Assembly (NCBI GenBank): GCA_903915155.1
Contig: CAIWRU010000070.1
Location: 1-42,606, forward strand
Direction: 5' to 3'
Length of the DNA stretch: 42,606 bases
Source of the DNA: an uncultured Mucilaginibacter sp.
GTDB lineage: Bacteria; Bacteroidota; Bacteroidia; Sphingobacteriales; Sphingobacteriaceae
A program made the translations under genes and the position numbers. Numbering within the stretch: position 1 is the first letter of the stretch; each line of letters begins with the position of its first letter. Positions 1-42,606 of the stretch are shown one piece after another. The notes under the pieces are model-generated. The model saw only the letters and a list, made by a program, of their open reading frames with translations. It made no database searches and was not told the origin of the DNA.

Positions 1-884
1 ATCAGGTCTAACCGGTTATAAAATGTTTTTTCGTAGTAGGAATCGCCGTAGTAAATGATACTGCCCTGGCCCTTGTAAAGTTCTTCCCGCACTGCAAACC
101 GGTGATATTGCGCATAGGCAGTAAACACAAAACCATTGCGTGTTTGCCAGCCGTCGACGCCACGTTCGCGTAAAAACGATGTAAGGTTACCCGCCTCAAA
201 CGTCAGGGAGTCTAATCCTGTTTTACCGGTCAGGTTCAATCCTAAACGCACCTCAAGCGCGCCATTATCAAAAATGTGGTCGGTTGGCAGCAGAATAGCC
301 GCGCCGGCATCATGCTCCATCAAAAAATAATCGCGAACGTAAAATATACTGGTAGGGCTTGGCTTGTATTTTCCTTCGGCACCAAATAAAAATTCCTCAC
401 GTTGGGTATCTGTTTGGCGGCTTACCCAGTCAATCCAGCCGGTTTGGGTAAAGTGCTCGCCGGTATATCTCGCCATCAAACCTTCGACATTTGGCCGGTA
501 ATACATTAGCGTATCGTTCAGCATGGCGCGTGGGTAATCATCTATCAATCCGGCTCGTGGAAACTCACCCGCGTTAAACATCCATTTCCTGCTTTGGTAG
601 TGGTAGTAAGCAATGGGCACCGCATTTAAAAAATAGGGCTGCGCACCAAATTCATGTATGGCATTAGTACCTATAATAAAGGTGTTACCGCTGTCAATAT
701 GTAAGCCGAAATCAAGCTCGGTGCGTGTGCCCGAGTAGGTGCGCGAGCGGGGGATAAATGCTTTGTACTCGCGGTTATCCAGCCAGCCCAGGCCGTTAAA
801 ATGTACATCAAGGCTATCCTGCGCAAACGCAGCTCCGGATGTTAATGCTGTAAGTATGATGAGTAAGTATAGTTTTTTAAACAT
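1..884 (-). CDS. Outer-membrane protein, truncated by window edge
   Basis: The reading frame opens at an ATG at 884 and stays open to base 1, so about 294 residues are visible and the C-terminus lies outside the window. It begins MFKKLYLLIILTALTSGAAFAQ, a clear Sec signal peptide ending AFAQ. The rest is rich in aromatic residues and alternating polar/hydrophobic stretches, as expected of an outer-membrane beta barrel, but I do not recognise a named family. It starts 11 bp after the stop of the GT39 glycosyltransferase, so the two are probably co-transcribed and the protein may act in the same envelope or export process. That functional link is inference. Confidence 0.75.
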   Translation of the reverse strand, partial: MFKKLYLLIILTALTSGAAFAQDSLDVHFNGLGWLDNREYKAFIPRSRTYSGTRTELDFGLHIDSGNTFIIGTNAIHEFGAQPYFLNAVPIAYYHYQSRKWMFNAGEFPRAGLIDDYPRAMLNDTLMYYRPNVEGLMARYTGEHFTQTGWIDWVSRQTDTQREEFLFGAEGKYKPSPTSIFYVRDYFLMEHDAGAAILLPTDHIFDNGALEVRLGLNLTGKTGLDSLTFEAGNLTSFLRERGVDGWQTRNGFVFTAYAQYHRFAVREELYKGQGSIIYYGDSYYEKTFYNRLDL

Positions 885-895
885 ATTAATAGGGG

Positions 896-2602
896 TTATT
901 CTGCTGTAAATTTAATTATGCGGCTGTTCTTGCTGCCCGTAAATGGTTCGGTGCGTATGGAGAACATGAGTTCGTATTTGCCCTTTTTAAGCGGGGCAGT
1001 AACTGTAAAACTATGGTGTATACTTTGCCCGGCATTTAACGCAATTTTAGTAAAGGTAGTATCAGTATCCAGTTGTTGTACCACATCGTGTTCATCAAAA
1101 AAACAGGCTTCAAGAAAAGCCTTATGCTGCCAGCCCTTGTTGCCAAAGTTAACGGCGTGGGGGTAAGGGTTGGTAATCACCAGGTCAAATATTTTTTTCT
1201 GTCCGGCAGGAGCGCTCATTTTATAATTGCCGTTATCAATGGTGATTTTTTGGTACGTGCGCACATCGTTAACCCAACCGCCATACCAGGTACCGGCGCT
1301 CACTTTTAGCGAGTCGGTGGTTACGCCGGGTTGTTTAAAGGGTACAAGGTAATAAACCCTTTTATGTTGCAGGCTGTCTTCAATGGGCCAAATATCAAAC
1401 TGCGTGCTGCGGTAATACCTTGAGTCATAGGCAAAGCCCTTCAAAGTATTGTTGTAATAATCATATTTCGCCGGGTTTTGGAAACCTTCGTTAAACATAA
1501 CATAATTATCGCCAATCTTTTGCCTTACGGTCAGTGCCCAGTTTTTAAAACCAAACTGGCTTTGTAAGCGGCCCACGGGGAAGCCAGCAATCAGCGTTAA
1601 CCTTATGGCTACAATTATGGCAATGTTTATATAGGCCACCGGGTAAAACCATTTTGGTAGCGTTGGCTTTTGGGCGAAGCTGATGCCGATAAGCAGTATG
1701 AGCGGCGCGAAAGCAATGTACGTCCACTGTGGCTGAACTTCGCCACGGAAGGAGGTGATCAAAAAGAAGATAGGCGTACCTATGGAGTTAACCATCAGGC
1801 AGCGGATGAAAGCATCCGTTATTTTAACGGTAAACCCTTTGTAAAACAGGAACCATCCGATGAGCGGCCCGGCCATTAACAACTGGCCAAGCGGGTACAG
1901 GTAGGTAAACTCGGGGTGATAGGTATCTGCCGAGCGTTCGGACAGATGGTAATTAAGGGACGGGAAATCATGGTGCACCTGCCACAAAATATGTGGGATG
2001 TACAGAATCCCGGCCAACACTACTGCCAGCCAAAACGACCCGCGTTTTAATAATTTAATATTTGAAATTACGGTGAACCCGATGAGCAGTATAGCGTGAT
2101 ATTTGCTGTACAACAAGCAGGCGACAACCGCGCCAAGTATAATGCCAAGCAGCCAGCTATCATTCAGCAAATACTTGCGGTAAAAGTAATAGAACACCAC
2201 CGCGAAAAAGAACAGCGGCGCGTCCGGTGTTGTGGTAAAGCCATACATGTGGCACATAAACATGGAGGCAATAACTATGGCAAACAGCTTGGCGTTGGCG
2301 CTATACTCTTTAAGGATGAGCCACAAAATGTAAATGGAGCCTGTGCTTGCCGTTATGGTGAGCAGCCGCAGCCCCAGTTCGTTGTGCATTATGCTGTCGC
2401 CAAAGCGGATGAAGAGCGCCACCATAGGGGGGTGGTCAAAGTAGCCCCAGTCTAAAAAACGGGAATAAAGCCAGTAATAAGCTTCATCGGCATGCAGTTC
2501 GAGTGTGGCCGATTGTATAATATTGAGCGCTGTCCATGCCAGTAAAAAATAAAAAATTATTTTTTTTGATCGGGGCGATTGTGCTGCGGCTAATTCCGGC
2601 AT
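896..2602 (-). CDS. GT39-type membrane glycosyltransferase (ArnT/PMT superfamily)
   Basis: This 568-residue polytopic membrane protein has the GT-C layout of lipid-linked sugar transferases: a first membrane helix (about residues 14-32), then the acidic motif HADEAYYW with D39/E40 in the first periplasmic loop, and a TPDAPL segment near residues 125-130. Many further helices follow to about residue 355. The last 200 residues are soluble and include a beta-rich region (about 440-568), likely periplasmic. Known relatives move a sugar from a polyprenyl-phosphate donor to a lipid, glycan or protein acceptor; donor and acceptor here are unknown. The outer-membrane gene follows 11 bp downstream, and a GT2-like gene lies upstream in the same direction. 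Confidence 0.85.
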   Translation of the reverse strand: MPELAAAQSPRSKKIIFYFLLAWTALNIIQSATLELHADEAYYWLYSRFLDWGYFDHPPMVALFIRFGDSIMHNELGLRLLTITASTGSIYILWLILKEYSANAKLFAIVIASMFMCHMYGFTTTPDAPLFFFAVVFYYFYRKYLLNDSWLLGIILGAVVACLLYSKYHAILLIGFTVISNIKLLKRGSFWLAVVLAGILYIPHILWQVHHDFPSLNYHLSERSADTYHPEFTYLYPLGQLLMAGPLIGWFLFYKGFTVKITDAFIRCLMVNSIGTPIFFLITSFRGEVQPQWTYIAFAPLILLIGISFAQKPTLPKWFYPVAYINIAIIVAIRLTLIAGFPVGRLQSQFGFKNWALTVRQKIGDNYVMFNEGFQNPAKYDYYNNTLKGFAYDSRYYRSTQFDIWPIEDSLQHKRVYYLVPFKQPGVTTDSLKVSAGTWYGGWVNDVRTYQKITIDNGNYKMSAPAGQKKIFDLVITNPYPHAVNFGNKGWQHKAFLEACFFDEHDVVQQLDTDTTFTKIALNAGQSIHHSFTVTAPLKKGKYELMFSIRTEPFTGSKNSRIIKFTAE

Positions 2603-2628
2603 TAATGAACAATGTTGGTTAAAGCCTG

Positions 2629-2636
2629 TAAAGTTA
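2629..2636 (-). promoter_or_regulatory. Candidate -7 box for the GT39 gene
   Basis: On the minus strand this reads TAACTTTA, one mismatch from the Bacteroidota -7 consensus TAnnTTTG. It lies 26 bp upstream of the GT39 ATG. No convincing -33 TTTG was found at the expected distance. Confidence 0.35.
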
Positions 2637-2731
2637 AAATAAAAGCGTTATAAAGCTGAAAGGAGAAAGCGAAAAGGACAAAGCCAAAAACACAAAACTG
2701 AATGTGAAAATAATGTGATTTGTAAACTTGT

Positions 2732-3614
2732 TTATCTTTTTACTATCCTGTAATTCTTGTATTCGCCAATGCTCCATCCCGTTAGGTCGAAAATGAACTG
2801 CAGGAACCTTCTGCGCGGGGTAAAATCTTTTTGCAGCGGTTTTTTATGCAGGTCTATCTTCCAGTTTTTTTCGGCTATGCGTTGTTGCATAACCTGGGGA
2901 TGTGTGCCTGTAAATTTCTTTATCCTGTCGGCATTGTCGTACTGGAACTCGTAAACTTCTTCCATGCGTTGCTTGTACCATTCTTCGCCATGATAAAAGC
3001 GACCGAAGTTTTTTGTTTTATAGGTTAACGCTTCAGGCGGTTTGGCCCAGCCGTAATGGTAAACATAAGCATCTATCAGTTTTACCTGTATTTTTTCACC
3101 ATTCAGGCGGAAACCCTGCACGTCTTTGTAGGAACTCATGCCTTTAATGTTCCGTAATATCCTGATCTCACGGCGGTACCAGCGGCGGGTATCGCCATAA
3201 TAATCATACGAGCCATAAAAGTGTACGTATTTCAATAACAACCCTTGTACGTTGGCATCGCCCAGGTTGTCTTCCATTTCCTTTTTGATCAGCGGCAAAT
3301 ATTTTTCGTGGATAACCTCATCGCCTTGTATGTAAAAGGCCCAGTCGCTGTCGGGCGAGATGGCCGCCAGCGCTTTGTTGGTTTCCTGTGCGAAAACGCT
3401 GCCGCTTTTGTAGGCTTCCTTGTCCCAAACAGTATCAATTATTTTAATTTTGGGCGAATTAATATCTGCAATAAGCCGCCTGGTCGCGTCTTCCGAATCG
3501 CCGCAGGCAACAATAAATTCATCGCAAATGGGTAAAATTGAAGTGATGGCTTCAACAACAGGGTAGTCGTTTATTATCGCGTTTTTAACAAAAAGTAAAG
3601 CCTGAAACTTTCAT
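2732..3614 (-). pseudogene. GT2-like glycosyltransferase with a +1 frameshift near the start
   Basis: The main frame runs from just after a TGA near 3612 to the stop at 2732, but its first usable start codon is a TTG at 3298, in mid-domain. Upstream of that the same frame clearly encodes the fold: NAIINDYPVVEAITSILP, CDEFIVACGDSEDATRR, and then DSDWAFYIQGDEVIHE, the acidic donor-binding site of this family. A natural start exists in another frame: ATG at 3614 gives MKVSGFTF and then hits TAA at 3587-3585. Removing one base from the five-base A run at 3590-3594 (T run on the coding strand) joins the two as MKVSGFTFVKNAIINDYP, a typical N-terminus for these enzymes. The C-terminal part (about 188 residues) is intact. 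The product would be about 290 residues, likely cytoplasmic and transferring a sugar to an envelope glycan. It could be a real pseudogene, a sequence error, or less likely a slippage site. Confidence 0.75.
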
Positions 3615-3770
3615 ATGTGCTATAAGGAATAATCGGGCACTAAGCTACAAATGTTTTTTTATGGATAAGCCGGAATAACTATTACCAATGGCAGACAATC
3701 TTCATCATGGTGCATTATTCGAACTATATTACAAATATTTTCCGCACATTAGTCCTCAAATTTTACAACC

Positions 3771-4226
3771 ATGAACCCTGCAATTGACAGACTTAGACAA
3801 CCCCGTACCTACCTGCTGAATCTTATAAGCGAATTAACCACCGAGCAATTGAACAAAGTACCCGAAGGCTACAATAATAACATTATATGGAACCTTGGCC
3901 ATATGGTTGCCGCGCAGCAGGGTATTTGCTACAAGCGCGCGGGTGTGGATATGATTATTGAAGAGGATTTTTTTGAAACTTACAAACCCGGTTCCAAGCC
4001 TGTAAAGTTTGTTGATGACGATGAAATTGCCATTATTAAAGAAAGGTTTATCACATCGCTCGATAGATTTGAGGCCGATATTGAAAAAGGCATTTTTGTT
4101 AATTACACACCGGTTATGACCCGCTACGGTGTTGAACTTACCAATATAGATAGCGCTGTGGCTTTTCTGCCCTTTCATGATGGTTTTCATATGGGCTATG
4201 TGCTGGCGCTGAAAAGGGCGGTGTGA
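3771..4226 (+). CDS. DinB-like four-helix protein
   Basis: This 151-residue protein fits the DinB/YfiT superfamily of small four-helix-bundle proteins with a metal site. The expected histidines are visible: IIWNLGHMVAAQQG around residue 45 and HDGFHMGYVLAL near the C-terminus, the HxxxH-type pair that with the first histidine would bind a divalent metal. Members include thiol-dependent transferases (bacillithiol or mycothiol S-transferases) and DNA-damage-induced proteins; the exact reaction cannot be told. The start at 3771 is the first ATG and gives the usual family length. It stands alone, with the AT-rich island beginning directly behind it. Confidence 0.85.
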   Translation: MNPAIDRLRQPRTYLLNLISELTTEQLNKVPEGYNNNIIWNLGHMVAAQQGICYKRAGVDMIIEEDFFETYKPGSKPVKFVDDDEIAIIKERFITSLDRFEADIEKGIFVNYTPVMTRYGVELTNIDSAVAFLPFHDGFHMGYVLALKRAV

Positions 4227-4236
4227 TGTTGGTTGC

Positions 4237-4571
4237 CTGTGGGAACACAATAGGTGTTCGGAAGATCAAAAAAGTGGCGAAATTGTGCGATTCCTTTTTT
4301 AAGTAGGATAATAGCTAATAAAACGACGTTTATAGTGTATTAACGCTAATTATATGGTTAACATAACTTAACACAATTTCGACCTATTTATCAATTAATA
4401 TATTGTATATCAATGGTTTAACAAATAAAAAGGGTTGATTGTGTTAACCATGTAGTTACGCTTTATTGGATTATTTCCAACGTTTTTTTATTCCTTCCGG
4501 GGGAATGGCCTCAAGAGGGGGGACTGTTATCATCAAAATAAATCTTCCGAACACCTATGATGGGGACACAG
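4237..4571. repeat. Inverted-repeat-bounded AT-rich segment, candidate MITE
   Basis: A 17-bp sequence, ATAGGTGTTCGGAAGAT, at 4250-4266 recurs as an exact reverse complement at 4542-4558. The match extends imperfectly outward to CTGTG at 4237 and CACAG at 4571, giving 30-nt ends with 24 matching positions. Inside lies a second inverted repeat: ATGGTTAACA (4354-4363) with TGTTAACCAT (4442-4451), and TTAACACAAT (4368-4377) with ATTGTGTTAA (4438-4447). No gene is visible in it. GGGAACACA (4241-4249) and GGGGACACA (4562-4570) lie just outside the 17-bp ends as near-direct repeats. The structure suits a non-autonomous mobile element; no transposase or clean target duplication is seen. This covers the gene-free stretch 4227-4601. 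Confidence 0.55.
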
Positions 4572-4601
4572 ACAATGTGGGAAAATCAATAACTTAGCAA
4601 A

Positions 4602-4802
4602 ATGACAGACGAATTTAACAAGGAAATAGCAGCGATAGGGGAAAAGAACGCGGTTGAAATAAACGGTGATCTGAAGGATTACTTCTCTATAATCCAAAGG
4701 CCAAATGATTCCTACAAAATAATATGGAGTAAAAAAGCATCAACCCATATTAAGCACAAGGTTACGGCCGTGGTAAAAAAATATTATATACCGACTTTTT
4801 AA
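4602..4802 (+). CDS. Small hypothetical protein (66 aa)
   Basis: The ORF encodes 66 residues, starting MTDEFNKEIAAIGEKNAVEI and ending in lysine-rich sequence and YYIPTF. I recognise no domain; it is soluble, without a signal peptide or membrane segment. TAACTTAG at about 4591-4598 is one mismatch from the TAnnTTTG -7 box and sits 3 bp before the ATG, which would make the message nearly leaderless. It lies in an AT-rich island between the inverted-repeat element and the broken TIR gene, so it may be a cargo gene or a remnant of a longer one. Reality of the gene is uncertain. Confidence 0.45.
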   Translation: MTDEFNKEIAAIGEKNAVEINGDLKDYFSIIQRPNDSYKIIWSKKASTHIKHKVTAVVKKYYIPTF

Positions 4803-4861
4803 TCAAGTTGAGTTTTGTGATTGTTTTGTTGATATATATATTATTAGACATAATTATTACA

Positions 4862-5647
4862 TTATTCTTTCTTTCCGTTTATTAAAGGTAAAGGTTTCCA
4901 CAAATCTCTTTTTTCTTCGTGCATTACTTGAATAATATCGATTTTGCTTTCTCCTATCGGAGATGCTTCCATAGTAAATGGAAAGCCCGGCACAGTTCCT
5001 CTGGAAATTCCCAAAAACAGTGCATTGTAATTTATAAGCCCTTTATTAGCCACATTAATAAGAAAATTACTATTAAAGCTATTCTCACTGGTACAACTAA
5101 AGTCTATTTCGCTTTATAAGTTTGTTGTTAAAAACAAATAATTTGATACTGGTTCTAAATAGTGTTCGGCATGACATTCAATAATGATTTTTTGATCAAC
5201 GATGGTTTTATATGCTCTTAGATTTGAAAAGGCTTGAGGACCCGGTTGAAATGTATTTTTTCCCGAAGTAATATCAAATATTTGTCTCAAAGCGACTTCA
5301 AGTCCCTGTCCAAATAAATCTATGTAAAGAGATTGTAACAGAATGGCGGGCATAAAGCAATCATCCAATTTAATTGGGATTAATTTTGTTTTGCCTTGGG
5401 TTGCTTTAATGACAGCATTCTGCCATTCTAACTCGACCATTTTGCTTTGAAGGCTATTCTTGGAAACACAAAACAAGAATAACTCACAATTCTCAATGCC
5501 CTTATTCATTTTATCAACTATTCCATCACCCGGTTGAATAGACCATGAATCATAGAAAACTTGATCTTGTCCAAAAATATCTCTTAAACGCAAAGCTATT
5601 TGTTCAACGATGGGTTTGTCTTTATAATTATGCGAAATGAATATCAT
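4862..5647 (-). pseudogene. TIR-domain protein interrupted by an in-frame TAA
   Basis: From the ATG at 5647 the frame encodes 177 residues and stops at TAA 5116-5114. The same frame then stays open for 83 more codons to 4862. The N-terminal 130 residues form a TIR domain: MIFISHNYKDK as first strand, YDSWSIQPGDGI as BB loop, LFLFCVSKNS, and SKMVELEW, in which E74 matches the catalytic glutamate of NAD-cleaving TIRs. The part before the stop (IIECHAEHYLEP, YLFLTTNL) runs naturally into the part after it (SEIDFSCTSENS, GTVPGFPFTMEASPIGE), so I read one ancestral protein of about 261 residues. TIR proteins of this kind often act in anti-phage defence or signalling; here function is inferred and the gene may be dead. 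The stop could be a real nonsense mutation or a base error. Confidence 0.72.
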
Positions 5648-5666
5648 GATATTGTTAGGTTTAAAT

Positions 5667-5674
5667 CAAATATA
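5667..5674 (-). promoter_or_regulatory. -7 box of the TIR gene
   Basis: The minus strand reads TATATTTG, a full match to TAnnTTTG, 19 bp upstream of the TIR ATG at 5647. A -33 TTTG is not evident. Confidence 0.45.
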
Positions 5675-5698
5675 TTAATTATTTGGAACTTGAATACA

Positions 5699-5722
5699 CA
5701 AAAAAGCCCGGCAACCCGGGCT
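5699..5722 (-). terminator. Rho-independent terminator of sucA-sucB
   Basis: On the minus strand AGCCCGG, a short loop and CCGGGCT are followed by a run of six T. It begins 50 bp past the sucB stop, as expected for the end of the operon, and separates it from the TIR gene. Confidence 0.85.
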
Positions 5723-5771
5723 AATATTTATATCCTGTAAATCGAAATAATCTGTTTAATCCTGGTTCAGA

Positions 5772-7034
5772 CTAAACGCCCAACAATAATCTTGTAGGAT
5801 CTTCCAATAACTGTTTCACTCTTACTAAAAAGCTAACTGATTCGCGGCCATCAATGATGCGGTGATCGTATGATAGGGCTACGTACATCATCGGCCTGAT
5901 AACGACCTGGCCATTTACAGCAACCGGGCGCTCGATGATATTGTGCATGCCCAATATGGCCGACTGCGGTGAGTTGATGATAGGTGTAGATAACATAGAA
6001 CCGAACACACCGCCATTGGTAATAGTGAATGTACCGCCGGTCATTTCTTCCAGGCTCAATTTGTTATCACGGGCTTTGGCGGCAAGTGCTGCAACAGCTT
6101 TTTCGATCCCGGCAAGGCTAAGGCTTTCCGCGTTGCGGATAACCGGTACTACCAGGCCTTTAGGGGCTGATACGGCTATAGAAATATCAGCAAAATTGCT
6201 GTAAACTACTTCTTCGCCGTCGATACGTGCGCCAACTGCGGGCCATTCTTTCAATGCCTCGGTCACCGCTTTGGTGAAGAACGACATAAAGCCTAAGCCA
6301 ACGCCGTGTTTCTCTTTAAATTTCTCTTTGTATTTGGCACGAAGCTCCATTATTGGCTGCATATCCACTTCGTTAAACGTTGTAAGCATGGCGGTTTCGT
6401 TTTTAACGGTAACCAAACGCTTGGCAACAGTCTTGCGTAACGACGACATTTTTTCGCGTTTCTCGGTGCGATCGCCGGGGTTTATTGGTGCCGGAGCTGG
6501 CGCAGCCGCAGGGGCTGAAGCAGCCGGTTTTGGTGCCGGGGTAGCAGCGGGAGCTTGAGCATTCAACGCATCTCCCTTGGTTATCCTTCCGTCAACCCCA
6601 TTACCACTTACACTGGCAGGGTCAACGCCTTTTTCGGCTAATATTTTTGCAGCAGCAGGCGATGGTGTGCCCGATGCGTAAGTGCTTTGTTTCGAGGTTT
6701 CTTTTTCCGTAGTTACAGCTAATTTTTCTTCCTCCTGCGCTTCTTCTTTGGTAGGTGCAGCAGTTTTAGCGTCGGCTACAGGTGCAGCAGCTGGAGCCGC
6801 GCCCGCTTCAATGGTGCAAACTACTGCGCCAATAGGCAATACATCGCCTTCTTTGGCTACGGTTTTTAAAGTTCCGGCTTCGGTTGCAGTAAGCTCAAAT
6901 GTGGCTTTGTCTGATTCTAATTCGGCAATCACTTCGTCCATTTGTACTGCATCGCCGTCTTTTTTTATCCACGATGCCAGGGTTACTTCGGTAATTGATT
7001 CGCCAACCGGCGGAACTTTGATCTCTAAACTCAT
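5772..7034 (-). CDS. sucB: 2-oxoglutarate dehydrogenase E2, dihydrolipoyl succinyltransferase
   Basis: This 420-residue protein is the E2 core of the 2-oxoglutarate dehydrogenase complex, passing the succinyl group from lipoamide to CoA in the TCA cycle. Domains in order: lipoyl domain (residues 1-77) with the lipoylated lysine K43 in ESDKATFE; an Ala/Pro linker; a peripheral-subunit-binding domain (about 116-155, [20 protein letters not shown]); another Ala/Pro linker; and the acyltransferase domain from about residue 195, with catalytic SYDHRIIDG (H391, D395). The length is normal for a one-lipoyl E2. It lies 93 bp downstream of sucA in the same direction, shares the sucA promoter in all likelihood, and is followed by a terminator. 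Confidence 0.96.
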
Positions 7035-7127
7035 ATTGTTAAATTATTATTGATTATGGTTAGTAACTGGTAATTGCAAAGCTAATTTTTAAACTAATCT
7101 CTGGTCTCCGATCACTAATTAACTAAC

Positions 7128-9929
7128 TCAATCTGCGCTAACAGTCGACATTTTTTGTGTCGTTTTATTTATTTTTTCCTTTAATTCGGTACTTACCGGC
7201 GATTCAAACGCCTTGGCAATAATGTGTGTTTGCTGCGCGGCGTGCTGTTTAGCGAAACCGGTGGCAGTGCTGCTGCCTTCCAAACGCGATATTACATCTA
7301 AATTCAGCACATCGCCCTTACGGAACTTGCGGCACATGTACGGCCAGGCACCCATGTTCTCAGGTTCTTCCTGTACCCATGTAAATTCTTTTGCCTTGCT
7401 GTATTTAGCTTTTAGTTTAGCCATTTGCTGTATAGGCGTAGGATATAATTGCTCAATACGCACTATAGCTACATCCTTACGCTCATCGGCAAGTTGTTTT
7501 TCCTGCAGGTCGTAATATATTTTACCTGAGCAGAATAATACGCGTTTCACTTTTTTGGCATCGGCGTAGCTATCGTCAATCACTTCCTGGAATTTCCCTT
7601 CGGTAAATTCAATCAACGGCGATACGCATTTAGGGCTGCGGAGCAGGCTCTTTGGCGTAAATATGATCAGTGGCTTGCGGAAGTCGCGGTATATTTGCCT
7701 GCGCAGTACGTGGAAGAAGTTTGCTGGTGTGGTGCAATTGGCCACTTGTATATTGTTATCGGCACAAAGCTCCATGAAACGCTCGATACGTGCCGATGAA
7801 TGTTCAGGTCCCTGCCCTTCATAACCATGCGGCAATAACATTACCAACCCATTACCACGCTGCCATTTCGTTTCGGCGCTGGCTATATACTGGTCCACAA
7901 TAATTTGTGCACCGTTAACAAAATCGCCAAACTGGGCTTCCCATATAGTTAAGGCATTGGGTTGTGCCAACGCATAACCATATTCAAAACCTAAAACGCC
8001 ATATTCCGACAGTAAGGAGTTGTAGATGCTGAATTTAGCTTCGGTACCCAATTCATCAAGCGGGGTGTATTCATGCTCTGAATCGGCCAGCGTTAATACC
8101 GCATGGCGATGCGAGAAGGTACCACGTTTAACATCCTCACCGCTTAACCTGACAGGGTGACCATCTTTTAATAAAGTACCGTAAGCCAGCAGCTCGCCCA
8201 TAGCCCAATCGAATACATGGCTTTTGTTCACCATGGCGTTCCGATCCTGGAAAAGCTTCTCAATCTTCTTGAAAAATTCCTTATCCTTTGGCAATAAAGT
8301 TATCGCCTCACCAACGCTCAGCAGTTCTTCTTTTGAAACTGCGGTATCGGTTTTGGCTATTGTTTCCTTTTCGGTTGCAATATGCAGCCCCTGCCATGCG
8401 CCTTCAAACATCGCTATCTTGTCGGTAAAGCGTTCTTCTGATTTCGATTCATCAAGCTGATGCTGCATCAGGTCGCGGAATTTCTTTTCAGTAGCCTTAG
8501 CTGTGGCATCATCAATGCTGCCTTCGGCTAACAATTTATCTAAATAAACTTTACGCGGGTTATCATGCGCGTCGATAGCTTTGTATAATACCGGCTGGGT
8601 GAATTTAGGCTCATCGGCCTCATTGTGCCCGTAGCGGCGGTAGCATAAAATATCTATAAATACATCGCTGTGGAAAACCTGGCGGAATTCCATAGCCAGG
8701 TTTATAACATAAGTCACTGCTTCAACATCATCGCCGTTTACGTGGAATACGGGCGACAATACCGTTTTGGCAACATCGGTACAATAAGTACTTGAGCGCG
8801 CGTCGAGGTAATTAGTGGTAAAGCCTATTTGGTTGTTAATTACCAGGTGAATGGTGCCGCCGGTGCTATAACCGTCGAGCTTTTCCATTTGCAGCACCTC
8901 GTAAACTATGCCCTGGCCAGCAACTGAAGCATCGCCATGTATCATTATCGGGGCAATTTTTGAGTGGTCGCCGCCGTATTTAAAATCAATTTTTGAACGT
9001 GTAAGCCCTTCAACAACCGGGTCTACTGCTTCTAAGTGTGATGGATTAGGGCACAGGCTAAGGTGTACTTTTTTGCCATCGGTGGTAGCTACGTCGGTTG
9101 AATAGCCTAAGTGGTATTTAACATCACCGCTGAAAGCTGAATCCTCTTCATAATTTTTGCCCTGGAACTCAAAGAAGATCTCTTTGTAGGTTTTTTCCAT
9201 GATGTTGGCCAGCACATTTAAGCGACCGCGATGGGCCATGCCTATAATATATTCCTGGATACCTAAGGTTGAACCTTTTTGTATAACCGAATCAAGCGCG
9301 GGGATAATAGCTTCAGCTCCTTCGAGCGAGAAACGTTTTTGCCCTAAAAATTTTGTACCCAAAAAGTTCTCGAAAATTACCGCCTCGCTTAGTTTTTCGA
9401 ACATCATTTTCTTTTGCTCAACACTAAACGAAGGGGTGTTGCGGGTGCTCTCCATACGGTCCTTAAACCACTTTAGTTTTATGGGGTTCCGCAGATAACG
9501 GTATTCAACACCTATCGTACGGCAATAAGTATCTTCAAGCACTTTGCGTATGTCGCGCAATGTGGCGGGGCCCATGCCTAACTCAACACCGGCATTAAAT
9601 ACGGTGTCCATATCTGCGTCGCTCAATCCAAAAGTTTCCAGTTCTTTACCGGGGAAATACTGGCGGCGTTCGCGCACGGGGTTGGTGGTAGCAAACAGGT
9701 GCCCGCGCGAACGGTACCCGTCTATCATATTCAAAACGTGTATCTCTTTTAAAAAGTGATCAGGCGTTTCAGTACTTACGGCAGCAGCTTCAGAGCTACG
9801 GCCAAAATCAAAACCTTCAAAGAATTTTTGCCATCCAAAATCAACAGATGAGGGGTCCTGTTTGTATGTTTCGTATAGGGAGTCAATAAAGGCTGCGTTC
9901 CCGCTATTTATATAATTTAGGCGATCCAT
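7128..9929 (-). CDS. sucA: 2-oxoglutarate dehydrogenase E1 component
   Basis: The protein is the thiamine-diphosphate-dependent E1 that decarboxylates 2-oxoglutarate and succinylates the E2 lipoyl group. The start at ATG 9929 gives MDRLNYINSGNAAFIDSLYE and 933 residues, the usual length. An upstream TTG at 9956 would add nine residues but lies in the -7 promoter box, so I reject it. Recognisable stretches are the N-terminal helix region that docks other subunits, MAHRGRLNVLANIMEKTYKE, HGDASVAGQG and INNQIGFTT of the cofactor domain, YRRYGHNEADEP, and LLPHGYEGQGPEHSSAR in the transketolase-like domain. It is first in the sucA-sucB operon; no lipoamide dehydrogenase gene is adjacent. Confidence 0.96.
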   Translation of the reverse strand: MDRLNYINSGNAAFIDSLYETYKQDPSSVDFGWQKFFEGFDFGRSSEAAAVSTETPDHFLKEIHVLNMIDGYRSRGHLFATTNPVRERRQYFPGKELETFGLSDADMDTVFNAGVELGMGPATLRDIRKVLEDTYCRTIGVEYRYLRNPIKLKWFKDRMESTRNTPSFSVEQKKMMFEKLSEAVIFENFLGTKFLGQKRFSLEGAEAIIPALDSVIQKGSTLGIQEYIIGMAHRGRLNVLANIMEKTYKEIFFEFQGKNYEEDSAFSGDVKYHLGYSTDVATTDGKKVHLSLCPNPSHLEAVDPVVEGLTRSKIDFKYGGDHSKIAPIMIHGDASVAGQGIVYEVLQMEKLDGYSTGGTIHLVINNQIGFTTNYLDARSSTYCTDVAKTVLSPVFHVNGDDVEAVTYVINLAMEFRQVFHSDVFIDILCYRRYGHNEADEPKFTQPVLYKAIDAHDNPRKVYLDKLLAEGSIDDATAKATEKKFRDLMQHQLDESKSEERFTDKIAMFEGAWQGLHIATEKETIAKTDTAVSKEELLSVGEAITLLPKDKEFFKKIEKLFQDRNAMVNKSHVFDWAMGELLAYGTLLKDGHPVRLSGEDVKRGTFSHRHAVLTLADSEHEYTPLDELGTEAKFSIYNSLLSEYGVLGFEYGYALAQPNALTIWEAQFGDFVNGAQIIVDQYIASAETKWQRGNGLVMLLPHGYEGQGPEHSSARIERFMELCADNNIQVANCTTPANFFHVLRRQIYRDFRKPLIIFTPKSLLRSPKCVSPLIEFTEGKFQEVIDDSYADAKKVKRVLFCSGKIYYDLQEKQLADERKDVAIVRIEQLYPTPIQQMAKLKAKYSKAKEFTWVQEEPENMGAWPYMCRKFRKGDVLNLDVISRLEGSSTATGFAKQHAAQQTHIIAKAFESPVSTELKEKINKTTQKMSTVSAD

Positions 9930-9953
9930 GTAAAACCAATCTTTAAAACGGTA

Positions 9954-9961
9954 CAAAAGTA
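9954..9961 (-). promoter_or_regulatory. -7 box of sucA-sucB
   Basis: The minus strand reads TACTTTTG, a full match to TAnnTTTG, 24 bp upstream of the sucA ATG. A TTTG lies 14 bp further upstream, closer than the usual 19-21 bp. The box overlaps the alternative TTG start and so decides the true start. Confidence 0.6.
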
Positions 9962-10040
9962 AGCATAACGCCTTACAAACTTTGAAATTAATTTGTAAAA
10001 CATTTTGGTATATCGACTATAATACGGCGCAGGGGTTTAT

Positions 10041-10214
10041 ATGTTCTGTAATTTTTACAGTATTTTGATGTCGCAGGAAAATAGCCGCAAATTAATGCAT
10101 CAGCTTATGCAAAAAATCCTTTGCGTAGCCGAAGCCTTCTATCAGCACTGGAAGCAGGCCGATAATAACGGTGAATTCTTCAAAGTAGTTTATTTTGGGT
10201 TAGTGATTGTATAA
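10041..10214 (+). CDS. Possible small ORF (57 aa)
   Basis: ATG at 10041 opens 57 codons ending at TAA 10212-10214; an internal ATG at 10068 (MSQENSRKLMHQLMQKILCV) would give 48. The peptide has an amphipathic helix-like middle (LMQKILCVAEAFYQHW) and a hydrophobic tail, VVYFGLVIV. No family is recognised and no good promoter was seen. It sits in the gap between sucA and the cryptochrome gene, so it might be a real small gene, a remnant, or chance. Confidence 0.25.
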   Translation: MFCNFYSILMSQENSRKLMHQLMQKILCVAEAFYQHWKQADNNGEFFKVVYFGLVIV

Positions 10215-10280
10215 CTACAGACAATACAAAGTACAAAAAGCTACTTAGAACCTGTTTGAAATCTCCCTGCAAGGTTTTCA

Positions 10281-10411
10281 ATTGCCGTTTGGCTTTAGCC
10301 AACGGAACTTATAAATTGAAAAGACAGGCTTCAGCCAAATATGAGGCGTACTTTTGGCTAAAGCCGCATATTATGCCTGTAAGTATCCGTTGGCTAAAGC
10401 CGAACGGCAAT
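10281..10411. repeat. 131-bp palindromic repeat element
   Basis: Arms 10281-10311 and 10380-10411 are reverse complements with one mismatch and one extra base. Between them lie two more copies of the word GGCTnnAGCC or close variants (about 10328-10337 and 10355-10364), so the word occurs four times in mirror order. The whole can fold as one long nested hairpin. It looks like an intergenic repeat of the REP/MITE kind. It lies just behind the cryptochrome stop, and with the small ORF it accounts for the gene-poor stretch 9930-10441. Confidence 0.75.
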
Positions 10412-10441
10412 ATTACACCTATAATAAATACTGATCTTTTA

Positions 10442-11767
10442 TTATAGCGAAGTGATGTGCAGGTATTTTTCGTCAACATTCTTTAATTCAGGCAACCAGG
10501 TATCAATAAAATCGCCTTTCATTTCGGCTTCGGTGGGTTGTTTGACTAAGTTAAAGTAGCGGCTGTCGCGCGGGTCGCTGTTTATGCCCGCTATGAAGGC
10601 CCAGTTGCCCCAATTGCTTGCGGGCGAGTAGTCGATCAGCTTTTCTTCGAAATATTTGGCACCTTTCATCCAGTCGGCCTTAAGATTTGCCACCAGGTAC
10701 ACCGCAACTATTTGCCGGCTGTAATTATTGATATAGCCGGTGGCATTCAACTCATGCATAATGGCATCAACCAATGGTATGCCGGTATCGCCGTTTTTCC
10801 ATTTTTCAAAAAGCTCATCCTGGTTAGCGGCGAGTTCTGGTTGTTCTTCATCATTACTTTGGGCAATGAATTTTTGCCCGTGCTTTTTAAACATGAACCT
10901 GAAATAATCGCGCCATAGCAGTTCCAATATCAGCGGGTTGTTGTTGTTAACGTTGCCCTCGTGCTTCATCACCTCCCAGTAAATATGCCTTAATGATATA
11001 CAGCCCAATGCCACCCACGGCGAAAGTTTTGAGGCGATGCTCGCAGGGCCTTGTTTAACAACTTTCTGCTGATCGGCCTTATCGATATTTATAAAGTACT
11101 GTTGCAATTGTTTTAATGCCTCGGTTTCGCCGCCAATGAAGCGGATTGTGGCGCGGGGATCGTCGACTGGTTCATCCAAACCTAATTGTTGCAGGGTTGG
11201 TAGCTCGCCGGCATCGGTAATAACCGGCGTACTTATTTCACCGGGGGTATCAATGCAAGGGCGTACATTGCTGTCGCGCTCAATTTTCTTTTTAAAGGTG
11301 GCAAAGCTGTCGGGTATATCTTTTATGGGGAAGGGAAGGTCTTCTTTATGGTAAAGCGTATGGCCTATAAAATGTTTAAGATTCAGCTTTATTTTCCATA
11401 AAGCGGCTTCAACCTGTTCGGATATATCAGTTTCTTCATGCGCTACTTCGCGGTGATGGTACACCTCGTTCACATGATATTCTTCGGCAAGCAGTGGTAA
11501 TATTTCAGCGGGATGACCCGTGCGGATGATGAGCTCGGCACCATGGGCACGGAGGTTTTTGCGGAGGTCGGCGACTGATTCCAGTAAAAAACGCGCCCTG
11601 AAATTACCTGTCTTAGGTTCGCCGGTAGTTGTTTTGGTAAAATAGAACGGGTCGAAACAATACACGGGTAATACTTTATCGGCCTTACGGATAGCTTCTA
11701 ACAGTATTTCGTTATCGTGTATACGCAGATCATTTCTAAACCAAACCAGGATAGTTATTTCGCTCAT
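10442..11767 (-). CDS. DASH-type cryptochrome / photolyase
   Basis: The start at ATG 11767 gives MSEITILVWFRNDLRIHDNE and 441 residues; a longer frame to 11851 adds residues unlike the family and is rejected. The N-terminal alpha/beta antenna domain (about 1-130) leads to the FAD-binding helical domain, with SPWVALGCISLRHIY, ELLWRDYFRF, and ATGYINNYSRQIVAVYL. Features that favour the DASH subfamily over class I CPD photolyase are HHREVAHEETDIS, FPIKDIPDSFATFKKKIE, and the C-terminal WGNWAFIAGINSDPRDSRYF. DASH proteins bind FAD and usually a folate, and repair cyclobutane dimers mainly in single-stranded DNA. A second photolyase lies at 17880. Confidence 0.88.
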   Translation of the reverse strand: MSEITILVWFRNDLRIHDNEILLEAIRKADKVLPVYCFDPFYFTKTTTGEPKTGNFRARFLLESVADLRKNLRAHGAELIIRTGHPAEILPLLAEEYHVNEVYHHREVAHEETDISEQVEAALWKIKLNLKHFIGHTLYHKEDLPFPIKDIPDSFATFKKKIERDSNVRPCIDTPGEISTPVITDAGELPTLQQLGLDEPVDDPRATIRFIGGETEALKQLQQYFINIDKADQQKVVKQGPASIASKLSPWVALGCISLRHIYWEVMKHEGNVNNNNPLILELLWRDYFRFMFKKHGQKFIAQSNDEEQPELAANQDELFEKWKNGDTGIPLVDAIMHELNATGYINNYSRQIVAVYLVANLKADWMKGAKYFEEKLIDYSPASNWGNWAFIAGINSDPRDSRYFNLVKQPTEAEMKGDFIDTWLPELKNVDEKYLHITSL

Positions 11768-12009
11768 TTTACAGGAGACCTCAGCAAATAGTAGTGTACA
11801 AAAATTGCAAATTTTTATATCTTTTTCATATTTAGGCAAATTATTTGACATCGACTAAACATTTCGGTGTAATTGTAATTAATTATCACGGGCTGGTGTG
11901 TCGGATGGGTAGTGATAACATATTTAGTCATCAGCCGTTTAATTATAGATAAGCATGACAATCTATCTGCTAATAAAATCCGTAAATTTATACTGAAATT
12001 TAAAACAGC

Positions 12010-12663
12010 ATGGCAACTATCGAAAGCATACAAAAGGCATATATTGATTTTGTGCTCACCCAGGGCGAGCAGCCTAAATCGGTATATATTTTCGCCAAAA
12101 AAAATAAAATGACCGAAGCTGAATTTTACCAGTTCTTTGGTTCGTTTGATGCGTTGGAACAGGGCATTTGGTCGGGTTTCGCCCAAAAAACTTTGAACGA
12201 GGTGCAAGGGCAGGAAGTTTATGCGCAGTACTCTGCCCGCGAAAAGGCGCTATCATTCTTCTACGCTTTTTTTGAGCTGTTAAAGGGCAGCCGCAGTTTT
12301 GCCGTTTACAGCGTTAAAAAGCAGCCTAAAAGTTTTACAACCCCGTTTGTTTTTGAGGGGCTGAAAAATTCATTTGAAGCTTTCGCAACCCAGATCATTA
12401 ACGAAGGTATTGAGACAGCCGAATTATCAGACCGTAAATTCTTTTCGAAACGGTACAAGGACGCGCTTTGGGTGCAATTTGTATTCGTGCTGAATTTTTG
12501 GATAAACGATAGCTCGGCAGGGTTTGAGAAAACCGATGAGGCCATTGAAAAAGGCGTTAATGTAACGTTCGATCTTTTCCAGCGTTCGCCGATAGATAAC
12601 TTGTTTGAATACGGCAAGTTTTTGGCGAAGAATGGTGGGATGCCGGAGAAAATGGGTTTTTAA
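12010..12663 (+). CDS. TetR-fold protein, probable regulator
   Basis: The 217-residue protein has a TetR-like helix-turn-helix in its first 60 residues (PKSVYIFAKKNKMTEAEFYQFFGSFDALEQGIW), then an all-helical ligand or dimer domain ending in an acidic/basic tail. Length and layout match TetR/AcrR regulators. It is divergent from the cryptochrome gene, which it might control from the 242-bp shared gap; TAAATTTA at 11983-11990 is one mismatch from a -7 box. It is followed by a HAD phosphatase and an ABC1/UbiB kinase. COQ9, which works with the UbiB relative COQ8 in eukaryotes, has a TetR fold, so a role as partner of the kinase rather than as DNA binder is possible but is inference. Confidence 0.75.
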   Translation: MATIESIQKAYIDFVLTQGEQPKSVYIFAKKNKMTEAEFYQFFGSFDALEQGIWSGFAQKTLNEVQGQEVYAQYSAREKALSFFYAFFELLKGSRSFAVYSVKKQPKSFTTPFVFEGLKNSFEAFATQIINEGIETAELSDRKFFSKRYKDALWVQFVFVLNFWINDSSAGFEKTDEAIEKGVNVTFDLFQRSPIDNLFEYGKFLAKNGGMPEKMGF

Positions 12664-12814
12664 ACAAGCCCCACCCAACCCTCCCCGGTAGGGAGGGCTT
12701 AAAAATTACCAATTCAACCAAAATCAAAAAAGTCTCCTCTACCGGGGGAGATTATTCGCAAACATTTAATTTTCAGCGGAGCTCATGAAGGCTTCGCCGT
12801 TTAGAGGGGGCTAA
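12664..12814. repeat. C/G-rich hairpin repeats between TetR-like and HAD genes
   Basis: The gap holds CCCTCCCCGGTAGGGAGGG near 12690-12708 and CTCCTCTACCGGGGGAG near 12734-12750, each self-complementary, and AGAGGGGGCTAA next to the HAD start. Similar C/G-rich words occur at 35371-35468 and 36247-36305, so this is one of a dispersed class. Confidence 0.55.
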
Positions 12815-13474
12815 TTGAAAAACTTTACCGCAATTTTTGATATGGATGGTACCCTGGTGGATAATACCCCGTATCATTTCAAATCGTGGCAGCACTTGTT
12901 TAAGAAATATAACATGGGCGAATTATCCGTAGAGACCTATAAAAAGGAAATAAGCGGCGTGCCGATAATTGAAACGTTACGCCAGCTATTTGGCGATAAA
13001 TATGATGAAGACAGCTTAAAAGGCCTGTTGGATGAAAAAGAAGCTTATTACCGCGAAATATACGCGCCATTTTTAAGGCCAATAAACGGTCTGGAGAATT
13101 TTTTAACGGAACTGAAGGATGCCGGTATAAAAATGGCCATGGCGTCATCGGCAACTGTTGGCGATATTGATTTTATACTTGACAGGATACCCATAAGGCA
13201 GGATTTTGAGGTGATAATCGACGGCAGCCGGGTAAGCAAGGGCAAGCCCAATCCGCAGATATTTTTAAAAGCCGCCGCCGACCTGCATGCCAATCCTGCT
13301 GATTGCGTGGTTTTTGAAGACTCGCTGGCAGGAATTAAAGCCGCGAACGCAGCCGGCATGAAAGTGGTAGGTATTACAACCGGCCACCCGGCGGCCGACT
13401 TGCAACCGAGCAACCTGGTAATAGACGATTATGCAACACTGACGGTACAAAAACTGGCCGCATTATTTTTTTAG
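12815..13474 (+). CDS. HAD-family phosphatase, beta-phosphoglucomutase-like
   Basis: The 219-residue protein carries the HAD motifs: I, FDMDGTLVDN with nucleophile D9 and acid D11; II, MAMASSA; III, K in SRVSKGKPNPQIF; IV, CVVFEDSLAGIKAANAAG. The helical cap between motifs I and II is of the beta-phosphoglucomutase type. It would remove or move phosphate on a small sugar phosphate or similar metabolite; the substrate is not clear. The start is a TTG at 12815, since no ATG or GTG lies in a suitable place and the protein must begin just before the FDMDGT strand. The stop codon lies in an inverted repeat that continues towards the kinase gene. Confidence 0.88.
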   Translation: MKNFTAIFDMDGTLVDNTPYHFKSWQHLFKKYNMGELSVETYKKEISGVPIIETLRQLFGDKYDEDSLKGLLDEKEAYYREIYAPFLRPINGLENFLTELKDAGIKMAMASSATVGDIDFILDRIPIRQDFEVIIDGSRVSKGKPNPQIFLKAAADLHANPADCVVFEDSLAGIKAANAAGMKVVGITTGHPAADLQPSNLVIDDYATLTVQKLAALFF

Positions 13475-13552
13475 TTCATGGTTGATCGTTAATAGATCAT
13501 AGTAAAAGTTAACAGCTATGAGCCATTAAATTCTACCATGAACCATGAACTA
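13472..13552. repeat. Word-type inverted repeat after the HAD gene
   Basis: TAGTTCATGGTT at 13472-13483 (its first three bases are the HAD stop codon) is matched exactly by AACCATGAACTA at 13541-13552. Further copies of the words CCATGAAC and ACTATGAAC fill the right side up to the next start. Confidence 0.55.
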
Positions 13553-13569
13553 CTAACTATGAACTAAAA

Positions 13570-14892
13570 ATGGATACACCGAAAGAACAAAATAGCATAC
13601 CAACCAGCAAAGTACAGCGATCATCGAAATTTGTGAAGACCGGCTTTAAAATAGGGGGCAACTACATTAAGCATTACTCCAAGAAACTGTTCAACCCCGA
13701 TATGGACAAAAGCGAGCTGAACGAGGATAATGCTTCCGATATTTATGAGTCATTAAGCGAACTGAAAGGCAGTGCCCTGAAGGTTGCCCAAATGCTCAGT
13801 ATGGATAAGAACCTGCTGCCGCAGGCTTACGTGGATAAGTTTTCGCAATCGCAATACAACGCGCCGCCGCTTTCGGGGCCGCTTATTGTGCAAACGTTTA
13901 AAAAATACTTTGGCAAAACGCCAGATAAGATATACGATAAGTTCAACATCCGTTCATCCAACGCAGCCTCGATAGGGCAGGTGCATGAAGCGGAGCTTGG
14001 CGGCAAGAAACTGGCGGTTAAAATTCAATACCCCGGTGTGGGCGATTCCATTTCATCCGACCTAAAACTGGTTAAACCATTCGCTTTCCGTTTGCTTGGC
14101 ATGAGCGAAAAGGAACTGGATGTGTACATGAAAGAAGTGGAAGAACGTTTACTGGAAGAAACAGATTACGAACTGGAGATACGCCGTTCCATCGAATTTT
14201 CAAATGCCTGCGCCAATTTGGATAATGTAGTGTTCCCGAAATATTATCCCGAACTATCCAGCAAACGCATTATTACCATGGACTGGCTTGAGGGATTGCA
14301 CCTGCGAGAGTTTTTGAATACTAATCCATCGCAGGAATTGCGCAATACTATAGGCCAGGCGTTATGGGATTTCTATAATTTCCAGCAGCATGAATTGCGT
14401 GCTGTACATGCCGACCCGCATCCCGGTAATTTTATGATAACACCTGACGGCAAACTGGGCGTAATTGATTTTGGTTGTATAAAGGAAATGCCCGAAGATT
14501 TTTATTCGCCTTTCTTCTCGCTTACCTCAACCAATTTGCTGGATAATAAGGAAGAAACCATTAAGGCCTTTCGCCTGCTGGAAATGATCCACCCAAATGA
14601 CACCCCGGCGCAGGTGGAGTTTTATTACACGCAGTATAAGCAAATGATCAGCTTGTTTGCCATGCCTTATATTGACAATAGTTTTGATTTTGGCGAAACC
14701 AAATTTTTTGATGAACTGTACAGCTTCGGCGAGAAAATTGCAAAAATGCCCGAGTTTAAACAGGCGCGTGGCGTGAAGCACTTTATCTACGTTAACCGCA
14801 CCAATTTTGGCCTGTACAATATTTTACATGAGTTGAAGGCGAAGGTGAAAACGGATACATTTAAACCGCATGTGGTTGGAGAGTTTGTATGA
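13570..14892 (+). CDS. ABC1/UbiB/ADCK-family atypical kinase
   Basis: This 440-residue protein belongs to the ABC1 (AarF/UbiB/COQ8) family of atypical kinase or ATPase proteins linked to quinone and lipid metabolism. Motifs in order: ALKVAQMLS at residues 69-77, where the family KxGQ motif is K71-V-A-Q74; the Ala-rich loop NAASIGQVHEAE; KIQYPGV, with the ATP-binding lysine; LEEETDYELE; the catalytic loop HADPHPGNF; and VIDFG as metal-binding DFG. No membrane helices are evident. The Gly to Ala change in KxGQ is unusual against the classic motif. Bacteroidota normally make menaquinone, so a role in its synthesis or in lipid handling is a guess. It follows the TetR-like and HAD genes in the same direction. 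Confidence 0.9.
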   Translation: MDTPKEQNSIPTSKVQRSSKFVKTGFKIGGNYIKHYSKKLFNPDMDKSELNEDNASDIYESLSELKGSALKVAQMLSMDKNLLPQAYVDKFSQSQYNAPPLSGPLIVQTFKKYFGKTPDKIYDKFNIRSSNAASIGQVHEAELGGKKLAVKIQYPGVGDSISSDLKLVKPFAFRLLGMSEKELDVYMKEVEERLLEETDYELEIRRSIEFSNACANLDNVVFPKYYPELSSKRIITMDWLEGLHLREFLNTNPSQELRNTIGQALWDFYNFQQHELRAVHADPHPGNFMITPDGKLGVIDFGCIKEMPEDFYSPFFSLTSTNLLDNKEETIKAFRLLEMIHPNDTPAQVEFYYTQYKQMISLFAMPYIDNSFDFGETKFFDELYSFGEKIAKMPEFKQARGVKHFIYVNRTNFGLYNILHELKAKVKTDTFKPHVVGEFV

Positions 14893-14920
14893 TATTACGG
14901 GTTGTAGTTTAAAAATAAGT

Positions 14921-15070
14921 TATGCCCTGTAAGGGCTATACCTTTGTAGAAAAAGATAGAAATAACATTGCCTCGTCAGAGGCTACCCAATTCGCAAAGG
15001 GTAGCCTCTGACGAGGCAAAACACAATATTAATTTTTTTTCTACAAAGTGGTAGCCCCGCTGGGGCAATC
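14921..15070. repeat. Three-layer foldback element
   Basis: A perfect 21-bp inverted repeat (14968-14988 and 14999-15019) forms the tip. A 13-bp pair, CTTTGTAGAAAAA (14942-14954) with TTTTTCTACAAAG (15036-15048), forms the next layer. The outer ends, TGCCCTGTAAGGGCTAT (from 14922) and GTAGCCCCGCTGGGGCAA (to about 15068), are also related as reverse complements. The element fills most of the gap between the kinase and Dabb genes and looks like a MITE-type or REP-type repeat. Confidence 0.75.
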
Positions 15071-15129
15071 TTTAACTCGAGTTAACGCTATGAAAATTTA
15101 ATTTTAAAGAAGATATAAATTAAAAAACC

Positions 15130-15441
15130 ATGCTTTTAAAAAATACATTCGTTCACCACGTCCACTTTTGGCTGAAAGATAAAGCCGATAAAGCAAAGCT
15201 TATTGAAGGCTTATATTCGCTTGTGCCGATAAAAACCATCCGAGATATCCATATTGGTGTGCCTGCCGATACCAACCGCGATGTTATCGACCGTTCGTAT
15301 GATCTGTCGCTGTTGATATTGTTTGATGACAAGGCCGCGCAGGATGCCTACCAGGATGATCCTATCCACCTGCTGTTTGTCGACAATTATGCAAAGCCCC
15401 TTGCCGCGAAAGTGGTGGTACAGGATAGCGTGAACGTTTAA
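15130..15441 (+). CDS. Dabb-family stress-responsive A/B barrel protein
   Basis: The 103-residue protein matches the Dabb (dimeric alpha/beta barrel) family: an N-terminal strand FVHHVHFWLKD, a helix (AKLIEGLYSLV), the strand IRDIHIGVPAD, and YDLSLLILFDDKAAQDAYQDDPIH, ending in a strand VVVQDS. These small cytosolic proteins form dimers; some are enzymes, many have no known role and respond to stress. The start follows a foldback repeat, so it probably has its own promoter, though I see no clear -7 box. The SDR genes follow in the same direction after 65 bp. Confidence 0.85.
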   Translation: MLLKNTFVHHVHFWLKDKADKAKLIEGLYSLVPIKTIRDIHIGVPADTNRDVIDRSYDLSLLILFDDKAAQDAYQDDPIHLLFVDNYAKPLAAKVVVQDSVNV

Positions 15442-15506
15442 ATTTCCTTTATACTCTTATTAGGAATAGGTTTGAAACACCTTGTCCGTTAGTTTGTTGC
15501 AACAAC

Positions 15507-16958
15507 ATGAAAGTATTGATCGCGGGTGCAAATGGTTATATTGGTACAAGGCTCATCCCCATACTTTTGGAGAAAGGCCACGACGTAATTTGCCTGGTGC
15601 GCGATAAGCGGCGATTTCATGAACAAAGCGATTACAGCGATAAGGTAACCCTTTTACAGGGCGACCTGCTGCATAAAGAAAGCATAGAGGCATTCCCCGA
15701 AAATATTGATGCGGCTTATTACCTCGTTCATTCCATGTCGCAAAACGAGGATTTCGCGAAACTGGAAGCGCAATCGGCACAAAACTTTGTCGAAGTATTG
15801 GATAAAACATATAGCAGGCAGATCATATTTTTAAGCGGCATTACCAACGACGATAATTTGTCGAAGCACCTGGCATCGCGCCGGCATGTGGAAGATGTAC
15901 TGGAAGAAGCAAAAGCGAGTTTAACGGTACTGCGAGCATCCATCATTATTGGTTCGGGCAGCGCATCGTTCGAGATCATCCGCGACCTTACCGAAAAGCT
16001 GCCTTTAATGACCGTCCCCCGCTGGGTGAACACCCGCTGCCAGCCCATAGCTATAAGGGATGTGTTGGGTTACTTAGAAGGCGTGCTGTTAAACGAAAAA
16101 GCATTCGACCGCACCTTTGATATTGGCGGCCCGGATATACTCACGTTTAAGGAATTGATGCTGGGCTATGCCAAAGTGCGCAAATTGAACAGGCATATCA
16201 TCACCATCCCCTTTCTTTCACCCAAAATATCGTCATACTGGCTATATTTTGTTACTTCAACCAGTTACCAATTGGCGCAAAGCTTGGTTGACAGCATGAA
16301 GAATGAAACGATAATGAAGGACCATGCCATTGACGAGGTAGTGCCCCGCAAATGCTTAACTTACCACGAGGCGCTTGAATTGGCCTTTATGAAGATAGAG
16401 CAGAATTCCATCGTTTCAAGCTGGAAGGATGCGCTGAATATGGGATATTTGAATTCTTCGTTTATGGACCAAATAAAAGTGCCCCAAAACGGAACGCTGG
16501 AATATAAAGTTAAACTGCCTATTACCGGCGACGATAAGCCCGTGCTAAACAATATTATGGCCATAGGCGGTAATCGTGGCTGGTATTATTGGGACTGGAT
16601 ATGGGTGCTGCGCGGTTTTATTGATAAAATTGTGGGTGGGGTAGGCATGCGCCGCGGTCGGACCAGTAATATAAATGTGTCGCCGGGTGATGTGATAGAT
16701 TTTTGGCGCGTTTTGCTGGCCGATAAGGCAAACAAACGCTTGTTGTTGTATGCCGAAATGAAATTACCCGGTGAGGCCTGGCTTGAATTTAAGATTATTG
16801 ACAGGAATAATAAAAAAATATTGAGCCAGGTGGCAACTTTTAGGCCCAATGGTTTGTTAGGCAGATTGTATTGGTATAGCATGCTGCCATTCCATTTGTT
16901 TATTTTTAAGGGAATGGCCAAACAATTAATTGAATTTAAAATACCCTCTGTTACATGA
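15507..16958 (+). CDS. SDR-type NAD(P)-binding protein with C-terminal DUF2867 domain
   Basis: The 483-residue protein has an atypical short-chain dehydrogenase domain (about 1-300) starting MKVLIAGANGYIGTRLIP, with the Gly motif at residues 7-13, and DAAYYLVHSM and ITNDDNLSKH later. A C-terminal domain (about 325-480), with GGNRGWYYWDWIWVLRGFIDK and GEAWLEFKI, fits DUF2867. Related proteins occur in Bacteroidota and other bacteria beside photolyases; no reaction is established. The 3' end overlaps the next gene by four bases (ATGA), a sign of translational coupling. Confidence 0.88.
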   Translation: MKVLIAGANGYIGTRLIPILLEKGHDVICLVRDKRRFHEQSDYSDKVTLLQGDLLHKESIEAFPENIDAAYYLVHSMSQNEDFAKLEAQSAQNFVEVLDKTYSRQIIFLSGITNDDNLSKHLASRRHVEDVLEEAKASLTVLRASIIIGSGSASFEIIRDLTEKLPLMTVPRWVNTRCQPIAIRDVLGYLEGVLLNEKAFDRTFDIGGPDILTFKELMLGYAKVRKLNRHIITIPFLSPKISSYWLYFVTSTSYQLAQSLVDSMKNETIMKDHAIDEVVPRKCLTYHEALELAFMKIEQNSIVSSWKDALNMGYLNSSFMDQIKVPQNGTLEYKVKLPITGDDKPVLNNIMAIGGNRGWYYWDWIWVLRGFIDKIVGGVGMRRGRTSNINVSPGDVIDFWRVLLADKANKRLLLYAEMKLPGEAWLEFKIIDRNNKKILSQVATFRPNGLLGRLYWYSMLPFHLFIFKGMAKQLIEFKIPSVT

Positions 16959-17890
16959 TGCAGGCGGATAATATGTTACAAATGCCTAAACACATTTTAA
17001 TAACCGGCGGCACCGGAGTTTTAGGAAAACACCTCACAGAATTGCTATTAGCTAAGGGGCATACCGTAAGCCTTTTAAGCAGGTCGCCGGGGAATGATGC
17101 GCGGGTAAAAACCTATTTATGGGATATTAACAAACATGAGATAGACCCCGATTGTATTATCGGCGTTGATACCATAGTGCATTTGGCAGGCACCGGCATT
17201 GCTGATAAGCCCTGGACGGATGAGCGCAAGGAAGAAATATTGGAAAGCCGTACGCGGTCGATCAAGTTGATATATGACTTGTTGAAAAGCCATCAGCACG
17301 AGGTTACATCGGTTGTTTCGGCATCGGGCATTGGATATTATAGCGACAGGCGCAACGAATTGCTTGACGAGGACAGCGAACCTGCGCATGATTATTTGGG
17401 CACCTGTTGTGTTGAATGGGAAAAGGCTGTGGACGAGGGGGAGGAGCTGAACCTGCGTGTAGTGAAATTCCACACGGGGGTTGTGCTTACCAAAGAGGGT
17501 GGGGCATTAACAAAATTGGCCATGCCTGTAAAATTTGGCTTTGGCGCGGCTTTAGGCAGCGGTAAGCAATGGGTATCGTGGATACACTGGCACGATGTTG
17601 CCGCCATGTACCTGTATGGTATTGAGCGCAAAGGGTTGAAGGGTGTGTACAACATGGTATCGCCTAACCCCGTTACCAATAAACAACTTACCAAGGCAAT
17701 TGCCAATCAGCTACACCGCCCGCTATGGCTGCCTAATGTGCCTGCCTTTGCATTGAAACTTATTTTGGGTGAAATGAGCACAATTGTTTTAGGCAGCACC
17801 AAAGCGTCGGCCCATAAAATTGAAGCGAAAGGCTTTAAATTTGCTTACCCCGTGGTTGAACAGGCATTAAAGGAGATATATGGAGCATAA
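16955..17890 (+). CDS. TIGR01777-type epimerase-like SDR protein
   Basis: The 311-residue protein has the NAD(P)-binding start HILITGGTGVLGKHLTELL and the family segments VDTIVHLAGTGIADKPWTDERKEEILESR, SASGIGYYSDR, and VSWIHWHDVAAMYLYGIE, followed by the C-terminal region YNMVSPNPVTNKQLT. This fits the TIGR01777 family of nucleotide-sugar-epimerase-like proteins, including YfcH; the substrate is unknown. The ATG at 16955 overlaps the stop of the previous gene, while ATG at 16983 (MPKHILITGG) is a shorter alternative that fits the family start better. The 3' end overlaps the photolyase by 11 bases, so the three genes form one operon. Confidence 0.9.
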   Translation: MMQADNMLQMPKHILITGGTGVLGKHLTELLLAKGHTVSLLSRSPGNDARVKTYLWDINKHEIDPDCIIGVDTIVHLAGTGIADKPWTDERKEEILESRTRSIKLIYDLLKSHQHEVTSVVSASGIGYYSDRRNELLDEDSEPAHDYLGTCCVEWEKAVDEGEELNLRVVKFHTGVVLTKEGGALTKLAMPVKFGFGAALGSGKQWVSWIHWHDVAAMYLYGIERKGLKGVYNMVSPNPVTNKQLTKAIANQLHRPLWLPNVPAFALKLILGEMSTIVLGSTKASAHKIEAKGFKFAYPVVEQALKEIYGA

Positions 17891-19193
17891 GGGCCCAATT
17901 AGTATTTTTTGGTTTCGCCGTGATTTACGCCTTGATGATAATGCGGGATTGTACCGTGCCTTAAAAGGCGAAAATCCTGTTTTACCCGTTTTTATTTTTG
18001 ACAGGGAGATACTGGACAAACTGGAAGACAAGGATGATGCGAGAGTGACTTTTATCTATCAAACTATTGACGATATAAACACCGAACTAAAGAAGCATGG
18101 CAGCGGTTTATTTATACTGTATGATAAAGCGGAAGACGCGTGGGATAAGCTGTTGAAGGAACATACCATAGCCGCTGTTTACACCAATCATGATTATGAG
18201 CCTTATGCCAAAAAGCGCGACGAAGCCATCGCCCAAAAGCTAAAGAAGCAGGGCATTGAATTTAAAACTTACAAGGACCAGGTAATTTTCGATAGGGACG
18301 AGGTAGTGAAAGGCGATGGATCGCCCTATACCGTTTATACGCCTTATATGCGTAAGTGGTATGAAACTTTAAAGCCGTTTTACCTGGAGGCGTATCCCAC
18401 AAAAAAATATTTAGAAAACCTGCTGAAAACCGATAGTTTTAAAATACCCACATTAAAAGAAATGGGGTTTGAAAAAAGCAGCCTTGAAATACCCGGCAAA
18501 AGCTACGAACATTTTATAAAGGAGTATGCGGAGAAAAGGGATTTCCCGGGTACGAAGGGTACATCGTATATTGGGTTGCATTTAAGGTTCGGTACGGTAA
18601 GTATACGCGAACTGGCATCCACCGCCAATGGCTATGCGGAAAAGACCTGGCTGAATGAGCTGATTTGGCGCGAGTTTTACATGATGATACTCGACCATTT
18701 CCCTGCAACGATGGATCATGCCTTCAGGCCTGAGTATGACCGGATAAAATGGGTGAATGACGAAGGACAGTTCAAGGCCTGGTGCGACGGCCAAACCGGC
18801 TACCCGCTGGTTGATGCAGGTATGCGCGAACTGAATGCCACCGGCTATATGCATAATCGTGTGCGCATGGTAGTCGCCAGTTTTTTGGCGAAGGATTTGC
18901 TGATAGACTGGCGCTGGGGCGAGCGCTACTTTGCCCGAAAATTGCTGGATTATGAAATGGCAAGCAATGTTGGCGGCTGGCAATGGTCGGCGGGGTGTGG
19001 GACGGATGCCGCGCCCTATTTCCGCATTTTTAATCCCGATTCACAGCTAAAAAAGTTCGACCCTGAATTTATATACCTAAAAAAATGGGTTCCGGAATAT
19101 GCTGACTTCAGCAAGTATCCAAAACCCATTGTTGACCACGCTTTTGCACGCGACCGTTGTTTAAAAGCTTTTAAGGTAGCTTTAGCTAAATGA
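17880..19193 (+). CDS. phr: Class I deoxyribodipyrimidine photolyase
   Basis: The 437-residue protein is a class I CPD photolyase, using blue light and FADH- to split cyclobutane pyrimidine dimers. The antenna domain starts ISIFWFRRDLRLDDNAGL. The FAD domain shows GTSYIGLHLRFGTVSIRELA, ELIWREFYMMILDHFP, TGYPLVDAGMRELNATGYMHNRVRMVVASFL, DWRWGERYFARKLLDYEMASNVGGWQWSAG and GTDAAPYFRIFNP. Tryptophans for the electron-transfer chain are present in the last motifs. Length is typical for short bacterial forms. It ends the SDR-SDR-phr operon and converges, with a 3-bp gap, on the FKBP gene. Confidence 0.94.
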   Translation: MEHKGPISIFWFRRDLRLDDNAGLYRALKGENPVLPVFIFDREILDKLEDKDDARVTFIYQTIDDINTELKKHGSGLFILYDKAEDAWDKLLKEHTIAAVYTNHDYEPYAKKRDEAIAQKLKKQGIEFKTYKDQVIFDRDEVVKGDGSPYTVYTPYMRKWYETLKPFYLEAYPTKKYLENLLKTDSFKIPTLKEMGFEKSSLEIPGKSYEHFIKEYAEKRDFPGTKGTSYIGLHLRFGTVSIRELASTANGYAEKTWLNELIWREFYMMILDHFPATMDHAFRPEYDRIKWVNDEGQFKAWCDGQTGYPLVDAGMRELNATGYMHNRVRMVVASFLAKDLLIDWRWGERYFARKLLDYEMASNVGGWQWSAGCGTDAAPYFRIFNPDSQLKKFDPEFIYLKKWVPEYADFSKYPKPIVDHAFARDRCLKAFKVALAK

Positions 19194-19196
19194 TAT

Positions 19197-20141
19197 TTAC
19201 GGCGATACGCTTTGTATGGTGAATTCAAATCGTAAACAGCTATTGGCCGGTATCTCGCTTTGTGCCTGCGTGCCATAGCCTAAATATGATGGCATGATCA
19301 TGGAGATTACCGTGCCTTTTACGGCATGTCTTTTCAATGTACGTGATACGCCGGCTATAAGGCTGGGTATTTCAACTGAAGTGCTATCCGGCGAAGTAGC
19401 ACTGCTAAAAACGGTTCCGTTTAACAAACGGCCGTTAAAGGTTACCTCTGCAGTTGTATTATCTGTCAGCGGGTCAGTACCGGTACCCTGTGTTTGTACG
19501 TGGTAGTATACTCCTGAATCAAGCGTATAAAGGCCTGTTAAACTATTTGCGGCCATATAATTCTTTATCACCTGGTAATCATAGGCCGCCTGCCTTTGCG
19601 CTTTATCAGGCTGGCTGGCTATTACGTGTACATAATAATCAAGGCATTGGTTGCCGGCAATACGCGAAGAGGTATTGGTGATACTGCCCGAACCATATCC
19701 GTTAACGCCATAAGCCAGGTGCGATGGTATAAGCACACGCATACTTGCGCCAACATATTTAAGGTCGTTTAAAATAGCCAGTTCAAGGCCGGTGGGCAAT
19801 GCACTAGAAATAATATGACCAACATAGGTTTGGAAATGGTTTTGAATAGTATCGCTGCTTATGTAATGCCCGTCAAAGCTTTTTATGGTAAATACGAATG
19901 ATATATTATCAGAATAAGTTAAAGCGGTATCGGTTTGTGGTTGCAGGATGATTTTATAGTAGATGCCTGAAGTGTCGCCACCTACCGTATCTTTTTTCAT
20001 GCCGGTAATGCCATTGGCACTTATATAGTTTTGTATCTGTTCCTGGTCATATTGTTTAATATTGGGTTGGTTGCCATGCTTGCGGCATGATACCAGCCCT
20101 ATAGCAGAAATTAGTAAAAGCGTAAAAATTGTTTGTTTCAT
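19197..20141 (-). CDS. FKBP-type peptidyl-prolyl isomerase lipoprotein, two domains
   Basis: The 314-residue protein begins MKQTIFTLLLISAIGLVSCRK, an SPII signal with lipobox cysteine C19. Two FKBP-like halves follow. The first (about 60-175) is degenerate, with SAYG-type core only as SHLAYGVNGYG. The second (about 205-314) is closer to the family: TAEVTFNGRLLNGTVFSS, RTLKRHAVKGTVISMIMPSYLGYGTQ and LRFEFTIQSV. Such proteins help fold envelope or secreted proteins; in Bacteroidota many sit on the membrane. It starts directly after the stop of a second FKBP lipoprotein gene, so the two form one operon. Confidence 0.88.
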   Translation of the reverse strand: MKQTIFTLLLISAIGLVSCRKHGNQPNIKQYDQEQIQNYISANGITGMKKDTVGGDTSGIYYKIILQPQTDTALTYSDNISFVFTIKSFDGHYISSDTIQNHFQTYVGHIISSALPTGLELAILNDLKYVGASMRVLIPSHLAYGVNGYGSGSITNTSSRIAGNQCLDYYVHVIASQPDKAQRQAAYDYQVIKNYMAANSLTGLYTLDSGVYYHVQTQGTGTDPLTDNTTAEVTFNGRLLNGTVFSSATSPDSTSVEIPSLIAGVSRTLKRHAVKGTVISMIMPSYLGYGTQAQSEIPANSCLRFEFTIQSVSP

Positions 20142-20684
20142 TTAATTAGTTACATTATAAAGTGTTATATAAAAATCAAGCACCGCATTACCGGGCAATC
20201 CATTTTTTAGCCCGAAATCCTGCCCTATTTGTGGCTGAGCATAAGGGCCATACGCATAACGTGACGGTACCAACAGCCGCACTTCGCCCCCGGTTAATAT
20301 CATAGGTACCCCTAACTGCCATCCCCTTATCACTGCGCCTATTGAATACGTTGGGTGAAATTCATTTGTTTTGTAAAACAGCGTTTCGCTCAAATCGTTA
20401 TTTATTAGCTTAGCCGAATCACTAACTGTTATTTGGGTTGACGTAGTAAAGAGCGTTTGCCCGCTACCAGGGTTGATCACTATATAATAAACCCCTATCG
20501 TATCATTTAACTGTACGTGTTTGGCTACCCCCTTTAAATTATGGGCAACAATAAATCTACTGAGCAGCGAATCATCAATTTTAGCCTGTGCTTTAGCCTG
20601 CACCGGCCCATATAACGATGATTTTGTACACGCGGCCAGGCAGCAAACAAAAACAAGCCCTAAAACTAACAGTATCCTGTTCAT
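20142..20684 (-). CDS. FKBP-like lipoprotein
   Basis: The start at ATG 20684 gives MNRILLVLGLVFVCCLAACTKS, with lipobox LAAC and C19, and 180 residues in all; the longer frame to 20762 would hide this signal and is rejected. The body resembles a single FKBP domain: GVYYIVINPGSG, YSIGAVIRGWQLGVPMILTGGEVRLLVPSRYAYGPYAQ, and AVLDFYITLYNV. It lacks several active-site residues of canonical FKBPs, so it may be a chaperone without isomerase activity. It is followed without a gap by a related two-domain gene, likely a product of duplication. Confidence 0.85.
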   Translation of the reverse strand: MNRILLVLGLVFVCCLAACTKSSLYGPVQAKAQAKIDDSLLSRFIVAHNLKGVAKHVQLNDTIGVYYIVINPGSGQTLFTTSTQITVSDSAKLINNDLSETLFYKTNEFHPTYSIGAVIRGWQLGVPMILTGGEVRLLVPSRYAYGPYAQPQIGQDFGLKNGLPGNAVLDFYITLYNVTN

Positions 20685-20699
20685 CCCAATTTCAAAAGG

Positions 20700-20707
20700 C
20701 AAATTTA
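20700..20707 (-). promoter_or_regulatory. -7 box of the FKBP operon
   Basis: The minus strand reads TAAATTTG, a full match to TAnnTTTG, 15 bp upstream of the ATG at 20684. It supports that start. Confidence 0.5.
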
Positions 20708-20805
20708 TTCTTTTATATTTCAAAAACGGCAGCTTAACACTTTTTAACACTATTATGCTCATTTAACCATGTAAAGTGCGTTTTATTGTGGGGAATGTTG
20801 CTTTT

Positions 20806-21258
20806 TCAGTGGTTATCTGGTTTATAATTCAGGGTTAACTGGTTTATTTTTTCAAGCATCTCAATCAAATATTGCTTGTCGCTTTCATTAATATGGCTGT
20901 TAAGGTAGTTGTTAAACTGTTTTACTATCCCGCGCGCCAGGTGGCGCTTTTCCTTACCCAGGTCGGTTAAATATATTTTAACCGAACGTTTATCCCCGGG
21001 GTTCAGTTCGCGGTATATCAAGCCTGTTTTTTCAAGCTGGTTCAGCATACGCGATAAACTGGTAGATTTCAATCCCAGCAACGCCGCTGCTTGCGAAACG
21101 GTAGTGCCTTCGTGTTCATCGATATTTATCAGCAAATAACCTATTGATTGTGTAAAGCCATATTCGGTTACCAATTGGTTATACCTGTTGGCTACCGTTT
21201 GCCATACTATTTTTAAAAAATAATCAATGGTTTCGTGGTTCTTTAATTCCTTTCTCAT
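20806..21258 (-). CDS. MarR-family transcriptional regulator
   Basis: The 150-residue protein has the MarR winged helix-turn-helix: GYLLINIDEHEGTTVSQAAALLGLKSTSLSRMLNQLEKTGLIYRE with wing GDKRSVKIYLTDLGKEKR, flanked by dimerisation helices at both ends. It would bind DNA as a dimer and respond to a small ligand or oxidation; no cysteine in a typical redox position was noted. It is between ggt and the FKBP genes, all on the minus strand. Its target is not clear; an inverted repeat made of CAGTTTGCAGTT words lies just upstream but looks more like an intergenic repeat than an operator. Confidence 0.9.
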   Translation of the reverse strand: MRKELKNHETIDYFLKIVWQTVANRYNQLVTEYGFTQSIGYLLINIDEHEGTTVSQAAALLGLKSTSLSRMLNQLEKTGLIYRELNPGDKRSVKIYLTDLGKEKRHLARGIVKQFNNYLNSHINESDKQYLIEMLEKINQLTLNYKPDNH

Positions 21259-21262
21259 TCGT

Positions 21263-21354
21263 TCAGTTTTCAGTTTGCAGTGGGCAGTTTGCAGTTGGTT
21301 TTGGTTTGCAGTTGAATTTTAACTGCAAACTGTCAACTGAAAACTGCCTACTGA
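21263..21354. repeat. Word-type inverted repeat between ggt and MarR genes
   Basis: CAGTTTGCAGTT at 21285-21296 is matched exactly by AACTGCAAACTG at 21321-21332. Beyond these, CAGTTTTCAGTTTGCAG (from 21263) and CTGTCAACTGAAAACTG (to about 21347) continue the foldback with mismatches. It fills the whole gap. Confidence 0.6.
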
Positions 21355-23067
21355 CTAATATCCCAGCTTCGTATCATCCCCCCGCGGGTCGGCACCGCCT
21401 TCGTAATAACCCCATTTGGTTTTTAAAATTGCATCAACGCGGCCAATGGGGTGATCATTGATAATTTTATAGCCCTTCTTCTGCAATTTTTGACGGGTCA
21501 AGGTGTCCAGTGCGCCGCTTTCCATGTAAACCTCATCGGGCAACCATTGGCTGTGAAAACGTTTCGCGTCCACGGCGTCCTGCATACCCATGTCGAAGTC
21601 GACAACGTTTAATATGGTTTGAAATACCGATGTGATAATTGTTGAGCCGCCCGGCGTGCCTACTACCATAAACAACTTACCATCTTTCTCGACTATGGTT
21701 GGCGTCATGGATGATAACATGCGTTTATTGGGTTGTATGCTGTTTGCTGTGCCGCCAATAAGTCCGAACAAATTGGGGACGCCCGGTTTCTCACTAAAAT
21801 CATCCATCTCATCGTTCAGCAAAAAGCCGGCACCCTTCACCACTATTTTTGAGCCGAAGCCGTTATTTAAAGTTGTGGTTATTGATACGGCGTTGCCGTC
21901 CCTGTCGACCACGCTGTAGTGCGTGGTTTGCGTGCTTTCGTAACCTACAAATGTGCCGGGCAGTACGCTGGCGCTTGGCGTAGCAGCGTCCCAGCTAAAG
22001 GTTTTCATGCGTTGGTTGATATACGCGGGGTTTAACAGGCTGTCGACAGGTACTTTGAAAAAGTCGGGATCGCCCAGGTATTTTGAGCGGTCGGCGTATA
22101 CCCTGCGTTCGGCCTCCACTATTAATTGTACAGTTGAGTCCTGGTTATGGCCCCATCGGTGTAATGGGTATTTTTCGACAGCGTGCAGCAATTGCAACAG
22201 AGCTATACCCCCGCTTGATGGCGGCGGCATGGTGATTATAGTGTAGTTTTTGTACTTGCCGATGATGGGCTTGCGCCAAATGGCGTGGTAATTTTGCAGG
22301 TCGGTTTTGGTAAAGATGCCGCCTCCGTTTTTCATTTCGGCTATAAGCTCATCGGCAACGGGGCCGTCATAAAACCCGTACCAACCCTTATCTCGTATCA
22401 GGGTCAGCGTTTTGCCCAGGTCGCCTTGTACCAGTATATCGCCTTCCTTCCAGGGAGTATCTTTTATAAAGTAGGTTTTACCGGGGTTCAGCTTTTTAAA
22501 CTCGGCCTGGGTTTTGTTCAAATCATGGGCTAATTCTTTGGTTATTTTGAAGCCGCTATTGGCAAGGTCGATGGCGGGTTGTACCAGGTCGGCCCAGTTT
22601 AGTTTACCATATTTATTGTGTGCCTCAACCATGCCGTCAACCGATCCGGGTATGCCCGATGCTTTGTGGGTTGACAAGCTCATGTCGGGCACAGGGTTGC
22701 CTGCTGAATCCAAAAACATATTGGTAGTGGCTGCGGCAGGCGCTTTTTCCCTGAAATCGAGCGTGTTGCTTTGCCCGTCAGCAGCGCGATAGACCATAAA
22801 ACCGCCACCGCCTATGTTTCCGGCTTCGGGTACTGTTACCGCCAATGCAAATTGCACGGCGATGGCGGCATCGACTGCGTTGCCACCTTTTTTTAAAATA
22901 TCGAGGCCTACCTGCGATGCATCGGGATAGGCACAAACCACCATGCCGTTATAATACTCATGGCTATCAGTATTGGTTAGGCCACCGCGCACGCAACCAA
23001 AAGAAAAAATGCTGAGCAAAATAGCAAGCGGCAGGCACGCTTTTTTTATATGGGTGTTATATGGCAT
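21355..23067 (-). CDS. ggt: Gamma-glutamyltransferase, lipoprotein form
   Basis: The 570-residue precursor is an N-terminal nucleophile hydrolase that cleaves glutathione and other gamma-glutamyl compounds and transfers the glutamyl group. The signal ends in FSFGC, with C25 as likely lipid anchor. The large-subunit part shows GGNAVDAAIAV, GNIGGGGFMV and LDFREKAP, the last with a glutamyl-binding arginine. Self-cleavage is expected before T381 in TQTTHYSVVDRDGNAVSITTTLN, which makes the small subunit; PGGSTIITSV and other substrate loops follow. All key residues appear intact and length is normal. It acts outside the cytoplasm, in the periplasm or on the membrane. It is upstream of MarR on the same strand. 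Confidence 0.94.
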   Translation of the reverse strand: MPYNTHIKKACLPLAILLSIFSFGCVRGGLTNTDSHEYYNGMVVCAYPDASQVGLDILKKGGNAVDAAIAVQFALAVTVPEAGNIGGGGFMVYRAADGQSNTLDFREKAPAAATTNMFLDSAGNPVPDMSLSTHKASGIPGSVDGMVEAHNKYGKLNWADLVQPAIDLANSGFKITKELAHDLNKTQAEFKKLNPGKTYFIKDTPWKEGDILVQGDLGKTLTLIRDKGWYGFYDGPVADELIAEMKNGGGIFTKTDLQNYHAIWRKPIIGKYKNYTIITMPPPSSGGIALLQLLHAVEKYPLHRWGHNQDSTVQLIVEAERRVYADRSKYLGDPDFFKVPVDSLLNPAYINQRMKTFSWDAATPSASVLPGTFVGYESTQTTHYSVVDRDGNAVSITTTLNNGFGSKIVVKGAGFLLNDEMDDFSEKPGVPNLFGLIGGTANSIQPNKRMLSSMTPTIVEKDGKLFMVVGTPGGSTIITSVFQTILNVVDFDMGMQDAVDAKRFHSQWLPDEVYMESGALDTLTRQKLQKKGYKIINDHPIGRVDAILKTKWGYYEGGADPRGDDTKLGY

Positions 23068-23311
23068 AGTTTATAAAATATGAGTTCATTAAACCTTTAT
23101 CGCTAATCAACGTCTATGCGTGTAAAATTGCACTAATTTATAATATTTTGACCCATTGCCTTATTAAAACAGGAATTGTTTTTTGCTGTTAAACAGTATA
23201 TTACCGGGCCTTTGTAATATTTATTTTACAATTGGAGCCATAAAATTTAATTTCGGCCGTTTATTGCAACAAACAACATCACTAATAAAAACACACAATT
23301 GAAATTATCTA

Positions 23312-23821
23312 ATGAAAAAACTAGTATTCTCAGTAGCCGCTCTATTTTCCTTTATGCTGATAGCGAATAAGTCGCTGGCTCAAAATTCCCAGTATTCGCA
23401 AGACTATAAAACCGCCGTTGGATTGAAGTTCGGCGCTTATGAAGACGGTATTGCCGTAAAATATTTTGCGTCTCCCGATATTTCATACGAAGGCGTATTA
23501 GGTTTCCGCAATCATGGCGTTGTTGTAACCGGCCTTTATGAAATAAACCAGGAAGCATTTAACGTATCGGGTTTAAAATTTTACTATGGTTTTGGCGCAC
23601 ACATTGGTGCTGAAGGCAAAGGCGATTACCAAAGGTTAGGCAGCGACCAGTATTATAACAGCAGCCACATATTATTAGGTGCCGATGGCGTATTGGGTTT
23701 GGAATACGTTATCCCAAATTCGCCAATTGCTGTTAGCCTTGATCTTAACCCACGAATTGAACTGGCCACCGGCCCGTTTTTCGACATTGCCCCGGGATTA
23801 GGGATCAAGTACACTTTTTAA
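23312..23821 (+). CDS. Small outer-membrane beta-barrel protein
   Basis: The 169-residue protein begins MKKLVFSVAALFSFMLIANK, a signal peptide ending SLAQ. The mature part has alternating strands with aromatic ends (YKTAVGLKFGAYEDGIAVKYF, GLKFYYGFGAHIGAEG, VSLDLNPRIELATG) and a C-terminal phenylalanine (LGIKYTF), all marks of an 8-strand outer-membrane barrel, similar to small PF13505-type porin-like proteins of Bacteroidota. The role is unknown. It has its own 244-bp upstream gap shared with the divergent ggt gene, and a strong hairpin terminator follows. Confidence 0.8.
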   Translation: MKKLVFSVAALFSFMLIANKSLAQNSQYSQDYKTAVGLKFGAYEDGIAVKYFASPDISYEGVLGFRNHGVVVTGLYEINQEAFNVSGLKFYYGFGAHIGAEGKGDYQRLGSDQYYNSSHILLGADGVLGLEYVIPNSPIAVSLDLNPRIELATGPFFDIAPGLGIKYTF

Positions 23822-23876
23822 GTTAAAAGTATAAAGTTGAAAGTGTAAAGTTTCTTTGCACCATTAACTTTCAACT

Positions 23877-23918
23877 CCTAAAAAAAGCGTCATTGCACGA
23901 AGCAATGACGCTTTTTTT
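23877..23918. terminator. Bidirectional terminator
   Basis: GCGTCATTGC and GCAATGACGC form a perfect 10-bp stem with a 5-base loop at 23887-23911, with A-run before and T-run after, so it can stop transcripts from both the barrel gene and the convergent protease gene. Repeats of the words AGTTGAAAGT (23835-23844) and ACTTTCAACT (23941-23950) flank it in mirror order. Confidence 0.9.
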
Positions 23919-23956
23919 TGCTTTTAACTTTCATCTCTAAACTTTCAACTCCCCCT

Positions 23957-26900
23957 CTACCTATCTATAATTATCTTATTGGCATATACCTGGTTGCCTA
24001 ATAGTAGCTTGAGTATGTATGTTCCGGGTGGATAGTTGGTAACGTTTAGTATAGTGCTGAAGTTACCTGCTGCAATATTCTGGGTGTTTTTGTAAACGGT
24101 TTCGCCCACACTGTTTATTAACGATAGGGTAAGGTTGCTGCTTGCTTTTGCACTAAACAATACATTCAGCACCGTATTTGCAGGTACGGGATATATAGCC
24201 AGGCTAATATCATTGGATCCCATTTTTGGCGGTACTACATATACAAAACTGGCCGATGTATCGGTACAGCCGGTATTCAAAGTAACTAACAACTTAAAGG
24301 TACCACTGGTAGCAGGAGTATAGGTTTGATTGGTAGCGCCTGTTACTATCTTCCCATTTTCATACCATTGGTTGCCCGTGGCAAAATTAGAGTTCAATAC
24401 ACCCGAATTTAGGGTGATAGTTGGTCGTGCCAGGGTTACCACCTGCCGCACTGCCGATGGGCAGCCTGCGGCTTTTATCTTCATGTTATAAAAATAATAG
24501 TAAAAATTCTTGTAGTAGGTGGTATCGGTACCATTAACAGCGGTGTTGCCTGTTATGCTGAACAGGCCATCGCCCACAGTAAACGGATAGCCGCTTACAC
24601 CGCCATTATTGCGGTATAGTGTGGCGTTTGCATCAAAAGTAGTAGTTATGGTATAGTCGCCGGCGGCGGGGATCAGTAAATTCAAATTATACACTTTGCC
24701 GGTATCGCGGGGATCATCCGCCTGAGCGCCCGCCGCGGGGGTGGTGCGTGTGGCAGCAGCGTTAATGGTGGTGCTTGATAGCGTTTCGCCGTCGTTATTG
24801 GTAACACTGAAAGTTATTTGCCCCGGGTAACCTACATATAATCGTGCACTTTCAATAACAACAGGCGCATCTGTATGTACCAGCACCGATGGCCCGTACT
24901 GATTATAGCCTCCTGATGAAAATACAGTTTTTGTTGCAGGGCCAACATTTGCGCTAAAATCATTCAAGCCGGCATAGTAGGTGTTATTTGTTGGTGCCTG
25001 TGTGGTTTCAACGGGTGAACCTAACGCGATGGGGGTGGCCGATGTAGCGGTTTGGTACCAAAATATTTCGCCATCGCCTGTGCCAGTAAGCAGGTACTTA
25101 CCGGTTTCATCACAAAAATTGGCAGCTATGGTGCTTATTACCGGAGCCGGATTAGTGGTTACGGTCAGGCTTGCCTGGTTATTGGTTGTAATGAGGTCGT
25201 TAACCAAATTTGTGTTAGCGGTTATGAAATAGGTTGACGATGCTAAGGCATTAAATGTGGTGTTTAATGTAAAGCTTTCTTCTTCCAAAGGTTGAAGTGT
25301 GCCTGTATAAGTTTCATTTATAGTAGTAACCGAACCACTGGGGGCCTTTACAGTTACGATAACCGGTACGTTGCTAATTGGCTGGGCACCAAAGTTTTTT
25401 ACGGTAACGGTAATAGGCGTAATCCCCGAGCATGCCCCGGTACTATCGGGGCTGGTAATGCCTGTTATGCCGGCATCAGTAGTGGTTTGTGTAAACTGTA
25501 CCCGGTAATCCTGGGTTTCGCCCTTGGCATAATTGCCGCATGGCTTTATGGTTGATGTGTCGCTGGTTTCCGTACATACAACCCGCATTACGCTATAATT
25601 GCCGGGTACTACTGTTATAGGCACGGTAATATTGGTTTTATAGGTAGCAGTTCCGTTTATTACGGTAGTGGTAGCCACCAGGTCGCTGGCATCGGTAAAG
25701 CTGCCATCACCTTTCCAGTCGATAAAAACTTTGGCCGCTTTGTTAAAATTGCCGCCGCATGTACCCAAAGTAATGCTTAACGGATAAGTTTTGCCCTGTT
25801 CCAACACAGCTGTTTGGCTGGTATAGTCGGAATAAGTGGTGCAGCCGCTGTTTTGCGTATTGTTTATGTTTGATATAGTAACGTTGTTGATGCGCGAACC
25901 GACGCTTGAGGCAGGCCCCGACGTGCAGTAAGCGGTACCACCCAACCCTGTAGCTATAAGCGAATAAGCCTGCGAACCCGATTGTAGCGTGCCTTTGTGC
26001 GAAACTGTAATGGTATACGTACGGCCGGGTATGGCGTTGGCTACATAAACCTGTTCCACATTATCGCTTATGTTATCGCCTTTAGTTGCCGCTGTTGCCG
26101 GATGGTTGGGGTCAAGTATCCATGGCAAAAAGGTGGTTGTGCCATCGCTAACGAGAATATCAAGGTCATTAACCAATTTTATGGTACGGTCGTTCACGGT
26201 TCCGTCGGCAGTTGGCGCAGCGGCAGGGTCGGTCCAGGATATGGTAGCCACCAGCGGCCCGTTGCCCGATGCAGTTACCTGTGTGGTTTGCGTTTGGCCC
26301 TGGCTTAAAGTATTTTCTTTTACTATGCTTTTTGTGCCGTTATCGGTTATAGCCTGTGCCGCTTTTTGCATATCGAGCAGGCCCCATCCGTAAATATAGT
26401 CGGGGCCTACGTTGCCTGCGTCATCGGCAGTAGCGCAGGCAAGGCCCTTTAATGTTGCTGCCAGCATAAATTTTCCGCCATTTTTCTGGGCATAATATTC
26501 CTGCAATAAATAAAGCGAGCCGGTAACATTGGGCGATGACATGGATGTACCCGATAAGGTTAAATAATTGGTTGCATCAAGGCTCCCGCACGATACCACA
26601 TCTACGCCCATGCCCGATATGTCGGGCTTCACCCGCCCGTCATCAGTTGGCCCCCAACTGCTGAAATAGGCTACTTGTATATTTTTACTGCTTGCCGGCC
26701 CAAAAGGTAAGGGCCCAACTGCCGCAACAGTAAGTATATTTTTGGCATTACCTGTCGAGGCTATTCCGTCATACCATTGCTGGTTGCTTATGCCATCGGT
26801 AGCTGTATGGTTTTTTAGTACCATTGTGGTGTTTGTTGTGCTTTTGTAGCCGTAATAGGTTCCCCCAACGGCGGGGCCCGGATAACCGCGGGCATTACCG

Positions 26901-27703
26901 GCAGATTCAACAATTAAGTAATAAGGTGCATTATAGGCTATCTGATCATAAGCCTGGGCGCGTGTATTGTAGATGCCGAAAGTGTAATCAACCGTATCGC
27001 CGGGCAGGCCATACCATGTCCATGTTGTGCCGGTTTCGTCAAGATCCCAACCCGCTACATCGCCGTAGGAATGATTAGAGAGCAGCAAGCCTGCCGCTGC
27101 CGTACCCATGGTAGATATGTCATTATCAAAATCGTACGACTGCAATGTTGACGCGCTATAAGCCATGCCCTTAGCAGGCGGGTAAACACCTTTAGCTATC
27201 ATGGTGCCGGCTACGTGCGTAGCGTGGTCAATGGCGTTTTGGGTAGTATTAAGGGTGATGGTTTTGCCTGCAAATTCCTGGTGCTGGGCATATACGGCAC
27301 CACCATCCCAAATAGCCAGTTTGTTGTTTAAAAATGTGCTCGATCCTGTAAGGGTAAGCCCTAATGCACCGCCTGGATATACCGTATTGGTGCGTGTTGT
27401 AGCAGCCGAAATAACGTTGCCGTTATCGTTTGTTTTTAAAAACACGGGGAAACCAAGTTGATTTAAACCCTGTAGAGAGAATGTGCCGCCGTTTTTAGTT
27501 TTCTTACGCACGGGCCACTTATGGCTATCGGCCAGGGCCACAGCTTTTTGATGCGACACGGTATATGCTGAAGCTTTTTTAACGGAGAAATCTGTTAATG
27601 CTTTTTTATTTGCATCGGTAACCAGCACTTGCTGACCAAAAACATCGCCTGCAAAAAATAAAAATAAAAAACCAGTAATAATTGCCGAGTAATGTTTTTT
27701 CAT
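23957..27703 (-). CDS. Secreted subtilisin-like (S8) protease with T9SS sorting domain
   Basis: The 1248-residue protein starts with a signal peptide (MKKHYSAIITGFLFLFFAGD, ending FGQ). The S8 peptidase domain (about 125-455) has a full triad: D133 in IWDGG, H163 in DHATHVAGT, S387 in LSGTSMSSPN, plus the oxyanion asparagine N270 in ESAGN. A beta-sandwich follows, then a GEVED-type domain (about 640-735: VFIDWKGDGSF, GETQDYRV), a CARDB-like adhesion or Ig-like domain (DAGITGITSPDS, VTVKNFGAQPIS), further beta domains, and a C-terminal type A T9SS sorting domain (about 1170-1248: IYPVPANTVLNV, NYPPGTYILKL, NKIIIDR). It should be exported by Sec and T9SS and kept on the surface or released to digest protein. 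Confidence 0.93.
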   Translation of the reverse strand: MKKHYSAIITGFLFLFFAGDVFGQQVLVTDANKKALTDFSVKKASAYTVSHQKAVALADSHKWPVRKKTKNGGTFSLQGLNQLGFPVFLKTNDNGNVISAATTRTNTVYPGGALGLTLTGSSTFLNNKLAIWDGGAVYAQHQEFAGKTITLNTTQNAIDHATHVAGTMIAKGVYPPAKGMAYSASTLQSYDFDNDISTMGTAAAGLLLSNHSYGDVAGWDLDETGTTWTWYGLPGDTVDYTFGIYNTRAQAYDQIAYNAPYYLIVESAGNARGYPGPAVGGTYYGYKSTTNTTMVLKNHTATDGISNQQWYDGIASTGNAKNILTVAAVGPLPFGPASSKNIQVAYFSSWGPTDDGRVKPDISGMGVDVVSCGSLDATNYLTLSGTSMSSPNVTGSLYLLQEYYAQKNGGKFMLAATLKGLACATADDAGNVGPDYIYGWGLLDMQKAAQAITDNGTKSIVKENTLSQGQTQTTQVTASGNGPLVATISWTDPAAAPTADGTVNDRTIKLVNDLDILVSDGTTTFLPWILDPNHPATAATKGDNISDNVEQVYVANAIPGRTYTITVSHKGTLQSGSQAYSLIATGLGGTAYCTSGPASSVGSRINNVTISNINNTQNSGCTTYSDYTSQTAVLEQGKTYPLSITLGTCGGNFNKAAKVFIDWKGDGSFTDASDLVATTTVINGTATYKTNITVPITVVPGNYSVMRVVCTETSDTSTIKPCGNYAKGETQDYRVQFTQTTTDAGITGITSPDSTGACSGITPITVTVKNFGAQPISNVPVIVTVKAPSGSVTTINETYTGTLQPLEEESFTLNTTFNALASSTYFITANTNLVNDLITTNNQASLTVTTNPAPVISTIAANFCDETGKYLLTGTGDGEIFWYQTATSATPIALGSPVETTQAPTNNTYYAGLNDFSANVGPATKTVFSSGGYNQYGPSVLVHTDAPVVIESARLYVGYPGQITFSVTNNDGETLSSTTINAAATRTTPAAGAQADDPRDTGKVYNLNLLIPAAGDYTITTTFDANATLYRNNGGVSGYPFTVGDGLFSITGNTAVNGTDTTYYKNFYYYFYNMKIKAAGCPSAVRQVVTLARPTITLNSGVLNSNFATGNQWYENGKIVTGATNQTYTPATSGTFKLLVTLNTGCTDTSASFVYVVPPKMGSNDISLAIYPVPANTVLNVLFSAKASSNLTLSLINSVGETVYKNTQNIAAGNFSTILNVTNYPPGTYILKLLLGNQVYANKIIIDR

Positions 27704-28085
27704 AAGCCTGGGGTTGACGAACTAATATTATAATAACAAGTTTCTGTAAATTAAACCGTAAAATGAAATATTTTGCCTGTAAAGAGAAATAACAATAAAA
27801 ATCAGCGCTGATAGAACGATAAAAAGAGAATTTATTGTATTGAATTATTGATAAGGCAAGGTTTGGTTTTGAGACAGTAAGTTATAAAAAAACGCGCAAA
27901 AGCAGGGCTTTTTGCGCGTTTTTTGACCCGTTTTTTATGTTTTTTACACGTTTTTAAGGGCAAATAGCCTGAAATAATGCCTGTTTAAGCGTGTTTTTGG
28001 ATGAAAACAAGGATAAAAAGGGCGATTTTGGGGCGTTTTTACGATGTTTTAAACCATGGTGAGACGCGAGTGGTTGGTCTTCCAG
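27704..28085. other. 382-bp gap with a hairpin and A/T-rich sequence
   Basis: Apart from the hairpin at 27887-27924, the stretch contains runs of T and words such as GTTTTTT and ACACGTTTTTAAG but no convincing gene. It holds the presumed promoter of the protease gene, for which no good TAnnTTTG box was seen. Confidence 0.5.
27887..27924. terminator. Strong bidirectional hairpin terminator
   Basis: AAAAAACGCGCAAAA (27887-27901) and TTTTGCGCGTTTTTT (27910-27924) are a perfect 15-bp inverted repeat with an 8-base loop. The A/T flanks give a T-run on either strand. It is 160 bp past the stop of the minus-strand HAD gene and would end that transcript. Confidence 0.8.
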
Positions 28086-28709
28086 TTACACCTTATCAAT
28101 CCTCACCCAGCGCATCCCGGCAGCTTCGGCGGCTTGTACACCCGGATCGCCGTCCTCAAAAACAAGGCAGTGTTCAGGTGCTACGCCTAAAAATTCGGCC
28201 GCCGCTAAAAAAGGGTCGGGGAATGGCTTGCCGCGCGGCGTTTCGCCGGCACAAACCAAAACTTCGGGCAGATCAAGGATACCCAATATGCTTAGTGTGC
28301 GTGTAACAACTTCCCTGTCGCCGCCTGATACTACGGCAATTTTCATCTTACCGGCGTGGGCCTTTAAGTGGTTTACCACATAATCAATAGGTTGTGTTTG
28401 GTCGATGTATTCGCTTAAGAATAATTTTTCTTTGCGTTCGGCAAAATCTGCCGGATCAAAAGTACTGTTATAACGCTTGTTTATTTCCACTATCACATCA
28501 CGTATAGGTAAACCTGCGAACTCATCAATTATCGAATCTTCGAGCAGCACACCATCTTCAGCTGCCACGCGTACATAACTTTTTTTATGGCCGGGCATGG
28601 TATCGGCAAGGGTACCATCGCAATCGTATAAAAAAGCTTTAAAATCGCCTGCGGTTAATTCGGTAAGTGCCTGGTATTTATCTTGTTTAGTGTTATTCGT
28701 CGCTGTCAT
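28086..28709 (-). CDS. HAD-family phosphatase
   Basis: The 207-residue protein has HAD motif I in FLYDCDGTLADTMPGH (D29, D31), motif II in IAVVSGG, motif III lysine in TPRGKPFPDPFL, and motif IV in CLVFEDGDPGVQAAEAAG. Its helical cap resembles beta-phosphoglucomutase and phosphatases of sugar phosphates such as fructose-1-phosphate. The C-terminus is short, ending MRWVRIDKV. It has a very close -7 box and would be translated from an almost leaderless message. The rhamnose mutarotase gene lies upstream but is not tightly linked, so no pathway can be inferred. Confidence 0.9.
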   Translation of the reverse strand: MTATNNTKQDKYQALTELTAGDFKAFLYDCDGTLADTMPGHKKSYVRVAAEDGVLLEDSIIDEFAGLPIRDVIVEINKRYNSTFDPADFAERKEKLFLSEYIDQTQPIDYVVNHLKAHAGKMKIAVVSGGDREVVTRTLSILGILDLPEVLVCAGETPRGKPFPDPFLAAAEFLGVAPEHCLVFEDGDPGVQAAEAAGMRWVRIDKV

Positions 28710-28716
28710 ATTGCCG

Positions 28717-28724
28717 CAAAGGTA
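28717..28724 (-). promoter_or_regulatory. -7 box very close to a HAD start
   Basis: The minus strand reads TACCTTTG, a full match to TAnnTTTG, ending 7 bp before the ATG at 28709. A transcript starting the usual few bases after the box would have almost no 5' leader. Confidence 0.6.
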
Positions 28725-28747
28725 GATAATGGAGTTTAAGGCAAATG

Positions 28748-29068
28748 TCAGGATTGGAATATTTTATCCATTAAAACCCATTTCTGTACCGAGCCTTCAA
28801 AAGGCTGCTGGTATTGCAGCATCAGGGTTTCCCATTGCTGTACTTTAGGGTTAGCATCGTCCATAGCAGCTTTTCTTTCAAAACTAAAGGTGCTGTCTGT
28901 TTCCATTATCATAAAAAGGCGGGTGCCATAGCGGTATATCCCCATGCTGGTTATACCCGAACCTTTTATACTTTCAAGTATTTCTGGCCAAACGTTTTTA
29001 TGGTGTTCCTCATACTCACGGATAAGTACAGGGTCGTCTATCAGGTCCAGCGTTAAGCAATATCGCAT
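28748..29068 (-). CDS. L-rhamnose mutarotase
   Basis: The 106-residue protein matches the RhaM family of dimeric alpha/beta-barrel mutarotases that interconvert sugar anomers. It shows MRYCLTLDL, then YEEHHKNVWPEI, with H22 at the position of the catalytic histidine of E. coli RhaM, and LFMIMETD and QKWVLMDKIFQ. The near-full match in length and motifs makes the family secure; the sugar could be L-rhamnose or L-fucose. No other rhamnose genes are nearby. It is on the same strand as, and downstream of, the DUF47 gene, from which it is separated by a word-type inverted repeat. Confidence 0.9.
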   Translation of the reverse strand: MRYCLTLDLIDDPVLIREYEEHHKNVWPEILESIKGSGITSMGIYRYGTRLFMIMETDSTFSFERKAAMDDANPKVQQWETLMLQYQQPFEGSVQKWVLMDKIFQS

Positions 29069-29076
29069 TTTATTTA

Positions 29077-29137
29077 GTGATTGAGTGAATCATCAGTTGG
29101 TGAATATAAAAAAATGAAGCGATAATCACTCAATCAC
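29077..29137. repeat. Word-type inverted repeat before the mutarotase gene
   Basis: GTGATTGAGTGA (29077-29088) is matched exactly by TCACTCAATCAC (29126-29137). More copies of CACTCA continue to 29157, so the repeat fills the gap between the DUF47 gene and the mutarotase. Confidence 0.6.
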
Positions 29138-29162
29138 TCATTCGCTAACTCACTCAATGCAT

Positions 29163-29816
29163 CTACTCGCTAAACTTAAAACTATTCACTAAAATAGTTT
29201 GCAGCACATCGGTGGCGCTTTTGCATTTATTGGTGGTGGTTTCAAGCGAGTGCAGTATCTCGCGATATTTTATCAGGGTGATGGCATCCTGTTCATTGGC
29301 AAAAAGCAACGCCAGTGAACTGTAATATATCTGGTCCGACTCGCGTTCATGCCCCTTTATCACCCTGCACGATTCCAATATCAACCGACCTTTTGACGAT
29401 ACCCGCAGCATATTGATCGATTTTTCTATCTCGCGGCTGGCTTTTAGTATAATATCGGCTATTTCTTTAATGGCAGGGATCACTTCATCAATATTATACA
29501 AAAACATACGCTCGCTGGCCTCGTGTATATAATCGGCAACATCGTCAATAGCCGAAGCCAGGGTGTGTATGTCAGATCGGTTCAGCGGGGTAAAGATAAC
29601 CTTATCAAGTGCCAGGTATATTTTATGGGTAATATCATCGCCAACACTTTCAAGGCGTTCTATCTGCTTAAAGTAGGTTTCTCTGTCGGCCGCCTCTTCA
29701 ATGTTTACCGCCTGTACCAGTAATTCGGCAATTTCTACGGCATTTTTCGCAGCCTGATCAAACAAATTATAAAATTGTACCCCATTTAAAAAGTAGTCCT
29801 GTAGAAACCAACCCAT
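29163..29816 (-). CDS. DUF47 / PhoU-like protein
   Basis: The 217-residue all-helical protein matches the DUF47 family of PhoU relatives: IERLESVGDDITHKIYLAL, LASAIDDVADYIHEASERM and LHSLETTTNKCKSATDVLQ contain the E/DxxxD metal sites typical of PhoU folds. Members often lie next to a low-affinity PiT phosphate transporter and modulate it; here no PiT gene is visible. It starts divergently from the porin-pst operon, with a 532-bp shared gap, which supports a part in phosphate control. Residues and length look complete. Confidence 0.88.
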   Translation of the reverse strand: MGWFLQDYFLNGVQFYNLFDQAAKNAVEIAELLVQAVNIEEAADRETYFKQIERLESVGDDITHKIYLALDKVIFTPLNRSDIHTLASAIDDVADYIHEASERMFLYNIDEVIPAIKEIADIILKASREIEKSINMLRVSSKGRLILESCRVIKGHERESDQIYYSSLALLFANEQDAITLIKYREILHSLETTTNKCKSATDVLQTILVNSFKFSE

Positions 29817-30348
29817 AGCCGTTTTATTGAAAACGCTAAGGTAGCGGCCACATGTTAAGTGGATATTAACGCCAAACTATGCTATGTTAATTTTGTATGA
29901 ATTTTTAGCATAAAATGCGTTTGTTTTAAATTATTTAATAATTCACTGTATAAGGAATGAGATTTCGACCAAAAAATTCAGAAATAAAAATGAGCCCATT
30001 TTTTGCTCCCTTATTGTTTCAAAAATCTTCCAATTCCTCTTCCCGATTTGTCATTTTACGGTAACGAAATGAGTGTGTTAACAAAATATTAAGCCAAAAT
30101 AGCCCAATGTTAACTCAGCGTGAACTTTTTAACATTTGTTAATATAGAACATAATTGCTTATAAATTAGATAATTATAAATTTAGTTATTAACTATCGAT
30201 TAAATTATCGGTACTTATAGTATGTAATTTTCGTCAACTTAATATTTAAATAACATTACCAAATGTTAATCCATCCTTAATATTAAGGTAACCTATGTGC
30301 CGCATCTTTGGAGCAAAAAAAAATTAAACTTATTTCGTTATAAAAAAA
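29817..30348. promoter_or_regulatory. Shared control region of DUF47 and the phosphate operon
   Basis: This AT-rich gap has no gene. It contains TGTTAAC or TGTTAAT at 30076, 30108, 30137 and 30264. At three of these a related heptamer occurs exactly 11 bp downstream (TATTAAG at 30087, CGTGAAC at 30119, CCTTAAT at 30275), the phasing of PhoB boxes. A perfect palindrome CCTTAATATTAAGG lies at 30275-30288, and CATCTTTG at 30303-30310 is one mismatch from a -7 box without a -33 TTTG at the right distance, as expected of an activator-dependent promoter. PhoB binding is inference. Confidence 0.45.
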
Positions 30349-31671
30349 ATGTTTACGAAACTATTTAGTACTGCCTTATTAACAGGATTGTTAATATCGG
30401 GCATTAACGCTAGAGCTCAAACTACTTTTGCATCGGCAGAAACGATGAATACAAAAGACGCTCCAAAAGCGGCTGCTACTACAACTACTACAGTTGCACC
30501 TGCTAAACAGGCCGATCCGGTTGACACATCGTTCCACCCTGTAAGAAGGCTTTGGGGTTACACATTCGGCGATTTTTATTATGCAGCAAGCGCCGATCCT
30601 GCAAACAGAGGCGCCGAAACCAATTATAACGGCGTTCCTAAATACCGTAACGCATTTCAATTCCGTCGTGTGTACTTAGGTTATGATTATGACATCACTA
30701 AAAAATTCTCGGCTGAATTATTATTAGAAGCTGCTCCTGGCGCTAATACCAATGCGGCCGCAGGAACCAGTATATCTAACGGCGACAACCTTGCTGACAA
30801 CAAAATGTCATTTTATATCAAATTGATAAACTTAAGATATAAAGGCATTTGGGATGGTACCGATTTCGTTTTTGGCCAGGTTTCAACCCCGGGTTTTGCC
30901 TTATTATCAGAAAAGATATGGGGTTACCGTTCAATTGAAAAAACTGTTGCCGATTTTCACAAAACCAACTCATTTGATATTGGCGCAGCTTTACAAGGTG
31001 TATTCGATGTTAAAACCAAAAACTTTGGCTACGATTTAATGATCGGCGATAACACAAGCGCTAGCGTATTACCTGCAACTGTAGGCAATGGTTTCTTTAA
31101 AGCATTTTATGGTGATGTATACGGTAAATTCCTTGATAAGAAATTGATACTAGATATATATGCCGATTACATGAAAACTACTATTACTAGTGGTATTGTA
31201 GGCCCGCAATCGCATAATATGATTAAAGGTTTTGCAGCTTATACCACCCCTCAGTTAACAGTAGGTGTTGAAGCATATACAAACAAATTTAAAAATGCTG
31301 TAACTGCAACAGATGGTACTACCAAAACTGTTAAAGATGCTACTGCACAAGCTATCTCGATCTTTGCTCACGGCCAGATCAATAAAGATAAATTAGGCTG
31401 GTTTGCACGTTATGATGGTTACCAACCAAATACCAACTTTAATACTGATGAAGCATTAAATGCTACTCCAATATCATCGTACAACCTTTTCACTAAACAA
31501 CGCTTTGTAACAGCTGGTTTGGATTTATCTCCGGCTAAAAACGTACACTTTATGCCGAACGTTTGGTTTGTACAATACAAAGACGAAAGAGACCCTGGTA
31601 CAACAGGTTATGTTCCTGATGGCCATAGCTTGGTTTACAGGTTAACAGTTTATTTCACTTTCGGTAAATAA
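30349..31671 (+). CDS. Outer-membrane porin, first gene of the phosphate operon
   Basis: The 440-residue protein has a signal peptide (MFTKLFSTALLTGLLISGIN, ending ARAQ), a low-complexity Ala/Thr/Pro linker (to about residue 60), and a beta barrel with aromatic-rich strands, such as YTFGDFYYAASAD, FRRVYLGYDYDI, DFVFGQVSTPGFAL and FVTAGLDLSPAKNVHFMPNVWFV, ending in a strand and YFTFGK. The layout is like the OprO/OprP-type porin family or related barrel proteins of Bacteroidota, and location before pstS suggests phosphate uptake through the outer membrane. Specificity is not shown by the sequence. Confidence 0.82.
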   Translation: MFTKLFSTALLTGLLISGINARAQTTFASAETMNTKDAPKAAATTTTTVAPAKQADPVDTSFHPVRRLWGYTFGDFYYAASADPANRGAETNYNGVPKYRNAFQFRRVYLGYDYDITKKFSAELLLEAAPGANTNAAAGTSISNGDNLADNKMSFYIKLINLRYKGIWDGTDFVFGQVSTPGFALLSEKIWGYRSIEKTVADFHKTNSFDIGAALQGVFDVKTKNFGYDLMIGDNTSASVLPATVGNGFFKAFYGDVYGKFLDKKLILDIYADYMKTTITSGIVGPQSHNMIKGFAAYTTPQLTVGVEAYTNKFKNAVTATDGTTKTVKDATAQAISIFAHGQINKDKLGWFARYDGYQPNTNFNTDEALNATPISSYNLFTKQRFVTAGLDLSPAKNVHFMPNVWFVQYKDERDPGTTGYVPDGHSLVYRLTVYFTFGK

Positions 31672-31706
31672 TCATTTCAAACATACATTATAAACAAAAA
31701 AAGATC

Positions 31707-32747
31707 ATGAAAGTAATTAAAAGTTTAAAGTTAGCGGTTGTTGCCCTTGCAGCATCATGTTTAACATTAGCGGCTTCGGCACAGGATAACACCTTATTAG
31801 GTGCCGGTAGTACCTTTGCTTACCCGCTATTCTCAAAAATGTTCTCTCAGTATACTGCTTCAAAAGTTAACTACCAGTCTATCGGTTCTGGCGGTGGTAT
31901 ATTGCAGTTAACCAACAAAACTGTTGATTTTGGTGATTCAGATGCTCCTTTAAACGCTGATCAAACAGCTAAAATGAGTGCCCCTGTTCTGCATATCCCA
32001 ATGACCTCAGGCGCCGTTGTTGTAACTTACAATGTACCCGGTGTTGCAGGTGGTTTAAACCTGAGCGGTAAGGATCTGGCTGACATCTACCTTGGTAAAA
32101 TTACCAACTGGAACAGCCCCGAGATAAAAGACGCCAACAAAGGTGTTAACATCCCAAGTATGCCTATAGTAGTTATCCACCGTTCAGACGGTAGCGGTAC
32201 ATCATTTATCTTTACCGATTATTTAACAAAAGTTAACCCTGATTGGGCATCGAAAGTAGGTAAAGCAAGTGCCGTTAACTGGCCTGCAGGTTTAGGCGGT
32301 AAAGGTAGCGAAGGCGTTGCCGGTTTAGTTAAAAACACACCGGGCGCTATCGGCTATGTTGAATTAGCTTATGCTAAACAAAACAACATGCCTTTTGCTA
32401 ACATCCAAAACAAAAGCGGTAAATATATTACCCCAACTCTGGAAGCTACAACTTTAGCAAGTAATGTTGCTATCCCTTCCGATACTAAAGTATCTATTAC
32501 TAATACCGATAACCCTAAAGGTTACCCAATTGCCAGCTTTACCTGGGCTTTAATATACAAAGAGCAAAACTATAGCAGCCGCTCAAAAGAAAGGGCTACT
32601 GCTTTATTGAAATTGTTATGGTGGAACATTCACCAGGGCCAGGCTGATTGTGCAGCATTAAACTATGCACCACTTTCAAAAGCTGCTGTTAAAGCTGCTG
32701 AAGCAGTATTGAAATCAGCTACTTACGATGGTAAGGCAATACTTTAA
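31707..32747 (+). CDS. pstS: Phosphate ABC transporter substrate-binding protein
   Basis: The 346-residue protein has a signal peptide (MKVIKSLKLAVVALAASCLT, ending ASAQ) and the PstS fold: GAGSTFAYPLFSKMFSQY binds phosphate at its start, IGSGGGILQLTNKTVDFGDSDAPL follows, and HRSDGSGTSFIFTDYL gives the second set of ligands. Later parts, NTPGAIGYVELAYA and SFTWALIYKEQ, complete the second lobe. It would bind phosphate in the periplasm and pass it to PstC/PstA. It is 35 bp after the porin gene, and a perfect hairpin lies between it and pstC. Confidence 0.95.
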   Translation: MKVIKSLKLAVVALAASCLTLAASAQDNTLLGAGSTFAYPLFSKMFSQYTASKVNYQSIGSGGGILQLTNKTVDFGDSDAPLNADQTAKMSAPVLHIPMTSGAVVVTYNVPGVAGGLNLSGKDLADIYLGKITNWNSPEIKDANKGVNIPSMPIVVIHRSDGSGTSFIFTDYLTKVNPDWASKVGKASAVNWPAGLGGKGSEGVAGLVKNTPGAIGYVELAYAKQNNMPFANIQNKSGKYITPTLEATTLASNVAIPSDTKVSITNTDNPKGYPIASFTWALIYKEQNYSSRSKERATALLKLLWWNIHQGQADCAALNYAPLSKAAVKAAEAVLKSATYDGKAIL

Positions 32748-32811
32748 TTAGTGAATTGTTGATTTAGTGAATTATTAAAAAATTAAATCTCGTTCATTCT
32801 CTAAAAAATAT

Positions 32812-32846
32812 CAATTACCGGCAGATTAAATGTTTGCCGGTAATTG
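32812..32846 (+). promoter_or_regulatory. Hairpin between pstS and pstC
   Basis: CAATTACCGGCA (32812-32823) and TGCCGGTAATTG (32835-32846) form a perfect 12-bp stem with an 11-base loop, 65 bp after the pstS stop and 26 bp before the pstC start. There is no T-run, so it is more like a processing or stabilising stem than a full terminator. Confidence 0.6.
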
Positions 32847-32872
32847 TTGTGTAATAGCAAAACCCAAAATTT

Positions 32873-33787
32873 GTGGAAAATAAAAGATTAGACCTGTCCA
32901 ATAGCCAACTAAAGTGGGAAACCCTTTTTAAGCGGATATTAATAGCAATGAGCATACTGTTAGTGCTCATTATATTAGGGGTGCTGGCAACGCTTATCCT
33001 TGAGTCCATGCCCTCTATCAAAGCATTAGGCATTGGGTTTTTATGGGGTAAAATATGGGATCCGGTTCAAAATATTTACGGTGCTTATCCATTTCTGGTG
33101 GGTACTTTACTTACCTCATTTATAGCGCTTATTATCTCAATCCCTTTCAGTTATGCTATAGCCATTTATTTGGGCGAATACAATCCGAAAGGCTGGTTAT
33201 CCGATCTGCTTAAAAATACCATTGAACTGATTGCCGCTGTGCCATCAATTATTTATGGTTTTTGGGGATTGTTTGTACTGGTGCCCATTATCCGCACATT
33301 TGAAATGAAAATAGGCGTTGCCCCTTATGGCATAGGTGTTTTCACCTCATCGCTTATTTTGGCGGTAATGATCATTCCTTATGCTGCTTCGTTGGGTATA
33401 ACATTGATCAGGATGGTGCCATCGCCTTTGAAAGAGGGTGCATATGCATTAGGTGCAACACGTTACGAGGTGATAAAAAGCGTTATCATGCCATATACAC
33501 GGTCGGGTTTATTTGCCGGCGTACTGCTGTCTTTAGGCCGTGCCCTTGGCGAAACCATGGCCGTTACCATGCTTATAGGTAACACCAGCGCTGTAGCTGA
33601 TAGTTTAAACAATGCAATTTTTGGCCCGGGCAATACTATGGCCAGCGTTATAGCAAACGAATTTACCGAGGCCGACCATACCGAATATTTATCGGCATTG
33701 ATAGAATTGGGCCTGGTGCTATTTTTCGTAACAGTTGTTATTAACCTAATTGGCAAACGGATAATTACCAAATTCACTAACAACTAA
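32873..33787 (+). CDS. pstC: Phosphate ABC transporter permease PstC
   Basis: The 304-residue protein has about six membrane helices, the first at residues 20-45. The cytoplasmic loop that touches the ATPase is visible as SLGITLIRMVPSPLKEGAYALGATRYEVIKSVIMPYTRSG, followed by GRALGETMAVTMLIGN; both fit PstC. It forms the phosphate channel with PstA. The start is a GTG at 32873, which gives MENKRLDLSN; there is no ATG before the first helix that would keep the frame without being far inside. pstA follows with a 1-bp gap. Confidence 0.93.
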   Translation: MENKRLDLSNSQLKWETLFKRILIAMSILLVLIILGVLATLILESMPSIKALGIGFLWGKIWDPVQNIYGAYPFLVGTLLTSFIALIISIPFSYAIAIYLGEYNPKGWLSDLLKNTIELIAAVPSIIYGFWGLFVLVPIIRTFEMKIGVAPYGIGVFTSSLILAVMIIPYAASLGITLIRMVPSPLKEGAYALGATRYEVIKSVIMPYTRSGLFAGVLLSLGRALGETMAVTMLIGNTSAVADSLNNAIFGPGNTMASVIANEFTEADHTEYLSALIELGLVLFFVTVVINLIGKRIITKFTNN

Positions 33788-33788
33788 C

Positions 33789-34634
33789 ATGGAAGCAAAA
33801 ATAGGATTCAGAAATACCAAGAGCGTTATCTTTAAAGGGATAGTGGTATTCTTTGCGTTTGTAATTACGCTGCCACTCATCATAGTTTTAATTTACATTA
33901 TTAAACAGGGTATAACCCAGGTAAACTGGCACTTTTTAACCAATGTGCCGGCACCTGTAGGCGAAAAAGGCGGCGGTATACTTAATGCCCTGTGGGGGAG
34001 TTTTTTAATGGTGATGGTAGCCGCAGTAGTTGCCATACCCGTAGGGATGGCTGCAGGTATATACCTGAGCGAAAACCCGCGCACCAAACTGGCTTATTAT
34101 AGCGGTTTATGTGTGGATATTTTACAGGGCGTACCATCCATTGTGGTGGGTATAGTAGTTTACTTTTGGATAGTAAAACCGTTAGGCACATTCTCGGCAT
34201 TATCGGGTAGTTTAGCGCTGGCCATTATGATGCTGCCCATAGTAATACGTTCAACCGAGCAAACCCTCAGGCTATTGCCCGACTCACTAAAAGAGGCGGC
34301 TTTATCATTAGGCGTGCCTTATCACAGGGTTATATTAAAAGTTATTGTTCCCTGCGGTTTTGCAGGTATACTTTCGGGTATAACATTGTCAATAGCCCGT
34401 GTAATAGGCGAAACTGCTCCGTTGCTATTCACCGCATTTGGTAACCCATATCTTTCCAGTTCGTTAACCAAACCAATGGAAAGCTTACCCCACCTTATAT
34501 TTACCTATGCCACCAGTCCGTACGACGATTGGCATAACCTGGCCTGGGGCGCGTCATTCATCTTATTAATGTTCGTTTTAATCTTAAACATAGTCACAAA
34601 AGTGATAACAAGAAAATGGAAAATACAATTGTAA
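33789..34634 (+). CDS. pstA: Phosphate ABC transporter permease PstA
   Basis: The 281-residue protein has about six membrane helices. The family parts are GILNALWGSFLMVMVAAVVAIPVGMAAGIYLSE, LCVDILQGVPSIVVGIVVYFW, and the coupling loop LRLLPDSLKEAALSLGVPYHRVILKVIVPC, followed by ISGITL-like and RVIGETAPLLFTAFGN segments. With PstC it forms the membrane channel. Its last 19 bases overlap the start of pstB, so the two proteins are likely made in matched amounts. Confidence 0.94.
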   Translation: MEAKIGFRNTKSVIFKGIVVFFAFVITLPLIIVLIYIIKQGITQVNWHFLTNVPAPVGEKGGGILNALWGSFLMVMVAAVVAIPVGMAAGIYLSENPRTKLAYYSGLCVDILQGVPSIVVGIVVYFWIVKPLGTFSALSGSLALAIMMLPIVIRSTEQTLRLLPDSLKEAALSLGVPYHRVILKVIVPCGFAGILSGITLSIARVIGETAPLLFTAFGNPYLSSSLTKPMESLPHLIFTYATSPYDDWHNLAWGASFILLMFVLILNIVTKVITRKWKIQL

Positions 34635-35374
34635 AAGCTGAAAATTACAACTCTTATTTTGGTGATAACCACGTTGTAAAAGATGTAAACATCAGCATAA
34701 ACAAAAACGAGGTTATAGCGGTAATGGGCCCGTCGGGCTGCGGTAAAACAACGTTTCTGCGTGGTATTAACCGCATGCATGAGTTGATCCCCGGTGCAAC
34801 ATCAAAAGGCAAGATATTGCTGGATGGCCAAAATGTTTACGACATGAATGCTATTTATGTAAGGGCTAAAATTGGCATGGTTTTCCAGCGCCCAAACCCT
34901 TTCCCAAACCTTAGTATATATGAAAACGTTGTAGCAGGTTACCTGCTTAACGGTATCAAAGTGTCGAAAGCTGATAAAGATGTTATTGTTGAACGCTCAT
35001 TAACCAGCGCCGCGTTGTGGAAGGAAGTTAAAGATTCACTGCACAAAAAAGGAACATTCCTTTCAGGCGGACAGCAACAGCGTTTATGTATAGCGCGCGC
35101 CATAGCAATGCAGCCCGAATTAATTTTGTTTGATGAGCCAACTTCGGCGCTCGATCCTATATCTACATCAAGTGTCGAACAATTATTTCATGAGCTGAAA
35201 GCAAATTATACGCTTATTATTGTAACACACAATATGCAGCAGGCAGCAAGGGTGAGCGACAGGACCGCCTTCTTTTACATGGGCGAACTGGTTGAGTTTG
35301 ACGATACCAAGCAAATGTTTACAAACCCCGCCGACCAACGTACACAAAACTATATTACGGGACGCTTTAGTTAG
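34616..35374 (+). CDS. pstB: Phosphate ABC transporter ATPase PstB
   Basis: The 252-residue protein is the ATPase of the Pst importer. Walker A is GPSGCGKTT (G38-T46), the Q-loop is in MVFQRPNPFPN, the signature is LSGGQQQRLCIARAIA, Walker B is LILFDEPTSALDP, and the switch histidine is in IVTHNMQQAAR. All are intact and length is normal. It pairs with PstC/PstA on the inner face of the membrane. The start overlaps pstA, and a C/G-rich hairpin pair separates it from phoU. Confidence 0.96.
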   Translation: MENTIVKAENYNSYFGDNHVVKDVNISINKNEVIAVMGPSGCGKTTFLRGINRMHELIPGATSKGKILLDGQNVYDMNAIYVRAKIGMVFQRPNPFPNLSIYENVVAGYLLNGIKVSKADKDVIVERSLTSAALWKEVKDSLHKKGTFLSGGQQQRLCIARAIAMQPELILFDEPTSALDPISTSSVEQLFHELKANYTLIIVTHNMQQAARVSDRTAFFYMGELVEFDDTKQMFTNPADQRTQNYITGRFS

Positions 35375-35468
35375 CCCCCCGGCCCCCTGAAGGGGGAGAA
35401 AAACATATATGAGAAAAATATTTAATAATTAACTTTAAAATTCCCCCTTTAGGGGGTTAGGGGGCTAA
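35371..35468. repeat. C/G-rich inverted repeat between pstB and phoU
   Basis: Left arm TTAGCCCCCCGGCCCCCTGAAGG-type sequence from 35371 (including the pstB stop codon) pairs with right arm CCCCCTTTAGGGGGTTAGGG-type sequence ending 35467. Each arm is itself partly self-complementary. No T-run follows, so it may be read through. It belongs to the C/G-rich repeat class seen also at 12664 and 36247. Confidence 0.6.
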
Positions 35469-35469
35469 T

Positions 35470-36156
35470 ATGACACCATTAGAAAACGAAATAACCGCAG
35501 TAAAAAAAGAGCTGGTCAATATGTGGATATTGGTACAGTCGCAATTAAACAAGGCCAGGGAAGCCATGGTTCAGTTTGATAAGGACCTGGCCCGCGAAGT
35601 ATTGGTTAAGGAAAAAAGGGTAAACTCGTTTGAGTTGAAAATCGACCGTGATTGCGAAAATATTTTCGCCCTGCATTGCCCGGTTGCTATCGACTTACGC
35701 TTTTTACTGGCTGCCTTAAAAATAAACACCAATCTTGAGCGTATTGGCGACATTGCCTCAAGCATAGCAAAGTATGTAGTTGATTCGGCAGTTAATTTTG
35801 ATGCCGCTGCAATGGAGAGCACTTCAATGCTGCGCATGTTTGATGAGGCCATCAATATATTAACCGATGCCCGCACCGCATTTGAAATGGAAGATACCGT
35901 ACTTGCACGCAGCATTTTTAAACGCGATGATGTGTTGGATGTGATTAACGATAACGCTTCAAATACCGTTGCCGAGGTTATAAAAGCCAATATCAGCAGC
36001 ATGACCGAAGCGCTTTATATCCTTTCCATTATCCGCAAACTCGAAAGGGTAGGCGATCAGTCAAAAAACATTGCCGAGGAGATCATATTCTACGTTGAGG
36101 CCAAAATATTAAAACACTACGCCAGCAGCCAGGCTGATTCTGCTGACGAAGAATAA
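35470..36156 (+). CDS. phoU: Phosphate signalling regulator PhoU
   Basis: The 228-residue protein consists of two three-helix PhoU repeats with the metal-binding segments DLRFLLAALKINTNLERIGDIASSIAKY (first) and LYILSIIRKLERVGDQSKNIAEEIIF (second). PhoU links Pst transport to the PhoR/PhoB system and represses phosphate genes when phosphate is plentiful. It ends the porin-pstSCAB-phoU operon, as is common, and a strong terminator follows. No phoR or phoB gene is in the window. Confidence 0.95.
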   Translation: MTPLENEITAVKKELVNMWILVQSQLNKAREAMVQFDKDLAREVLVKEKRVNSFELKIDRDCENIFALHCPVAIDLRFLLAALKINTNLERIGDIASSIAKYVVDSAVNFDAAAMESTSMLRMFDEAINILTDARTAFEMEDTVLARSIFKRDDVLDVINDNASNTVAEVIKANISSMTEALYILSIIRKLERVGDQSKNIAEEIIFYVEAKILKHYASSQADSADEE

Positions 36157-36184
36157 TTTTTTCAGGTTAAACAATTGGTTAATT

Positions 36185-36211
36185 GGCAGGTATTTATACC
36201 TGCCTTTTTTT
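36185..36211 (+). terminator. Terminator of the phosphate operon
   Basis: GGCAGGTA and TACCTGCC form the stem with a short loop, followed by seven T. It lies 29 bp past the phoU stop. Confidence 0.9.
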
Positions 36212-36246
36212 GTTGGTAGGTACTCTAAAGATTGTATTACATTTTT

Positions 36247-36305
36247 AATTCCCTCCCCTGGGAGGGGTGCGGCTGGTTGCGAAATGGCAGGGAGGGGTTT
36301 AGCCG
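36247..36305. repeat. C/G-rich hairpin repeat
   Basis: AATTCCCTCCCCTGGGAGGGG-type sequence opens with a stem (CCCTCCC/GGGAGGG), followed by a less ordered part and GGGAGGGGTTTAGCC. It resembles the repeats at 12664 and 35371. Confidence 0.5.
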
Positions 36306-36549
36306 CCAAATAGTTTAATCCAATCCCTTTACCTTTGTTGATGTTTTGAGGCGACTGTATACGAGTGCGACCAAACTATCTTTTTTAATACAAACTTGCT
36401 TCAGAATTAGGATATATATTAGCGTTTCAAACGTGCCCCTCAAGGCACATTGTGATAAGGTTTAGGTTAATGCCCCAAAGTGCGATACTAAGGGGCATTT
36501 ATTTAAAATTTCGATTTTTTTGTCTTTGTTGGTGTTGTCACCAACAAAA

Positions 36550-37821
36550 CTACCTGTTATAAGCCTGCTGCGTAACCCAATGAAATCCCCTCGACATCAG
36601 CGGAAAACTATTGCCCATCGCCTGCTTCACCAGTTTTATTTGCACCGAATCTTTTTTCCAGGTACCCTGTAGCATAATGGTGTCAGGTTTTAATATCTTA
36701 TAGCGCAAAATATATTTATGCCGGCTTATCACAAAGTGTTTATGTACCGTATCAACATTTAACAAATAGCCGGTTGTACTATCGCTGCATAGCTTCACAT
36801 TCGCGTTATAGTCAATGGCCAGTATATTCCAACGCGTAGTGTCCGTTGTTAATGGTGGTAAGGTATCTTTGCCGCTGATAAAGGTTTCCACTTTGTAAAC
36901 ACCATAAAACGGCGGCTTCTTCCCATCATCCGGCGAGCCGTAATAAAACGCCATAAACACATCATTATATAACACATAAAATACCAACAGGCATTTAATA
37001 ACCAGCAGCGTTATATTCTTCCATTTAGCGTTAAAGCGATGCGGTGAAAGGTTCGACGGTGCCGCCGCTTGGTTCTTGAAAAAGAAATTAACCAGCCGGT
37101 GATAATCCCTGAACATCAGGAACACGCACATAACCACCAATGTTGTCGACATTAGCTTTACCGGTACATCAAAGCAATAATTAACCGCCATTACATTGCC
37201 TATAACAAATACGCCCAAAATAGCGCCCAGCGTAGTTGTACGGCGGAAGAACATCAACAGCCCCACGCTCAGTTCTGCAAGGCCCGTCACCCAATTAAAA
37301 GCTTTGGAATAACCCATGTACGTCCACGCCAGCCCCATGGGCGACATTTGCCCCAGCGGCTGCATCATCCTACCCAGCGTTGGCGCCGGGAATTGCAGTT
37401 TAACCACCTTAATGCCGCCATAAGTCACCATGGTAATGGCCACATAATAACGCACGATGACACACAGCCAGTAATATAGTTTATTGTAGTTTTTGGTCTT
37501 ACGGTCAATAGCTGTCCATACCAGCATACCTGTAACTGAGGTAACCACCATAAAAAGCATCAGGAGATAATCGTACATCGTATCGCCGCTGCCGGTTTGT
37601 TCAACCGCAACAGGCTGTGCCAGGTGCAATATGTTTTTCCCTATCCATGGCATCAAATGCACAAACGGTGCCATATAAATTCCTGATAGTATATCCGAAA
37701 CAGGAGAAAGTATTCCGTTCGTTTCCATAAGGATATACAGCGTAAAAAATATCATGAAAAACCGGAAAGCAACTTTTTGGGCGGTCGTCCAGTTGGCGGG
37801 TTCAATAGTGGTAGTTGGCAT
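36550..37821 (-). CDS. DoxX-like membrane protein with C-terminal soluble domain
   Basis: The 423-residue protein has about eight membrane helices in its first 290 residues, including VAFRFFMIFFTLYILM, YDYLLMLFMVVTSVTGMLVW and the DoxX-like part YSKAFNWVTGLAELSVGLLMFFRRTTTLGAILG. The last 120 residues are soluble and beta-rich (VYKVETFISGKDTLPP, YKILKPDTIMLQGTWKKDSVQIKL), which suits a periplasmic or cytoplasmic appendage. DoxX-family proteins occur in redox and sulfur pathways; the function here is unknown. It has no gene partner: its neighbours are the phoU operon, on the other strand, and a lipoprotein gene. Confidence 0.7.
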   Translation of the reverse strand: MPTTTIEPANWTTAQKVAFRFFMIFFTLYILMETNGILSPVSDILSGIYMAPFVHLMPWIGKNILHLAQPVAVEQTGSGDTMYDYLLMLFMVVTSVTGMLVWTAIDRKTKNYNKLYYWLCVIVRYYVAITMVTYGGIKVVKLQFPAPTLGRMMQPLGQMSPMGLAWTYMGYSKAFNWVTGLAELSVGLLMFFRRTTTLGAILGVFVIGNVMAVNYCFDVPVKLMSTTLVVMCVFLMFRDYHRLVNFFFKNQAAAPSNLSPHRFNAKWKNITLLVIKCLLVFYVLYNDVFMAFYYGSPDDGKKPPFYGVYKVETFISGKDTLPPLTTDTTRWNILAIDYNANVKLCSDSTTGYLLNVDTVHKHFVISRHKYILRYKILKPDTIMLQGTWKKDSVQIKLVKQAMGNSFPLMSRGFHWVTQQAYNR

Positions 37822-37839
37822 TATGAATAGTTTAAGAAT

Positions 37840-37860
37840 CCCTAAAATAACTTTTTAGGG
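37840..37860. repeat. Small hairpin in the 5' leader of the DoxX-like gene
   Basis: CCCTAAAA (37840-37847) pairs with TTTTAGGG (37853-37860) around a 5-base loop, 19 bp upstream of the ATG at 37821. It would fold in the message leader and may affect translation. Confidence 0.4.
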
Positions 37861-38003
37861 GTTAAAAACAAAAAACAAGCCCTCTAAATAACCAAACTTG
37901 GGATTTATAAATTGCCACCTTCCGCATGATTGCGGTAGATTGTGAAGTAGTTGGCCGTGTTTTACACAAAATGACAGATTATTAAAGCAGATATTCATCA
38001 GCT

Positions 38004-39371
38004 TTATTTGCACTGGCTTAGTTTAGTAATAAATATATTGTTGTTATTCCCGGGTATATTCAAGTCGTAATAGCCTGTAGTGTATATGTTGCCATTTGCA
38101 TCTATCTTCATGCTTGTTGTCGATGAGCAATTCGGGAACTGGTATCCCGCCGAACTGTGTGTCTTTATCACCCACACAAAATTCCCCGAGGCGTCTATCT
38201 TCTCAATATAATCGTCAGCAATGCCATCTGAAGTGAGATAATGAGCGCCTTTAGGGTCAAAATTAATTTTACCATTAAATTGCCCGGCCAGGTATATGTT
38301 CCCATCGGCATCGGTAACTGCAAAATGTAATGACGAAAGGTTCGGTGCTGCATTGGTGTTACCCACCCAATGCATGTCATGCTGCCAAATCACATTGCCG
38401 GAAACTATTTTTGCCAGTGTATCAAGATTCAATACATAAATATTGTGGCCGTAGTAAACCCCGTTTATATGACTGGTGGTGGTGGCGCTTAAGAAATTGC
38501 CTTTTGGGTTAAACTGCGCGGTATAATCAGTTAAAACAGCTGCCGATCCCGCATTATATACGGCGCTACCGGGGTCAATATCCTGTACGCCATTTATAGT
38601 TGCATATAATTGCAGGTTGCCACCGCTATTAATGGAAACATTTGCCGCGCCATTACAAACAACAGTATTCACCCATAAAAAATTACCCGAAGCATCAAGC
38701 TTTAATAAAAATGTGCCGTTTAAAGGTGTCAGGCTGGCGCTATCCGGCCCCGGGTCAAAATCAACTGTTCCATATACATTGGTATATGAACTTGTAATAT
38801 AAACGCTCCCGGAATTATCTGCTTCCAGGCTTGCACCGGTATTAGCTATTTTCTTTATTGCTTTTGTCCATGCCACAGTGCCCCCGGCATCAATTTTTGT
38901 GATGTATAAAGTAGCTACCGCCTGATATGGTGGGAACGGTGGATTTAATTGATATAGTGCCGACCATGTTACATAGCAATTTTGCGCGGCATCAACTGTT
39001 ATGCTCAAGTACGTGGCATATGCACTGCTGTTAATTGATTTCCCCCATAAAAAAGCGCCTTTTGCATCCAGTTTTTCAACAAACACACTCCCTCCACTTA
39101 CGTTTAGTGTGCCACTTCCGGGGTTAATATCAATAGTGCCCCCGCCATAATAACCCGTCACATACGCATTGCCTCCGGCATCGTAAGCGATGTCCGAACC
39201 GGTAAATGAGCTCCCGTACATCCCGGGTATATTTATGGCCAGGTCATACACGCTGTCGGTAAGCTTTGTGCAGGGTTTCTTAGGATCGTCGGCATTTTTA
39301 TGTATATTCTTTTTGCAGGCAATACATAAGCATAACAGCAATACCGGTAATAAGGGTAATATTCTTCTCAC
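38004..39371 (-). CDS. Lipoprotein with beta-propeller (SBBP-type) repeats
   Basis: The start at GTG 39371 gives MRRILPLLPVLLLCLCIACKK, an SPII signal with lipobox cysteine C19, and 455 residues; the longer frame from a TTG at 39476 hides this and is rejected. The mature part holds about seven repeats of the form DAxGNxYVTGxF or KLDAxGxFLWxK (DAGGNAYVTGYYGGG, EKLDAKGAFLWGKS, LKLDASGNFLWVN, DADGNIYLAGQFNG, EKIDASGNFVWVI, DANGNIYTTGYYD), as in SBBP seven-bladed propellers. Such repeats occur in surface lipoproteins of Bacteroidota. No enzyme site was noted. It is divergent from the HAD gene at 39522. Confidence 0.82.
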   Translation of the reverse strand: MRRILPLLPVLLLCLCIACKKNIHKNADDPKKPCTKLTDSVYDLAINIPGMYGSSFTGSDIAYDAGGNAYVTGYYGGGTIDINPGSGTLNVSGGSVFVEKLDAKGAFLWGKSINSSAYATYLSITVDAAQNCYVTWSALYQLNPPFPPYQAVATLYITKIDAGGTVAWTKAIKKIANTGASLEADNSGSVYITSSYTNVYGTVDFDPGPDSASLTPLNGTFLLKLDASGNFLWVNTVVCNGAANVSINSGGNLQLYATINGVQDIDPGSAVYNAGSAAVLTDYTAQFNPKGNFLSATTTSHINGVYYGHNIYVLNLDTLAKIVSGNVIWQHDMHWVGNTNAAPNLSSLHFAVTDADGNIYLAGQFNGKINFDPKGAHYLTSDGIADDYIEKIDASGNFVWVIKTHSSAGYQFPNCSSTTSMKIDANGNIYTTGYYDLNIPGNNNNIFITKLSQCK

Positions 39372-39485
39372 AATAATAATATTATGTCGAACAATAAATA
39401 AGGTTAATACAGTGGGGTATTGGTAAATCGGTTTAGTAAATATAAATACTAATTTGATTTTTACTATATAATACAAATAAATTTA

Positions 39486-39514
39486 TTTGTAGCCTGTATA
39501 ATAAACTACTTTTG
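39486..39514 (+). promoter_or_regulatory. Promoter of HAD gene, very close to the start
   Basis: TTTG at 39486-39489 and TACTTTTG at 39507-39514 form a -33/-7 pair with a 17-bp spacer. The box ends 7 bp before the ATG at 39522, so the transcript would be almost leaderless, as for the HAD gene at 28709. Confidence 0.6.
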
Positions 39515-39521
39515 CAGCCGT

Positions 39522-40175
39522 ATGAATACAGATAGCAGCTTAAAAAACAAATTCGATAGTATAATTTTTGATCTCGACGGCACGCTTTGGGATAGCACAG
39601 CCAACGTGGCCCGGGCATGGCAGGCAGCAAACGAGCAGGTAAAATATATCAGGGAAGATAACATAGACCAGGCAATGGTACGCTCCATAACCGGCATGAC
39701 CTACGTCGCCATCTTCGAAAAGCTATTCCCATATCTTTCGAACGAGCAAATGGAAGAATTTATGGGCATTTGTGCAGTGAAGGAGATAGAAATGCTTCAA
39801 ACCCACGGCGGCGACCTATACCCGCAACTGGACGAAACATTGCAATACCTGTCATCGAAATATAAGCTGTTTATTGTAAGCAACTGCCAAAGCAATTATA
39901 TCGAAACCTTTATTAGTTTTAGCGGCCTCGGCCATTACTTTATGGGCCACCAGTGTTTCGGTACCAAAGGCCAACCCAAAGCCGAAAACATTAAGGATAT
40001 TGTTAACGACCACAACCTAAAAGCCCCGGTATATGTAGGCGATACCATGGGCGATTTCACCAGCGCCAACAAAGCCGGTGTGCCATTCATTTTCGCATCA
40101 TACGGTTTCGGGGTAGTGGAAACAGGCCAAATAGCCACCATCAATAATTTTGTTGAATTAAAAGATCTATTGTAA
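39522..40175 (+). CDS. HAD-family hydrolase
   Basis: The 217-residue protein has HAD motif I in FDSIIFDLDGTLWDST (D17, D19), motif II in LFIVSNCQS, motif III lysine in GTKGQPKAENI, and motif IV in VYVGDTMGDFTSANKAG. The four-helix cap is of the phosphoglycolate-phosphatase type. Substrate unknown; three HAD genes of this size occur in the window and differ in sequence. A close promoter lies directly upstream. The stop is followed by the convergent, frameshifted ROK gene. Confidence 0.9.
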   Translation: MNTDSSLKNKFDSIIFDLDGTLWDSTANVARAWQAANEQVKYIREDNIDQAMVRSITGMTYVAIFEKLFPYLSNEQMEEFMGICAVKEIEMLQTHGGDLYPQLDETLQYLSSKYKLFIVSNCQSNYIETFISFSGLGHYFMGHQCFGTKGQPKAENIKDIVNDHNLKAPVYVGDTMGDFTSANKAGVPFIFASYGFGVVETGQIATINNFVELKDLL

Positions 40176-40220
40176 AAGCAGTGCAGCTACTAATCTCTAA
40201 TCTCCAATCTCTCAAAACCT

Positions 40221-41388
40221 TTAAGTAGTCACATTCTCCATCACCAAAATAGCGGCGCCAACCAGTTCGGCATCAAAACCAAGTTCCGATATTAAAAGTT
40301 CAGTGCTGGCCGCCAGGCGGGGGATGCAATATTTATGTAATGCCTGTTGTATAGGCGCAAGTAAAATTTTACCTACTATCGCCCCGCGACCGCTCAATAC
40401 AATGCTTGCCGGGTTCATAATATGCATCAGTATAGCCAGTGCTTTACCAATCTTATAGCCCGCGTCTGATAGTAACTCAATGGCAAACTGGTCGCCGTTA
40501 TTGGCGGCTTCCATTAGGGCGTCGCCCACTAGTTTAGGATGGTCCTCCTCAATATATTTTAATATCGATATTCGCCCATCCTTTATACCTTCAATAGCCT
40601 TTTTCACCACTACCAGCATCGATGCTTCAGCTTCCAGGCATCCTCTTTTCCCGCAGGCGCACATGTTGTTGCTATCCGTTATAGGGGATATGGCTAAGCT
40701 CACCGGCAAAACCATTATGCCCGCGATAAATATCGTCGTTTATTATCATCCCCAAACCAATGCCCCAGCCCAGGTTTATAACCATAACATCTTTTCGGCT
40801 TTTGGCTATCCCAAATTTCTGTTCGGCCAGCGCTATAAGGCTCGAATCATTGTCAATATAAGTAGGTATGCCGGTTTCAGTGGTTAGCAACTGCGTAAGG
40901 CTTTGGCCATCAGTAGTCAGGTGGGTATAGTTAATACCCTCATTTACATTAATAAATCCCGGCATGCCAATGCCTATGCCCGCAAACCTGTCGCGTGGTA
41001 CGCCCGTATTATCAATGTAATCGTTTAGCTGTATAATCAATTCGGCCAATGCACCGGGGTTATCCCATAGCGGCAGCTCAAATATCAGCATGTCGCCTAT
41101 TGGGTTGTTTAGCAGGTCAATCAGTTGTATCCGGGTCGAAAACTGGTCCATTGCCACTGTAAGCATATACAATGCATCGGCTTTTATCGAGTAAATCAGC
41201 GGCCTGCGCCCACCGCTTGATCGGGCGTAACCGTCCTCTATCACCAAACCATCCTCTATCAGTTCGTTTATTGCTTTTGATATAGAAGGTAAGCTTTTAT
41301 CCAAAATCTCACTCAATTCAGCGCATGATAAACCCTTATCAAAATAAAGATTTTTAATGATCAGGCTTTTTAAAGGAGTGTTTTTCAC
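40221..41388 (-). pseudogene. ROK-family regulator split by a +1 frameshift
   Basis: The N-terminal frame starts with a GTG at 41388 (MKNTPLKSLIIKNLYFDKGLS) and has a winged helix (ELSEILDKSLPSISKAINELIEDGLVIEDG), then the ROK sugar-binding domain (IGIGMPGFINVNEG, VMVINLGWGIGLGMIINDD, GHNGFAGELSHIP). It then stops at a TAG at about 40672. The rest of the protein lies in another frame, 40221-40715: ITDSNNMCACGKRGCLEAEAS with the ROK zinc motif, then a normal C-terminus. Removing one G from the four-base run at 40684-40687 restores GELSHIPITDSNNMCACG without a gap. The intact product, about 388 residues, would be a NagC/Mlc-like repressor responding to a sugar. It could be a pseudogene or carry a sequence error. 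Confidence 0.8.
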
Positions 41389-41406
41389 GATTATTTTTTA
41401 ATGATA

Positions 41407-41414
41407 CAAAGCTA
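41407..41414 (-). promoter_or_regulatory. -7 box of the ROK gene
   Basis: The minus strand reads TAGCTTTG, a full match to TAnnTTTG, 18 bp upstream of the GTG start at 41388, which it supports. Confidence 0.5.
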
Positions 41415-41470
41415 TGTATGCCTTGAGGTTGAGGTTTATATCAACGTGGATAAATTTATAAATAAATCCT

Positions 41471-41542
41471 AAAAAAAGCGAAAAGCTTAAAGCTAAAAGC
41501 AGGAAGTCATAACTCCCAAGCTTTTAGCTTTAAGCTTTCGCC
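41471..41542 (-). terminator. Long inverted repeat and terminator after yceI
   Basis: AGCGAAAAGCTTAAAGCTAAAAGC (41477-41500) pairs with GCTTTTAGCTTTAAGCTTTCGC-type sequence at 41520-41542, with one unpaired base. On the minus strand a run of seven T follows. Its arms are built of the repeated word AAAGCTT/AAGC, like other intergenic inverted repeats here. Confidence 0.75.
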
Positions 41543-41562
41543 TTTTATCTTTCGGCTTAAAT

Positions 41563-42138
41563 TTATTTTGCTAACGCGAATTCGCCATCGGCTTTAATAG
41601 TAATCTCATCGCTCAACATAGCATTAGGGTACATACCACCAATATTAAATGCCGAACGGCTGATAACACCTGTAAGCTGGAAACCGGCATCATTAGCCTT
41701 GCTCATAGGGTTCACAATGGTGCCACGGTACCAAAGGTCCATGGTAACAGGTTTGGTAATACCGTGCATAGTAAGGTCGCCGCTAAGTTTGTAGTGGTTA
41801 GCGCTTGTTTTGGTAATGCCTGTGCTGGTAAACGTAATTTCCGGGTTAACAGCAGCATTAAAAAAGTGGTCCGACCTTAAGTCGTCGTCGCGCATGTCAA
41901 CGCCTGTGTTTATTGAAGCTACTTTAGCAGTTAGCGTAAATTTCGCATCGCTAAAATCAGGTTTTGTATTGGTGATGGTTACATCAAAGTCTTTAAAGTT
42001 ACCGTCAACGTCTGATACTGCTAAGTGCGTAACGGTAAACTGCAAACGCGAGTGCATTTTGTCATTTTTCCAGGTTGATTGCGCAAATACAGCTGTTTGC
42101 ATAGCTACAAATGCCAATAGGGTGATAATTTTTTTCAT
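41563..42138 (-). CDS. YceI-family lipid-binding protein
   Basis: The start at ATG 42138 gives MKKIITLLAFVAMQTAVFAQ, a clear signal peptide, and 191 residues; the longer frame to 42213 crosses the promoter and is rejected. The mature part has YceI features: STWKNDKMHSRLQFTVTHLAVSDVDGNF, RDDDLRSDHFFNAAVNPEITFTST and LTMHGITKPVTMDLWY, with the pattern of an antiparallel lipocalin-like barrel that binds polyisoprenoid lipids in the periplasm. It sits upstream of the ROK gene in the same direction but has its own terminator. A 34-bp dyad lies at its promoter. Confidence 0.93.
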   Translation of the reverse strand: MKKIITLLAFVAMQTAVFAQSTWKNDKMHSRLQFTVTHLAVSDVDGNFKDFDVTITNTKPDFSDAKFTLTAKVASINTGVDMRDDDLRSDHFFNAAVNPEITFTSTGITKTSANHYKLSGDLTMHGITKPVTMDLWYRGTIVNPMSKANDAGFQLTGVISRSAFNIGGMYPNAMLSDEITIKADGEFALAK

Positions 42139-42164
42139 GTATAATTTTTGATTTAATATTTCAG

Positions 42165-42172
42165 CAAAAGTA
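42165..42172 (-). promoter_or_regulatory. -7 box of yceI
   Basis: The minus strand reads TACTTTTG, a full match to TAnnTTTG, 26 bp upstream of the ATG at 42138. No -33 TTTG lies at the right distance; a 34-bp dyad takes that place. Confidence 0.55.
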
Positions 42173-42181
42173 AGCATCTGA

Positions 42182-42215
42182 ATTTGAATTAAATGTTTAA
42201 ACATATAATTCAAAT
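42182..42215. promoter_or_regulatory. 34-bp dyad at the yceI promoter, candidate operator
   Basis: The sequence is symmetric in 16 of 17 base pairs. The core ATGTTTAAACAT (42193-42204) is a perfect palindrome, and ATTTGAATT (42182-42190) pairs with AATTCAAAT (42207-42215). It lies just upstream of the -7 box, over the -33 position, so a dimeric or tetrameric regulator bound here would control yceI. No regulator is identified. Confidence 0.55.
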
Positions 42216-42298
42216 GTAAAAATTACCCTTAGGCTTTCAGAAGTGTAGATTTAGGCCTCCTGACTAACAAGGGCCGGTATAGATTGCGAACGATAACG

Positions 42299-42514
42299 CT
42301 ATTTGTTTTTTTCTGATGTTTTTATGTCCATCATTTCGAGCATCCAGATACCCGCCGAAAAAGTGATCAAACAGAGTATTAAAGTTGTATCAACAATAAT
42401 ATGCTCTTTTGGCACAGAGGCGAAAGAAGTACGCAACGCCTTGGCCATATCAGGCCCGGCGATTCCAATAAATGGAAACAGGACAAACATCCTGAACAGT
42501 AATAACTCTTTCAT
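42299..42514 (-). CDS. Small two-helix membrane protein (71 aa)
   Basis: The 71-residue ORF encodes MKELLLFRMFVLFPFIGIAG, a short polar loop, the helix VDTTLILCLITFSAGIWML, and a charged tail (DIKTSEKNK). Two membrane helices are likely. I do not recognise the family. A good promoter lies upstream (-33 TTTG, 20-bp spacer, TAACTTTA), which supports a real gene. It precedes yceI on the same strand, but yceI has its own promoter. Confidence 0.6.
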   Translation of the reverse strand: MKELLLFRMFVLFPFIGIAGPDMAKALRTSFASVPKEHIIVDTTLILCLITFSAGIWMLEMMDIKTSEKNK

Positions 42515-42545
42515 AGGCGGTAAATTGTTTTAGAGCTAACAAGAG

Positions 42546-42577
42546 TAAAGTTACAATTATATTGTGCACAATGCAAA
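42546..42577 (-). promoter_or_regulatory. Promoter with palindromic spacer for the small membrane protein
   Basis: On the minus strand TTTG (42577-42574), a 20-bp spacer and TAACTTTA (42553-42546) fit the Bacteroidota promoter with one -7 mismatch. The spacer contains the perfect 12-bp palindrome ATTGTGCACAAT (42561-42572), a possible operator. Confidence 0.55.
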
Positions 42578-42606
42578 TGAAAGTTGCTTTTTATTTAATT
42601 ATTAAC

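What the first reader, a model, noticed from the sequence alone, without database searches (positions are those of the whole stretch)
4862..5647. TIR-domain gene split by a single in-frame TAA
The two ORFs lie in the same frame, separated only by one stop at 5116-5114, and the protein text runs smoothly across it. The TIR domain keeps its catalytic glutamate (E74). Either the cell has silenced a costly defence gene, or the truncated 177-residue TIR is a working short form, or the base is wrong.
Basis: partly seen in the sequence, partly recalled or inferred. Interest (0 to 1): 0.55.

Follow-up and report, generated by a model that had tools for sequence, protein, structure and literature searches.

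The report
Stop-broken copy of mobile TIR gene
A bacterium carries an acquired immune-type gene cut short by one stop codon; full-length relatives of about 260 residues sit in integrons, prophages and chromosomes of unrelated bacteria, so this copy is most likely a disabled defence gene.

Summary
On the minus strand a 177-codon TIR ORF (5647-5114) ends at TAA 5116-5114; 83 open codons follow in frame. They are one gene: of 28 distinct family copies gathered here, the other 27 all carry a residue at the stop column, and the 25 without an internal stop are 256-277 residues long. Models of an 86%-identical relative show a TIR domain (1-127) and a confident beta-sandwich (from 143); the stop removes 7 of its 10 strands. 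The gene is an AT-rich lone insertion of about 890 bp between sucB and a small ORF, absent from the relative with the most similar full-length sucB. Close kin lie before attC-type hairpins (Bacteroidales, Marinobacter, Pseudomonadales) or beside a restriction-like gene (Spirochaetales); distant kin lie in viral contigs. The window copy has no such hairpin. Two other of the 28 copies are also stopped. Best reading: a loss-of-function allele of a mobile, apparently single-gene TIR plus beta-sandwich protein, probably antiphage by NAD+ depletion (inferred, untested). A working short form or a wrong base is not excluded; another gene on this contig is frameshifted.

The parts
5114..5647 (-). TIR-domain ORF, 177 codons plus TAA at 5116-5114
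   Evidence: Pfam TIR_2 1.9e-25; E74 aligned to the Glu of solved TIR domains
4862..5113 (-). 83 in-frame codons after the stop plus terminal TAA: remainder of the beta-sandwich domain
   Evidence: aligned to intact relatives; C-terminal profile A4 matches 4874-5239 across the stop, E 2.6e-34
5114..5116 (-). the in-frame TAA, codon 178, falling between strands 3 and 4 of the C-terminal domain of the modelled relative
4803..5693 (.). approximate extent of the inserted single-gene block (about 890 bp), absent from L104; right edge uncertain by some tens of bases; inverted 7-mers TCAAGTT 4803-4809 and AACTTGA 5687-5693 at its ends may be chance
   Evidence: comparison with L104; end letters printed; GC 33% for the gene against 43% for the window
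5705..5722 (-). terminator-like hairpin after sucB, just outside the insertion
   Evidence: 3 terminator-like sites found in the stretch, 1.2 expected from shuffles
5772..7034 (-). sucB-like gene (name by recall), flank of the insertion, core gene
   Evidence: matched in 40 of 41 genomes of the genus
4602..4802 (+). conserved 66-codon ORF, other flank of the insertion
   Evidence: 80% DNA identity to L104 7405-7599; differences by codon position 6, 5, 28

Best explanation
The window holds a nonsense-truncated copy of a ~260-residue, apparently single-gene TIR protein. Shown: the family is one continuous protein with an N-terminal TIR domain and a C-terminal part modelled as a beta-sandwich; this copy is a lone-gene insertion after sucB; the stop removes 7 of the 10 strands of the sandwich. 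Inferred: in the intact protein the sandwich is the sensor or assembly-control part and the TIR the NAD+-consuming effector, so that a phage signal makes TIR domains assemble and starve the cell of NAD+; losing the sandwich gives a protein that cannot be triggered or folds badly, i.e. a loss of defence. Inferred: such losses recur because the gene is costly or useless between phage attacks.
For: 27 of 27 other copies carry a residue at the stop column; 25 of 28 copies have no internal stop and are 256-277 residues long. C-terminal profile matches the window across the stop at 2.6e-34; its matches are all in known TIR copies: 4 of 298 relatives, 2 of 296 genomes of a phylum sample. C-terminal model pLDDT 93.1, pTM 0.86; stop between strands 169-174 and 181-185. 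Empty site in L104; GC 33% against 49% in sucB. Among 761 neighbour ORFs (all frames, 27 of the 28 copies; L066 not included) nothing recurs except phage genes shared among prophage loci, a same-genus pair, and a DnaB helicase in three loci. Two other copies are stopped: L004 at 35, L010 at 101. After the stop 2 of 7 conserved positions are changed in the window, 0 of 6 in L002.
Against: The TIR part shows no decay: 2 of 59 conserved positions changed, as in the intact sister, and branch lengths before the stop are equal (0.093 and 0.092, six-taxon tree). The faster change after the stop is not significant, and the L003 branch there is longer still (1.00 against 0.79). No activity of a family member was found in the papers looked at. 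No reads were available to confirm the base.
Confidence: 0.7

Rival explanations
1. The stop is a sequencing or assembly error and the living cell has an intact 260-residue gene.
For: The source is a 222-contig draft. A second gene on the same contig, a ROK-like ORF pair at 40221-41388 (name by recall), is split by a one-base frame difference at a run of four C, so disrupted ORFs occur here. The frame after the stop stays open with no second lesion.
Against: The lesion is an in-frame stop, not a homopolymer indel; the codon before it also departs from the sister. The part after the stop changed more than in the intact sister (14 against 6), which an intact gene would not need, though this is not significant.
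Confidence: 0.15
2. The 177-residue product is a working short form: a bare TIR domain, constitutively active, dominant-negative or partner-dependent.
For: The TIR part is fully conserved; short open frames of 137-193 codons with TIR matches exist in the same genus at other loci (not examined further).
Against: 0 of 25 copies without an internal stop are short. The product would carry only strands 1-3 of the sandwich, which should not fold. An unleashed NADase would be expected to be toxic (inference).
Confidence: 0.13
3. The two ORFs are unrelated neighbours in the same frame.
For: None found.
Against: Alignment across the stop in the relatives.
Confidence: 0.01
4. The TAA is read through or recoded, or the second part is restarted, so that both parts are made.
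For: The frame stays open after the stop; a GTG in frame at 5053 could start a 63-residue piece.
Against: No other copy has a stop at this column (27 of 27 carry a residue); the 63-residue piece would lack the first strands.
Confidence: 0.01

Closest known systems
TIR_2 domain NADases (Pfam PF13676; AbTir, TcpB, PdTIR)
   Same: TIR fold over residues 1-132 of the modelled relative (VIA-align Z 11-12 for these, rmsd about 3), conserved Glu at the WxxxE position
   Different: C-terminal sandwich has no match over a curated cut-off: window piece none at E 1 in Pfam, PADLOC, NCBIfam; five full-length relatives only sub-threshold Pfam matches there (best 0.049). PADLOC matches of relatives are to the TIR part, one reaching residue 154. 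NCBIfam was tried on the window pieces only. Trp of WxxxE absent
Cat1 (CARF-TIR, type III CRISPR)
   Same: single polypeptide of 263 residues with TIR fused to a second domain whose ligand maintains the filaments that form the active sites (abstract of PMC12162218); profile match E 4.4e-9 over the TIR part
   Different: second domain here is a beta-sandwich; no recurring CRISPR or other partner among neighbours
TIR-NLR single-gene system of P4-like satellites
   Same: single-gene TIR defence on mobile DNA (passages of PMC9122126); PADLOC TIR-NLR model matches the TIR part
   Different: no STAND NTPase or TPR; about 260 residues against a model of 824
SPARTA (TIR-APAZ with short pAgo) and Thoeris ThsB
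   Same: TIR fold; SPARTA chains head the structural matches for the TIR part (Z up to 13.1)
   Different: no recurring partner gene; C-terminal domain resembles CBM2 or cohesin sandwiches, Z 9.0, rmsd 2.6 over 95 residues to 3ndy_E
Integron gene cassettes
   Same: nearest relatives L002, L004, L005 are followed by hairpins of attC type, DNA fold z -5.24, -2.69, -2.53; integrases over the integron cut-off in the genomes of L003, L004, L005
   Different: window copy has no such hairpin (z +1.20) and its genome no integrase over the cut-off

Membership tests
Pfam TIR_2 | score over the curated cut-off | tested here: met
   90.2 bits against 28
NADase-type TIR domains | Glu of the WxxxE stretch | tested here: met
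   E74 aligned, invariant in A2 and A3
NADase-type TIR domains | Trp of WxxxE | tested here: not met
   M70 in the window; in a table seen in PMC11374754 Trp matters in AbTir but not in TcpC (passage)
NADase-type TIR domains | NAD+ cleavage | not testable with these tools
   needs an enzyme assay
The TIR plus sandwich family described here | homology over the full length | tested here: met
The TIR plus sandwich family described here | continuous open frame of 256-277 codons | tested here: not met
   window copy is stopped at codon 178; so it is a broken copy, not a working member
Thoeris | adjacent ThsA-type partner | tested here: not met
   no recurring neighbour around 27 copies; flanks of the window insertion are a small ORF and sucB
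SPARTA | adjacent short pAgo and an APAZ domain | tested here: not met
   no recurring neighbour; C-terminal part modelled as a 125-residue beta-sandwich
TIR-NLR | STAND NTPase and TPR | tested here: not met
   protein too short; only the TIR part matches
Integron gene cassette | attC site after the gene, window copy | tested here: not met
   no hairpin in 4765-4861 (z +1.20). A loose home-made rule hit two places in the window, 4738-4834 and 28002-28052, against 1.4 in shuffles: not above chance
Integron gene cassette | attC-type hairpin after the gene, relatives L002, L004, L005 | tested here: met
   stretches were picked by eye, and the home-made rule itself found only L002
CBM2 or cohesin fold | same beta-sandwich topology | tested here: inconclusive
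   Foldseek 2vo8 E 1.9e-4, TM 0.46/0.44; VIA-align Z 9.0 to 3ndy_E; a shared fold shows no function

The most novel reading that the evidence does not exclude
The intact family is an undescribed single-gene immune receptor, a TIR effector carrying its own beta-sandwich sensor, that moves between phyla as integron cassettes, prophage cargo and lone chromosomal insertions, and is repeatedly silenced by nonsense mutations after arrival; the window is one such silenced arrival.
Probability: 0.45. Interest if true: 0.55.

Novelty: new variant of a known kind. Interest (0 to 1): 0.36.

Why it matters
If true, this links a compact TIR protein with an unassigned sandwich domain to integrons, which are now reported as antiphage libraries (passage and reference titles in PMC12444791), and shows one copy caught being switched off. 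The family is small enough (one gene, about 260 residues) to make the sensing step of a TIR immune protein directly testable. One paper files TIR proteins of plant-associated cassettes under host immune regulation (passage in PMC11089894); the presence of this family in viral contigs and in bacteria of several phyla suggests antiphage use instead (inference). Taken alone, a nonsense mutation in an acquired defence-type gene is ordinary.

Tried and rejected
Strict attC scan: nothing in any of 17 loci or the window; rule too strict, since it also missed sites seen by eye. A looser home-made rule found the site after L002 but not those after L004 and L005, and gave hits elsewhere (L006, L007, L008, L012, L067, L073, window), mostly few and unexplained; it is not relied on. 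DNA folds also gave hairpins after L006 (z -3.32) and L008 (z -2.24), whose genomes have no integrase over the cut-off; what these are is open. Integrase search: the profile rings in 16 of 16 genomes and 14 of 14 controls through related recombinases; 3 of 16 pass the cut-off (two of the 16 handles, G748 and G833, give identical rows and look like one genome; the genome of L007 was not included). The recombinase fragment before L002 (Pfam Phage_integrase 1.8e-9; 53.9 bits) is not certified as an integron integrase. The inverted 7-mers at the ends of the insertion were noticed after the fact.

Empty site: rests mainly on one relative, G071 (L104), 58% complete. G088 has a sucB 3' fragment of 96% protein identity over 180 residues but its flank does not match the small ORF, so it says nothing on the exact site; the other regions compared (L106-L110) match only parts of the flanks.

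Plasmid records: 12 matches, all to the TIR part, at most 34.9% identity, 0 of 12 covering 80% of the query. GenBank phages: no match. IMG/VR: 15 loci, 11 distinct full-length proteins used; L042, L045, L046 dropped as copies or near copies, L053 cut at a contig end. L038 is the same place as L008 and was dropped; L001, L013, L033-L035 and L037 repeat others.

L007 (Candidatus Gracilibacteria) seemed to have stops; read by table 25 (TGA as Gly) it is intact, so it is not counted as broken. L003 has no hairpin after the gene (z +0.68).

Vertical descent in the genus was considered: 25 of 149 genomes have some TIR match, 4 of 149 (the window's included) a close one (E below 1e-50), and the other three fall in another clade, so separate acquisition is preferred. 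No control rate for broken genes was measured. Paper searches for TIR with integron, beta-sandwich, prophage and related terms showed no description of this family in their listings; the library lacks most subscription papers, and a defence-prediction paper (PMC13092281, listing only) was not opened. PMC11023631 gave only a reference. A viral-contig search with the C-terminal domain alone failed.

Full report
The observation. The minus strand of the window holds an ORF from ATG 5647 to TAA 5116-5114 (177 codons), then 83 open codons in the same frame to TAA 4864-4862. The first part is a TIR domain (Pfam TIR_2 1.9e-25); the second part alone matches no Pfam, PADLOC or NCBIfam model at E up to 1.

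One gene, not two. Relatives were found in 11 contigs of species-representative genomes, in three genomes of the same genus at 45-52% identity, in one more genome of the family (5 of 400 genomes of the order, the window's and the three above included; 3 of 395 in a phylum sample), in two genomes of one other genus (2 of 166, one of them apparently the genome of L008) and in 15 IMG/VR contigs. After removing repeats, 28 distinct copies, the window's included, were aligned: 25 have no internal stop and are 256-277 residues long, and 27 of 27 others carry a residue where the window has its stop. A profile of the C-terminal part alone matches the window across the stop at E 2.6e-34.

What the whole protein looks like. 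AlphaFold2 on the Bacteroidales relative L002 (86% identical to the window over residues 1-176; alignment of 18) gives a TIR domain at 1-127 and an all-beta part from 143 (mean pLDDT 81.5, pTM 0.48, so the placing of the two domains is not reliable). The C-terminal part alone folds with pLDDT 93.1 and pTM 0.86. It resembles CBM2 and cohesin sandwiches (3ndy_E Z 9.0, rmsd 2.6 over 95 residues; Foldseek 2vo8 E 1.9e-4); this speaks of fold, not function. The TIR part matches SPARTA, PdTIR, AbTir and TcpB TIR domains (Z 11-13). E74 lines up with the Glu of the WxxxE stretch, on which NADase activity of most bacterial TIRs depends (passage in PMC11374754); the Trp is not kept. The stop falls between strands 169-174 and 181-185, so 7 of the 10 strands are lost and the product would be a TIR domain with a fragment of a sandwich.

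How it came here. The TIR gene has 33% GC against 43% for the window and 49% for sucB. In G071, the genome whose full-length sucB is most similar among the 41 searched (91%; genome 58% complete), the small ORF matching 4602-4802 and sucB lie about 100 bp apart with no TIR gene between; in the window about 970 bp separate them, of which roughly 4803-5693 is extra and holds only this gene. So it looks like a lone-gene insertion. This rests mainly on that one relative; G088, with a 96% identical sucB fragment, has a different flank. Four of 149 genomes of the genus, the window's included, hold a close match, and the other three fall in a different clade, so this copy was probably acquired on its own.

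Where its kin live. The window, L002 (Bacteroidales), L003 (Spirochaetales), L004 (Pseudomonadales) and L005 (Marinobacter) form one clade (support 98), in conflict with species relations. L002, L004 and L005 are followed by long hairpins of attC type (DNA fold z -5.24, -2.69, -2.53 against shuffles, stretches picked by eye; letters), and L005 lies in a row of genes with a further such hairpin (z -3.39). Integrases over the integron cut-off occur in the genomes of L003, L004 and L005 and in none of the other 13 of 16 handles searched; they were not shown to lie in the same array as the TIR gene, and that of L005's genome has an in-frame TGA. L003 has no hairpin (z +0.68) and lies near a type I restriction-like gene (name by recall, ORF). 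L006 and L008 also have hairpins (z -3.32, -2.24) without an integrase over the cut-off. More distant members sit in IMG/VR contigs, for example within about 2 kb of a terminase gene (L043) or a Dam methylase (L039). Among 761 neighbour ORFs (all frames, 27 of the 28 copies) nothing recurs except phage genes shared among prophage loci, a same-genus pair, and a DnaB helicase in three loci. This points to a self-sufficient single gene that travels. The window copy shows no attC (z +1.20) and its genome no integrase over the cut-off, so arrival as a cassette is a suggestion, not a result. Cassettes can enter genomes outside integrons at attG sites (passage citing this in PMC12444791).

State of the gene. 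Before the stop the window copy is as conserved as its sister L002 (2 of 59 conserved positions changed in each; branch lengths 0.093 and 0.092 on a six-taxon tree, 0.122 and 0.099 on the full one). After it the window branch is longer (0.79 against 0.18; 0.56 against 0.26 on the full tree), with 14 polarised changes against 6 and 20 not polarised; before it 8 against 10 and 7. Fisher one-sided p is 0.10. L003 is longer still after the stop, and the C-terminal part changes faster than the TIR part in 8 of the 10 pairs compared (the two exceptions are same-genus pairs), so this is only a hint of relaxed selection. Two further copies, L004 (residue 35) and L010 (residue 101), carry in-frame stops: 3 of 28 in all. 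No control rate was measured, so no excess is claimed.

Mechanism. Shown: domain layout by model, truncation point, insertion, relatives. Inferred: a TIR NADase effector under control of the sandwich; infection-triggered assembly; NAD+ depletion. Ligand-dependent assembly of a fused TIR protein is known for Cat1 (abstract, PMC12162218), and a single-gene TIR-NLR protects E. coli from phage (passages, PMC9122126). On this reading the window allele has lost triggering. A wrong base remains possible: a ROK-like gene (name by recall) at 40221-41388 on the same contig is split by one base at a run of C. A working short form remains possible because the TIR part shows no decay.

Verdict. The family behind it, a compact TIR plus beta-sandwich protein found in integron-type cassettes, viral contigs and chromosomes, is the more interesting part and was not seen described in the listings searched.

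Noticed in passing
window 4239-4584: MITE-like repeat with inverted ends (ATAGGTGTTCGGAAGAT and its complement) between the ORF 3771-4226 and the small ORF; 42 matching places in this genome, itself included, five of them at the start of a contig.
   Followed up: partly
window 40221-41388 (-): ROK-like gene (name by recall) split into ORFs of 238 and 164 codons by a one-base frame difference at a run of four C near 40688: pseudogene or assembly error.
   Followed up: partly
window 4602-4802 (+): 66-codon ORF with no family match over a cut-off, 80% DNA identity to L104 with changes mostly at third codon positions (6, 5, 28).
   Followed up: partly
window 4803-4809 and 5687-5693: Inverted 7-mers TCAAGTT/AACTTGA at the two ends of the inserted block; may be chance.
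   Followed up: no
L007 3571-4357: Family copy in a Candidatus Gracilibacteria contig has TGA where relatives have glycine or open sequence, so it seems adapted to that lineage's code.
   Followed up: partly
L005 7657-7726: Group II intron match near the end of the gene row in Marinobacter; the integrase of that genome (G831:C84) has an in-frame TGA.
   Followed up: no
L002 1-162 and 1649-2524: Tyrosine recombinase C-terminus about 260 bp before the TIR gene in a Bacteroidales contig, same direction, with two further small genes and GTTAGCA-type boxes after it.
   Followed up: partly
L070 3991-5568, L072 3443-5020: In two same-genus genomes the related intact TIR gene lies just after a DnaB helicase gene.
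   Followed up: no
L006 5796-5936 and L008 5787-5862: Hairpins after the TIR gene in two flavobacterial-type genomes (z -3.32 and -2.24) that have no integrase over the integron cut-off.
   Followed up: no
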